Positions 1 to 64,000 of a stretch of DNA of 64,000 bases are shown piece after piece. The position numbers and the translations under genes are program-made. The stretch spans positions 25,123,704 to 25,187,703 of the forward strand of contig NC_088304.1 in the NCBI RefSeq assembly GCF_032854445.1, written 5' to 3'. The stretch comes from Liolophura sinensis (Eukaryota > Mollusca > Polyplacophora > Chitonida > Chitonidae). The number at the start of each line of letters is the position of its first letter. Position 1 is the first letter of the stretch. The notes under the pieces were generated by a model that did not search any database, was not told the origin of the DNA, and saw only the letters and a list, made by a program, of their open reading frames with translations.

Positions 1-1700
1 TTGACTGTGACTCAAGTCAGGAATTTTTAACTTGCTCTAATTCTTCTAAAATTTAGGACCGATATTAGTAGTGTTGAGAGTGAAATATTACATTTCTTTA
101 CCAGCTTTTTGGAAAAGGAAAGAAATGAGTATGTTGTTCATTAGATGGTCTTACCATGTGAGAAAAAAGAAACTCAATATTCCTGCTAGAATTACATATA
201 TATGGGCTAACATGAGCAGACCAGGTGTCACAAGTTTTAGAAGAAAAAGGGTATAAGACATGTATGATAGAGATCAGTGTTATGTGCTACGGAATATGAA
301 CAGTGATGGGTTAAACCACCTGTCTTTGGTGAGTTATAAAGAAACTTTCCTACAGGTAAAGTAAGATATGCACACCATGTATATTACTAGCAGATGAGAA
401 GCGGTCTTCAACAAACATTAGGCTGAGTGAGCCGCCACACAAGTGCCTTCATTGACATACTGTCTCCAAGGCCCCACAAAGAGACAAAACAAGGGAATTT
501 TTAACAATGACTTGTTAAATACCTGTAAATACACTGAAGGAGAAAGTGAGATTCTTATTAACGATTGCATAAAATCTCAAACTTACCATACAAAGATACA
601 TACTTTCAAAGCCTATGAAATAGAGATTATCATAACGGTGTGTGATTCGTGATGATGTATCAGCTACAGTTGTCTGGGAAGACAAAAGACGCCAGGTTCA
701 TGGAAACAGCAGATTTCGCATTCATGTGACAAATTTCACTGACCCAGAGCGAACTGGATCAGATTACTGACTGTATGAGATTGATCCACATGTGAATATT
801 ACTCTGTCTGACCCTGTATTTAGGTTGCTTAGGTGACAAAGTGATGTCAGGGGCCAGTTTCATGAAGCGCACTTAGTTAAGTAAGCCCTTAACTACCATG
901 GCAATGTATGTTGTAGAAATATAAAGTGCACTTAGCTAAGGGATACTTAACGCTACATATGCTTCATGAAACTGGCCCCAGGTCCTGTAACGTCACATGT
1001 TCACCTGTAATTGTGATGCAATAAAGGAAAGGACATTGAGTTCACAGCTTTGGGCCGTCTTGATACAGGCAGAAAGGAATTTTACGAGTTTCTCATTAAA
1101 GTGTGACCAGCTTGTCTTCACAAACACTTGTTTATCTGTCATTTTGTGTCATGATCGTGTCTGGTGTCTCAAGTCAGGGCTATATCAAGAGATCAGTTTA
1201 ATGTCCTGATCCCAACCTTTGAAGGTTTTAACATGCAACTCAAAATGATGACTTTTGAGAGCTCTTAAGACTGACAATGAAAGAAATTTGTATGGAAACT
1301 TCATATTGGTAAACCATTTCCCATTTTTGTTCGATACTTGTCTAATACAGCTTGATTAGTTTGGGAGCCCAAACCCTTGCTGGAACTAAAACGACTCTTG
1401 ATATGGCCCTGCAAAGTCACTCTGACACATGGGGTGTTTTTGGATGTTGATTAAACCAATGTCCATTTGCAGATAACTACCGGGTGTCTTTCATTCAGAA
1501 CTTTAGGCATCTCTGGAATTTGTTGAAAACATTGGTGTCAAACCAAGACATCCAAGGTGAAGTAATTGGCCTTTCCACAATCTGTTACCCCTACCTTGCT
1601 AAAACTAGCGAAGTCTAATAGCAAATAATACTGCTTATTGTACATTAACTATATCTGACAAATGAGTCACCCTTAAATTAAAGGTAAGACTAATTTGATC
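1..1700. other. upstream region with broken coding-like fragments, no intact gene
   Basis: I see no intact gene here. On the + strand, about 646-840 reads like protein in one frame (for example VVWEDKRRQVHGNSRF, then a run ending YEIDPHVNITLSDPVF), but a TGA interrupts it near 768 and another stop follows near 834. A second stretch near 1040-1110 reads EFTALGRLDTGRKEFYEFL before a stop. No start codon, splice pattern or family match could be assigned. A decayed gene or transposon remnant is possible, and chance is not excluded. The region also holds the palindromic element at 850-979. Confidence 0.3.
850..979. mobile_element. palindromic MITE-like element
   Basis: The outer 19 bases at 850-868 (ggggccagtttcatgaagc) are the exact reverse complement of 961-979, and the pairing continues less perfectly inward (cttagttaag against the cttagctaagg region). 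The element is about 130 bases with no coding capacity. This is the form of a small non-autonomous DNA transposon or foldback element. The target-site duplication is unclear because the flanks are only similar over about three bases. Confidence 0.6.
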
Positions 1701-4700
1701 TAAACTTTTAAAAAAGCAACAGTGTATATCACAATATCTGTGACAGTAAACAGTTGAGTTTGGTTTTGAAATCTTCATCGTTTTATTTACTGTTATTTAC
1801 TGTTAGCATCTCCATCATTGATAACAATCGTGGTTCAGCAACCACTTTATCCACTCACACATACACACACATATATAACTGCTATTTGCGTATGCTGTTC
1901 ATCTAAAAATAACTTAAACAACTTTTCCACAAGGAGTAAGTGAAGCAAACAGTTCGTCGTCCTACGTGTACCCCATTGGACTGAAGTGATGGCTTAGTGC
2001 GTATCACAACAACTCCGCATATCTCTCACTCGTGTTCGAGAAAACGTGGGGCTCCACTGCCCTACGGGGTTAAACCCATGACTTGTAAAACTGGTAGGAA
2101 AACTCTGATTAACTCACCAGCAAGCTGGTTTTTCAATAACAGCGCAGACTGACTTTCTCGCGACATTGAGAAAGGATACAAAGAACGGGCCACCAGCTGA
2201 AACGCAACCAAGTAATGGCAGAAGTCGAACACGCAAGCGCATGAATGCGACATGACGTTTTAAGGTCGGAGGTCAAATCAACAGCTGACCGAATTTCTCG
2301 CGGTTCCCGAGCAAATGGAAATAAAAGCGGTCATCGACAGCTGCAGTGTATTGTATAATTGGCACAAACACATGAACATTCTTTTATTACTCAACACTCA
2401 AATTATAATGTAGAAAAAAAAAGTTAAATCGTTGTCAAATGATATAATGTGAACAGAGAGAAGACAAAAGTAAGCTCGAAATACATTCATTTTTTTTCCA
2501 TATGCTAGATTACATACATTTTTTTATATGCTGTGTCCTTTGGTGGCAGGAGCTTTCATACATGGGGTTATGTTTTAACGTTACAAACCTACAAAAGACT
2601 AAGCCTATGCAAACAGTGTATGCCATAAAATACTTTATACGCTATAATACTACAAATGACTAGGTTCAGAAAAGGTATATGTAAAATATGTTCAATTGTG
2701 AAATTATTATTTAAATTATATTAATGTGCTTTTTATCAAGTATGCATAACATCTATATGTATAGTGTGTGTATTTTATGTAAATTTAAAACTACCCGACA
2801 AATCACTACCTTCTGTGTGTTATGTCACAAATTCTTTTTAACTTAATAATGAATATATCAGCAGCATTATATTTTATGTCACCCTATGATATATGCCAGT
2901 ATACAATATACACGACTTGCACTGCACGGTAATTACATTTCACCCCGTAACAGATGAATGAAGTGGGCCGGTTTGAAATACTAGCTTCAGAAATAGAAAG
3001 AAAGATACGCCATTCTTTATGAGAATTAGTTGTGTTACTACAATATTGACATGCATATTCAATTAATTTTTAATTAAATTAATTAATTTTTAAAAATGTT
3101 TTATTTTATTTTATTATTTTGCCTGAGTATACCCCTTCTTGTAAGAATAAGAGTGTGCATCATACGTTTAGTACTCACATAAGTATATAAATGCAATATA
3201 TATCTGACCAATGCCCTTGTACAGACAAAAACATGCGCGGGTCCCCATTACATCACCTTGGTGAAGTGTTGGTAAAAATAACTATAACGCATGTTGGAGT
3301 TCTCCTGTCTAAGGAGGTAAAATAATTGAAGATGAAGCGAGAACTACTCACTGGGTGATAAACACCAGGATAACATATAACGAGCAAGAATGAGATTTCA
3401 TCAGTCATTAGTCTGCCTCTGACCGCACCAGACAGAACGTTGTTTTTGAGCAGGTAAGGTGTAAAGAACGGTTTACTCTTTTGATTGCTCGTGTTGATTG
3501 GCCTAAAGCTACCGGCATGTTCGATTTTTGCATGACTGGGCGTGTGCTTCACTGAAGTTGAGAGGGGTTTCAGATGCTCATTGTGAAAAGCTGCTTCTTC
3601 AATAAATTGGCGTTGCTTTACAAAGTGACAGCACTCGCAAGTTTAAAATTCCCCTGTAGGCTGACAGTGACAGGGCAGACATATGTATAGACAGTTACAC
3701 ACGTGCATCAATCCCGTCCGATTATGTACTGTGCAGGGCAAGGAGGCATGTCCTAGATACTGACCCATATATCACTAGATTAGGTTGAAGTGTACAAATG
3801 AAAACTATTTTAGTTATACCAGTATATACTGACTGAAAATGGATTCTTCTTCAGACCAAAACTGTGTGAGTAGTTAAAGCTATTTAACATGTAAGTTTAA
3901 TATTCTGAAAAAAAAGCAAGGCGTTTATAATTGTGCATTGTTGTTAATGAAGTAAGGTTATGGTAGATTGTTTAAAAATCATGCGGCAGATTTTCACAGT
4001 ATATATGACAATATACATACAGTATTGTGCATGTTGTTTTGTGCAAACAATAATAACCTAGTATTGATAATAGGCCTAATTGAGGTACCGGTACGGAGGC
4101 AACATTGAGGAAATGACGTCAGTTTTTCCCACTATGTGTTTTTATTTACCGGTACAGCCTCTGTCCTCCCCCCCCCCCCCCCCACTTACCCACCTCTCTC
4201 TTGTCATATCCTGTTTCGTGCATATGTTTCAGTGCTTAGGAAATAATAAATGTGATGTTTGCATTTATCGTGTGGTGTCACTGGCTCACCAAGTCTTTAC
4301 TTAACATGTCAGAAGTATCTATTTATAACTATGCATCACCTGGATCTCATGATGATGATGGCAATGTCTGGTAGACATACTATCCAGGTAGGAAAGCCTG
4401 TAAATAGCCAGCCCACTAGCCAGCCCAAAAAATCTGTAGCTATGCCTATATACAGAAGAATGCAAAAGCCAGAAATGGTTAGAAATGCTCCGTTCATGTT
4501 TTTTCCTACGCAGAGAAAATGACATTTAACAAGATTGTTTGATGGAAACTTTATGTTGATAAAATTTGCATCAATTCATTAAAATGTAAAGTTTCATTAT
4601 TAGCTTAAGATAAGAAATTGATTTGTCTACTAGAGTGAGATAGTAATAAAACGAAATTGGTGTTGACTGAATTTGAACTGTGTTCATTTTTATGCCATCT

Positions 4701-5065
4701 GCTTGCTTACAGTTTTGATGTGGAATGTTTACTTTACAGGGTGATTGAAATTATAGGGAAATAAACACAAACATATGTTGATTACAGCTGTTAGCCTACT
4801 CTCTTTTCGTTTTGAAATATACTTTTTGCAGAACAAACTCTGTTGACAGTTTCTGTGCTTGTTGTAGAGGACCTGATATTAGGCAAGAAATCAGAAAGAT
4901 ATAAATTTCAAGTGTACAAAATCTTTAATTGCTGCTTCAAAAAAAGATTATAATATTTTTCAGAATAAATTTTAGTGTCTGTTCATGCATAATGTTTAGT
5001 GCATGGACTTGTTATTTTTGGTTGGCAAATTTTCAAGATTTGGTATTATTATTTTCTCTTTCCAG
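1700..5065. other. intergenic or 5' region upstream of the ABC transporter
   Basis: No supported protein-coding exon. The stretch about 1960-2340 has visibly more CpG than its AT-rich surroundings and could be promoter-associated. Around 3448-3460 the + strand reads gagcag|gtaaggtg, a good 5' splice site that could end a non-coding first exon of the downstream ABC gene. On the - strand a short open frame from 2253 runs into a gtgagt donor near 2116, so a divergent first exon is an alternative reading. Neither can be proven here. A pure C run occurs near 4168-4183. Confidence 0.3.
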
Positions 5066-5116
5066 ACCATTAATTATTAATTCAAACCAAATAACAGGCA
5101 AGGTGATAAGCACTAC

Positions 5117-6933
5117 ATGGTAACCATGGCGACTGATCAAGATAGACCTGGGTCTATCAACCAGCAGGAAAATGGCATCATCACAACAGGGCATCATGGG
5201 ATTGATACTGCCGAGTTGGCAGATGACAAGACGCCGCTGACCACTGTGGCACGCCAGTACTACACGTTACCAACGCTGCGCTACACAAACTTCGTGAGAG
5301 CCTTGACAATGGTGGATGGAGTAGTGTCCGTGGTGTTATGGTTAACTGGTAAGAATTTTTATCTGTGCGTGGCGTGGCCTCCGTGGCTCAGTTGGTTAGT
5401 GCGCTAGCGCAGCGTAATGACCCAGGAGTCTCTCACCAATGCAGTTGCTGTGAGTTCAAGTCCAGCTCATGCTGGCTTCCTCTCCAGCCGTATGTGGGAA
5501 GGTCTGCCAGCAACCTGCGGATGGTCGTGGGTTTCCCCAAGGCTCTGCCCGTTTTCCACCCACCATAATGCTGGCATAATGCTCATATAAGTGAAATATT
5601 CTTGAGTACGGCGTAAAACACCAATCAAAAAAAAAAAAAAAAAAAATCCGTGCGTGGCAAGCAGCTGTAAAAAGAGCTGTGTGTCCATTGGTCAATCAAA
5701 GTTTTGACATCCTGTTTGCCACCATGATTCGTTATCATAACGAGGGGCACAAGTGTAAAACAGTGTCGTCTGTGTGTGGGATGTCATGTCTATTGGGAAT
5801 TTGCACTTGTTACTGAATGAATCATTACATATTTATGGTTTGAAAGACAGGTTTTTTATTACTTAAAGTGAAGGAAAGCCCAAAAATGGAATAAGCATCA
5901 ATGAAGAGACCACAAATGCCTAACTGCATTCAGTGTTGGCTTTAGAATCGCATCAAAAACTTTGCCAATGCATAAGTGTTTTTTATCATTTTTTTTTTTC
6001 TCGAAGAGGTCATTATGGCCAAATTAAGGGCTCTTAGACATGTATTGTGCTTACTTGTTTTTTTTTTGTTTTTTTTTGTTTTTTTTTTGATTGGTGTTAT
6101 ACGCCGTACTCAAGAATATTTCACTTATTTGACGGCGGCCAGCATTATGGTGGGTGGAAACCGGGCAGAGCCCAGGGGAAACCCACGACCAGGGCTTATT
6201 TGAGGTATGCAGATGTTTATTTGGTGTCAAATATATGTCTGTAGAAATAAGACAGCTATGTCTATGGATCACAGACACCAAAAATTTTGACAGTACCTCT
6301 ATACCCACAGAAAGGCCCTTTGTAAGTATTATATTGAATGATAGATTGTTGTAGAATAGATTGTAAAAGAAGCGAGCGTAATTTTACAGACTAATTTTAA
6401 ATTTTCCTTTTATTTTCTCTTTTTCAGGAGGCAACTCAGACTATTTTGTAGACAACATATTACATTTCCACTACAAGCAGTCTGTGTTTGACCTTGCCCT
6501 AATGGCCAGTGTGAAGGTCATTTTGACTTTCCTGATTTACTGGAAACTGGAAGAGCAGACGGTCAAACTGATTGACCATCCGTATGAGGTGACACGCAGA
6601 CGTAACGTACGTCTGCTTCACACAGCGGCTTTGCTAGCAGCCATCGTGTTTCTAGCTTATTGTGTGACAAAAGGTGGGATTATTTTGAACAGTTTTCTAA
6701 ACGACCCAGCCTTCGTCCCTTTGCACCCCACATATTATGGTTTAGTTATCTCAGCTCCATGTTTCAGTCTGGTCGAGCTTGTTGTGGCTCTGTTAAGTTT
6801 TGTAGCCATGCGACGTCTCAAACTACAGCGCATTCTTCATCGTTTTAATGACGAGGGCCAGGAATTAGACGAGGAAGGAAAACCGAAGAAGAAATCTGCA
6901 AGCATCATGCGTTTAGTGAAGTTGGCGAAATCG
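5117..6933 (+). CDS. ABC transporter exons 1-2: cytosolic N-terminus and TMD0-like four-helix region
   Basis: Part of the ABC gene. Residues 1-60 are polar and acidic, with no obvious signal peptide or mitochondrial presequence. Hydrophobic segments lie at about residues 61-77, 98-116, 139-157 and 181-205. They are followed by a charged linker ([20 protein letters not shown], then KPKKKSAS) leading to the core. In TAP and ABCB9 proteins a similar N-terminal four-helix domain mediates targeting and partner binding. That role is inferred here from architecture only. Exon 1 ends in phase 1 and exon 2 in phase 0. Intron 1 contains a full-length SINE with target-site duplications and a second, truncated copy. 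Confidence 0.85.
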
Positions 6934-9900
6934 GTGTGTATTATAAACATTTTTTTTACTCAGATCAGTTGTATCCTTGGCGGAAAAACTGTCTAAAAGT
7001 GTTTTAATGATTGCATATTTAATTGTGAAATAAACTTGAGAAAGCTGTTTCATTTAATTTTTTGACATTCGTGAGAAATTTTGCAGGAGGCATGGGATTA
7101 TGCAAATATCTGTAAGAAATTGTGAGAAAGCCAAAATATTAATATTTATTGATGGTTTAGAGTTGTCTCCCCTTGTATGAAGACCCTCTTTAATGTCATT
7201 GTATGATGGTAAATGTATCTGTTGATAGGAATGTGGGCTGATAGGCTTTGGAGTGATAGGCTTGCTTGTTTCCAGCGGAGCACAGATGGTTGCTCCTTTG
7301 TTTTTTGGGAAAGTGGTGGATGCTGCACAGAAATCTATGGGTAAGATTTAAACACGATGTGGTTGTGATAAGTGTCTTGCTTTCCTACTGCTTGCCTGAA
7401 AACTTGAGAGGAGTGTAAGACTGACCAGTGGCTTGGGCACCTCGATGGTTTTCCTCTATCCATAAAACCATCCACAGGTTAATAAAAGAACAGCGCTAAG
7501 CCCCAGTAAAATAAATTAATATATATTACAAGTACATTGAATTGCTCTCCGGCCAGCAACCTGCGGATGGTCGTGGGTTTCCCCCGAGCTCTGCTCGGCT
7601 TCCTCCCACCGTAATGCTGGCTGCCGTCGTGTAAGTGAAATATACTTGAGTACGGCGTAGAACACCAATCAAATAAATAAATAAATACATTGAATTGAAA
7701 ACATTTTGAGTATGGCATTAAAGAAAACAATGTTAATCTGAAATCAAATCAATAAATTTCACATCACCAGGCTTTTGTTGTAAATATTTGACATTTAATG
7801 AAATCTGGAAATTATATCCTTTGTGTCCCAAAGAAAAATACATATTAACTGTCAACTGATATTTTAATACACCTTAGTATTATGATCTTACAAACTTGTG
7901 TCCAACTTTCCATTCCTATGACGCAGTTCTGTTAAAGTAGGGATAAGGTACACCATTCATTCATTCATTTGTTAACTCATCCACTCCATCTCCATCAACT
8001 TGCTTCATCATCATCCAAACCTCCTTGTTTTCTTCAGCTGACCTTAACATGACAGTTCTCACGCTCCTGGGCATCTACATAGGGGGCGCTATAGGCTCCA
8101 TGTTTAGGTCCTGGCTCTTCACTCTGGCCGGGCACAGGTTTGTGGCTCGACTGAGAAAAAACCTGTACAACAACATCATCAGACAAGATATCGCTTTCTT
8201 TGATACGAACAGGTATGAAATGGTCTTCCATTCATCCACAGCAGTATAAGAATTATGGGTTATTTAAGTGCAGCTGTTTTCATTTTTTTTTTTTTTTTTA
8301 CTAGTAATTAGTGTGTGCACCTGAGAAGACTACTTCCATTAGATAAATGCGGTCGATGTGAGTCTAGCTCATGCTGGCTTCCTCTCGGGCCGTACGTGGG
8401 AAGATCTGTCAGCATCCTGCAGATGGTCGTGGGTTTCCCCTGGGCTCTGCCTGGTTTCCTCCCACCATAATGCTGGCTGCCGTCGCAGAAGTGAAATATT
8501 CTTGAGTACGGCATAAAACACCAATCAAATAAATAAATAAATAAATCAATTAGGTAAGATTCATTCCTCGATGTTTTCACGTTTTCTATGAAGATTGTGA
8601 TTCAGACCTACATGATTTATGTGAAATGTGGACTGTCCCATCAATTGTTCGTGTTAAAGACACATTTATGTGATTGTAGAGCCTTGAAAAACAGGAAAAT
8701 CATCCGAAACATGAAAGATTAGAAAAAATCAAAAGGTGAATTTTCTGTTTGTCCATTTTGGGATTTTTTAGAAAAACAAAATGTTGCCTTACATGTATGT
8801 GTTGTTGAGACCATTTTCAAACATAGTAGAACATGAATTTCGGAAGAATAGTCTATTTGATAGGGGAAGAGGGGTGGACTAGCAATGAAAGGGGTTGATT
8901 GTGACGTGGGGGGGGGGGGCATGGGGAGAGAGAGAGAGAGAGAGAAGGGGTGGAGGTGCGATTAGGCAGGCAGGACTTTATACATGTAAATCTGATTACT
9001 GAGAAAAAGAGTGGGATTACTTTTTGTGTTGTCTTTTTCAGAACTGGTGAATTGACCAATCGTTTGTCGTCAGATACACAAGTGGTGTCAAATGCCGTCA
9101 CGGTATGGACTGTAGAGCCCTGGGCTGACATTTACTAAGCAACTTCCAACTTAAGTCATACATTGCAAATACTTAAACTCAGAATAGTAAACTCAGTTGG
9201 GCAATGAAGAATCAGTGTACAAATATTGAACTTCCTAGAGCAAAACATTTTAATTGTAGCTGTGTTTGAATTTTTGACTAAAGTGTTAGGATGTTTGATA
9301 AATGTGGGTCCTGTAGTATAATGACGTTGTCACTGCATGAATTTGCAGTGCTTTCAAATTGTTGGTTTTGAAGCGGGGTAAACACAACAAGCTGCGACAG
9401 TGTCGAAAATTATCTGAAGATTCAAATTTCACAACCGTCTTTATTACTAGAGTTTGTTTTCTGGTATTTGGCCACTTACTTGGCTCAGTTTAATCCATAC
9501 ATGTGTTAAACCTTACCATAGTCACATACATGTAGGATGTCTTCTGAATGGCCGGGAGAGTTTTACACAAGAGGTGTGTCTTCAAATCTTGCCGTGGACA
9601 GGAATCTTGTACATCATCCAGCTTTCAGTTTTCTTTGGGACACGAAGACAGTAATTGGTTGGTGGTTCTTGTGAGGCATTTTTGCATTTGAAAAACACAT
9701 ATTGTATGCAAATCAAATAAATCAATCTAGATTCCTCCAGTTCAAGAAGTGACCACCATTGTCTCCACATCAAAATGACTTTGGTGAAAGTGAATTTCTA
9801 TTTTATCTTGATGTGAAAATAACTTTCCTGTTCCCAGGTAAATATCTCCATGCTGGTGAGGAACCTTTTGCAGATATTTGGATCTCTGCTCCTCATGTTT

Positions 9901-12900
9901 ATCCTTAACCCAGCCTTAACAGGGGTTCTTCTGGCTGTGGTTCCTGTTGTGGCTATAGGAGCTGTCCAGTATGGTGAGTATCTCCGTGATAACAGGGGTT
10001 CTTTTGGCTGTTTTGCCTGTTGTGGCTACAGGAACTGTTCATTGTGGTGAGTGTCTCAGTGATAACTGGGGTTCTTTTGGCCATCGTTCCTATTGTGCCT
10101 ATAGGAGCTGTCCAGTATGGTGAGTATCTCAGTGATAACAGGGGTTCTTTTGGCTTTGATGCCTATGTGGCTATAGGAGCTGTCCAATGTGGTGAGTATC
10201 TCAGTGATAACAGGGGTTCTTTTGGCTATGATCCACATTGTGGCTATAAGAGTTATCCAGTATTGTGAGTATCTCAGTGATAACAGGGGTTCTTTTGGCT
10301 GTGGTGCCTATTGTGAGTATCTCAGTGATAACAGGGATTCTGCTGGCTGTGGTTCCCATTGTGGCTGTAGAAGCTGCCCTGTGTAACCATTAGAATGTTG
10401 TCACCCATAACATTTTTTGCAGAATTTGACCAATTTGCTTAACTTTTTTAACTTAAGTGCTTCTTTCAATCACCTTATCTGGAATGTTCGGAATTGACAG
10501 TATTGTGGAATTTGCAAACTAAATTTTTTTCAGAATCATAAAGTGGTACTTTTGTATACATATATATTTATGTATAATAACTTTAAAAATTATCTAAAAT
10601 TCCAGTGATACATTTTCAAGTTTCTGCTTTTTCCCTAAGGATTCATTAGAGGGAGTTATAAAGGACAGCTTTTCACCATTCAACCATCAGATTTCTTTGA
10701 CCTATATGTAAAAGAGCAGAGGCTGATGAGACATTAAGTTCACCTAAAATTGCCCACATTTTTGTTCTGTTACCCCTCTAGGCATGTACGTTAAAAAGCT
10801 GAGGAAAACATTCCAAGACCGACTGGCCGATGCAGGTGTCATTGCAGAGGAAAGCTTCTCTAGTGTAAGAACCGTCCGTACGTTCTCTGCTGAAAACAAG
10901 TCTATGGCAAGTTACGGGGTGGATATCGACAAAAGTTATCAAGAGGGCAAAAAACTCTCCCTGATTCAAGGTAAGCTGTAGATTTTAATCTGAGACAGAT
11001 ATGTTTTTCAGGAGATGTTTAATCCAGATTGCACTTATAAAATTGCAGTTGTGGAATTTCATGATTGAATGGATTAAGGATTTATGGCTACATTGCCTCA
11101 CTGAAGTTAAAGAATATATCAATACATGTAGCTGTAAAATGCTTAATGGAGGGAAATGGCAATTACATTGCCACCAAAACTACATTTAATATTTTTTTTT
11201 TTTTTTTACAAATAAGCAATGAGTGAAATATCATTTTTATTGGTGATGGAAATCCTGACATTTCACTGTTGTATAAATGATAAAGATACAAATAACGTTT
11301 GCCATAGGATTAGTAGTAACTCTGCTCCAGACCTTGTCTCAGATTGAAGACATTTAATGTTGGTCTTGACAGGTTTTATTCAGTGATTTATTTGCATGAT
11401 TGATGTGTTTATTTGTGCCATGCGCAAGAGTATTTCATTTATATGACGTCGGCCAGCATTACGGTGGGAGGAAACCGAGCAGAGTACGGGGGAACTCACA
11501 ACCATCCACAGGTTGCTGACAGACCTTGTCATGTTGTTGAATGGTTTTATTCCAGTTTTTAATATACTACTTTTAGATGTATTATCATATTGGCTTTACT
11601 ACTTATGATCATGCTGTTGGACACTGTACTGACTCACAGTTTGACTGTTGAATTTTCAGGCATGTTTGATGGGACAATAGGGATCCTGTCTTACGGAGCT
11701 ATTGCCCTTGTGCTGTGGTATGGAGGCAAGCTCGTTAATGAGGGGCATTTGTCACCTGGAATTCTTACAGGTAAGCCCTTAATTAGGGAGATTAAAAGGC
11801 TGTGTGGTTTAGTATGGTGTAGAACGTTTGAAATCCACAGAGCAAGATAAAGATATAGTGCAAATTGTCCATTGTTAGCTCATCTGTGCAAACTACAGCA
11901 GGAGCTCATGTCATATCCCAAGCATGAACTGCAAAAACAGTTAAAGGAATCTTAAGTGTGGTGAGCTAAAAAGTTCTGCATGTGTTGATCTCCAGGTTAG
12001 CATACACGTGAAGCATAATAACTGGATTTATTTATTTATCTGTTTGATTGGCGTTTTATGCCGTACTCAAGAATATTTCACTTATACGACGGCGGTCAGC
12101 ATTATGATGGGAGGAAACTGGGGGAAACCCACAACCATCCGCAGGTTGCTGGCAGACCTTCCCACTTACGGCCGGAGAGGAAGCCATAATAACTTGATGT
12201 TCCATTAATGATGCTCTGGGTGCATACTGATTATTGTAAATTACAACATTGGTTGTTAGTTTCCCCCGGGCTCTGTCCAGTTTCCTCCCATGTTTTAGGT
12301 ACAGCCTAAAACACCAATCAAATTAATAAATAAATAAAACACCAATCAAATTAATAAATAAATAAATCAACATTCATGACTTCATAAATTGTGTGTTGCA
12401 GTGGGAATGTATGTTAAAAATGGTATCAAAATAGGACTGAATTGTATGTTGTGACCTACCCTAGCAATTTAAATGCAAGAACTTTAAAACTTTGCAGCTC
12501 ATTCTGGCTTCCTCTCCAGCTCTATGTGGGAAGGTCTGCCAGCAACCTAGGGATGGTTCTAGGTTTCCTGAGGGCACAAATTTAAACACAAATCAAATGA
12601 ATAAATAAATAAATAAATAAATCAAAGGCTGTCCAGTTTTAGGATGGGGGAGTTCAGTGTGCACACACAAAAAGTTTTTTTTTTTTACTTTTCCAGCCTT
12701 TTTGCTGTACACCCTTCAGGTGGCTTTGGGATTTGCCATACTCTCATCTCTCTATGGTGATTTTATGCAGGTATGTTAACATTTTTATTAATATTTATTT
12801 ATTTTTTTTATCTGATTAGTGTTTTATGCCGTACTCGAGAATATTTCACTTCATATACAGTGGGGGCCAGCATTATGGTTTAATTTTCGTTATTAAAATA

Positions 12901-15900
12901 AAAAAACAATCCAATTAATCGATTTAAAAGGATATCATTGTCAAGCTCCACCTGACACTGTGAAATGGGGCATAATGATTATGCTGGAAGGGTTAGTTTT
13001 TTAACAAATAATTATGCTGGAAGGGTTAGTTTTTTAACAAATGATTATGCTGGAAGGGTTAGTTTTTTAACAAATGATTATGTTGGAAGGGTTAGTTTTT
13101 TAACAAATAATTATGCTGGAAGGGTTAGTTTTTTAACAAATGATTATGCTGGAAGGGTTAGTTTTTTTAACAAATAATTATGCTGGAAGGGTTAGTTTTT
13201 TAACAAATGATTATGCTGGAAGGGTTAGTTTTTTAACAAATAATTATGCTGGAAGGGTTAGTTTTTTAACAAATGATTATGCTGGAAGGGTTAGTTTTTT
13301 AACAAATAATTATGCTGGAAGGGTTAGTTTTTTAACAAATAATTATGCTGGAAGGGTTAGTTTTTTAACAAATAATTCATGCTAATAGTGGAGACTCATG
13401 ATGGTGTGCTACAAAAGGTGAGACAACTCATACAATATCTGATGCTATCACAAATTGCTATCCGGCGTAAGTCTTTTCAGGTTCTACATGAGGGTAGAAA
13501 TCTTGACATAATGGCCTCTGCTGTGTATAGAGCATCTTCATTTTGTGATTTAAAGAAATGAAAATTACTCAGGCCATGCAGCCAGACAACATTATTAATT
13601 ATTGAACATACATGTATTGATCATACATTCCCATGTTAAACACTTCCACGTTTCTTATACTGTACATGTATATTTATGTGCAGTATAAGAAACGTGGAAG
13701 TGTTTAACATGAACATGTATATGTATGTACAGTATAAGAAATGTGGAAGTGTTTAACATGGGAATGTATGATCAATAACTCTGCATTATTAGAGATGACA
13801 TTAGTGGATTTCAGGCCATGAAAAGGTCTGCCAGCATCCTTCTGAGGGTCGTGGGTTTTCCCTAGGCTGAGCAGGTTTTCTCAAACCATAATGATGGCTG
13901 CAGTCATGTATAAGTGAAATATTCTTGAATACGGCAAAAACACCAATCAAATACATAAATAAATAAATGTGTTTCAGGCTGTGGGTGCATCAATGAGGAT
14001 ATTTGACCTGCTGGACCTGAAGGCTGACATTCCCCTGGACACAGGAATGACCCTGCCCAGCTTACAAGGGGGTGAGTAATGGACAAGGCAGAGATAGAGG
14101 GGTCTGCCTCACAATGATGGTCAATGTACCGGTGAAGTCAACAGTTCTGAGTTTAAATGTGCTCTGCTGAAGGTGCCATTTTCCTGCACAACCACAACTT
14201 CGGGTTAAGCGGGAATGCACGATAGATTACAAAGCTTGGGACTAAATTACTTTAGCTCATTAACTCTGGCTCCATCTACAAAGTAGTAAGGCATTGTACA
14301 GTGACCCACATTATAACAATTTTGCATTATATTGACGTTGGCAAGAATGTTATTTTCTGAGAGTTTACAAGTTCGACTTTTCAGAAGAAAAAATGAAGAC
14401 AATTTGACTTGATTAACATATGTTAATATTTTTCTCACAGTCTACAGTATGATTTCTTTAAACCTGGTTCATGCATATATTTGAACTCCGTCATTGTGTT
14501 TGGTTGTGACTTGTAGACACAGGATTCTACAGTGTGAAGTTTACCTACCCATCTCGTCCTGAGACTCCAGTCCTGAAGGTACAGTGGCTACTTGTATACT
14601 TTTATTTGCATATATATATTTTCAGGGTGTCACTGTTCAGTGTAAACATTGCAATCTTCCTTTTTTTCTATCTTTATTCATACAGTGTTTATGTCTCAAG
14701 ATGTCAAATGCTAAATCATAATGTTTTGAGATCTATCTCTCTAGATTTACAAAACTATTTGTACACCTTCAAACAATCCATAGTTTGTGAGTTCCCAAAT
14801 CTTGCAGCTATAGTTTCATCTCAAAGACTCTCAGAGAGACACAAGTTTTGCAAGTTTTAAGGAAATAGGAGAAAGATTGTAAAGTTTTTTTTTTCCTTAT
14901 CAGTATTAAAAACTGTTCATATCCATCCATACATGGGAAGGTCTGTCAGCAACCTGCGGATGGTCGTGGGTTTGCGCGTACTTCATAAAAACGGGCCCCA
15001 CGAGTACAATTATCTGAATACCTATGTTATTAGCAGCATACGATTGCTTTGAGTTCAAGACCAGCTCAGGTCAGTTTCTTCTCCAGTATTATGTTGGAAG
15101 GCCTGCAACCAGCGGATGGTCATGGGTTTCCCCCAGGCAGTGCCCAGTTTCCTCCCACCATAATGATTGCCGTTTTCGTCGTACAAGTGAAATATTCTTA
15201 CGTAAAGGGGCATAAAAATACAAATCAAATGAATAAATATCCTATGTTATTAGCAGCTGTGGTAGTTACAGTTTTATAGAGTTTACTTTGAAAAATAGAC
15301 TTAGTCACTAGAATTCAGACACCATTTAAATAAGTCTTTTTTATGTAGAGGAATAGCCAGTAAAATTATTACTGTCAAACAAATTCACTTTGATTACAGA
15401 AGTTTACTTAGACTTACATTGTTTCAGGGTGTATCCTTTGAGATAGAGCGAGGTCAGATGGTGGCGTTGGTGGGGCCCTCTGGTGGCGGGAAGTCCACAA
15501 TCGTGAGCCTGTTGGAACGTTTCTATGACCCAGAATCAGGGACCATCACTCTAGGTACATTTCATTGTCTAAATATCGTCACATCTGCTTAAGTATAAGA
15601 TGATAGTAGCAATTTTCCTATATATTTACTTTGTTCATTGTAACTCAGTAAAATAAGTCAACAGTGTGAATGTAGAGTGGGGACCTGTCAAACTATTGAG
15701 AGCTGGTGAAACGGGCCCTGATATTCACCAGCCATTTTATAAGAGGTACCCAGACCTTATTCATGCAAGTTTTTAGCACTGTTTTACATGTTAGTGTTCT
15801 CTAGAATTATCTCCCTTTAGACAGCAGTAAACATGTAGGACCCCTGTAAAATCCAATCCACTTGAAACTTGATGTGTATTAAGTCTGCTGAATGAATATT

Positions 15901-18703
15901 GTTTCTTCAAATGTACCGGCTCATTGTTTGTATGCATTTCTTTAAAAAGGTTTCTCAACTTCATGGAAAAACTTCATGGAGATGTTTTGTATCACCTGGA
16001 CATTTCTGATGTTATGGAGGACAATGTCAGTTTATGTGTACATATATTCTGAATGTTTCGGAATAACAGGAATAAGTGTAGCATCAGCCTTGAAAATAGC
16101 TCACACTAAAACTGAGATGACAGAGAAAAGAAAGTCAGCCAATCAGTTCTTAGAGTTTCTTAATGTTAAATATTTTTTAAACGCATTTCTATTAGTAAAT
16201 ATGGTAGGTAAAAAGAAAGTTTGTAGGTACATGTAGTCCTCAGTGTGATTTGATGTTTCTTGCCATTTGTAATGATGATATTTTGGTACCAGAGTTGTTT
16301 CCCTTCTCTCTTCCAGGGGGAGCTGATCTCAAGGCACTGGATCCTCATTGGTTCCGCAAACAGATCTCCATGGTGAGCCAGGAACCTACATTGTTTGGAT
16401 GTTCTATCCGTGATAACATCGCCTATGGAAGAGACGAAGCTACTGATGAGGAGGTACATAGACAAGTTGTTGAGAATTGCTGGCGAAAACGTTTCAGCCA
16501 TGAAGGGATATTTCTAGATTATTTTACTCTCACTGTTCATTGGGCCTTGGTGACAGTAAATCGTCAATGGCTCTTGTGGGACTAGTCGGTTGTAAGGCTG
16601 TATTTGTATGTCACATAGCCAGGAAAGTTTGTCAGTAACTTGCCAAAGGCCGATGGTTTTTCCTGCCTCTCTCGCTTGCTGAATCCATACAACTGATCGG
16701 CTTCATAAAAACTGATCCAATTTTTTTTTGAAAGATTAGTGCATAAAATGTTGACATTGCGATAAGGTGGAAATAAATGTTCAGGGTGTAAAAAAGCACG
16801 TTGAGAAAGAAAAGTCAACTTTCCTTCATGTTTCTACAGGTGATGGAAGTGGCCAAACGAGCCAACGCCCACGACTTCATCATGTCGTTCGAAGATGGTT
16901 ACAAGACGATGGTTGGGGAGCGGGGCGTGCGTTTGTCAGGCGGACAGAAGCAGCGTGTTGCGATCGCGCGCGCTCTTCTCATGGACCCTGTGTTACTTCT
17001 TCTGGATGAGGTCAGTCACTTGCGTGTCCTAGTTGCGCTGCTGTTATGTTGCCTTTCAACCATTCTGCCGTGCTCTGGCAAAAAGTAGCAAGGTAGCAAG
17101 TGACAAAACAATGCCCTCAGAATTTGCTTGAATAAACACCTTGCAAACATGCGAAAGAATTACAGTAGTGCTTGCCCGCTGTCATATAAGTGAAATTTTC
17201 TTGGCTGAAACACCAGTCAAATAAATAAATGAATAAGTAAGGAACCCCAGTTCCCGCTACTGATGAACTGGACTGCTGTGGTGTGAGTAAAACATTCTTT
17301 TACAACAATCAGATAAATTAATAAATACAAGTAAACGTGAGAGCAACATTGAAAAAACTATAATACACCTGCAGCCATCTTTATGGACAATACTTTTTAG
17401 GCTTTGTACACCAGTATTTCATGCTGATATGCGCATGTGTATGTGTTATCAGGCAACCAGCGCTCTGGATGCTGAGAGTGAACACCTGGTACAAGAGGCT
17501 ATTGACCGGGCCATGAAGGGGCGCACTGTTTTAGTCATCGCACACCGATTGTCTACAGTCAGGGATGCCTCACAGGTAATGTCAGTTTGTACAATGCACA
17601 GAATAACAGGGGGAATTATTTGTCATTTGCATGCAGGTGAAAGTTTCTATTAGGACGAAGTTGAAAACCAATAAATTGTTTTTCTGAAATGTTAAATTTT
17701 TGTCATTGCCAAATGTAATTCTGTCCACATTCTTGTTGGATGTTCAGGTGTTTCTTCCCATAAGTTGAGAGACTCTGAGATCAAACCATGGTTGGCTCAT
17801 TCCTAAGACTTTAAAACTCGTTACATGTACTTGTTGCTGCCTCACTTGGGGGTTAGTAAAAAGAGGTTAGAGAAAGGAAAGAGGACTGGTTGGCATGGTG
17901 TATAATGCCAGGGTATTGTGACTGCGTAAGGTGTCATGTCTGGTGTCAGTATGATGTGACTGGTTGGGTGTCATGTCTGGTGTCAGTATAATGTGACTGG
18001 GTAGGATGTCATGTCTGGTGTTTGTATAATGTGACTGGGTGGAATGTCATGTCTGGTGTCAGTATGTTGTGACTGGGTTAGGTGTAATGTTTAGTGTCAG
18101 TATATTGTGACTGGGTGAGGTGTCATGTCTGATGTCACTATATTGTGACTGGGTGCGGTGTCATGTCTGGTGTCAGTATCATGTGACTGGGTACGGTGTC
18201 ATGTCTGGTGTTTCCACTAAAACACTAAATTAAATTTGTATCACCTTACATTGTCACTGTATGTGACTTTGGAGTGATGTGACAAATACAGTGCTTGGAA
18301 GAAACGTGTTGTTTTGGATTTGGGCCATTTCTAGTCTTCTTGCCATTTCTGGTTCTTTTTTATCACTAATATCATTAGAGATTTTGTCTCTGTCAGGGTT
18401 TGTTGAGTTGTTTTCTTTTTCATCTGATAATAAGAACTATTAATGATCAATTCTTCATCAATATTCAAAACTTTTTCTTTTTAACAGGTAATTGTCATAG
18501 ATAAAGGTGAGATCGCTGAGAAAGGAACACACGAGGAACTTGTGCAAAAAGATGGCGTTTACAAAAAACTGGTGCTGCGGCAACTCATGGCTGGATCCAT
18601 TCAAACTGACAGGTCAACTGACGGATCACCACAAGTAACTGACACCGATGCAACTGACACTGAAGGGAAGGTCAATGAGTTCAGTAATGTTGTCCTTGAT
18701 TGA
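5117..18703 (+). CDS. ABC-B family half-transporter (TMD0 + transporter core + NBD), 16 coding exons
   Basis: Exons: 5117-5348, 6428-6933, 7229-7340, 8038-8212, 9042-9102, 9838-9973, 10782-10970, 11660-11770, 12697-12770, 13978-14071, 14517-14578, 15428-15554, 16317-16453, 16840-17010, 17453-17575, 18488-18703 (TGA 18701-18703). All introns are GT-AG and all phases agree, giving 841 residues. Another ATG at 5126 in an ACCATGG context may be the true start (838 residues). A pyrimidine-rich acceptor at about 5065 implies an upstream non-coding exon. The product should be an ATP-driven membrane exporter acting as a dimer. The core and NBD read like ABCB10 and TAP-like proteins. The extra N-terminal helices and the lack of a basic mitochondrial presequence favour an ABCB9/TAPL-like endomembrane protein (inference). 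Substrate is unknown. The introns carry many SINEs and minisatellites. Confidence 0.93.
5374..5649 (+). mobile_element. full-length tRNA-derived SINE with target-site duplication
   Basis: The head resembles a tRNA, with box A (tggctcagttgg) and box B (gagttcaagtcc). A conserved body (ggtctgccagcaacctgcgg, then gtgaaatattcttgagtacg) and an A tail follow. The 9-base direct repeat gtgcgtggc flanks it (5365-5373 and 5650-5658). It sits in intron 1 of the ABC gene. Confidence 0.9.
6058..6199 (-). mobile_element. SINE, 3' part only
   Basis: The reverse-oriented tail (T-rich) and body (cgccgtactcaagaatattt to cccaggggaaacccacgacc) are present. The tRNA-like head is missing. Intron 1 of the ABC gene. 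Confidence 0.85.
7229..12770 (+). CDS. ABC transporter exons 3-9: six-helix transporter core
   Basis: Seven exons encode the ABC-B transmembrane domain. Diagnostic stretches are [39 protein letters not shown] with the following [19 protein letters not shown], and [17 protein letters not shown]. The FFD-x-x-R-TGEL-x-x-RLSSDT block is the coupling region typical of ABCB8, ABCB9, ABCB10 and TAP proteins. It is split by intron 4 inside the Arg codon at 8212/9042. The exon 3 acceptor is chosen at 7229 because it keeps phase 0 with exon 2. A later AG near 7276 would remove a conserved helix. Confidence 0.88.
7548..7690 (+). mobile_element. SINE, 3' part only
   Basis: Body and (AAAT)n tail of the same family, without the head, in ABC intron 3. 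Confidence 0.85.
8348..8552 (+). mobile_element. SINE, partial head plus body
   Basis: Begins inside the head (gtgagtctagctcatgctgg) and runs to the (AAAT)n tail. ABC intron 4. Confidence 0.85.
9916..10387 (+). repeat. 73-base tandem array of the 3' end of ABC exon 6 plus its splice donor
   Basis: The last 58 bases of exon 6 and the first 15 of intron 6 recur downstream. gtgagt-type donors fall at about 9974, 10047, 10120, 10193, 10265 and 10313. The later copies diverge (base changes, and shortening in the last two). Each contains aggggttcttttggc and gctgtcca-like sequence derived from coding DNA. Unlike the CUX array the spacer is far too short to be an intron, so these copies are not plausible exons. 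Confidence 0.85.
11396..11527 (-). mobile_element. SINE, 3' part only
   Basis: Reverse-oriented body with moderate divergence (gccatgcgcaagagtatttc). ABC intron 7. Confidence 0.8.
12030..12190 (-). mobile_element. SINE, 3' part only
   Basis: Reverse orientation, from the TTTA tail through ttgattggcgttttatgccg to gccggagaggaagcc. ABC intron 8. Confidence 0.87.
12258..12366 (+). mobile_element. SINE fragment with duplicated tail
   Basis: A short body piece, then the tail aaacaccaatcaaattaata with its AAAT run present twice in tandem. ABC intron 8. Confidence 0.75.
12495..12625 (+). mobile_element. SINE fragment, internally deleted
   Basis: Head end (agctcattctggcttcctct), aaggtctgccagcaacctag, then a jump to the tail ccaaatcaaat-like AAAT run. 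ABC intron 8. Confidence 0.75.
12795..12880 (-). mobile_element. SINE 3' fragment
   Basis: Reverse tail and about 60 bases of body (gttttatgccgtactcgaga). ABC intron 9. Confidence 0.75.
12975..13380 (+). repeat. 33-base minisatellite in an ABC intron
   Basis: About 12 nearly identical copies of a unit containing tgattatgctggaagggtta followed by gttttttaacaaa. Alternate copies differ at one base (aataa versus aatga). Because 33 is a multiple of three it yields long open frames, which are artefacts. It lies in intron 9. Confidence 0.92.
13617..13775. repeat. long inverted repeat with a third, internal arm copy
   Basis: The left arm from 13617 (ttgatcatacattcccatgt, then aaacacttccacgtttctta) is the reverse complement of the sequence ending at 13775. 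An additional inverted copy of the inner part (gcagtataagaaacgtggaa) lies between them at about 13680-13710. The single strand would fold into a hairpin of about 57 pairs. It sits in intron 9 of the ABC gene. Confidence 0.8.
13822..13968 (+). mobile_element. SINE, 3' part, ending next to the exon 10 acceptor
   Basis: Body from aaaggtctgccagcatcctt to the tail caatcaaatacataaataaa. The AAAT tail ends only about 8 bases before the cag that precedes exon 10 at 13978. Confidence 0.85.
13978..18703 (+). CDS. ABC transporter exons 10-16: nucleotide-binding domain and C-terminus
   Basis: The NBD is complete. Walker [10 protein letters not shown] is at residues 600-608 (exon 12), and the Q-loop MVSQEPT is in exon 13. 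The signature LSGGQKQ starts at residue 704 (exon 14), and Walker B LLLLDE ends at about residue 729. The D-loop SALD and the H-loop histidine (VIAHRLST, about residue 760) are in exon 15. The Walker B glutamate is present, so the site looks catalytically competent. Exon 16 adds a polar Asp/Thr-rich tail that ends NVVLD before TGA. Exon 10 starts directly after the tail of a SINE, so its acceptor lacks a strong pyrimidine tract. Confidence 0.92.
15045..15238 (+). mobile_element. SINE, partial, diverged
   Basis: Starts in the head region (ttgagttcaagaccagctca) and ends at aaatcaaatgaataaat. ABC intron 11. A separate short body fragment lies at 14935-14975. Confidence 0.75.
17170..17240 (+). 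mobile_element. SINE 3' fragment
   Basis: Only the 3' end (gtcatataagtgaaattttc, ccagtcaaataaataaatg). A second decayed tail lies at about 17280-17325. ABC intron 14. Confidence 0.6.
17917..18211 (+). repeat. 38-base minisatellite in the last ABC intron
   Basis: About eight imperfect copies of a unit of the form gtgactgggt, ggtgtcatgtctggtgtc, agtatatt. It lies between exons 15 and 16. Confidence 0.8.
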
Positions 18704-19596
18704 TGACAAACGAAGGCAGGAGTAATGAACTTGAGGAAGTTAAGGGCCTTAGTGAACTTGATAAGTTTTTTATGATCTTTTGGTGGTTGTAATTGAAAAA
18801 AAAGTACACCTCACTGTTTTTTTTTGTAAATTAATGCGCAACAATACCCAGTTTTTGGCTGATGACCAAGATAGGCATACTGCCATCATTAAAATTCACC
18901 ACTTTGCCTGCCGAAATGTGTTACTGCAGCAATCAGTGGATTGCAGAGTTGCCACAGTCTGATTGGTTTTGTTTACAAATAGGCGTGTAAGATTAAATAG
19001 TTTTATCTTTGAAAATAATATCATTGTACATTGGACCTCTTCTGCAAAAGTCCATAAATCTGTGTCATAACGTAACACCCTTAAAAGTAGACTTTAACAA
19101 AAAAAAATCTTTTTTCAATCATATTTCATCTTTTTGGAGTCATTTTTTTTTTCATCTTTCAATGCATTGTGAATCATTTTTCACAGATGAAATCATGATA
19201 GAGAAGTATTTTATGTTTATCATTACTAAAGCTTTTAAAAGTGAAGATGAAAATGCTCAGCTTGAATTTCATGAACAATGACAGTTTTATGTACATTGAT
19301 TTTAACTGGGGTCCATACTAGCCAGATTCTATACTTGAATGTTCACATGAGGTTTAAATGTTCCCAAAAAGTTGTGAAATGAAGCAGTAGTAGCTAAATC
19401 TCCAGTTACAAGATGTTAGAAAGGGGTATATACCCATAGCATGTACTATAGACTGGATAATTTTTATATACAGCTGTCTTTATTATTAATGTTAAATCTG
19501 ACAATCCCCGATCTCAAAATTTTCTATATTTTACTGAAATTGGATGTCTTTGATTCAAATCCATTTTTACTCATATGAGTCCTGTTGTTGTTGATT

Positions 19597-20480
19597 CAGA
19601 TTTTTCATATGTGTGCAAATCGTTATTCAGTGCATTAAGTAATTTTGACTTATGATTGACTTAAACCATTATTTACTCGCTCTCAGATATGTGTGCAGAA
19701 TCCAGGGCATTAAGTAATTTTGACTTATGATTGACTTAAACCATTATTTACTCGCTCTCAGATAGTGTGCAGAATCTAGGGCATTAAGTAATTTTGTCTT
19801 ATGATTGACTGAAATCATTATTTACTCGCTCTCAGATAGTGTGCAGAATCCAGGGCATTAAGTAATTTTGTCTTATGATTGACTGAAATCATTCTTTACT
19901 CATACTCAGATATGTGTGCAGAATCTAGGGCATTAAGTAATTTTGTCTTATGATTGACTGAAATCATTCTTTTCTCATACTCAGATTATGTGTGCAGAAT
20001 CCAGGGCATTAAGTAATTTTGTCTTATGATTGACTGAAATCATTCTTTTCTCGTACTCAGATATGTGTGCAGAATCCAGGGCATTAAGTAATTTTGTCTT
20101 ATGATTGACTGAAATCATTCTTTTCTCGTACTCAGATAGTGTGCAGAATCTAGGGCATTAAGCAATTTTGTCTTATGATTGACTTAAACCATTATTTACT
20201 CACTCTCAGATAGTGTGCAGAATCTAGGGCATTAAGTAAGTTTATATAATGATTGACTTAAACCATTCTTTTCTCATACTCAGATATGTGTGCAGAATCC
20301 AGGGCATTCATTAAATTCGTCTTAACTAATTCTTCATTCAAATTCAAATTTTTCATTTTTGTACAGATCATTATTCAGGGCATTAATTCATTTAGTCTTA
20401 CGCTTGACTTTAACCATTCTTTACCCATAAATTTTCCATATGTGGGCAAAATTCAGGGCATTAATTGATTTTGTCTTAAA
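19597..20480 (+). repeat. 75-base tandem repeat downstream of the ABC stop codon
   Basis: About nine clear copies and several decayed ones. Each contains gtgtgcagaatccagggcat, then taagtaattttgtctta and tgattgact. If the ABC mRNA extends to the AATAAA at 22295, the array is inside its 3' UTR. Confidence 0.85.
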
Positions 20481-21634
20481 TAATTCTTCACTCATGTTCA
20501 CATTTTTCATTTTCAATTTGTACATATCATTCAGTGCATTCATTCTTAGTTAATAATACCAATTACTATTAATACTAATTAATAATTAGTCTTATAATTG
20601 ACTCATATAATTCTCCCCTGAAACTTTTTCAGACCAGTTGTATTCAGGGCATTTATTTTACCATGGTACATTTTAACATTTTCCATTGTTTCTTTTGATT
20701 TTGAAAATATCATAGATGTACTGCTATTTTTGTGCATATTTCAGCTTTCTACCTGTCTTTTTATTATCATCAATATGCAATGAACTAGTGACATATCAGT
20801 TATGGTTTTTGAATTATGAATTTTTTCAGGGATTTTGGTATTTTGGCTAAGACCTGCAGGTCTGAATGTCGTCCTCTGGTGGTTGATCCTTCAAATTTGT
20901 CTCGAAGGATCATACTATACTATCTTTTTAATATGGACTGTTCTTTTAAGGAGAGGCCTGATTTCGCGACATCAACTGTTGTTAAATTTGCACAAATTAT
21001 TTACATAAAACTTTGAAATGAGCTTGTTGTTCATGGAAGCGGACAGTAAATTCTCGAAACTTCAAAAGTACTATGTATTCTTCCAACAGAGCAAGGCCAG
21101 AGCAGTTTGATTTTGTATTTTTTTTTTTTTTGTTTTTTTTTTGATATTCCACTTCACCCTCACAAAGAACATATACAGTAATGATCCAGCTGTCAAAATA
21201 TACCACAAATTAAAATCCGAAAAATATATTTTCTTGTTTTCTGGCAGTCAAAACAGACACATTTGCAGAGTTATGCATGTGCGGTAACGTTGTAATATAC
21301 ACTGTGAGTGAGAAATGTGCTAAGAAGTGCAACTGGGGCACCATAGAAGGCTCATCCAGGCATATATGTAATTAAGACCTACCTGTACTGTATTTCGCCT
21401 GAAAATTGATATGCACACATACACTTTCAGGACACATAAAGGCAGGAAAATGATAGTTTTGATGCCAACATTTATTAAGTTTTTCGGGTAAGAAATTAAT
21501 CAAACTTAACAAAAACCCCGTAAATGGTCCTATAAGATGGATGAATCAGTCCGAATCAAATATAATGTGTCTGGTGAAAAATGCTTAACCTTTATAGCTA
21601 TAATACAGTATATATGAAGAGCACAATGTTTTGA

Positions 21635-21775
21635 TTTATTTATTTATTTGATTGGAGTTTTACGCTGCACTCAAGAATATTTCACTTGTCCACAGCAACC
21701 AGCATTATTGTGGGAGGAAACCGGACAGAGCCATGACCATCCATAGGTTGCTGGCAGACCTTCCTACATATGGCT
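21635..21775 (-). mobile_element. SINE, 3' part only
   Basis: Reverse-oriented tail and body (tttatttgattggagtttta to gttgctggcagaccttccta), downstream of the ABC stop codon. Confidence 0.85.
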
Positions 21776-22826
21776 TAATGTTTTGAAGAGTTCTCTAAAT
21801 TTAGAAATGTTTAGTGCGTAGAATTGTATTTAATTTACTTGTATACATCTATACGACAGACACAAGAATATACATCTGAATTATGATTTGCAGTAAGTGT
21901 TAAAACTCATCCACATCTACTAGAATTGTACACTGGACACCAGAGAGGACACTGGACATCAAAGAGGACACTGGACACTCTGCTCAGATGTCCGTAGAAC
22001 TGTAGGAAGTTGCCCAAGCCTAATGACGTGTGAAATTCATGTAAGCTAGTGAACTTATGCTTCAGAATGAGATTAGCACGTTGTTAGACATGTTAGATAG
22101 GCTCATGTCCATCTGTCAGTTTTGAAAGAAAAATATTTTCACTGTACACATTAACAGTCTCCCAAATAATGTTTCCTTCCTTTTGTACCTTGTGATGGTT
22201 TTAAGAATTGTTTATTTCATTTGATATTTTCAAAATATTGACATTTTGATAAAACAATATATATTGCTGTGTACACTATTTTAAAAAAAACAGTAATAAA
22301 AGGGTGCACTAGCTATACATTGTATAATCCAAGATTGCTAGATTATAAATGTAAAATTATTTATTGGTCGTTATTTGGGGACCTTGTGAAATTTTTATGA
22401 CCTTGAACAAAGATTTTTTCTGGGGTACAGTACTGTTTAAACTGTGTTGTGCGTGTAAATTTTGGTCTTCATTAAACACTAATGGATGATATTGTTTATT
22501 CTGCGAAGTTTATTCCTGGAGGGTAATTTATCTTGCTATGAGAATTTTCTGCAGCATTGTTGTTGTTGACCAGCAGTTTTCTTCAAGTTCTTTCTACAAA
22601 CCATGAACACTGACTAAAGTTGCTTGTTTGCTCGGGGTTTACACTGCTTTATAAATTGTTTCCATCATGCAGTGTCAGTTCTATGGGTGGAGTCAGGATT
22701 AAACCATCGACCTTTGGCAAGTTACTGACAAAGTCTCAGATATGTGGGATATTGACGGAAGCTATTATAAAATCAGTGGTCTGCAGTATGCTAATGCAGA
22801 GAAAACTTGGATACAAGTGAGGGCAG

Positions 22827-23560
22827 ATTGGAGGGAGCTGATCATAGCCTGATCGAAACTGATCATACTTGATCATAGCTTGGAGGAAACTGATCATAGC
22901 TTGGATTAAATTGAATGCAGATTGGACGAGACTAATCATTTATTTATTTTTCTGAGTTCTGTTTTATGCCGTACTCAAGAATGTTTCACTTATACAATGG
23001 CGGCCAGCACTGTGGTGGGAGGAAACCAGGCATAGCCCTAGGGAAACACACGACCATGTGCATGTCGCTGGCAGACCATCTAAGGAGAGGAACCAGCATG
23101 ACAGAGTGCAAACTGATCATAACCTGGATGAAACCTAGTGCAGTTTGGATGATATTAATCACAGCCTGGATAAAACTGAATGCTGATTGGATAAAACTGA
23201 ATGCTGATGGGATAAAACTGAATGCTGATGGGATAAAACTGAATGCTGATTAGATAAAACTGAATGCTGATTGGATGAAAAAACTGAATGCTGAGTAGAT
23301 GAAACTGAATGCTGATTGGATGAAACTGAATGCTGATTAGATAAAACTGAATGCTGATTGGACGAAACTGAATGCTGATTAGATAAAACTGAATGCTGAT
23401 TGGATGAAACTGAATGCTGATTAGATAATACTAAATGCTGATTGGATGAAACTGAATGCTGATAGGAAAACTGGATGCTGATAGGGAAAAACTGATCATA
23501 GGCTGGATAAAACTGTGTGCAGTTTGAGGGCAACCGATGGCAGACTGGAGCGAGCTCATC
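22827..23560 (+). repeat. 21-base tandem repeat interrupted by a SINE
   Basis: Many copies of a unit such as gatgaaactgaatgctgatt (21 bases) run from about 23110 to 23480, with older variants (ctgatcatagc) on both sides. A SINE at 22938-23096 splits the older part of the array, so that insertion is younger than the array's origin. The long open frames here are repeat artefacts. Confidence 0.85.
22938..23096 (-). mobile_element. SINE inserted in the 21-base tandem array
   Basis: Reverse-oriented copy (tgccgtactcaagaatgttt to ctggcagaccatctaaggag), flanked on both sides by 21-base repeat variants. Confidence 0.85.
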
Positions 23561-24129
23561 ATAGCCTGTGTAAAACTAAGCACAAACAAAACTGACAACA
23601 GCCTGGAAACAAGAGTTCAAGTGAACACAACAAATGCATTTGTTTGAAATGTATAAAAGAATACCAGCAGCATTGTGGTGAGTACAACACCGGAGGGAAA
23701 TTTTCATCACAAATGGACAAAAGTGTCCATGTCAAATCCAAACTTTAGGCGGAAAACAGTTGGAATTGTAGCCCGGACACAATATCAGTTCTATTCACAT
23801 ATTATATATAAGGAAAATTGCAATCTGGTAACCACGACAACTGCAGAAATGGACAAATGTGAGTTGTGACATATCGTCATCTGTGTATGTATGTATCCAC
23901 AAGAAATTAAAACTCTACGGAGAAAACTGTTACAGCCCAGACACAAATACAGATGCACGGACAGACAGGCGGGGGCCTATAAAAACTGAGTGCTTACTGG
24001 AGGAAACCAAGTGTATTTTCAGAGGATTCTAATCACAGCCTGGAGTACAGACACAGGAACATGGCCGTTTTGAATACAGTAAAAGAAGCTCGAATTCCTG
24101 CTGCAACTGCAAGAATAAAATAGTTTTAA

Positions 24130-24260
24130 GACTTACCCTAACTCCTCAACCTTTCTGCATATGAAAGAGCAACTTTCAGTGCAGTTTGTGCATGTTTTCA
24201 ATTTCATTTTGGAGACAAAACCACATAGGTTGAATTGGCCAATTTGAGGGCTTCACTAAA
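24130..24260 (-). mobile_element. partial copy of a dispersed foldback element
   Basis: ctcctcaacctttctgcata, then tgaaagagcaactttcagtg and cagtttgtgcat, match the reverse complement of the right half of the element at 59180-59405. Only one end is recognisable. Confidence 0.55.
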
Positions 24261-24363
24261 CACATCACAAGCATGTACATGTAAAACATGTCAGGATCCT
24301 GTTAAAATTATTAGAAAACAAAAATGACGTCGAACAATGTTTTTTTTCTGCATCAAAAATGTC

Positions 24364-24369
24364 TTTATT
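24364..24369 (-). terminator. candidate polyadenylation signal for the CUX transcript
   Basis: On the - strand this reads AATAAA, followed about 15 bases later by an A-rich stretch and then T-rich sequence. It is the first canonical hexamer met at the edge of the SINE-poor block, and it would give the CUX mRNA a 3' UTR of about 8.2 kb. Earlier sites on the - strand could also be used. Confidence 0.3.
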
Positions 24370-27300
24370 GATAAAGTGAGCACCTATAGTGTACACCCTT
24401 ATAAATGCACATCCAACAGTCAAAAATAAGGACTAGATAAACTGCATGCCAATGTACACTGTGCAGCATTGCACCTGCTCACTCGAACATCAGGAGTAGC
24501 TTCCCTTTCCCGATGGCAACCCCACCACCAGGAAGCCACACCTTCACTTCCAAACAATAGTATGCAAATTGTTTTCCTAGACATATCTAATTTGTCAGTA
24601 ATAATAGCGTAGAAATATAAGAGATTAAAATGGTTATAAGTTTTCTTAAGTGTTAATCTTTTTTTTTTCTTTTTTTTTTGTATGGTGTAATTGTCTTCCG
24701 CGATTTTATTACGAAACAATTTTATTCATTAGAAAAGTTAATTCTTTCATGATAATAGTTTCGAAACAACAGTGATGTAAAAAAGATGTAACGAGTAATT
24801 TTAAGTTAACACACCAGTGAGTGCCCTTAAGAAAGGCCAAAAATACAATATATCATACATGTATAACTTGAAATCTTTTTCTCACTGAATGTGCTGGTCC
24901 ATCGCAGGCTTACCCATTTCCGCATGAAAAGCCATCGAGAAAACAATGGAAAGTTGTAAGATCTATTTATGCACCAGAAAGTTTCTGATGGTAAGGCAAA
25001 GGACAGGTAACATCACCATGCACTGGCGAAAGTAATACAATATGAAGATGAGAGTTGACAGGGAAGAAGACAAAAACAAAAATCAAGGAAATTCGGGAAA
25101 ACAGAAAATAATTATCATAATAATAAAAAAATGCCACTATTAACTTAATGTTCAGTGTATTATCTTCATATTATAATAAAGTCTTGCATATTGCAGGGTG
25201 CAACAAACATGTTTATAGAATATATGTATGTATATAGATATATATATATTTATGTATGCCGAGGTTGGTGTTTTCCTGTACACACTTTTGTAAATTTATC
25301 CAATATGAGGGTTTAAAATCTGCACACAAAAAAAAAAAAAGAAAAAAAAAAACACAAAAAAAAACAAACAAACAAAAAAAAACAGAATAACAATGGTAAC
25401 TTAAGTACAGCTATATATTTATATACAAGACTAATCTAATACAACATTTAAAAGGGTAGTACTGTGGTCGTACCAGAAAGAGTTATAAAACAGGAACAAA
25501 AAACATTGCAAAATTAATTCCTGAACAAATTATACGGCAGTTTATAAGGAAAGCAATCTGCTTATTAAAATATAGTTGCGTGTTTTTTTTTTGTGTCTTT
25601 ACTATGAAGACACTTACGTCAAGACAAAAGCAAGGAAATTAGCGAGCAGTCTACACAGATATCAAAAGGCTGCAAAAAAAAAAAAAAAAAATTCAACTGC
25701 ATTTTGATAGTCCCAATCAACCCTTGCTTAATATCAGACCAGAATCAGCCTAAAATTTTCTCTGGCTGACAGTTCAGTGACCGGGCAGCAAAAATCTGCC
25801 AAAAAAAAAATGGCAGCTGAACTAGAGCATAATAACAACAATTATGACAAAATCTGTGTCAGCACTATCTCGGCACAATAGTCAGATCAGTTCAATCACG
25901 CAACAGGGTTGGATTTTCCCACGTTGCAAGAAACTCGTGCTCAGTTCTATTATTTTAAAGGGAGTTCAAGTGGAGATGTGGGATTCTGTATCACATTTGA
26001 CCATTGTACCTCTCCTCAGTCACGGACATGATGTAATACCTCCAACTTCTGCTCCATATCCAACTGAGAAGTATTTAAAGTAAATTATACAAGTACTGGC
26101 ACACACGGTTAGTAAAAGTGAGAAATTTTCGTCTTTAAACTGATACTTTTTACAGTTCAAGGTCATTCATTTCTCAGCAGTGAGCACTGAGGAATCAACA
26201 ATATCGAATTAAAAATCTTTTACAAAAGGCACAAGATATTCATGCTTTGCTCATCTAGATGTTCAATGAACATGAACATTGCATAAGCACTAAACAGACA
26301 AACAGCCAATCACTGACCAGGAAGACAAATTTGAAAGAAACTAGACATCTGATTAGCCTAGCAGACTAGCCAGGACGAAATAAGTACATGTAGGTATTGT
26401 TGGGAACAACAAGTGCTTGTAGCACCAGATAGTTGTTTTTATTGGACTGATATATACAGCCAATAACTGATTGTCAAAAAAGATACCAGTAAATTATAAA
26501 CAATGAGCCAAATGAATTCAAAATAAAGTTGACATCAATGTCTGATTTCACAGCAGGTGAGTTTGAAAAAGTCGCAACCTCTTCTTCAAACAACCTTAAC
26601 CTCTGAAGAAGTGGGGATTTCGTTCATTGAGAATCAAAGTTTACATAAACAAAACAGTCCACATACAAAAGCATGCCTACTTTAAAAAAACAATAAACAT
26701 CCATATTTTTTTTTCAGAATCTCTCACTCGCAATATGGAACATCTCCATTTTATTTTAACACAATCTATGTGTTGAGTATTTTTTTAAGAAATCTAAACT
26801 CTGATTTTGCAAGATGATGATTCAAAAAAGAATCCTATGTGACCAGAGATCTGAAGTTTGGGCTGAAGCAGATCTTGTCTGCCATAGGCATGAACCCCAA
26901 AACAAATGTTTGATACCAGGATCAGAATCCAGTCCACAAACCTTAAGTGTAATGTTAGTACACAAGAGTTTTGATTGTTAAGGTTGTACTTAGGGTTAGC
27001 TTAGCTAAGCCATAATTATCCATGGCCAACTGTAATCTTCAAGTAATCATATTGCACTTTTTTAACAACGAAAATTCTTAACAAACAGAAAACTTAAACA
27101 ACAAAAAATTAATTACTATTGCAAAATTAAGAGTGTATTTGATTATCTGAGACAAAGAGGAAGGTTTTAGAAGGCTCTTGATCAGACTACAAGTTAGATT
27201 GAGCTTAATTAATCATAAATGTAGTGTTCACATTTACTGTTGATCCCTGGTCTGAGATCGTGAAGCAATCTTAGACATAAGTCCAAATTTCAAATCACTT

Positions 27301-29282
27301 CAAAACTGTTATTTCTGATGTAACAAGGTCAAAATATTACCTGACACTGTAAATTGTCGTAAGTTATTGTATAATAAGTTTCAGCTAAAATAACAGAAAG
27401 GAACATTCTAAATTTAGCGATCCAAAATACTGACTTAAGTCTAGGATCGATTCGTGATGCAGGGGCAATGATGATAAGATCAAGTCAAACACATGATATC
27501 TGAGGATTTCACGTCAAAACCTACAGATTATTCCAAAAGATGCGGACGGTAAAAAAAAAAAAAGCACCGTGGAGGAAATTTGGAAGCACATGTATCATTA
27601 CAGACAGAAACATAGGGCTAATTCAACAAAGTAGACTTTTCATTTCACTAAAACTTTAAAGTATACCTTCCGCGATCTTCCTGCTTAATTCAGAGTGTCT
27701 TAATTATCGGGTGTCTTAAATTACAGAGAAGATATTGTAATGTACACGTAAGAGTTTGTCCAATTCAAGATAAAACTGTGAACATGCAATACGTGTTGTA
27801 TTAAATAGAATCCAAAACAATTTGAATCTTTGCGGATCATACCTAAAGATTTATACCGCTTTTAGTAAAGAAACTATCTGCAGAACTGACGTCTGGTTAA
27901 ACCATGCAGTTGTCGGGATACGGTAAGCCTAGCACTATCGTCTGTTCATCATTTAGAGGTCAACAATGACATTTAATAATCTATATATAAAGAGAGCCAT
28001 AATTCTGTGAGTTAAGATCCAAAATTTAGCCCCACTACAACATTGTTTCAATGCTATAATCCTGAAGCGTTCCTAACTTTTCTAATGCTGTCTCATTAAA
28101 GCATTGCATGACCCACAATTTGGGGGGCTTCTGCAGCAATGTCGAAATTGCAGAGGAAAAGCATAATTGCCCAATACGCTTAAAAACAGAGAAAAAGAAG
28201 ATCCAAGAATTAGATCTGATCAGACAAAGTTAATTAAGCTGTTACAAGTAGTTCCCAATTCAATGAAGGATGTCAAAATTGCACTTTAAAAAGGTGTTCT
28301 TAGAGCATAACAGAAACTGAAGATTAGAGATTTAGAACTGTAGCTAAGGGACTAAGGCATAAAAGTAGATCCTGGTTGAATCAAGCGTGTCAAAACTGAT
28401 GGATAAATACGTACATGTAATTGCTCTTCGCACATAACAGGCTTAGAACTGAGAAGGTGGCCTTAAACAATTAAAAGTAGTTCCTAATCAAAGAACTCAG
28501 TCACATAAACGGTTACAATAAGCTACAGTTCAAAATGCTGCTGGCAAACAAAATATCAAAACAATGGTTTATCAGTCAAATGATCGATGCCTTGTGCTTT
28601 TTTGACTGGAAGAAAAAAAAAATCAATTCAGTTCTGAATATAGTGGTCTCCCTTTTGTGTCGAAGAAACTGTTTCTGTGGTCAACATCTGTTTAACGGCC
28701 ACAACCTACTTTAACAGCACTGTACATGTAGAGTACATACATTTATATCTTGGATTTATTTAAAGATTAACTAACGGATTTTTAATGCCATGCCCAAGAA
28801 TTTTTTTCACTTTATAAATGTAGGATTTAGGTGAAGAAAACTGATTTAGTGCCTGGAGTAAGATTTTTAAACAAAATACTACACAGATATGGATTGGGAA
28901 ATGGGGCACTTCTCAATGATGACCCTGCACGACTAATAACATACACCTAAATGAGGACGAAAACGTAGATAGCACCAATTACAGCTGAATAGTAAAATAC
29001 AGATACTGAATAATGTTCTTAGTATCCATGACAACCAGACCTTTGACAGTTCACGCATGCATACATACATCGTTATACCATACCAAATAGGACAACCCGA
29101 GAACTAAATCTTGCACAAAATACATAGGCCTACTTCTACTATGTCTCTTAATATATATAGCCATTTAAAACTGCTCTCCTAGGAAAGAGAAAATATATGA
29201 AAATTATGAATAATGTTAATTTCTCCAATTATGAGAATAGGGGCAGTGAACATGTGCAAGTGGAAAGTTTAAAGTCAAAGGT

Positions 29283-29378
29283 AGGCCCTAATCAAGAATG
29301 GTACATAGGCCCCAATCAAGAATGCTATGTAGGCCCCAAGCAAGATTGGTATGTAGGCCCTAAGCAAGAATGGTACCT
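29283..29378 (+). repeat. 24-base tandem repeat, four copies
   Basis: Four imperfect units of the form gtaggccccaagcaagaatg + gtat. The 24-base period reads as an 8-residue repeat on the + strand (GPKQEWYV), but no gene context supports translation. It lies in the putative CUX 3' UTR. Confidence 0.75.
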
Positions 29379-32179
29379 TACATACTCGGAATCCTGGTTA
29401 AAAAAGGTCAGAAAAGGAAAAAGTTAATTGGTTTGAGAATGAAATATTTTTCTAGGACCTTAAATTGCACAGCATAAATATGAATTAATTAAGCATTAAT
29501 TAAGCATTAATTAGCAAGACTAGTGATTACATAGCATAAACAAGAAGCACCGGATGTTCACACAAACCCACCCATGACATGTTACTTGTCCAATAATTAA
29601 TACCCGCTCTTTTACATAATTGTTTAAAAAGGATTTCATAAGATTACAAAGTTAACATTTAAAAAAACTCAAACTAGGGTGCACATAAATACAGAAAATG
29701 GATTTCGTGTTGGCAAACTACAAGTAGGAAAAGACAAACACAAACGTACATTGGGCTTACCGCCTCCGTCACTGAAATACCGCACCAACAACAACAACAA
29801 CGATGTTACCATGGCGATGTGCTGGAATTCCTCTGGTAGCCATGTTAGTGTAACATAAAACAATGCAGTAGAGCTAATAATAGCTGGGTGATTTCATGAG
29901 AACACGCAAGCATATGACAACCGTTAGATTAGGGCACACATTCAGTCGTTACATATCTGAGAAATCTCATAGTAATGTAGAAAAAAATGAATTCCCCCAT
30001 GGTTAAGTAACCACTGGATAACTGGGGCATGTGGTTGCATGAGGTATCGGTTTCTACTCATTACAAAGGCTATACAACTTAGCCTGCAATGGTATAACAC
30101 AAAAACAACCCAAAAAAAAATAATAAAAGCCAAGAAAAAAAACCCCAGATCAAAACAGATTATCTGATCAGATTTGGGCATTATTTTCTACAAAGTTCTT
30201 ATTAACCTCAGTCATATAAATTCATGGAAATGATTGCAAAGATGTCTGGCCTGGCCCCTTCGTGAGATTCAGTAAAAAAAAAAAAAAAAAAACCAAAACA
30301 CCAAATTTCTTAACAATATGGCCTTTCTTGATAATGAGGGTAACAGAAAATATATAAAAAGCCAAAACGGATTAACAATTAAATGACATAAACAAGAAAC
30401 AAGGATTTTGCTGTGGTGATCATATAACTTTACCAAGTTAACAATAATGGCTACTTGAGATTGGCTAATTAAGATAATGAAAGCAATCAGCTTTACTTAA
30501 ACGTCTCAGGTGAGCTGTCCACTAATTCAGATAACACTGGCAATCGAGTTTACCTAAACATCCCAGGTGAGACTGACACTAATTAAGGCACCACTTTCAT
30601 CCCTTGTGAGAGAATCAAGAGCGAAATAAAAAGGCACCAGTGTGAACTTGAATTTTACATGTAATTCTCAGATCAGGGTCGATAACTGAAACATGTTTCA
30701 AAAATATACTGTACACTGCCTGCCAAAAATAACAAAAAGAAAACAAAAAACAAAGAAAACATACAGTTGTTTATGAGCACGCATCACAGCTGCAAGTCTT
30801 GTAACAATTTGCAGATCAAATGCTTTGTTAGCTAAACAATTTCAGATCTTAATTCCTGTTATCTGATAAACTTTTCCAACAAAAATGTGGAAAGTCTACA
30901 GAATGTTTCAGGTTCAATGTAGGGTGATGTTTGTCAGCTACCATCCATATTCTCAACTGAGAAAGTGTAAAACTGAAAAACAAAATTTACAATGGACTTG
31001 AGAAAGGTTCAGTGAGAAAACAATGAGCCTTAAAATGGCTCATGGCTGGAACTGAGAGAACCAAGCCTGGAAAATGTTCTCAGTGAGAACATCAAACTCT
31101 TCCAAGTTTTAAATGGCTGGAGATTCAATCAATACTAATTTGTTTTCAGAATGGTTGCTTCTCTTTTAAAGTCATTTACTAAACTCTTGTGATACTGAAC
31201 TAAATCTGTAGTATTAAACAAACGAAAACACACAAACAAAAAAAAATCCGCAACATACTGACAATTAAACGTAGAATTTCTAAGTCTACAGTATTTCAAA
31301 GGCAGATTTGTTGCAATCTCGAACTGTTGGGCAGTTACACTTCACAGCTCGTCTGTGAGACTAAGATGTATCAACCACTATTAAGCAGTGCAACACACAA
31401 CCTGCAAAAAAGCCTCAGAATTTGTTTCTATGATTTTCGGTTAACACCAAGGATGAAAAAACAGTATGTGTTCAACTATAACTCAAATTACGTCAGATTT
31501 TGCTGACTATCAATAATATCTGGGTAAGTAAATTAACGTAGTCAACGAAGTCAAGTCCACATTCCAACACTACATATAGCTCAATATTAAATAAGTCCGT
31601 TTTTATGCCAAGCATGGATGAGAACCTATAATTACATATGTACATTGGTATATATGTCTACACGTCATTCTACATATTGCAAAATGTGGTGGAAAAAAAC
31701 AACATGGTGAAGCAAACCACATGTAGTCTATACCCACTGAATGCACTATGAACTCCTACCATAAACAATAAAACCGTAATAAGATGACTAACTGTTTCAC
31801 ATTGACAAATTGGATAAACTCGTCCAAACAAACAAACAAACAAACAATTGCCGAATACAGAAAAAGAAACAAAACAAAAAAGAAACAAAAACAAAAAAAA
31901 AACACACAAAAAAAAAAAAAATCAGCAATAATAATAATAATAACAATAGCATGCATTCTTCAGTACGTGAAACAGGACCTTAGCAACGTATTTCAATATG
32001 AGAAAAAATATCCAACTGTATTAGTCTGGCACACATCACATGGCTGTACGTACATGTACATCAATGTGGGTTAATATAGGTAAAGTGTGAAGATTTAGTA
32101 GATCATATATAATAGTAATACATGTAATAATAAATGTTAAAATGTAATGGCACGTTTGTATTAAGTAATAGAAAAAGGA

Positions 32180-32208
<29 letters not shown>
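32180..32208. repeat. (TA)n microsatellite
   Basis: A run of about 14 TA dinucleotides, about 370 bases beyond the CUX stop codon, in its putative 3' UTR. Confidence 0.9.
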
Positions 32209-32210
<2 letters not shown>

Positions 32211-32577
32211 ACACAAACTTTGACACCTGTCTCTGGTTCCCCTGAGGAGCGTTCCCATGGAAACTTATGGCCATAAACCCATGGAACAATGGGGTCCAGT
32301 ATTGCAGTCGAGGCCTAAATAAAATTAAAAAAAGGTCCTCGGTCAGTTTCACCTCTCCTCACCTTCATGCACCACTTTCAGTCGATCTGTGCAAATGAGC
32401 TGATCTTGTAGAAGAAAAGACTTCACCCATCAGTATTTTAACAGTATTGAAAATATCAACTCTAACAGCTCTGAAGCTGTGATTTTTGACACATCGTCAG
32501 GAAAAAGATTCAAAAATAAACAGCAGTCACTATAGTTAATCCTGCCGCAGGAGCTTCACTGCAGTCTTCTACCAAGG

Positions 32578-33536
32578 TCACCAGTCTTCCCAGTCCTTTT
32601 CACGTTTGGTGTTGTCACTTGGGCTACGCTGACTCATGTCGCCTTTACTTTCACTCTGGTCCCAGTCCTCACTTTTGTTGTCGCTCATTGGCGATTTATC
32701 GAACTTTGCTGACTCATCTTTCGACTCGGATATATCTACCGGTGAAGCGGAGTTGTCTCCCCTTACATCGCTCTCCACCTTCTCCTCGCTTTCTTCGTGT
32801 TTCACCAGCGAGACCTTTTCGCTTATTTCTGTGCTAAAATCCTGCTCCACATCCTCTGAGGGGGTTTCTGTGGCCTTACCCACTGGGCTTCGTTGTTGAG
32901 TTTTATCAAGTTGCGTGCCTTCGTACACCCACTTGGGGTGTGAACTTTTCCTCTTCTTTACCCCCGTTTGACTGGTAACAGCCACCATGAGAGGGGCCTG
33001 CGTGTCCTCTACCTTCACCCTGCCACCTTCCTTCTCTGACAGATGACTTGGTGTCCGACTGTCTGTTGTCTCGTCCTCTGCTGTGACATCAGACGGCTGA
33101 GAGCCTCTCACCAGCTCAAACTGTGGGAATAGCCACTGGTTGTTTTCCTCTCCCCCTGAGCCCTGCCTGAAGGCTGCTGGTGCCGGAGTGTCGCCAGACC
33201 CTGACGTCCCGTCGCTGAGGTTAGAGTTATCTTCCCCTGGCTCTGATTTGACAGACAGCGGGTTGTAGTCAAAGCTGTTACTGTTTGAGTTTCCTCCAGT
33301 GTGTATCTGCTGCTTGGCACGCATGCGGTGGTTATGGAACCAGTTTACTACTGTTTTCACGCCCACACTTAAATTACTGGCGAGAGCTTCGATTGTGCTT
33401 TGATTAGGGTAGGGATCATTTGCATAGGCTGTTCGCAGCGTCTCTTTCTGATCTTCTGTGAAGAACACGCGAGGACGTTTGATAGGAGTTTCACAACTTC
33501 TCTGCTCATCCATGCTACTCTTACGACGTCTGTTTG
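32578..33536 (-). CDS. CUX1: CUX terminal exon: homeodomain and acidic C-terminal tail
   Basis: The exon opens in phase 1 after a strong polypyrimidine acceptor. Some 17 residues in comes the homeodomain, from about [20 protein letters not shown] to the recognition helix [15 protein letters not shown]. The His after WF (homeodomain position 50) followed by Asn51 is the mark of the Cut class, and HNHRMR matches Drosophila Cut more closely than vertebrate CUX1. About 250 Ser/Glu/Asp-rich residues follow, ending EDW. VKSEPGE and RVKVED match the SUMO consensus psi-K-x-E. No further globular domain is evident. The tail probably acts in repression or activation, but this is inferred from family knowledge. 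Confidence 0.93.
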
Positions 33537-36500
33537 CTGAAAGGAAACAAAAAGAAAAAAAAAAGCTCAACATCATTATGCTTAATCATGGACAAAAAAG
33601 AGCGCAAACTCTCAATAGTTAGGTCTTTTCCACAAAAAACTGACACCGTCTTGGGCTTCAGCCCATCATCAGGTGAAAGTTAATAGCCCAGGTTAAAATA
33701 TGGGGTGACAAAAACTAGATTGATCAATGCAGCCTTCAATTACCTTCAATTATATAAGTACGTGGGAAGGTCTGTCAGCAACGTATGGATGGTCGTGGGT
33801 TTCCCCCACCAGCTGTGCCTGGTTTCCACCCACCATAATGCTGGCCGCCGTCATATAGTGAATAGTGAAATATTCTTGAGTTCGGAGTAAAACACCAATC
33901 AAATAAATAAATAAATCAATCAATTATATAACAGCATATATGTACCTTTAATACAAATACAATTTTTTTTTATTGGCACGTGGGTGGTGTGCCAATTAAG
34001 AAACTGAATTTTTTTTTTTAAGGAAGAGCTTAAAATGGCTAATTGTTTGCATACATTATACAAAATAAAGACAGACAAAAATGTTCTAAATCATGTCCAG
34101 TGTGTACCCACAAAAATAAAAATACATGTACAAGCATCAACTAAAATGGCTAGTTTTTAATTCAAACACCAAAAGTAAAACATATAAATAAGTCCTGTAA
34201 TTGGAGTTCGACAAATCTTGGAGCTTACCAACAAACGAGCGCTGACATTTTGTAAGTTTTCCGCTTCGGTTGTCGGGTGGTGCTAGTGTGATTCAGAACG
34301 CTACCACCACCTGACACGGCTCGTTATTGGATAGGCTCTAGAATTATTGTAATTCTTCAACCTTTTCACATGTTTGCAAGGTGTTTATTCAAGCATATTC
34401 TGAAGTCTAATTATAAATGTGCATAAATTGCCCTGAAAGTGGCTCTTTCGTCTGTAAAAAGGTTGAAGAATTATGGTATTTGCAGAAAGTGTAAACGTTT
34501 TGCCACCAGTCATCTGGAAATGTGAAGACTGCCATCTTGTTTAGTTTTCTACATACATGTACACAGCAAATTTAGATATTTTAACCATTAGAAAAAAAAA
34601 TTTAATCAGCTCAAACTTATGCTTTATTCAAATATATATACATGTAATTATGTTTTTAAAAATTTTTTACATATTTCAGAAAAGGGAGTAGAACTTTTCA
34701 CTCCTTGATTTGGTGATCAGACTTGTTTCATTGCACAATGACCTTCACACCAGAATTTTCAAAACTGTCAGTAATTGTAAGACTGAAAAACACTTATGGA
34801 TTGAACCTGGAAAGTTTAAACCTAATCAGGCCATCTTAATTCCTTGTCTTTTCATTCCATCAAACCTTGATCAAACTGAAGGTCAAATATTTGCATTAGG
34901 GGATGAATTAGAAAAACAAGATGGCCGACTTTCTGACAATGACTGAGCAAAATTTTGTGACGTCACATAGACCTCTGGGTGACAAAACGATGATTCTTCC
35001 TGAAAGCACCTCCCGACCCACCTTTAGCCTCTGTTTGGTACAGTTTGAGCTTCTCAATGTTGAAAGGGTCGTTCAACCAAATAAGCATCCGAACAAAGGG
35101 TTCTTTCCCTTTAATGCTGAGTACGGACCAAGGTTTTGGTTTAGAAAGTAGCTCACTGACGGACCCCTGGGAAAGGCCCAGGACGGCCTCCCCAAACAGT
35201 TTCTGGCCCAAGTTGTGGAACTGAAGAACGTCTTTTATCTTGCTTGTCAGGTCAACCGTGTCAAGGTCAGGGGTCATGGCAGCAATTTCAAAGATGGAGT
35301 TGGTGTAAAAGCCAAAGTAGTGTCCGCAGACAGCTGCTTCAATCAGTGGATCTTGTTGCGAGGTAGGTGTGACCGTGGGAGGCCGCGACAGAGAGTGAGG
35401 GGTGTCGGGCGGAGGGGACAGGGCTACACCGAAAAACAAAGAACAGAAAGAAAAACCCAAACTCAAATAAAGAACCACAAAAGTGAATAACTACTACTAT
35501 AATTCTAAATATAAAACTCTTAAAAAAGTCTAAAAATGTCTAATATACCCATGCAGCTTGATTACGAGACACATAACTCAACAAATCATGTTTCTATTTC
35601 ACCTTTAATGTGTTACAATTTTTTTTTTAGTTTTTAATCACTGGCATTTGTGATCAATTCTTTTTTAAAAAGGAAGAGGAGGGCAACAAAGTTAACCCCA
35701 TTTGTATAACCAATTTTAAGCCACAGCGGGAAAAATGAAGAAATGTGTATCATTTAGACATGATTCATTTTTGCATGTAGACCTATTGCAGAATTGAGGT
35801 TCACCCAAAACTTAGTTTGCAGTGTTTGAAAGAGTAGAAACAGTTCACAATACACACATCAGTGCTGGTAATAGAAACCTGTCCTGTGAATCTTTGTCAA
35901 GTGCTTTTCACTTAATTTATAGAAATCAAAACTTTTAAAAACACACACATCAATTAAAAAGCTTCCACACAGCTTAATGAAGGGACAGTGACTTCTTCCC
36001 ATTCTTTAAAAAAAAACACATATTTAATGATGTGCATTGTTCTTTGTTTTCCCTTCTTCAAATTTAAGGCCATTCAATTATCTTCAATGATAATAAGACA
36101 ATGATGATAACAATGATTGGCTATATGCAGAAAAAAAACATGAAAATTAGACTTTGAGACGTTCCTTTCATCATGACATGATGTGCTGCATCATATTTGA
36201 TTCCAGTTCGAGTTCTGTCTTTTTGATCTCAACACATTTTTTATGGATATTGTTTGTAACCATTGTACATGACATGTAGATTTCAACCAATTAAAAGGGA
36301 GAGGCTTTTGGGCAGGGAGGGAATAAAAATAAACATATGAGATATAACAAGCTTGGGGAACTTGTAGCTGAGGTGAAGAAGCCTGTGATTAAATGAGACT
36401 ACATGTATACTACAGATGTTGGTGCTAAATTTGAATTTAAGCATTTAATAATATGTATTTTGTCCCTGGTACATGTACACTGATTGGCTCGCACGCACGG

Positions 36501-39500
36501 CCATGTTGGATCTCTAATAAAAGAATTTCATGGTTCGGCACACATGTATGGAGAAAGCCACATTCCACAAGAGACCAATATGTTCTTTTGTCAAGGCTCT
36601 AGCATGACCGCAACTGCCAGTCAGTCATTTACATGTATATATCAGTTATCATTGTCAAATTCATTTTTATCATTATTTTATAAGAAAACAGATGAAACAA
36701 CTGAAAAAGGCCATGTTCAAATGTTATTTTCATCTGCACTTCCACCATAGTCTCATTATACAGGATACTGAATGACAGAGAGAACACAGAACACCACAAT
36801 AAACCACAACAACAACAACAGCATCATGTTTTACAGTAAAAGTTATCTGACCAATACTCACGTCCATCTGAAGGTTGCTGGGAAGAGGATTCGTGGCGCA
36901 TCAACTTGTCCGGGGAAATTCGGTACTGAGTCGCCACAAGCTTCGGGATGGCTTCTGCATCTTCTAGGAAAATTTGCATCCGAATAAAGGGTTCTCTCCC
37001 TTTCTGAGTGAGCATATGCCAGGGTTTGGGTCGTGCCAGGAGATCGCTGACGCTGCCTTGAGAGAGGCCCAGGACGTTTTCGCCAAACAGGCGCTGACTA
37101 ATGGAGTACTGACTCAACGTCTCTTTGACTTTCTTCACTAATTCTTCCGTGTTGATGTTTGAGTATTTATCAAACTGCTCCTGTGCTATAGGGGGCAGCA
37201 CCGCTTTCAGAGGTTTTTGGTTGGCAGACGGAGGGGTATTCCGCGACATAAGTGAGTTGGCAATGTTCTGCATTCGTTGTAACGGTGACACGCAGTCAGG
37301 CGGGATTGGCGTGCCATAACTAGGGTTATCAGATCCAGCATGACCATTGAGGCGTGGATGGACCAGTTTGAAGGCACTGCCGGCATGTCTGGCAGAGGCG
37401 GAGTCTCGACTTTCCATCGAGTGACGCGAGTGTTTGCTCAAGTCCTGGGGCATATCGCAATCCTGGGATTCCTCTTCAGACATCTCCATTTTGACTCGAG
37501 AATGCCCTTGCGCATCATTTCCACTGCGCTGATGCTGTAACTGATGCTGGGCGTTTTGTGCGATGCGCGCCAGCTCCTGCTGGTACATGGTGCTTGCCGC
37601 GATATTCCCCGCTTTCTCTGCCGCCTGCGCCAACTTTGCCAGCTCTGCGCGGTATATCCTTGCCACCATTTCCTGTGCGTTCTGCTCGTTTTCGCTCTGG
37701 TGCGAGTGGCCATTCCCATGAGCCTCTCTGTCACGATTGCTAGAGCCACACGGTGAACGCAGCCGGCTCTCCTTACGTCGGTTGTTATGGTGGATCGGCC
37801 CGTTGCTATGGGCATGGGGAACACGATGTGGCATTACAGAGGCATTGACTGCGATCCCATCTGGAGAATCTGCAGCTCGGGCCATCTTAAGCATCTCCTG
37901 CTGATAGATATTGGCCACCATAGCAGGGTTAAGCTGCTCCTGTCAACAACAACAACACCGTGTACATCAGGGGACATATTGTAGTATGTACAATACATGC
38001 ATACTACAGTTCTCTGTCATCAGATATTCAGGTGTAATGTTGCAGAATAAAAGCCCTAAGTTTGAAATTTTCTGTTACATTATTCAATGCTTTTAACAAA
38101 ACAATTTTTCCGTCAAGCCAATGCTGTTGTTTCCATGTTTTAGACAAACTTCATTGCCAACATGTCTGCAGCGCTGCCTCACTGGAATGCCTTTAGGGAG
38201 GCCCCCAAGCCTGACAATCCCATCCCCCCCCACCCTCCCTCCCACTCGTCACTGTGTGTGTACTCAAACCTGGACAATCAAGGCCCCAAGCCAATGCCAT
38301 TGTTTCCATGTTTTAGGCAAACTTCATTGCAAACATTTCTTTAGTGCTGCCTCACTGGAATGCCTTGAGGGAGGCCCCCAAGCCTGACATCCTCCCCCCC
38401 CCCCCTCCCCGTCACTGTGTGCATACTCACACCAGGACAATCAAGGCCCCCAAGCCTGACATCAAACTCTGTCACTGTGTACTCATACCTGGACAATCAA
38501 GGCCCTCAAACCTGACATCAAACTCCGTCACTGTTAACTCACACCTGGACAATCAGTCCTAGGCATATCTACTCATGCCAAGAGAGGATGCAGAGAGAGG
38601 AAGTCTGAGTCTCAGGTGTGAGCCAATGCCTCATTGCAAATATCTGCAATGTGGGAACAAAGCAGAGACAAGTACAGACGCAGTTGTTGTTGTTACTTAC
38701 ATGAACCTGAAGTGCTACAGGTTCCATCTGCATGTTCTTGCCCTTCTTGCCATGCATCGCCTGTTTGGCATTGGGATAAGATCTGTGCTATCCTCTCCTC
38801 TGTGGCCGCTAGTCTTCGCTTGACCGTTTGCACAAGGGGCTGAGTACCTGTAGTCAGATAGGACAGGTGTAAAAATATACATATTATGAGTGAATGTTTT
38901 CATGTATTTATTTTATGGTTGTTTACTGCAATATGCAAGACTTTTTCATATCTGTACAACACATGGTCCCTTCACAGTCACAATATCCAATCTCACAATC
39001 AAAAACTAGTCAGCCCTATTTGCTATTAAGGTCGAGCTACTCATTTACTGACCCAACTATATTCCTATAAAACTTAGACAAATTCTGCTCTGTTAATGAG
39101 ATTTTAGTACAAGTGTCTAAAGAAGAAGTTGTCTCCCCTTGCTTGTTAGACTTTCCATTGAGTTTTTCATAGGACTTGCCTCCCCTTGAGATTTGATACA
39201 GTGCCAGACATTCAATATATTAAAACAGAAACACTGGAGCCTGAAGGGTTGGAAAATATTTGGGTTAAATATGCACCTCTTTTAAATATGACAAAGGGCA
39301 TCCTGGTTCCCCAAAAGCTTATGCAAGTCTCCCAGAAGATCTTCCAGAAGGTTTGGAGGAGCTCCTGGACAGTGCATATATTCCACAAGAAGAAGAGGAC
39401 AAACGATTTCGCTCTTTCCATGTTGGACGAAAACTTGGTGGATAAGACTATGCATATCTTTGCTACCTCCAATTTTGAAGGCCACACTAAGGGAGACAAA

Positions 39501-42500
39501 ATCCAACCCTCTGTACCACAAAATCAGAGAAAAAGAGAGTAAAATCAATGAAGAAAGAAACAAACTTGCTACTCACCTTTACGAGGGGATAATTCCTTTA
39601 ATGCCATTACGTTCCTCTCATCGCTCGCCCACGCGTACATTTTCCTGTAAGATTCGCGACCCTTTTCCGTGAGTTTGTCCCAACTTTTGGGTTTGGACAG
39701 CAGTTCGCTGACAGTTCCCTGGGACAGCCCAAGCACATGTTTGGCAAACAGCCTCTGTCCCAGGTTATGAATGCTGAGCAGTTCACGCACAGTTTTAGCC
39801 ACAATGGCTGTTTCTAGGCCTGGCCCGTTGTTCTGGTCCAGTTTCGGACCGTTCAATCGGGTGACAAGTTCATGGTGACCGTGAAGTCCATAAAACTGAG
39901 GGGGAGGGGATCCCAAATGATTATGGCTGCCGTTCATGCTGGAGACGGGGCTAGGTGTCATGTGATTGGACGAATTCCTGGCGTCACCACTGGATTTTGC
40001 ACTGTTGGCCCTCGTTCGCGCGGAGTTCGATGTTCTCCTATGAGTGGTCAGGTTGGGTAAATCCTCGGAGGTTTTCACGCTGCTGGGAGAATCAGCTGAG
40101 AAGAAAACACAAAAGTTTAGAACGTGAAAACAACTCTTTCTTCATATTCCAACAAGGATCAACATTTTCATCAGCAAAAATCAATGTACAATGTTCAAAT
40201 CCCTATGTTTTGTAATAGGGATTACAATTATGTACCAACAGTGGAATTTTTACACAAAAATTATTAATCAGAAGGTTTCAACCTTTACCTAGGACATCTC
40301 TGCTGCTCAATTTGGACCGTTTACTTTCGGACTGCAGAGCTTTAGTTTTTTCCAACAACAAGGTTTCCAGAGATTTCCCCTGGGCTTCTTCCCCTTCTCT
40401 GGAATTCCGGAAGTCCGTGGATTTTAGGATACTGAAGAAGAAAGAAAGGTTTCATGAAATACTTCCATATGCTTTACACTGAACAGACACCCAAAATATC
40501 CCCCAAAACCCAACACCTTTTAGGGTAACAAAAATATGCTGTGAGGGAATTAGACTACATCTGATTTCCACTGCATCCTTTCCAAATTTCCGCATGATAC
40601 TTAATTACAACTTTAACAAACAGATGGTCTTAAATAAAGCCTTGCACCCCCCCAATCCCCCCCCCCCCCCCCCCACCTGCATCATGCTCCACCACCACAG
40701 GTAAAATCGCACGTTCCAAAGGTTCATATGCACAGGTAAATGTATACATGTAGTTTTATAACACAGCTTTTCCTAATAAGGCTGAATATTCAAATCAGCA
40801 CTTAAGGCTTATTATTTGCGTGTTACTATAGACTGCTGTTTATACAAACCACATAACAAAGGCCACGAAAATCTTCAAATAATCCTCATACAAATGTTAT
40901 GTAGAAAAGAAAAAGTGAAAAAAAAAAATAAGAAACACTGTTGTTTTAAACTAGGAACGGCTAATCTGATGTTTAAGTTCACAATGCTGTTTTTTTTTAA
41001 ACAATAATTAACTGAACAAAAGTTCTCTTCAGCACTAAAACATGGAGCTGAGCTTCCAATTGCCACGCTAAAAGAAAGTTTACTGAAATGAAAATCTGCA
41101 TTAGACAGGGGTGACAGCTTACACTTCTATTGTTTATAACAATTTTACTTAGTAACTTATGAAACCTCTACTGTTTAATGGCCCTTGCAAAATAAGAGAG
41201 ATTGTAATCCTTTTATAGGAATATATAAAAGGCTTGTTAAAATGCTCCTTACGAATATACATGTATAAGTTTTTCACACGAGTAATAATAGCATAAATCT
41301 TAACTCTGAACAGAGATGATCACTCTTTGTGTAGTCTTGCTATCCAGTCAGCTTACAATGCTTAGTGGTATTCTTAGTTCTTTGGCATTTTGTGTTAAAC
41401 ATCATTTTATTGACCAGAACGGACCATCTTGGTTAAAGACTGATATAGGAATGTCTTGTTCTGACGCAAAGATTAACATTGAAATATCAAAGTTTACATA
41501 ATGGTTTAAATTATACAATTAAGTCTGACGTATTTTTTATGGAGGTTTTAATTGCTTAGGAAGAGTTTCAAACTTATACCAAGGTGCCCTAATTACAACA
41601 GCCTGCCTCATTAGTTTCATCACACAGGCCAATAGATAATTACCTGTGACACAGAAGTTGGGGTATTTTAGAGTCAACAAATACCTAATCTTGGCTCGGA
41701 CCACCCACAACTTTCAACCCACCCTACTAACTATGTCTCCACGCATGAGCGACTCAATTTATTCGGTGATGACGATGTTGAAAAATTGTAATCTTTATTA
41801 TGTATTGATTTGCAAGCTGAAATATGTTGTATGCAGGCCGCTGTTTAGCAACAAAGCTGGTCATGACATATAAACCTGGTTTTACATCTGTTGAGGTTAA
41901 TCTACTCGAACAGGAGCAAAAACTCCAAGTCTAGAACTGCCTGCAGCTTAGCAGCATCCAAGCAGCCTCTAATAACGGTTTCACTTCTTCTTTTAGTACA
42001 GAGCAGTTTGTGACATGTTTGTAACAGCCATTCAGTAACAAAGCGAACACGTCACTTCAAACCCTAACATCTCCAAAAGTTATGAAAACTGATCAAACAA
42101 CAGGTTAGGAGCCCAAAATACACAGAAAAAAATTATAGTTATCTAAAATTCATAACATTTTATGACATCATATCTAACCAATGGTGACCTTCTAATATGT
42201 TCAACAGATTTTGACGTCTTATTCAAACCTTATGTAACAAATACATGTATTGCTCTACAAGCCTAGAAGGATCTGTCCACTGGTTATTGACAAGATGTTC
42301 AAAGATTTTGCCTGAAATCCAATATGGTCACCAAACCTAGAAGAACACACTTCAAAACCTTTAAAAAATATATCCTCCAGGATTTCACTGACAAATTTCC
42401 AAAAATAGTAGTGAATTTGATACCTTAACACTTGCCATGGAATAGTGAATTTGATACCTTAACACTTGCCATGGAATAGTGAATTTGATACCTTAACACT

Positions 42501-45500
42501 TGCCATGGAATAGTGAATTTGATACCTTAACACTTGCCATGGAATAGTGAATTTGATACTTTAACACTTGCCATGGAATATTTCCATCTAAATACTCCTA
42601 TGCAAAATAAGGAGTTCACACTTGACAACCACTGAATGAATTTCCATTCCCACGAACAATGGATATTTCACAACATAGCCTCTGAGTATTTCTCCCTGTA
42701 TTTAAAATATATTTGATCCAAAAATGTGATGAACTTACTTGAGCTCTCTCTTAAGTTCCTCGTAATCCTCTTGTGTCCTCATTTTTTCCTCCAGACTGCG
42801 GAAAGCACGCGATTTGGACGCTACTTCCTCCTCCAGCTTAGCGATCTAAGAGCAAAAGTCCATATAATGTCAAACAAATAATAACTGAAAGATCGTACTA
42901 AATTGAGGAGTTCACAATCCATTGGATCTGAATGTTGACAAACAAATAATAACTGAAGGATCGCACTTAATTGAGGAGTTCACAATCCATTGGATCTGAA
43001 TGTTGACAAACAAATAATAACTGAAGGATCGCACTTAATTGAGGAGTTCACAATCCATTGGATCTGAATGTTGACAAACAAATAATAACTGAAGGATCGC
43101 ACTTAATTGAGGAGTTCACAATCCATTGGATCTGAATGTTGACAAACAAATAATAACTGAAGGATCGCACTTAATTGGGGAGTTCACAACCCATTGGATC
43201 TGAATGTTGACACACAAATAATAACTGAAGGATTGCACTTAATTGGGGAGTTCACAACCCATTGGATCTGAGTGTTGACAAACAAATAATAACTGAAGGA
43301 TCGCACTTAATTGAGGAGTTCACAATCCACGGGATCTGAGTGTTGACAAACAAATAATAACTGAAGAATGGCACTTAATTCGGGAGTTCACAATCCATTT
43401 GATCTGAATGTTGACAAACAAATAATAACTGAAGGATCGCACTTAATTGAGGAGTTCACAATCCACTGGATCTGAATGTTGACAAACAAATAATAACTGA
43501 AGGATCGCACTTAATTGGGGAGTTCACAATCCATTGGATCTGAATGTTGACAAACAAATAATAACAGAAGCAAAACAAAAACAAAAAAATGATGCCAAAA
43601 TCAGATGAAAGAGCTTCAAAACTTATTTGCGAATATGATCTTTAATATTTTTTTGGATTTTTTTTTTTAAAGAGAAAAGAGTATTTGAAAATATTTTTGT
43701 ATGGTTTGTATTGGGTACTGAAAAGAACAAATTGTAGTGCAAAAATATTTATTAAACCTTTGTTACATCCTTATTTATGACATTATTAAACAAAGACTTT
43801 AAATACCAAAATGTGCTCACAAATACCCACCATACACCATACAAAAATTATTTTCAGCTGTCTTTTCCCCTTAAGGAAAAATCGGGAAAAATACTGAAGA
43901 AAAAATAGGAGTAACTCAACTATCTGGTTGGTGTCCTAACTGAAATGATAATATGTCTTAACATTAATAGACGGTAATTTATGGAGGAAAATGCTGTCTG
44001 CTTTATTTGATCAGCATTTCGATGCCTATTCAATATTTAACTTGAGTGGGGGTGGGGTGTGGGGTGGGTTTGTTGGGGGGGGGGGGGGGGAGATGGAAGT
44101 ACCCATCAAACCTTCCGACTTGAAGCTCTCAAGCTGCCAACCTAACGAAGAAGTTGTATCCAAGAGGAATTGAGCTCTCATATGGCTTGATCATGAGGAG
44201 CATTCTCACCTGAGTTTCACTGGTCTCCCTGGGTTTGTTAATGGAGGCCTGCAGATTCTAAGAAGAATTGAGCTCTCAGATGGCTTGATCATGAGGAGCA
44301 TTCTCACCTGAGTTTCACTGGTCTCCCTGGGTTTGTTAATGGAGGCCTGCAGATTCTAAGAAGAATTGAGCTCTCAGATGGCTTGATCATGAGGAGCATT
44401 CTCACCTGAGTTTCCCCCTGAGTTTGTTAATGGAGGCCTGCAGATTCTAAGAAGAATTGAGTTCTCAGATGGCTTGATCATGAGGAGCATTCTCACCTGA
44501 GTTTCACTGGTCTCCCTGAGTTTTTTAATGGAGGCCTGCAGATTCTAAGAGGAATTGAGCTCTCAGATGGCTTGATCATGAGGAGCATTCTCACCTGAGT
44601 TTCACTGGTCTCGATGGGTTTGTTAATGGAGGCCTGCAGATTCTAAGAAGAATTGAGCTCTCAGATGGCTTGATCATGAGGAGCATTCTCACCTGAGTTT
44701 CACTGGTCTCCCTGAATTTTTTAATGGAGGCCTGCAGATTCTAAGAGGAATTGAGCTCTCAGATGGCTCTATCATGAGGAGCATTCTCACCTGAGTTTCA
44801 CTGGTCTCGATGGGTTTGTTAATGGAGGCCTGCAGATTCTAAGAGGAATTGAGCTCTCAGATGGCTTGATCATGAGGAGCATTCTCACCTGAGTTTCACT
44901 GGTCTCCCTGAGTTTTTTAATGGAGGCCTGCAGATTCTAAGAGGAATTAAGCTCTCAGATGGCTTGATCACGAGGAGCATTCTCACCTGAGTTTCTCCCT
45001 GAGTTTGTTAATGGAGGCCTGCAGATTCTAAGAGGAATTGAGCTCTCAGATGGCTTGATCATGAGGAGCATTCTCACCTGAGTTTCACTGGTCTCCCTGA
45101 GTTTGTTAATGGAGGCCTGCAGATTCTAAGAGGAATTGAGCTCTCAGATGGCTTGATCATGAGGAGCATTCTCACCTGAGTTTCACTGGTCTCCCTGAGT
45201 TTGTTAATGGAGGCCTGCAGATTCTAAGAGGAATTGAGCTCTCAGATGGCTTGATCATGAGGAGCATTCTCACCTGAGTTTCACTGGTCTCCCTGAGTTT
45301 TTTAATGGAGGCCTGCAGATTCTAAGAAGAATTGAGCTCTCAGATGGTTTGATCATGAGGAGCATTCTCACCTGAGTTTCACTGGTCTCCCTGAGTTTGT
45401 TAATGGAGGCCTGCAGATTCTAAGAGGAATTGAGCTCTCAGATGGCTTGATCATGAGGAGCATTCTCACCTGAGTTTCACTGGTCTCCCTGAGTTTGTTA

Positions 45501-48500
45501 ATGGAGGCCTGCAGATTCTAAGAGGAATTGAGCTCTCAGATGGTTTGATCATGGGGAGCATTCTCACCTGAGTTTCACTGGTCTCCCTGAGTTTTTTAAT
45601 GGAGGCCTGCAAATTCTAAGAGGAACTGAGCTCTCAGATGGCTTGATCATGAGGAGCATTCTCACCTGAGTTTCACTGGTCTCCCTGAGTTTTTTAATGG
45701 AGGCCTGCAGATTCTAAGAGGAACTGAGCTCTCAGATGGCTTGATCATGAGGAGCATTCTCACCTGAGTTTCACTGGTCTCCCTGAGTTTTTTAATGGAG
45801 GCCTGCAGATTCTAAGAGGAATTGAGCTCTCAGATGGCTTGATCATGAGGAGCATTCTCACCTGAGTTTCACTGGTCTCCCTGAGTTTTTTAATGGAGGC
45901 CTGCAGATTCTAAGAGGAATTGAGCTCTCAGATGGCTTGATCATGAGGAGCATTCTCACCTGAGTTTCACTGGTCTCCCTGAGTTTTTTAATGGAGGCCT
46001 GCAGATTCTAAGAGGAATTGAGCTCTCAGATGGCTTGATCATGAGGAGCATTCTCACCTGAGTTTCACTGGTCTCCCTGAGTTTTTTAATGGAGGCCTGC
46101 AGATTCTAAGAGGAATTGAGCTCTCAGATGGCTTGATCATGAGGAGCATTCTCACCTGAGTTTCACTGGTCTCCCTGAGTTTGTTAATGGAGGCCTGCAG
46201 ATTCTAAGAGGAATTGAGCTCTCAGATGGTTTGATCATGAGGAGCATTCTCACCTGAGTTTCACTGGTCTCCCTGGGTTTGTTAATGGAGGCCTGCAGAT
46301 TCTAAGAAGAATTGAGCTCTCAGATGGCTTGATCATGAGGAGCATTCTCACCTGAGTTTCACTGGTCTCCCTGAGTTTTTTAATGGAGGCCTGCAGATTC
46401 TAAGAGGAATTGAGCTCTCAGATGGCTTGATCATGAGGAGCATTCTCACCTGAGTTTCACTGGTCTCCCTGAGTTTGTTAATGGAGGCCTGCAGATTCTC
46501 AACATCTTTCACCAACTGACTGATCTGTGATCAACAAAATTACATTTATTATATTTATTTATTTCATCGGTGTTAATAACGCCACACTCAAGAATATTTT
46601 AATACTTGTTTGACCGATGTCAGGATTGTAATTGGGGGACACTGAAGTTCTCGAGAAATCCACCGCTCTTCAGTAGTTACCTCAAAATGCTTTTTGACTT
46701 TAACAAGTGCAGTTCAAACCAGCCGGAGCTCATCTTGCAAGCTCATTGGTCAATATGTTGACTGTCTCGGTGAAAATAGCACTGGAGACAAATTCAAAGA
46801 TTTGCAACAAAAAAAAATTGACATCCTCCTTCTGGGTTTTAAACGATTAAGAAGAAACAAAATGAAAGAAAAAGACTTGAAATAAGATCTGACACAACCG
46901 CACTTCTTTCAATTTTGCAAATTTATTTCTTTGATTGCTATTTTACACCTCAATCAATGAATATTTATCTTAATGAATGGCGGCCAGCATAATGGTGGGG
47001 GAAATCTGTGCAGAGCCTGCAGTATCTGCAAGGATCCACACATTGCTGGCAAAACTTCCCACATACAATTGGAGAGGAACAATTTTTTTTCCAATTAAAT
47101 GACTATGACTAGAGTTATACTATATAGCAGAGGTATAACCTGAGCCTAAATAGAGTTAAATAGAGTTGCTTTCAATTTGTCAAATTTTATTTAATTAGTT
47201 GACTGAAATTAAAACAAACAATAGTAAGTGCATAGTTTAGATCATAATTTTAATGGGGAAAACCAATCAGAATTTATCAGATTTTTATTTATGTCACTTT
47301 GTTTATTTTATGTTACTTTGACCATCCAAATGTCGGTGGCACATTCCGATTCCAACATTTCTCCCAGCTAAAACCACACAGACAATGTTAAACACAACTA
47401 TTTTACAGTGTACTAGGTACTAAATTTACCTCTTTTTCCTTAGAAGCGAGCTCCAGTTCCAGACTGGAACATTTCAGAATGTCAATAGCCTGTTCCATGT
47501 CTGGAGCATTCTGCATCTTTTCAGCCTGGTTGAGGTTTTGAGTTGCAGATGCCAGTTGACGAGTTAACTGTTCAATTTCGCGTTCAGCTGCAGTGGCCCT
47601 CTATATATTGCAGACAAAACAAAACAGTTTGCTTTAATGGAAATATTTAACACAGCAAGGAGTATTGTATCACCACTCCCCTCCTCCTCCCCCCTCCTCC
47701 AGAAGAAAAGTTTCACAATTCGGAAACACAGCAGTAGTGGGTTGAGAGCATTTCATTTTGGGGGAAAATAACGGGGGAAAATGCAAGGTTTTCTTTTCTT
47801 TGGGGACATTGCAAGCTGGGTTGGCAATGCTTTCCATTTTCTGAGAACACAATAGGTTGGGTTTGGCAACGCTTTACATTATCTGGGAACATTATGGGCT
47901 GGGTTTGGCAACACTTTACATTATCTGGGAACATTATGGGTTGGGTTTAGCAACGCTTTACATTATCTGGGAACATTATGGGCTGGGTTTGGCAACACTT
48001 TACATTATCTGGGAACATTATGGGCTGGGTTTGGCAACCTTTACATTATCTGGGAACATTATGGGCTGGGTTTGGCAATGCTTTACATTATCTGGGAAAA
48101 TCATGGGCTGGGTTTGGCAACGCTTTACATTATCTGGGAACATTATCGGCTGGGTTTGGCAACGCTTTACATTATCTGGGAAAATCATGGGCTGGGTTTG
48201 GCAACGCTTTACATTATCTGGGAACATTATCGGCTGGGTTTGGCAACGCTTTACATTATCTGGGAAAATCATGGGCTGGGTTTGGCAACGCTTTACGGTT
48301 ACATTATCTGAGAAGAGGACATGATATGGGAGGTGGAGTTTCAGTTCGTTGCAGACATATTACATGTATTTGGTTCCATTTTTTCATCCATGATGACCGA
48401 GGCATGATGTAATGTCAAACTGAATTCTAAAAGTATACATAGATTTATCAATGATATATATTCACAAATATGGATAGCGTATATTGCTATAAAGACTTAG

Positions 48501-51500
48501 TACTGACCTACTCTGAGCTTCCTAAAAAGTTAAGAATTAAGTAAAACGTGTTATACTCTTCTCCACAGTTTGCTGAAGACTTCCGTCACTTTAGGGGACA
48601 AATAATCTGTATAGTCTCAAACTATGCCATTAAACTATAAATTTCTCACCGGACAATCTTAAACCAACACCAAATCACAGCACAAATGAATAAAACCCAC
48701 CCAAAAACTTGCTTTGACTTAAAGAAATTTTTCTCACTCTAATTTTTTTCTGCTTTAAAACAATTTCTTGAGACTACATGTAACATGTCAAAACGCAGAA
48801 ACTTTCTACACGAAGTCTTGAAAGGCATTTGAAAAATTATAGTGACTACAAACTACATGAATCATACAGATGCTTGAATGAACATCACTTTCATATAACA
48901 CGAATTAAAATTGCAAAAACTGATCCAATTTGTTTCTCTTAATAACTACATTCCCTTAATATCCGAGGGGAAAAAAGTGAACTGTTGTCCTAAATTACAT
49001 GTAGTAAAAGCAATAAATTTTTTTCAATCTGCTTAACAGTAAATAATAATGAACAGCTGGATTGGCTGCTGAAGTTTTCCATGCACAAATAAAAATAATT
49101 TTCAAGTCATTAGCAACTTTAGATATCTTCCATTAACTTATCACAGACAGACAGGGATTTTTTTTTAATGATTCTTAATTCACAGTTACATTGCCTGATA
49201 TATTACTTTTTTTTTCGTCGTTGTCGTCATCATCCAAATTTTCCCGCTATTCATTCCCATCACCTGAGAGAGTTTTATTAATGATAGCAATTCGCATGTA
49301 TTACTGACGACAAAGGTGTGCGCTGATTAATAGCAGCCTTGTTGTCCTCACCCGGCATTATGTGTCAAACCAGCATAACATTTGATTATCGCTTTTCAGA
49401 TCTTTGTTTTCAAATTAGTTTGTTACCACGCTCTGAAAGTCATACATAATAGACAGAAGGAGCGGGACCGGAGTTTAAAGTCGTCTCTGCTGATAGCTGC
49501 AGGTGATTTATAAGGTGTACAGGAAATGTGTGCATGACTGAACTGGCCACAGTTGTCGATCTACCTCCCTTCTGTCTAATTCCCCAATCGCACGATCTGT
49601 CACAGCCACGATCTATCGGCCCCAAAATCCCCGGCCCGTCATTTTCTTAGATTCAAAAGTTTTAACTTGTTTCGAGATTTGTCAGCTGAATCAAAATATT
49701 ACATCACCTATCATATTTGAAACCTATTGGCATTTTCAAAATTTCACTGTAGCGAAAAATTATTCATTATCATGTACTGCATACAACCATCTATGATTTC
49801 ATAGAAATTTCACAAACACATCACACTTCTGAATCAACTTGATGAAAAATCAGGAAAATTTTTTTTAGCGATTTAAGAGCAGATCAGACGAAACTTACAT
49901 GTTCACGTGATTTTCTGGACTAACTGATCGGCATTTTATGCTACAGTTCATGCAGCAGGGCGACAATAGTTTATACAATGTATTTATTCTAACTATAAAA
50001 TTAATTAAACATTGTAACATATTTATTACATAAATGCTCAGGCTGTTAAGAACTATTCACCTGTACAATAATATCTGGCAATTAAAGTAAAGATTTAAGT
50101 CTTTTAAGGAAAATTTAGTTTTAAAAGCATGGCTGTTAATTATTAAGTCGCCGATTACTTGACAAAACTTACACTTGACTCACAGACCTTTTCACTTCAT
50201 AAGATGTTTTGCCCTTGACATAGCTACTGCGGTATTATTTCAAGCACTGACATAGGCTTACTCCGCTCAGTCATGTGTCTACATAGTTCGTCATTTAGCT
50301 CCTGGCATTTGTCGACCTGGGCATGTTTCACACACATTTACCAGATTCGACATCATTTCTTTCCTGAATTAACTCCCACTTTTTTTCCTTTCAGATTAGA
50401 TTGGCACTTAATTTATCATGTCCTGTGTGTTTCTATTGATCAATTTTTCCCCCTCCGGATACCGTGCTTTTATGCATATTTGTCAATAAGGTGACGTTTT
50501 AATAGTTTACGGTAATAAACTGGAGAAAAATCGCTGCGCTTAGTGTGTGAAAAAATCAGAAATCTTTGTATATAATCAAGAAAAGAGACACATGGATCGT
50601 CTATGCTTAAAAAACTAGATTTTCCTACAGAAACAAAATTTTAGGGCCAATGGAACAAGATCTTTTATTATCAAAAACTGCATACATGTACAATACAGAA
50701 AGGATTACAGTTTAAATCATTAGAATTATGTCTGTTCCATTATTTGACGGTTTATCAGGTACATGTAAATGATTGGGGACAATACAAGGATTTTGTCTGG
50801 TATTCTCCATCCACCCATCAACCTGATGGCCATTACAAGAGTCGAATATTCTTCAGCAGGGTCAGTAAAAACCCAAATCAAAGAAAATATATAAATAAAT
50901 ATTAGCTTTTGTTTCACTGATGTTTTGTAAGTTGGGTTCTAAAGATTAAGACTTACTGTTTTCTGCCACATAAAACACACAGACTGCTAGATTTGTTCAT
51001 TCAAAATGCAGCTACATAATCTGTAGCTGTGAAAGTATTTGTTAAAATCAACTTTGACACAAACTAGCCTATTTCTTTTAAAGTTTTAAAACTGTAGCAG
51101 AAATATTGAGTTTCTATTTCCTTGTATGGTTGTACCAATGAACATACTCATATCTATACTTTTCCAAAAGGCTGGTAAAGAAATGTAATATTCTACTTTC
51201 AACACTACTAATGTCTGTCCCTATAATGAGAAGAATTAGGGTATTTTCAAGCAAACTATAAGGTTGTGACAACACTAATACCCACTAGTTGACTACAGAC
51301 AACCACAGAATACGATGTTTTCAAATAATTTACGCATTTGTACTTTCTTAGACAATGTTTAATGGTCTTTCTTCTGATATATACAGCATTTTAGTAAAGA
51401 AAAAAATTTGTTTTGTTTTTTTTTTTTTCCAAAATTTTTTCATTTTTACACAATAAAAGGTTTTAGTTACAAGACAGACTTGACCTATTTTAAGTGTCCA

Positions 51501-54500
51501 CGACATAAAAAATCTTTCTTGCATCCCAAACACTGCATAAAATGTGAATGAGTAAACAGACGCCTACCAGTATATAAATTTCACAAAAACCTCTGTCACA
51601 TGTGAAAATAAAACGTTTCAAATAAAGGGGGAAAATTTGGTTTCACATCAATGGTATCTACTATTGTAACTGTGGCTATAAAAGAAAACGCAGCATACAA
51701 GCATCTGACTGCACCTGAATCAAAACAAAATATCTACATTGGGGAAAAAAAACAAGCTTCTCCCTTCTATTATTCAAAGATCTTTATTCCCACTGAAGCT
51801 AACATATTTTATTTTTCTGCTTTGCTTTCATTTTAACAAATGTACTCACTAGTATACACCAGTGGACAGAATTAAGATACTATACCTCATTAGCTCGATC
51901 CAAGTCACCCACGACCATCTCAATTTCGTCTGACCTAAACAAAAAATGACGAGAAACATCAAGATTTGTTTCACCGTTGATGAAATCAACATTGAATCGG
52001 TCATGTGGGCAATGACCCAGGAGCCTCTCACCAATGCGGTCGCCGTGAGTTAAAGTCCAGCTCATGTCTGGCCAGACGTAAGAAGGTCTGCCATCAATCT
52101 GCAGATGGTCATGGGTTTCCCCCAGGCATATTTATACTACTGGCCACATTCATATAAGTGAAATATTCTCGAGTATGGTGTAAAACTCCATTCAAAAAAA
52201 AATAAATCAATCAATAAATGAGTCATGACAAAACTCTCTCTTAACTATTGCTTATGCTTTTGAATTGCCTCACCAGTAGATACGCTAAAACCTTCAGACT
52301 GTTATCTATCAGTCTACATGCATGTTAATAGTTCTGGGACTGTCATACTTCAGAGATATATATCACACATGTGTAGCAAAGTTTGGCAAATCAGAAAACA
52401 TATTTTACACACAATAAATATGTGGAAAAAAGTATCACAACATAAGCACCGTACGCACTTATGTACACCCAATAAGAGCTTTAAAAAAAGTTTTAAAGTT
52501 TAGTTACACTTACAGATGTCCACTACAAAACAGTTTTGTTTCCTGATTTGAAATCTTGTAAAAAGCATTTGACAGCATCAAAAACATGGATTACTTCCTG
52601 GTTTATCTGTTATCTGTCCAGAAATTCAATCCCGTCAAAATTTTAGCATATTTAATCAATATGAAGTTGTCATGAAGTCTTTTCGTTTTTGCTTAACTAT
52701 AAACAAATGACGTACATTTCTCTCAAGAACAATCAATCAGAGTCAACTTCAACAGCACATGTGTATGACTTTATCTACCCAATCAGATTCAGTGCGGGCA
52801 TACTCCCAACGCCAGGTAATTTGCATATTAACTAGAATCTGATCTCTCAAAAGTTTAAAATGGCGGCAAACCATCTAATGTCACAATCAGAGATAGCCTT
52901 GATATTATGTTTGGGCTCACTCTTGTGGAGATGTCAAAAGCTGATAAGTTTGTTTCTGAAAAATTATCAATGCAACAAATTTCTGTTATCTGTTTTTGGA
53001 CTGAAAAAATTTAGAAGTACACTCTCCTCTGCCTCCTCTCGAAAAGACAAACAAACCGAAAATTTATGTATCATAGTTAACTGAGCTGTAATTTTCACAC
53101 ACGTTTGCATAACTTGCCATGGTTAACCAAAGGACTTTCACAGAGATTTTTTGTTTATACACACTGTACTTATGAGCCACATAATTTAAATATTCCAAAA
53201 ACCTTATTGCACCTTTAGCAAGCAAAGAACAATAATAGTTGTGTAACTTCAATTTTTTGTAAAAATTAGGACAAACTTCAGAACGTGTTTTCCAGGTTTC
53301 TCTGATAAAAACTTTTACAAAGTTTTGAAACTTTAAAAAAAATACTGAACTTAACAGTTCATGTTTCTTTGTGTGTTAACAAATCAAAAAGTGAACTACT
53401 ATCCTCAGTTTCCCTACCCATTTCTCACAAAGTTTGAGAAAATCTCACGTTCACCTAGCTACTATACTCTGCTTCCCTACCCATTTCTCACAAAGTTTGA
53501 GAAAATCTCACGTTCACCTAGCTACTATACTCTGCTTCCCTACCCATTTCTCACAAAGTTTGAGAAAATCTCACATTCACCTAGCTACTATACTCTGTTT
53601 CCCTACCCATTTCTCACAAAGTTTGAGAAAATCTCACTTTCACCTAGCTACTATACTCTGTTTCCCTACCCATTTCTCACAAAGCTTGAGAAAATCTCAC
53701 GTTCACCTAGCTACTATACTCTGTTTCCCTACCCATTTCTCACAATGCTTGAGAAAATCTCACTTTCACCCAGCTACTATACTCTGTTTCCCTACCCATT
53801 TCTCACAAAGCTTGAGAAAATCTCACGTTCACCTAGCTACTATACTCTGCTTCCCTACCCATTTCTCACAAAGCTGGAGAAAATCTCACGTTCACCTAGC
53901 TACTATACTCTGTTTCCCTACCCATTTCTCACAAAGCTTGAGAAAATCTCACGTTCACCTAGCTACTATACTCTGTTTCCCTACCCATTTCTCACAAAGC
54001 TTGAAAAAATCTCACGTTCACCTAGCTACTATATTCTGCTTCCCTTATCCATTTCTCACAAAGCTTGAGAAAATCTCACATTCACCTAGCTACTATACTC
54101 TGTTTCCATACCGATTTCTCACGAAGTTTCACTGTACAGTTTGACACATTCCGAGGAAAGCATACTGTCCCTCAAGCAATTCCTTCATACCTAAACAAAA
54201 ATGCCTCTCTATGTCAGGAACCAATAAAGATTGAGAAAAAAGCAAACTCACATTTACCTACTATACTCTGTTTTCCCCAGCCATTCCATACAATTTCTCA
54301 CTGCATAATTTGATACACTGGCATTAGAGGAAAATTCTGGTTATTTGAAGACACTATTCTTGCAAAAATGCTCTTCATCAAGAACAAAAACTGTTCATCG
54401 TCTTTTAAAGGCAAAACACATACCACTGAGAAAACAGAAACACTCCTCATCTTTATACATGTCTGTCCTGTATATATTTGAGAATACTACACCTGTAGCA

Positions 54501-56285
54501 TATGTAATACTGTATAATAATAAGGTTTATAACAATAAATTTACATTTTTAAAAGAAGAGAATTAAACACAGCATAACATGTATGGCATGATTAGAACAG
54601 TAGTCAAATTTCAGGTAATCCAAAAACTTCCATCTTCTTATACATGTAATTTAACTTCTCTCCTCATACCATATGGTTTGAACAGGAGTTAAATAGAGAC
54701 TTCAGGCAACCAAAAACTTCAATCTTTACCAAAAAATCAGATAATACTGTATATGATATACAAAATGACAAAAGAATTGCAGGTTGAAGTTGGAAATAAC
54801 TGAAGTGGCTCATCTCCTGAACACTTTACAGTTCTCAAAACATAAAACGTGACAAAGAAATACGACTGGTCAAAATGTTGTGATAATATTAACCAGAGAT
54901 AGGAATCAGAGGAGTACGTGTACCTTAACATGGATATCATTTAAAAGTTCATGTACATTTACATGAAGTTCTGGGCTACCATGCATATGACAATCACCTT
55001 ATGCATTTTACATAAAAATATAAGAAACTTACTTTTAACAGAACACAAGAAATAAAAGACTAATATCTTTAAGATAATCTAAAGCTCTAAAACAAAATCT
55101 GGGAAAATATATTTATCTGATTGGTGTTTTATGGCATACTAAAAACTATTTCACTTACACAACGGCAACCAGCATTATGGTAGTAGTTAGGGTACCGTAA
55201 AGCAATCTTACAGGGATGTTTATCCTCTTATGATTCTATGTGTATGTACATCCAAACCATGGCCTAACTTCACGGTCAAACCACACACCAACACACAGTC
55301 TACACTAAATAGTCTCAGACAGATGCATCTCAGAGACCTGGGCGTTTGACAAGGTGCCAAACCATGCCTCCTATTTTAGTTCTTCATGCTGTTCGACCTG
55401 TCTACATCGCGGATCTCTGTGCATATTTGAAAGGAACTGTTCATTGTGGATTTATAATACAAGTTAAAAAGTGAACTTTTCATGAAACCTATTCACTAAC
55501 AAAGTACGAAATGCCTAAAGTTTTCACTGAAGTTACACATTTTCACACAAAAATTTTAGAGTACATATTTTTATATTTTGGCATATGGCAAACTGCACGA
55601 CGCCACTAAGATTAGAACATCAATTCAGCCTTTCATACGTAACCTTAGGTCATCTTTCTACAGTTAATGCCTTTAGAGCCTAACTTTCCCTGTAAAAAAG
55701 TTTGAAATCAATCACATGTTTTCAATTAGGCTCAACTAGACCTGGATTCCAGCGGGATTCTGGGATAGGCCTAATGGACTCAAAATGTATTAGCTGATTT
55801 TATTGTTCACCATCCCAGAGAGGGAATCCATTTAGAAAACAATGGCGAGTTCAATATCAAACAACAAAGGCCATATTGTGAGAGAGGCTTTCTTTTCATT
55901 ACAGGCATTCCACAACTTGCTCACTGGCCAGACAGGTCAATTCAGACCTCACAATTTTTAACACACTCACCCAGAAAAAAAAATGAACTAGTTGAGGAAA
56001 AAAAAAAAATTGTTTCTGTAGGAGAGAAAAATGCAATCAAGTAGGTAGCTATAACAATGTGCAAAAGACTATGAACTTCAAAACCAAAGAAAAAAAAATG
56101 GTACAAAAGTCCCCTGGTAAATGTGTTACATATTTTGAGGTCAGTCAGTAGATAAAGCACAGAGAAGTGTCAGACAGACGTATATATGGGAAGTTGAGCT
56201 AGAGAATGACGGACTTACTTGGCTGATGTGGTCTCATCGTATTTGGCTCGAACCTGACTCAGCTCCGACTGTACTCCATCCAAAG
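32578..56285 (-). CDS. CUX1: CUX1/cut-family homeobox transcription factor (three CUT repeats plus homeodomain), 5' end missing
   Basis: Exons in transcript order: 56285-56219, 51934-51886, 47600-47430, 46524-46450, 42845-42739, 40431-40289, 40095-39577, 38847-38701, 37939-36862, 35423-35022, 33536-32578 (stop 32580-32578). Phases agree at every junction except around the 38.8 kb exon. The conceptual protein has a long coiled coil closely resembling vertebrate CUX1, then CUT repeats 1, 2 and 3 and a Cut-type homeodomain. CUX proteins are nuclear DNA-binding regulators, usually repressors, of cell identity and proliferation. N-terminal exons upstream of 56285 were not found; by family comparison a few hundred residues are missing. 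The vertebrate alternative product CASP shares the coiled coil, but its specific exons were not seen. Several introns carry minisatellites, one of them built from a CUX exon. Confidence 0.93.
33755..33922 (+). mobile_element. SINE, 3' part only
   Basis: Body and tail (gggaaggtctgtcagcaacg to aaacaccaatcaaataaata) in the CUX intron between CUT repeat 3 and the homeodomain exon. Confidence 0.87.
34336..34482 (+). mobile_element. dispersed foldback or MITE-like element, copy 1
   Basis: The ends gtaattcttcaaccttttca and aaaaaggttgaagaattatg are inverted repeats. The interior (ttcaagcatattctgaagtc, gtgcataaattgccctgaaa) matches the element at 59180-59405. CUX intron. Confidence 0.65.
35022..35423 (-). 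CDS. CUX1: CUX exon with CUT repeat 3
   Basis: The exon starts and ends in phase 1. After a Pro/Ser/Thr-rich linker ([18 protein letters not shown]) comes CUT repeat 3, from about [20 protein letters not shown] through [19 protein letters not shown] to [19 protein letters not shown]. The [17 protein letters not shown] core is the DNA-contacting signature of CUT domains. In CUX proteins CR3 and the homeodomain act together as a stable DNA-binding unit, which fits the adjacent position here. The donor is GTGGGT. Confidence 0.92.
36862..37939 (-). CDS. CUX1: CUX exon with CtBP-like motif and CUT repeat 2
   Basis: This large exon encodes about 360 residues, entering in phase 0 and leaving in phase 1. 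It begins [20 protein letters not shown], then has His/Asn/Ser-rich low complexity and two more amphipathic segments of the same type ([18 protein letters not shown] and [14 protein letters not shown]). RVKMEM is a SUMO-like psi-K-x-E match, and MPQDLS contains PxDLS, the CtBP co-repressor docking motif. The final 100 residues hold CUT repeat 2 ([53 protein letters not shown]). The donor is GTGAGT. The PxDLS motif suggests recruitment of CtBP, consistent with a repressor role (inference). Confidence 0.9.
38113..38560. repeat. degenerate tandem repeat in a CUX intron
   Basis: A block of about 174 bases (ccaatgctgttgtttccatg, ctgcctcactggaatgcc, C-rich run, tcactgtgtg, acctggacaatcaaggc) occurs twice. 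It is followed by shorter copies of its last part. It lies between the CUX exons at 37.9 and 38.7 kb, exactly where the frame conflict falls, but I see no exon in it. Confidence 0.7.
38701..38847 (-). CDS. CUX1: small CUX exon between CUT repeats 1 and 2, with a frame conflict
   Basis: Bounded by a good acceptor (ctgactacag) and a good donor (gtaagt). Entering in phase 1, as the CUT repeat 1 exon requires, it reads [20 protein letters not shown] and continues open to the donor, but it then leaves in phase 1. The next exon needs phase 0, and joining T to GA there gives a stop. The other frame at the exon's 3' end, [20 protein letters not shown], is in phase with the next exon but has a TAG near 38790. 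One surplus base in this exon would explain both. It may be an assembly error, an alternative exon or a wrong boundary. Confidence 0.5.
39577..40095 (-). CDS. CUX1: CUX exon with CUT repeat 1
   Basis: Phase 1 on both sides, 519 bases. It opens with a Ser/Thr/Asn-rich linker ([15 protein letters not shown]). It then holds CUT repeat 1: [56 protein letters not shown]. The repeat is slightly divergent in having PKSW instead of PKPW. In CUX1 repeats 1 and 2 together give rapid, transient DNA binding. The same arrangement of three repeats before a homeodomain identifies the CUX/cut class rather than ONECUT (one repeat) or SATB (two). Confidence 0.92.
40289..40431 (-). CDS. CUX1: CUX exon at the end of the coiled coil
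   Basis: 143 bases, entering in phase 2 and leaving in phase 1. It reads [20 protein letters not shown] then [20 protein letters not shown]. This matches the vertebrate CUX1 segment that follows the long coiled coil (NILKSMEF, LEVLLLEKNRSLQSEN). Good acceptor (cttcttcag) and donor (gtaaag). Confidence 0.9.
42411..42585. repeat. 34-base tandem repeat, about five copies
   Basis: Five near-identical units of gtgaatttgataccttaaca + cttgccatggaata, in the CUX intron between 40.4 and 42.7 kb. It begins about 150 bases past the donor of the 42.7 kb exon. Confidence 0.9.
42739..42845 (-). CDS. CUX1: CUX coiled-coil exon ([11 protein letters not shown])
   Basis: 107 bases, from phase 0 to phase 2. 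It reads [20 protein letters not shown], then [16 protein letters not shown] with the Asn codon completed by the next exon. It corresponds to vertebrate CUX1 [20 protein letters not shown], then LKGQADYEEVKKELN. The acceptor tttgctcttag is close in sequence to the AG that ends each spacer in the repeat array immediately upstream in the transcript. Confidence 0.9.
42875..43570. repeat. 68-base tandem repeat, about ten copies
   Basis: Units contain aataactgaaggatcgcact, then taattgaggagttcacaatc and cattggatctgaatgttgac. They lie just upstream (transcript sense) of the acceptor of the 42845 exon. Copies differ by a few bases each. Confidence 0.92.
44160..46496 (-). repeat. CUX1: 98-base tandem array: 48-base exon copy + 50-base spacer, about 23 copies of a CUX exon 3' end
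   Basis: On the - strand each unit consists of 48 bases identical or nearly so to the 3' part of the 46450-46524 exon ([16 protein letters not shown]). Then comes GTGAGAATG and 41 more bases ending in a pyrimidine-rich ctcaattcctcttag. Donor positions step by 98 bases from 46450 down to 44210. Two units (ending at 44406 and 44987) have lost 7 bases inside the exon part and are out of frame. The other 21 are intact 16-codon, phase-0 units. The last spacer ends in TTGG instead of TTAG. Whether any copy is spliced is unknown. Confidence 0.95.
46450..46524 (-). CDS. CUX1: CUX coiled-coil exon, parent of the 98-base tandem array
   Basis: 75 bases, phase 0 on both sides. It reads ISQLVKDVE then [16 protein letters not shown]. 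It aligns with vertebrate CUX1 [20 protein letters not shown]. The last 48 bases and the GTGAGA donor are repeated about 23 times in the downstream intron. The first 27 bases, including the native acceptor gttgatcacag, are not repeated, which marks this copy as the original. Confidence 0.92.
46920..47075 (-). mobile_element. diverged SINE, 3' part
   Basis: Reverse-oriented and decayed (gaatggcggccagcataatg, cattgctggcaaaacttccc). Another very decayed tail lies at 46548-46605. CUX intron. Confidence 0.7.
47430..47600 (-). CDS. CUX1: CUX coiled-coil exon ([12 protein letters not shown])
   Basis: 171 bases, phase 0 on both sides. It reads [20 protein letters not shown], then [20 protein letters not shown] and [17 protein letters not shown]. 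This is clearly homologous to vertebrate CUX1 ([20 protein letters not shown], then AAKERE). The acceptor atatatag is weak in pyrimidines but is fixed by phase and homology on both sides. Confidence 0.92.
47846..48310. repeat. 42-base minisatellite in a CUX intron
   Basis: About eleven copies of a unit containing gggctgggtttggcaacgct and ttacattatctgggaa. It lies upstream of the 47600 acceptor in transcript sense. The period is a multiple of three, so several frames stay open and should not be called genes. Confidence 0.92.
48330..51840. other. CUX intron without recognised features
   Basis: About 3.5 kb between the 42-base minisatellite and the 51.9 kb exon. I see only AT-rich intron sequence and one decayed SINE-like stretch near 50790-50900. 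Confidence 0.5.
51886..51934 (-). CDS. CUX1: short CUX coiled-coil exon ([16 protein letters not shown])
   Basis: 49 bases, entering in phase 2 and leaving in phase 0. It reads [16 protein letters not shown] and matches vertebrate CUX1 ADEIEMIMTDLERANQ. Acceptor tttttgtttag, donor gtatag. Confidence 0.9.
52005..52212 (+). mobile_element. SINE lacking box A
   Basis: Begins within the head (caatgacccaggagcctctc) and includes the box B region in the form gagttaaagtcc. It runs to an A-rich tail. CUX intron, about 70 bases from the acceptor side of the 51934 exon. Confidence 0.85.
53406..54127. repeat. 63-base minisatellite in a CUX intron
   Basis: About 11.5 copies of a unit containing tttccctacccatttctcac, then aaagcttgagaaaatctcac and gttcacctagctactatact. 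Because 63 is a multiple of three, two + frames stay open for about 235 residues each ([20 protein letters not shown] in one). Both frames are repeat artefacts. A decayed unit recurs near 54240-54310. Confidence 0.93.
55112..55185 (-). mobile_element. SINE 3' fragment
   Basis: Reverse-oriented end (tctgattggtgttttatggc, cagcattatggtag). CUX intron. Apart from this, 54320-56215 shows only AT-rich sequence. Confidence 0.7.
56219..56285 (-). CDS. CUX1: most 5' CUX exon identified (coiled coil)
   Basis: 67 bases, entering in phase 1 and leaving in phase 2 through a gtaagt donor. It reads [20 protein letters not shown] then AK. It matches vertebrate CUX1 [22 protein letters not shown]. Family comparison says further coiled-coil and N-terminal exons lie upstream (higher coordinates). 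None could be identified before the window ends. Confidence 0.88.
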
Positions 56286-56894
56286 CTGTTTGTGAAGAGA
56301 AAGAGGAACAGATATACCGATGGATCACATATAATATCAAAGTAGGTCATTGAAAAGTTTTGGTGAGAATTCCCCCATCCTGTGGGGGGTCAATCGTCAT
56401 GCTCCAGTGCTCCAGAGAGAGCTGGTGTTCGAAACATTTAAGTCTGCATCAACACATATACTTATATACATATATATACATTTATATCACAAACATCCAC
56501 AGCCACTAATACATTGTAACATTATCAGGCACACTTTGGTAAAACAGATGAGGCTCATGAGGAGTGGGGGAGGGGGGGGGTACAGTGGTATAGCGCTGAA
56601 TCTCATTTACAGAATACTTTGAAAAAACATACCACTGTTACAATGATATTTTGGGGAGACCATATGACAGTAAAAATGAGTAAACATTAAAAAAAAAAAA
56701 TATATAAATAATGGTGGAGGGCATACTGGCAATATGGGCCAGACTTCTTGGTTCAGTGGATTTGGTGCATGTGGAGCCTCAGCCTAACTATCAGCCAGCA
56801 TTCATCAATGCTGAGAAAACTGATATCTTGACTTTTTAGCCAGTCTTGCACTCAGATGAAGGAGATGAGAGTGAAAAATATAAAACCCTGATGG

Positions 56895-56957
<63 letters not shown>

Positions 56958-58590
56958 TAAAGCCGGGAAGCCACAAAACTGAAGCTAGGCCTTGAATAGT
57001 GAGGAAGAACTAGACCAAGATGTTATAGTCAGTCAGATGCTTTGTGGTTAATGAACAACAAAAACACTTCCACCAGCCGAACAAAGTGCGTCAGTAAAGA
57101 GTCAGACAAGAGTCCTAGTCATGTGTGGTGTGGAGGTCATTTGAGAAATGCATGTAGCATAACTTTTCATAAGAGTTGGTTTCCAGGCTGATTACTGGGG
57201 CATCTACAGCAGATTAGTTACAAGACCCCGTTAATAACACATGGGGTTTCTCCTTCCTTCTCTCGGATAATTTCCTATACTCATGACAAAACTCTGAAAA
57301 CTGTATAGCGTGTTTTAAGGTTCATGACAAATTATATGAAAAGTTCAAGTTACATTTAGGTACTTAATTTGAAAGATCTAGGAGATATGCCTCCAAACTC
57401 TACAGAATAACCAGACGGCAACTTTGTGAATACACTAAACAAAGTAAAATTTGGACCAAAATGCGAGTATTTGGAGGAAAATACACGTCATAAATAGAGG
57501 ATATTGTTCAGTGAATGCTGAATATTATAAATATTTTTTGAGTGAGAGGTGAAAAAAGATAACCCACAAGAGTCAAAGCACAGAGTGGGTTATCACATCC
57601 ACCTTGCACGAGAAAAATATTTATGGTATTCAACCTTCACTTTGCAATATCCTATTTACTATTTATATTTTAACAATATCATAATTTTATGTATTTGAAC
57701 AAGTTTGAGCAATGTTTTTAGATGTAGACCTTCACAGACTTGTGTATATAGCACGAAGAACAAAATGTGATGTCTTGTATGTCGTCGTGTCTTGTTGCGT
57801 GACATAAGAAATGTTTAAATTGACTAAACTTGCATTATGACATCATTCCGCTCGCATTGGAACGCCATCGAACAAAATGTTTCATTTGTGACATCATGGT
57901 GTCTGAGTGTGCAAGAACAAAAGTGATATCGAACTGACCCAGTGAGATATCGCTTTTATCTTTGAAGGAGATCCTGACATTTCACCATTTTATAAATATA
58001 TAATATTTAATATTATTTTTGGCACTGATATTTTTTAATATACTACCTTCTGCACCTCAAAACACCTTTCTAAAATCCATCACTAAAAATACAAGCTTCA
58101 CAAGAATGCACCAATTATTTCTCTATACTCCATAGTTCATACGGTTAAAGAATTTGGGTACATGTACATATGAAAATGAAATATGATCAATTTCAAACTG
58201 AAATTCAGCCAATGGGCTCCTTTGATACTGTCACGTGATGTTTTTTGCCCCAAAGAATTGAGCCTTTGTTGCGCTTCCATCATGTCAACGCTCAGTGCCT
58301 GCTCGCACGAGAGGAAAATTCAATACTTATGGTCAGGACAAAACTCACCAGGTACATGTAGCACATGATAATTGCTGGGGCCAGAAAGGAAGCACCAAAA
58401 AGTGCAATCCTAGAGGAAAAGTTAGTAATGTGCAAAACCCTTAATATCAATGACCAAGAGCTATCAGAATAACTATCACAATTACATGCACACAAAATTA
58501 ACAGTTTATACAGCAAAATACATATACTGTATGTTGAAGACATCAGCACTGTATATCTGATGTCACAAAATAACTTGGTGACAAACATAC
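56286..58590. other. CUX intron or upstream sequence without recognised genes
   Basis: Contains the TA microsatellite at 56898-56957 and one hydrophobic exon-like stretch on the - strand at 58349-58409. That stretch has good splice sites but no family match. No CUX N-terminal exon was recognised. Confidence 0.4.
56898..56957. repeat. (TA)n microsatellite of about 60 bases
   Basis: An uninterrupted TA run, upstream of the most 5' identified CUX exon in transcript sense. Confidence 0.95.
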
Positions 58591-58604
58591 ACATCATCAA
58601 ATAT

Positions 58605-58846
58605 TTATTTATTTATTCAAGAATATTTCACTTATACGATGGTGGCCAGCATTATTGTGGGTAGAAACCGGGCAGAGCCTGGGGGAAACCCACGACCATC
58701 CGCAGGTTGCTGACAGACCTTCCCATTTACGACCCGAGCGGTAGCCAGCCTGAGCTGGACTTGAACTCACAGCGACCGCATTGGTGAGAGGCTTCTGAGT
58801 CGTCACGCTGCGCCAACGCACTAACCAACTGAGCCACTGAGGTCCC
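58605..58846 (-). mobile_element. full-length tRNA-derived SINE with target-site duplication
   Basis: Complete reverse-oriented element. The tail is at 58605. The head, with box B (ggacttgaactcacagcg in this orientation) and box A (caactgagccactgag), is near 58846. The direct repeat catcaaatat flanks it at 58595-58604 and 58847-58856. Confidence 0.9.
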
Positions 58847-58928
58847 CATCAAATATGTTATTCTACTGTGGTTATTTTAAGAACTGCAGCTAATACTCAT
58901 ATGATTAAAATGTTCTATAGCACTGTAT

Positions 58929-59176
58929 TGGTTTGATTGGTGCTTGGCGTTGCACTCAAGAATATTTCACTTATACAACAGTGGGCAGCCAGGAAACCAA
59001 ACAGAACCTGGGGGAAACTCACGACTCTCCGCACGTTGATGGCAGACCTTCCCATGTACGGCCGCAGAAGAAGCAAGCATGAGCTGGACTTGAACCCACA
59101 CAGACCGCACTGGTGCAAGGTTCCTGAGCCATTGCGCCGTGCTGGCGTGCTAACCATCTCGGCCACAGAGGCTCCA
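58929..59176 (-). mobile_element. near full-length tRNA-derived SINE
   Basis: Reverse-oriented and more diverged (gttgcactcaagaatatttc to accatctcggccacagaggc). It includes box A and box B equivalents. Confidence 0.85.
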
Positions 59177-59179
59177 GCA

Positions 59180-59405
59180 CTACTGTAATTCCTTAACCTT
59201 TTTGCATGTTTACAAGGATCATTCAAGCCTATTCTTGAAGCTTTATTCTGTCTAGACCAACAATATTACATGTATACTTTTTTTGAAGCCATGAAATTGG
59301 ACAATCCAACAAATGTAGATTTGTCCCCAAAATCAACTCAAAAATGTGCATAAATTGCACTGAAAGTTTCTCTTTCATAAGCAAAAAGGTTCAAGTAATT
59401 CTGTT
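59180..59405 (+). mobile_element. dispersed foldback or MITE-like element, copy 2
   Basis: The ends gtaattccttaacctttttg and caaaaaggttcaagtaatt are imperfect inverted repeats. The interior shares gtgcataaattgcactgaaa and ctctttcataagc with the copies at 34.3 and 24.1 kb. It directly follows a SINE. Confidence 0.65.
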
Positions 59406-59460
59406 CAAAAAATTAAAAATAATACGCTGTCTTACTTCATACCATCGGGGTTAATGAGGG

Positions 59461-59720
59461 GGCCCTCCGTGGCTCAGTCGGTTAGCGCACTAGCGCAGCG
59501 CATTGACCCAGAAGTCTCTCACCAATGCGGTTGCTGTGAGTTCAAGTCTAGCTCATGCTGGCTTCCTCTCCAGCAGTATGTGGGAAGGTCTTTCAGCAAC
59601 CTGCGGATGGTCGTGGGTTTCCCCCGGTTTCCTTCCATCATAATGCTGGCCACGTCGTATAAGTGAAATATTCTTGAGTACGGCGTAAAACACCAATCAA
59701 ATAAATAAATAAATAAATAA
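59461..59720 (+). mobile_element. full-length tRNA-derived SINE with a perfect 10-base target-site duplication
   Basis: Head with box A (tggctcagtcggttag) and box B (gagttcaagtct), conserved body and (AAAT)n tail. The perfect direct repeat gggttaatga is at 59449-59458 and 59721-59730. This is the best reference copy in the window. Confidence 0.93.
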
Positions 59721-61324
59721 GGGTTAATGAATTAGTCAAATGACTGTAGAGACTGAACTGACTGAGGGATGTCAAAGTGAACAGAAAACAGGTTGGTGGA
59801 ATTTGAATTCTGAATGACAAAGCTTTTATGCATCTGTGTATCAATACATACATCATGGCTGACAGTAGTCAAAACTCAGGGAAAAATGTGTGCTATTTCC
59901 ATGGAAACGAAAAAACACTGTCCAAATTTTACCGTGATTGATTTTCTTCTCTTACCTCCACAAAACATGTTTTCCATTGGAATGAGTGAGGCTTTTTATG
60001 TTTGTTCTCTAGTTGATGTTACTTTTTTGTCTCTAGTAAGACTCCTTAAAAAATAAACCCTTTCAGTGAGGAGTGAAGACTTGTACTTTCTCAACTCTCA
60101 GGATTTTTCTAATCAGATCTATGAAATCTTGTCCACACACACAAAAAAGCGATAAAGTGGGTTATTAGAGAAGCAAATGTGTGAGATAAGGGAGATTTTA
60201 CAGCCTGTCACATTTCCTGTGTCAAAACCTGTCAAATTGCATTAGTTTTCAAGAGCCCATTTCACCCTTTATAAAACTCTCAAGCCAATGTAACCAAACG
60301 TGTTTCATTGCGCAGTGATTATTGAAAACAAAGGACAGTCCTAGTTCCTCGGGTTACATCAAGGAGAAAAAAATCAGAATCGACCTTAAAAATGACATTT
60401 TTTTTCATTATTTTTTTCACTCTCTTAATCTAACAGGCTCAACAAGTATTTCTACATTTTCCCCCTTGGTAATGATAATTTTGAAAATTTTGAAATGTAA
60501 CCATCGCAGTTGTACTCAATCAATCACGTAAATTGTCTTGATGTTAATTTATGTCCACAAGGTACGCCACAGAATCACTGAGCCTCGAACAAAAAGGGTG
60601 ATTTATCCATCCTAAAGAAAAAAAAAAAACAGACTTAACTCCAGTGAGCACGTACGTTCTTCAGAAATTTATCACTCATAGTTTTAGAAGTCGTACCTCA
60701 CTCGACACCGCTCAACAAATCAGTTTTAATTCATTTCTTTATTTCTTTAACTGTTCTTCAATGTGCCAAACTCAAGAACTTTCCACTTAAAAAAAAATCA
60801 GCTTTTAGTCATCTTCAAAGGTTGCCAACTTGCAACAGGTGGACTACTCAAAAAGTCTAGCGTTTCACACCACTGACTACAAAGCGATAAGTGAATGATG
60901 TACGCGCACACAAGCAACGGTTGACTGACTGATTGATGACACCAGTCACAGGTACAACACGTGATGAGGAGAATGAATTTATGTGCCTACAGCAGACCAA
61001 ACAAGCCTGAAGCCCTGCGTGTATGTCACATTCACTGCACATGTGCACAGCACCTTTTAACTATGACCTATCCAGGCTTAATATACTACTCGGACCTCAT
61101 TTTTATTTACTTATATTACAAAAGGTAGAAGCACACATAATTTTCCAGGTAAATTTTCTTGATGTATTTACTTATATGATTTGTGGTTTTCCTCTTACTC
61201 AAGATCGAATAACATTCAAATTTCTATTAAATTTTTGTTGAAGATAATTTGATCAGCCATAAATGTTCATGTCTGTGAATGACATCAAACAACTGTGATC
61301 AGAATAATGCAAACACTTTCTTCA

Positions 61325-61608
61325 CTGGTGATTTATTTATTTATTTATTTTTTTCATTGGTGCTTTTAGCCGTACTCAAGAATATTTCACTTATACGGCG
61401 GTGGCCAGCATTATGGTGGGAGGAAATAAAAGACTTAGGCAGTAATCAAGAATATTTTAATCATACAAGAGTGACGTTAATGATGGTGGGAGGAATTCGG
61501 ACAGGTGCTTGCAGGGGAACCCACGACCATCTGTAGGTTGCTGGCAGACCTTCCCATGTAGGCTGGAGAGGAAGCCAGCATAAGCTGTACTTGAACTAAC
61601 AGCAACGA
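61325..61608 (-). mobile_element. SINE with partial internal duplication
   Basis: Reverse-oriented. The segment caagaatattt...gtgggagga occurs twice in a row (61377-61425 and 61448-61496) before the rest of the body and the start of the head. This suggests a nested insertion or template jump. Confidence 0.8.
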
Positions 61609-62035
61609 TCTTCACATGTGAACTCAGCTGAATAATTACACAAAAGCAAATTTGCAACGGCTACATGCGACATACTCATTTACGATTTCATGACATCTTG
61701 CACACAGGCCCATGATAAAAGATAGGAATTCTACCAACAACTGAAAAACTGCTAAGAACATATACAAATCAATCTAAAGATATAATAAAGAGAAAGAGAA
61801 AGACATCAGGGGTGAATTACATGAAACCATTTCTGACTCAAAGCTTATTTCTGGGCTTGGGAAATTAAAATTTTGTAAACCCCAACCCCCCATTCCAATG
61901 TCATCTAAAAACAAACGTGTCTAAATTTCCAGAATCAAAAACTAAGCATTGTAAAGAGTTTTTAAATTCTGACTTAAGTCTGAAACATCTGTGTGGAATC
62001 TGCCCCAGGAAGGTCCACAGGTATAAATTCCTTTA

Positions 62036-62208
62036 ATTTATTTATTTATCTGATTGGTGTTTTACGCCGTAGATGAGAATATTTGGCCTCAACGACCGCG
62101 CGCCAGATTTATGGTGGGTGGAAACTGGGCAGAGCCTGGGGGGAAACCCACGACCATCCGCAGGTTGCTGTCAGACCTTCCTCCGTACGACTGGAGAGGA
62201 AGCCAGCA
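62036..62208 (-). mobile_element. SINE, 3' part only
   Basis: Reverse-oriented tail and body (ctgattggtgttttacgccg to ctggagaggaagccagcatg). The remaining sequence to 64000 shows nothing I can name apart from A/T runs. Confidence 0.85.
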
Positions 62209-64000
62209 TGAAAATCCTTTTTAAGATGAAGACAAACTTGGAGCTTTATTATCTGGCTTCTGACTTGAAAACCTCTTGAATTGGTTATGCTTTGTTCACA
62301 CAGTGCCTTCTACATCAAAATGACTTAACAAATGAAACATATATAAGCTTAATGGAAATCGGACATGCTCAGTCACATTAAACAACAAATGTTACAAGTA
62401 ATTCACATTCCATGGTATGGTGAATTATTGGTGAATATTTAAATGGCATCCTTACCTGACAAAGAACAAAACTGTTAGTGTAAAGCAAGTTAATACTAAT
62501 ATAAATTTAGCAACATTTGGATTTGAACCGTTGACCTCAATAGGATAAGCAAGTTGTTTCTAGTTACTGAGTTTAATTTTGAATAATTTTACACTTCAAA
62601 TCATGAAGAATTGAAATTCTGACAAACACGGCTTACCTTGGCCTAAATCTAGGTTGCCTGAACCTTGCATACATGTACATTGCAGGCTAACACAAAGTGT
62701 TATTTAGCTGCGGGGTTTTCTCATGCTTGAAAGTAGTTTCTCCTTTTTATAAATTTAAGACAATTTCCACACTTTATTACATGGTCAATCAACATCATTT
62801 TATGTTTTTTTTTGTTATTTGTACAACAGATGTGTGAACAGTTGTAAAGCAAAACAACTGTTTCTCTTTCATTTTACACAACCATGCAAAGCCTGTCATA
62901 ATTATCCCATGATGTATTTCTCTGGCAAAACGTTTTCTTCATCCTAAATTCTTCCGAGCTTTAATACAAATAAGGTAATTAGCCACAGTAATTATTATCT
63001 CATCATTCTTATCCAATTCCAGAATTTGCCCTAAAATCCACCCAAAACAGCACATGGTTAGATGACAAAACAAAACAAATGTAATCAAATATTTCTGTAT
63101 ATAAAGACCTGAAAATTTCCTGTAGAGCATCACCCTACCTTCCAAACAATAGAACAAGATCAATACAGCCCTCAGAATCAGACGAATTGATTAACTTCGT
63201 TACGGACAAAATTTTAGGCCAAATTAATTGCTTAACCATACCTTTGGAAAAAAAAAAAAACATGAAGAAATAAAAGTTCAAAGACATACCATGTTTACTG
63301 CCAAAAAATGAGAATGACAAACTTAAACCCTATGAGTTAAGGCACTTAACATGCCCGAAGGATCAGTGAGGCCAAATATATTGCAATTAACATCACCATA
63401 TTTCTTTATTTTATTCTACCTTATCAATGGTGCTAGGGGGCATGAAATTTGGTACTATTTAAGCATTCTATATTCCATAAGATGGAACTATTTGTTCCTT
63501 GGACAATCTTGATAACTCTCTTCAATAAAAGCTCTTCATACTGAGGAATGTTCAATAGAAAGACCAGCGAACTAACTTTTACCTCTTTAAAACCAAATTT
63601 TATCTCTATAAGTGTAACAAGAAAAATGTAACCACATAATAAAAAAAAAAGACACGAAAGCAAATCCCTACATATGGTCATGAGCTAGAGATGCTGAGCT
63701 ATACCACAAAACTGTGAAAAAGCCCACAAGCTTCTATCAATTCATACACAGCATATGTGTGTAAAACATAATCTAAATGCGAAAAATTAAATCTGTTCTT
63801 TTGATAAAATAATGATCAGAATTCAAAAAAGGAAGCTATTGATTTGGGGGGGGAAAAAAGTGTCAAAGATAATAATTTTGTCAAATTGGACAAAAGATAA
63901 TAAATTATCGGTTGATCTGTGCGTTCATCTTTTCCCTTTTTTTTTTTTCGGAAGTTTTCACCGAGGTCAATTAAACGCGATCCCCGGCAGATATCAGCAT

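Follow-up and report, generated by a model that had tools for sequence, protein, structure and literature searches.

Exon-edge copies in tandem within a chiton CUX intron: a probable mirage-type minisatellite whose copies would normally be skipped

Minisatellites placed on exon/intron boundaries have been described in lancelets under the name of mirages, in the genes for Adh3, the globins Gb6 and Gb9, troponin C and PGBD5, where repeats 10 to about 160 bp in size run head to tail across a splice site beside a functional exon (PMC3087553, PMC3902484). According to these accounts the units often, though not always, contain AG/GT signals, and mirages, known from a handful of genes, were proposed as raw material for new introns (PMC3087553); the published reports, PGBD5 included, suggest that regular splicing is undisturbed by them (PMC3087553, PMC3902484). 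A related case is the VNTR in intron 18 of human ABCA7, whose 25-bp unit starts at the exon 18 donor and has the donor GT as its first two bases; as reported, retention of one unit amounts to about 2% independently of repeat length, while exon 19 is skipped more often the longer the repeat (PMC5954066). Duplication across or near splice sites has also been described as a supplier of ready splice signals in potato RdRp, in Drosophila cases and in human segmental duplicates (PMC4974935, PMC2891723, PMC2812944).

The array analyzed here lies on the minus strand of a 64,000-nt stretch of DNA (the window) from the chiton Liolophura sinensis. That the gene is a CUX homolog, as the initial annotation had proposed, is borne out by Pfam, which places three CUT domains (39569-40141, 36824-37942 and 34963-35490, minus strand) and a homeodomain (32578-33585, minus strand) in open frames spanning 32578..40141, downstream of the array. 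The coiled-coil exons matched no Pfam family, and we take them to resemble those of human CUX1. The parent exon of the array, 75 nt long with its donor (46450..46524, minus strand), stands between an upstream coiled-coil exon that ends in phase 0 at GAG/GTAAAT (47430..47600, minus strand) and the next exon, downstream of the array (42739..42845, minus strand), and the parent and its neighbors join in frame without any copy.

TRF reports the array at 44162-46499, with a period of 98, 24.0 copies, 96% matches and a score of 4298, and a scripted split resolves it into the parent (46497-46450) followed head to tail by 23 extra units inside the following intron (44162..46399, minus strand). Both confirm the unit structure first read from the letters: the final 48 nt of the coiled-coil exon, its CAG/GTGAGA donor and a 50-nt spacer ending in TTAG. 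The suggested origin, a duplication spanning the exon edge and its donor, is supported. All 24 donors, that of the parent included, read CAGGTGAGAATG, in agreement with the claim that more than 20 competing donors follow the real one, and TTAG directly precedes each of the 23 copies; the spacer after the last copy, at the array end, reads TTGG. The exon part keeps its 48 nt in 21 copies and, as had been noted, has lost 7 bp in two, leaving 41-nt copies (44987..45027 and 44406..44446, both minus strand) that would shift the frame if included. The description of the breakpoint as giving an AG at a codon boundary can be refined: the breakpoint precedes this AG, which is the exon's own, from codon GAG, and by the same reading of the sequence the pyrimidine stretch of each copy acceptor derives from the intron.

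As in a mirage, the unit spans the edge of an exon that we take to be functional because the CUX frame is open, and it carries splice signals (24 donors, 23 TTAG acceptors). Turnover is apparent as well: the average difference among the copies is about 3%, and four of the 23 (copies 3, 10, 13 and 14) equal the exon-bearing parent unit over all 98 bp. When the genome was searched for the 75-nt exon by a method that scores only its best candidates, 24 matches came up, none of them outside the parent and the array. Copy 1 showed no RNA structure in its unit (z 0.65), and Rfam returned nothing at gathering level for the window. A second minisatellite in the same intron (42871..43570, minus strand; 68-bp unit, 10.3 copies) stops 25 bp short of the next exon, and by eye its unit holds no exon sequence; together, the two account for 2988 of the 3604 intron bases. 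On the plus strand, the neighboring ABC transporter gene has an exon (9838..9973) that is likewise followed by tandem copies of its own 3′ end, in an array of diverged copies (9917..10363) with a unit of about 73 bp made of the final 57 nt of the exon, a GTGAGT donor and intron bases. We counted this second, unselected case in the window in favor of the mirage reading.

Taken together, the sequence makes it probable that the CUX array is a mirage-type minisatellite, in which the first donor would be joined to 42845 and the copies would normally be skipped and rarely included. Its growth and uniformity would stem from slippage or unequal exchange, and the array may be able to swap sequence with the functional exon. 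The donor of the real exon, the first in the row, would be spliced to the 42845 acceptor, with the 2.3-kb array removed as part of the intron. The copies would then be latent cassette exons of rare inclusion, most likely as a single copy of 48 or 39 nt, because adjacent copies lie just 50 nt apart.

An unlikely alternative is that one or several copies are present in CUX mRNA, such that a ladder of 16- (or 13-) residue coiled-coil insertions would arise and copy number would set the isoform mix. The intactness of all 24 donors and all 23 copy acceptors would fit this, as would the frame: a single copy placed after the parent, ahead of the 42845 exon, leaves it open for 21 of the 23 copies. The initial reading of phase 0 without a stop applies to these 21, whereas either 41-nt copy produces a premature stop. 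In-frame cassettes make up 21 of the 23 copies, as would also be expected of a used array, and this was counted against a silent one. Insertion of 16 residues would nevertheless move the heptad by two, and the 50-nt spacing of the copies is far below the 16 introns mapped in two window genes (295-3604 nt).

Splice-site strength was scored with a matrix built from 18 acceptors and 17 donors (16 for scoring the CUX donor itself), and the scores are rough because these sites were deduced from the two window genes. The CUX donor is strong (9.1, a value reached by about 1% of window GTs), and the TTAG acceptors of the 23 copies are weak to moderate (2.4-5.0; the 18 inferred real acceptors range from -3.0 to 18.5). 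Every unit also holds, 9 nt further in, a second in-frame AG (CTGCAG/GCC) of middling score, 6.4-8.2 on this small local matrix in the 23 copies, which exceeds that of TTAG and speaks for inclusion. We counted the absence of short introns from the window genes and the weak to moderate TTAG for the mirage reading; the strong donor, the middling second AG and 13 invariant splice columns were counted against a silent array.

Variation among the copies bears on the same alternative. Mean pairwise difference is 2.98% in the exon part and 2.89% in the spacer, with 7/48 and 10/50 variable columns, respectively (the final two bases of the last copy excluded from this count). Among the variable exon columns, one change is synonymous and six are nonsynonymous (31 and 108 such single changes being possible), with columns 28 and 29, in one codon, always changing together; five of the 23 copies encode a proline and two carry the frameshift. 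No variation occurs in the 13 columns that make up donor and TTAG when the last bases of the array are left aside (chance 0.070; 0.26 with the end of the last copy). Exon and spacer parts thus differ equally, the exon part lacks excess conservation and its changes are mostly nonsynonymous, which argues against cassettes in use. Purifying selection on the coding sequence, a mark of functional alternative-exon arrays, was not detected among the copies, at a power that is low given the few changes. We see no sign of coding selection and, as judged from sequence, found nothing in support of the isoform ladder that had been suggested.

Several copies carry private variants, an observation that argues against an assembly artefact, as do the mean read length given for the assembly (8,347 bp, longer than the 2.3-kb array) and the recurrence of boundary arrays in unrelated genes. 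Although the assembly is described as built from 14x HiFi and one contig has seven consecutive COX1 matches that apparently form a mitochondrial concatemer, an inflated or collapsed copy number seems very improbable.

It is also conceivable, if rather doubtful, that the array affects splicing by its length without being included, acting as a donor sink and lengthening the intron, so that donor errors, or transcripts that skip the 42845 exon, would become more frequent with longer alleles. When donor 2, 3 or 4 replaces the first (three tested of 23), a premature stop results, and the reported behavior of the human ABCA7 donor-side repeat offers a parallel (PMC5954066); the fact that this repeat alters splicing, as far as described, was counted against a silent array. 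The lancelet reports, by contrast, suggest no such disturbance (PMC3087553, PMC3902484).

To see how frequent such arrays are, we sampled conserved exon matches of three families: the best 64 of 81 for myosin, the best 40 of 49 for ABC, after removal of the exon from the window itself and of a single row that had internal stops, and for kinesin the first 40 of 132 that were free of internal stops. ABC_membrane was picked because the neighboring gene is one. Repeats were accepted at the first 24 loci with a period of 15 or more and 2.5 copies or a score over 200, within 40 bp, and at the other 120 with a period of 10 or more and a score of 60 or more, within 25 bp; boundaries were called by eye via homology and splice signals. 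Arrays crossing a splice site accompany 10 of the 144 matches (6.9%, 95% interval 3.4-12.4%), probably a low count, because the survey covered exon edges within 40 or 25 bp of the HMM match. Over 104 loci, arrays cover 13.1% of flank bases versus 2.2% of exon-core bases. Judged from this small survey, arrays that cross exon edges seem to be common in the chiton genome. The 10/144, the array cover of the flanks, the exon without matches elsewhere and the lack of coding constraint were all counted for the mirage reading.

Left uncounted were four loci (L046, L031, L121 and L150) with arrays a few to about 30 bp from the exon match and no clear exon sequence, a fifth of the same kind but judged from coordinates only (L017), and two with donor-like units unattached to any exon (L015, L022). 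A genome-wide count of three AGGTRAGT at gaps of 60-90 returned 3145 matches, compared with 1286 for the reversed pattern, 1256 for a permuted-word control and 2458 for the backward form of that control (AGRTGAGT); we rejected it as evidence, since the excess is not specific and the matches are array members rather than arrays.

At the thresholds used, only two of the eight other donor-side boundary arrays contain any open in-frame cassette. Such rarity could speak for cassettes in use at CUX; on the other hand, skipping is the likely default, because the remaining six exist without one. What sets CUX apart is that 21 of its 23 copies form complete in-frame cassettes, and it would be an extreme member because, through the position of its breakpoint, the copied exon end came to be preceded in phase by an AG and a pyrimidine run.

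If mirages occur at about 7% of the conserved exons sampled in a mollusc genome, the idea that they are raw material for new introns becomes a countable, testable process, with, by extrapolation rather than count, thousands of natural experiments that confront the spliceosome with many near-identical donors or acceptors. Exon-edge arrays bear on the origin of new exons and introns, and the CUX array provides a clean test of first-donor choice and of the silence of splice-ready exon copies. A bolder reading of these sequences, to which we give little credence, is that the chiton genome tolerates minisatellites at roughly one exon edge in fifteen as a splice-ready reservoir, and that in CUX this reservoir would now be used, so that through germline changes in copy number animals would differ heritably in the ladder of coiled-coil isoforms that they make of a homeodomain protein.

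In Dscam-type arrays of alternative exons, too, exon copies lie in tandem, each with splice sites, but the CUX copies are partial, nearly identical and without sign of coding constraint. The ABCA7 VNTR, as described, shares with the CUX array tandem units beginning at a real donor and an intron opening with many GT donors; its account describes no exon piece and hence no copied mini-exon, whereas the CUX units carry one. The cases from potato RdRp, from Drosophila and from human segmental duplicates are reported as new introns or as lengthened exons and introns, while the CUX copies sit inside an existing intron and are not known to have yielded a new intron in use. Closest are the lancelet mirages, which in the published descriptions are, like the CUX array, splice-site-spanning head-to-tail repeats next to a functional exon. 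The CUX array differs from them in its chiton host, its 23 copies and its 21 complete phase-0 cassettes, and the chiton evidence includes a sampled frequency, in contrast to the lancelet reports of single genes. Mirages, already named in the lancelet accounts, would thereby extend as a pattern to a mollusc.

Two minisatellites account for 2988 of the 3604 nt in the CUX intron between the exon ending at 46450 and the one starting at 42845. The gene lies on the minus strand, and Pfam identifies three CUT domains together with a homeodomain in its open frames at 40141-32578. Its coiled-coil exons at 47600-47430, 46524-46450 and 42845-42739, also on the minus strand, share a single frame when joined. 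One minisatellite, with a 68-bp unit (42871-43570), stops 25 bp short of the exon at 42845. The other begins within the 75-nt exon at 46524-46450, hereafter the parent, and its 98-bp unit comprises the last 48 nt of that exon and a 50-nt spacer including the donor. The tandem array of about 23 such units proposed in the initial annotation is confirmed as the parent plus 23 further copies, and it is well built: all 24 donors read CAG|GTGAGAATG, in line with the claim of more than 20 perfect competing donors, and TTAG precedes every one of the 23 copies. At the copy junction, CCTCTT|AGAATCTG, the AG comes from the exon itself and the pyrimidines from the intron. The exon part measures 48 nt in 21 copies and, as annotated, is 7 bases shorter (41 nt) in two; a single copy placed in the mRNA would leave the frame open for the former and introduce a stop for the latter. 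Splicing from array donor 2, 3 or 4 (three tested) in place of the first would yield a longer exon with a stop.

Searching the assembly (609,464,459 bases in 632 contigs) with the 75-nt exon returned, among the best-scoring candidates, 24 matches, all within the parent and its array. Copies differ from each other by about 2.9% on average. Since copies 3, 10, 13 and 14 are identical to the parent over the whole 98 bp, and since likeness does not drop with distance at lags 1 to 8, the pattern fits sequence exchange along the array that would include the functional exon.

Are the copies used in splicing? Within the array, we found no better preservation of the exon part than of the spacer, either in pairwise difference (2.98% versus 2.89%) or in variable columns (7/48 versus 10/50), although these numbers are small. 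Likewise, one of the seven variable exon columns is synonymous, compared with 31 of 139 possible non-stop single changes (again small numbers), and five of the 23 copies encode a proline within the coil. The donor and TTAG together form 13 invariant columns, with a chance probability of 0.070 when the last copy's altered end is left out and 0.26 once it is counted. Under a small scoring matrix built from the two window genes, CUX and the ABC transporter, the array donor scores 9.1, a value reached by about 1% of GT dinucleotides in the window. The TTAG acceptors, with real sites ranging from -3.0 to 18.5, lie on the weaker side at 2.4 to 5.0, and the lowest of their scores is equalled or exceeded by 14% of all AG. 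A second AG, CTGCAG|GCC, is of intermediate strength compared with real sites (6.4 to 8.2 in the 23 copies), and its use would yield a 39-nt in-frame exon. The initial annotation had regarded a 50-base intron as short for animals. The 16 introns measured in the two genes are all at least 295 nt, and copy-to-copy splicing over 50 nt would therefore be exceptional here, whereas splicing from the donor of the parent exon to a copy further along the array would not. From the sequence, we infer that the CUX copies are probably latent and skipped for the most part.

The adjoining ABC transporter gene, with 15 exons mapped and ABC_membrane and ABC_tran domains, carries a second exon-edge array (9838-10363). 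There, the final 57 nt of the exon at 9838-9973 recur behind it together with the GTGAGT donor in 73-bp units, whose donors and exon copies have diverged. We then considered conserved exons found by HMM in this genome, with their flanks, taking 64 of 81 matches for the myosin head, 40 of 49 for ABC_membrane and 40 of 132 for kinesin. A tandem array crosses a splice site in 10 of these 144 exons (6.9%, 95% interval 3.4-12.4%): six of 64 myosin loci (L025, L038, L041, L052, L057 and L069), three of 40 ABC loci (L081, L086 and L104) and one of 40 kinesin loci (L116). Seven arrays lie on the donor side and three on the acceptor side (L038, L041 and L116). That of L041 contains only about 9 nt of exon. 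Conserved motifs can be seen repeated, for example NPLLEAFGNAKT in L038 and, with changes, EAMSINKSLS in L116. For the myosin and ABC loci (104 in all), the share of bases lying within arrays is 13.1% in flanks versus 2.2% in exon cores, so exon edges are less invaded than introns, yet by no means spared. Boundary arrays thus occur at a rate near 7% of sampled exons, all of them drawn from a single assembly and three gene families.

Several further features were noted in the same assembly (G000). An 82-bp array at G000:C1:1413360-1414351, every unit of which contains AGGTAAGT, includes a stretch that may be coding and is a possible further exon-edge array. The unit of a 121-bp array at L022:1-1014 (G000:C3 near 25732392) closes with GGACAG|GTAAA, preceded by an open stretch (MEDYFRVNLLLEPSEDR) that may be an exon. 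Two myosin-head exon matches 1.1 kb apart (G000:C1:26642195 and C1:26643291) cover nearly the same profile positions, like alternative exon pairs. Contig C99, with seven COX1 matches at intervals of about 15.5 kb, looks like a concatemer of mitochondrial DNA, and C632 is a single mitochondrial contig of 15,209 bp. The order of the mitochondrial genes appears to be of molluscan type.

In CUX, 42 acceptor-donor combinations give an open, in-frame cassette with a donor score of at least 5 and an acceptor score of at least 0. Of eight other donor-side arrays, seven from the survey plus that of the ABC exon, just two (L025 and the ABC exon) have any such cassette. The myosin locus L025 is a serious parallel: the best of its cassettes, 66 nt long with an acceptor score of 8.0 and a donor score of 11.1, at least matches the CUX cassettes. 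CUX is a selected case, having been singled out beforehand in the initial annotation, and in a genome rich in such arrays some complete ones should be expected by chance.

Exon/intron-boundary tandem repeats received the name mirages from work on the Adh3 and globin genes of lancelets, where units span 10-160 bp, copy number differs between haplotypes and RT-PCR suggests normal splicing (PMC3087553); PGBD5 and troponin C were added to the list (PMC3902484). Judging by titles and abstract openings in one open library, we found no report of mirages in molluscs. The CUX array is most plausibly a chiton example of a mirage, one whose cassettes are latent. It also resembles the human ABCA7 repeat in lying at a donor. 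The ABCA7 repeat begins at the donor, and its length goes with exon skipping (PMC5954066); given that relation, array length might, by analogy, affect the splicing of CUX as well.
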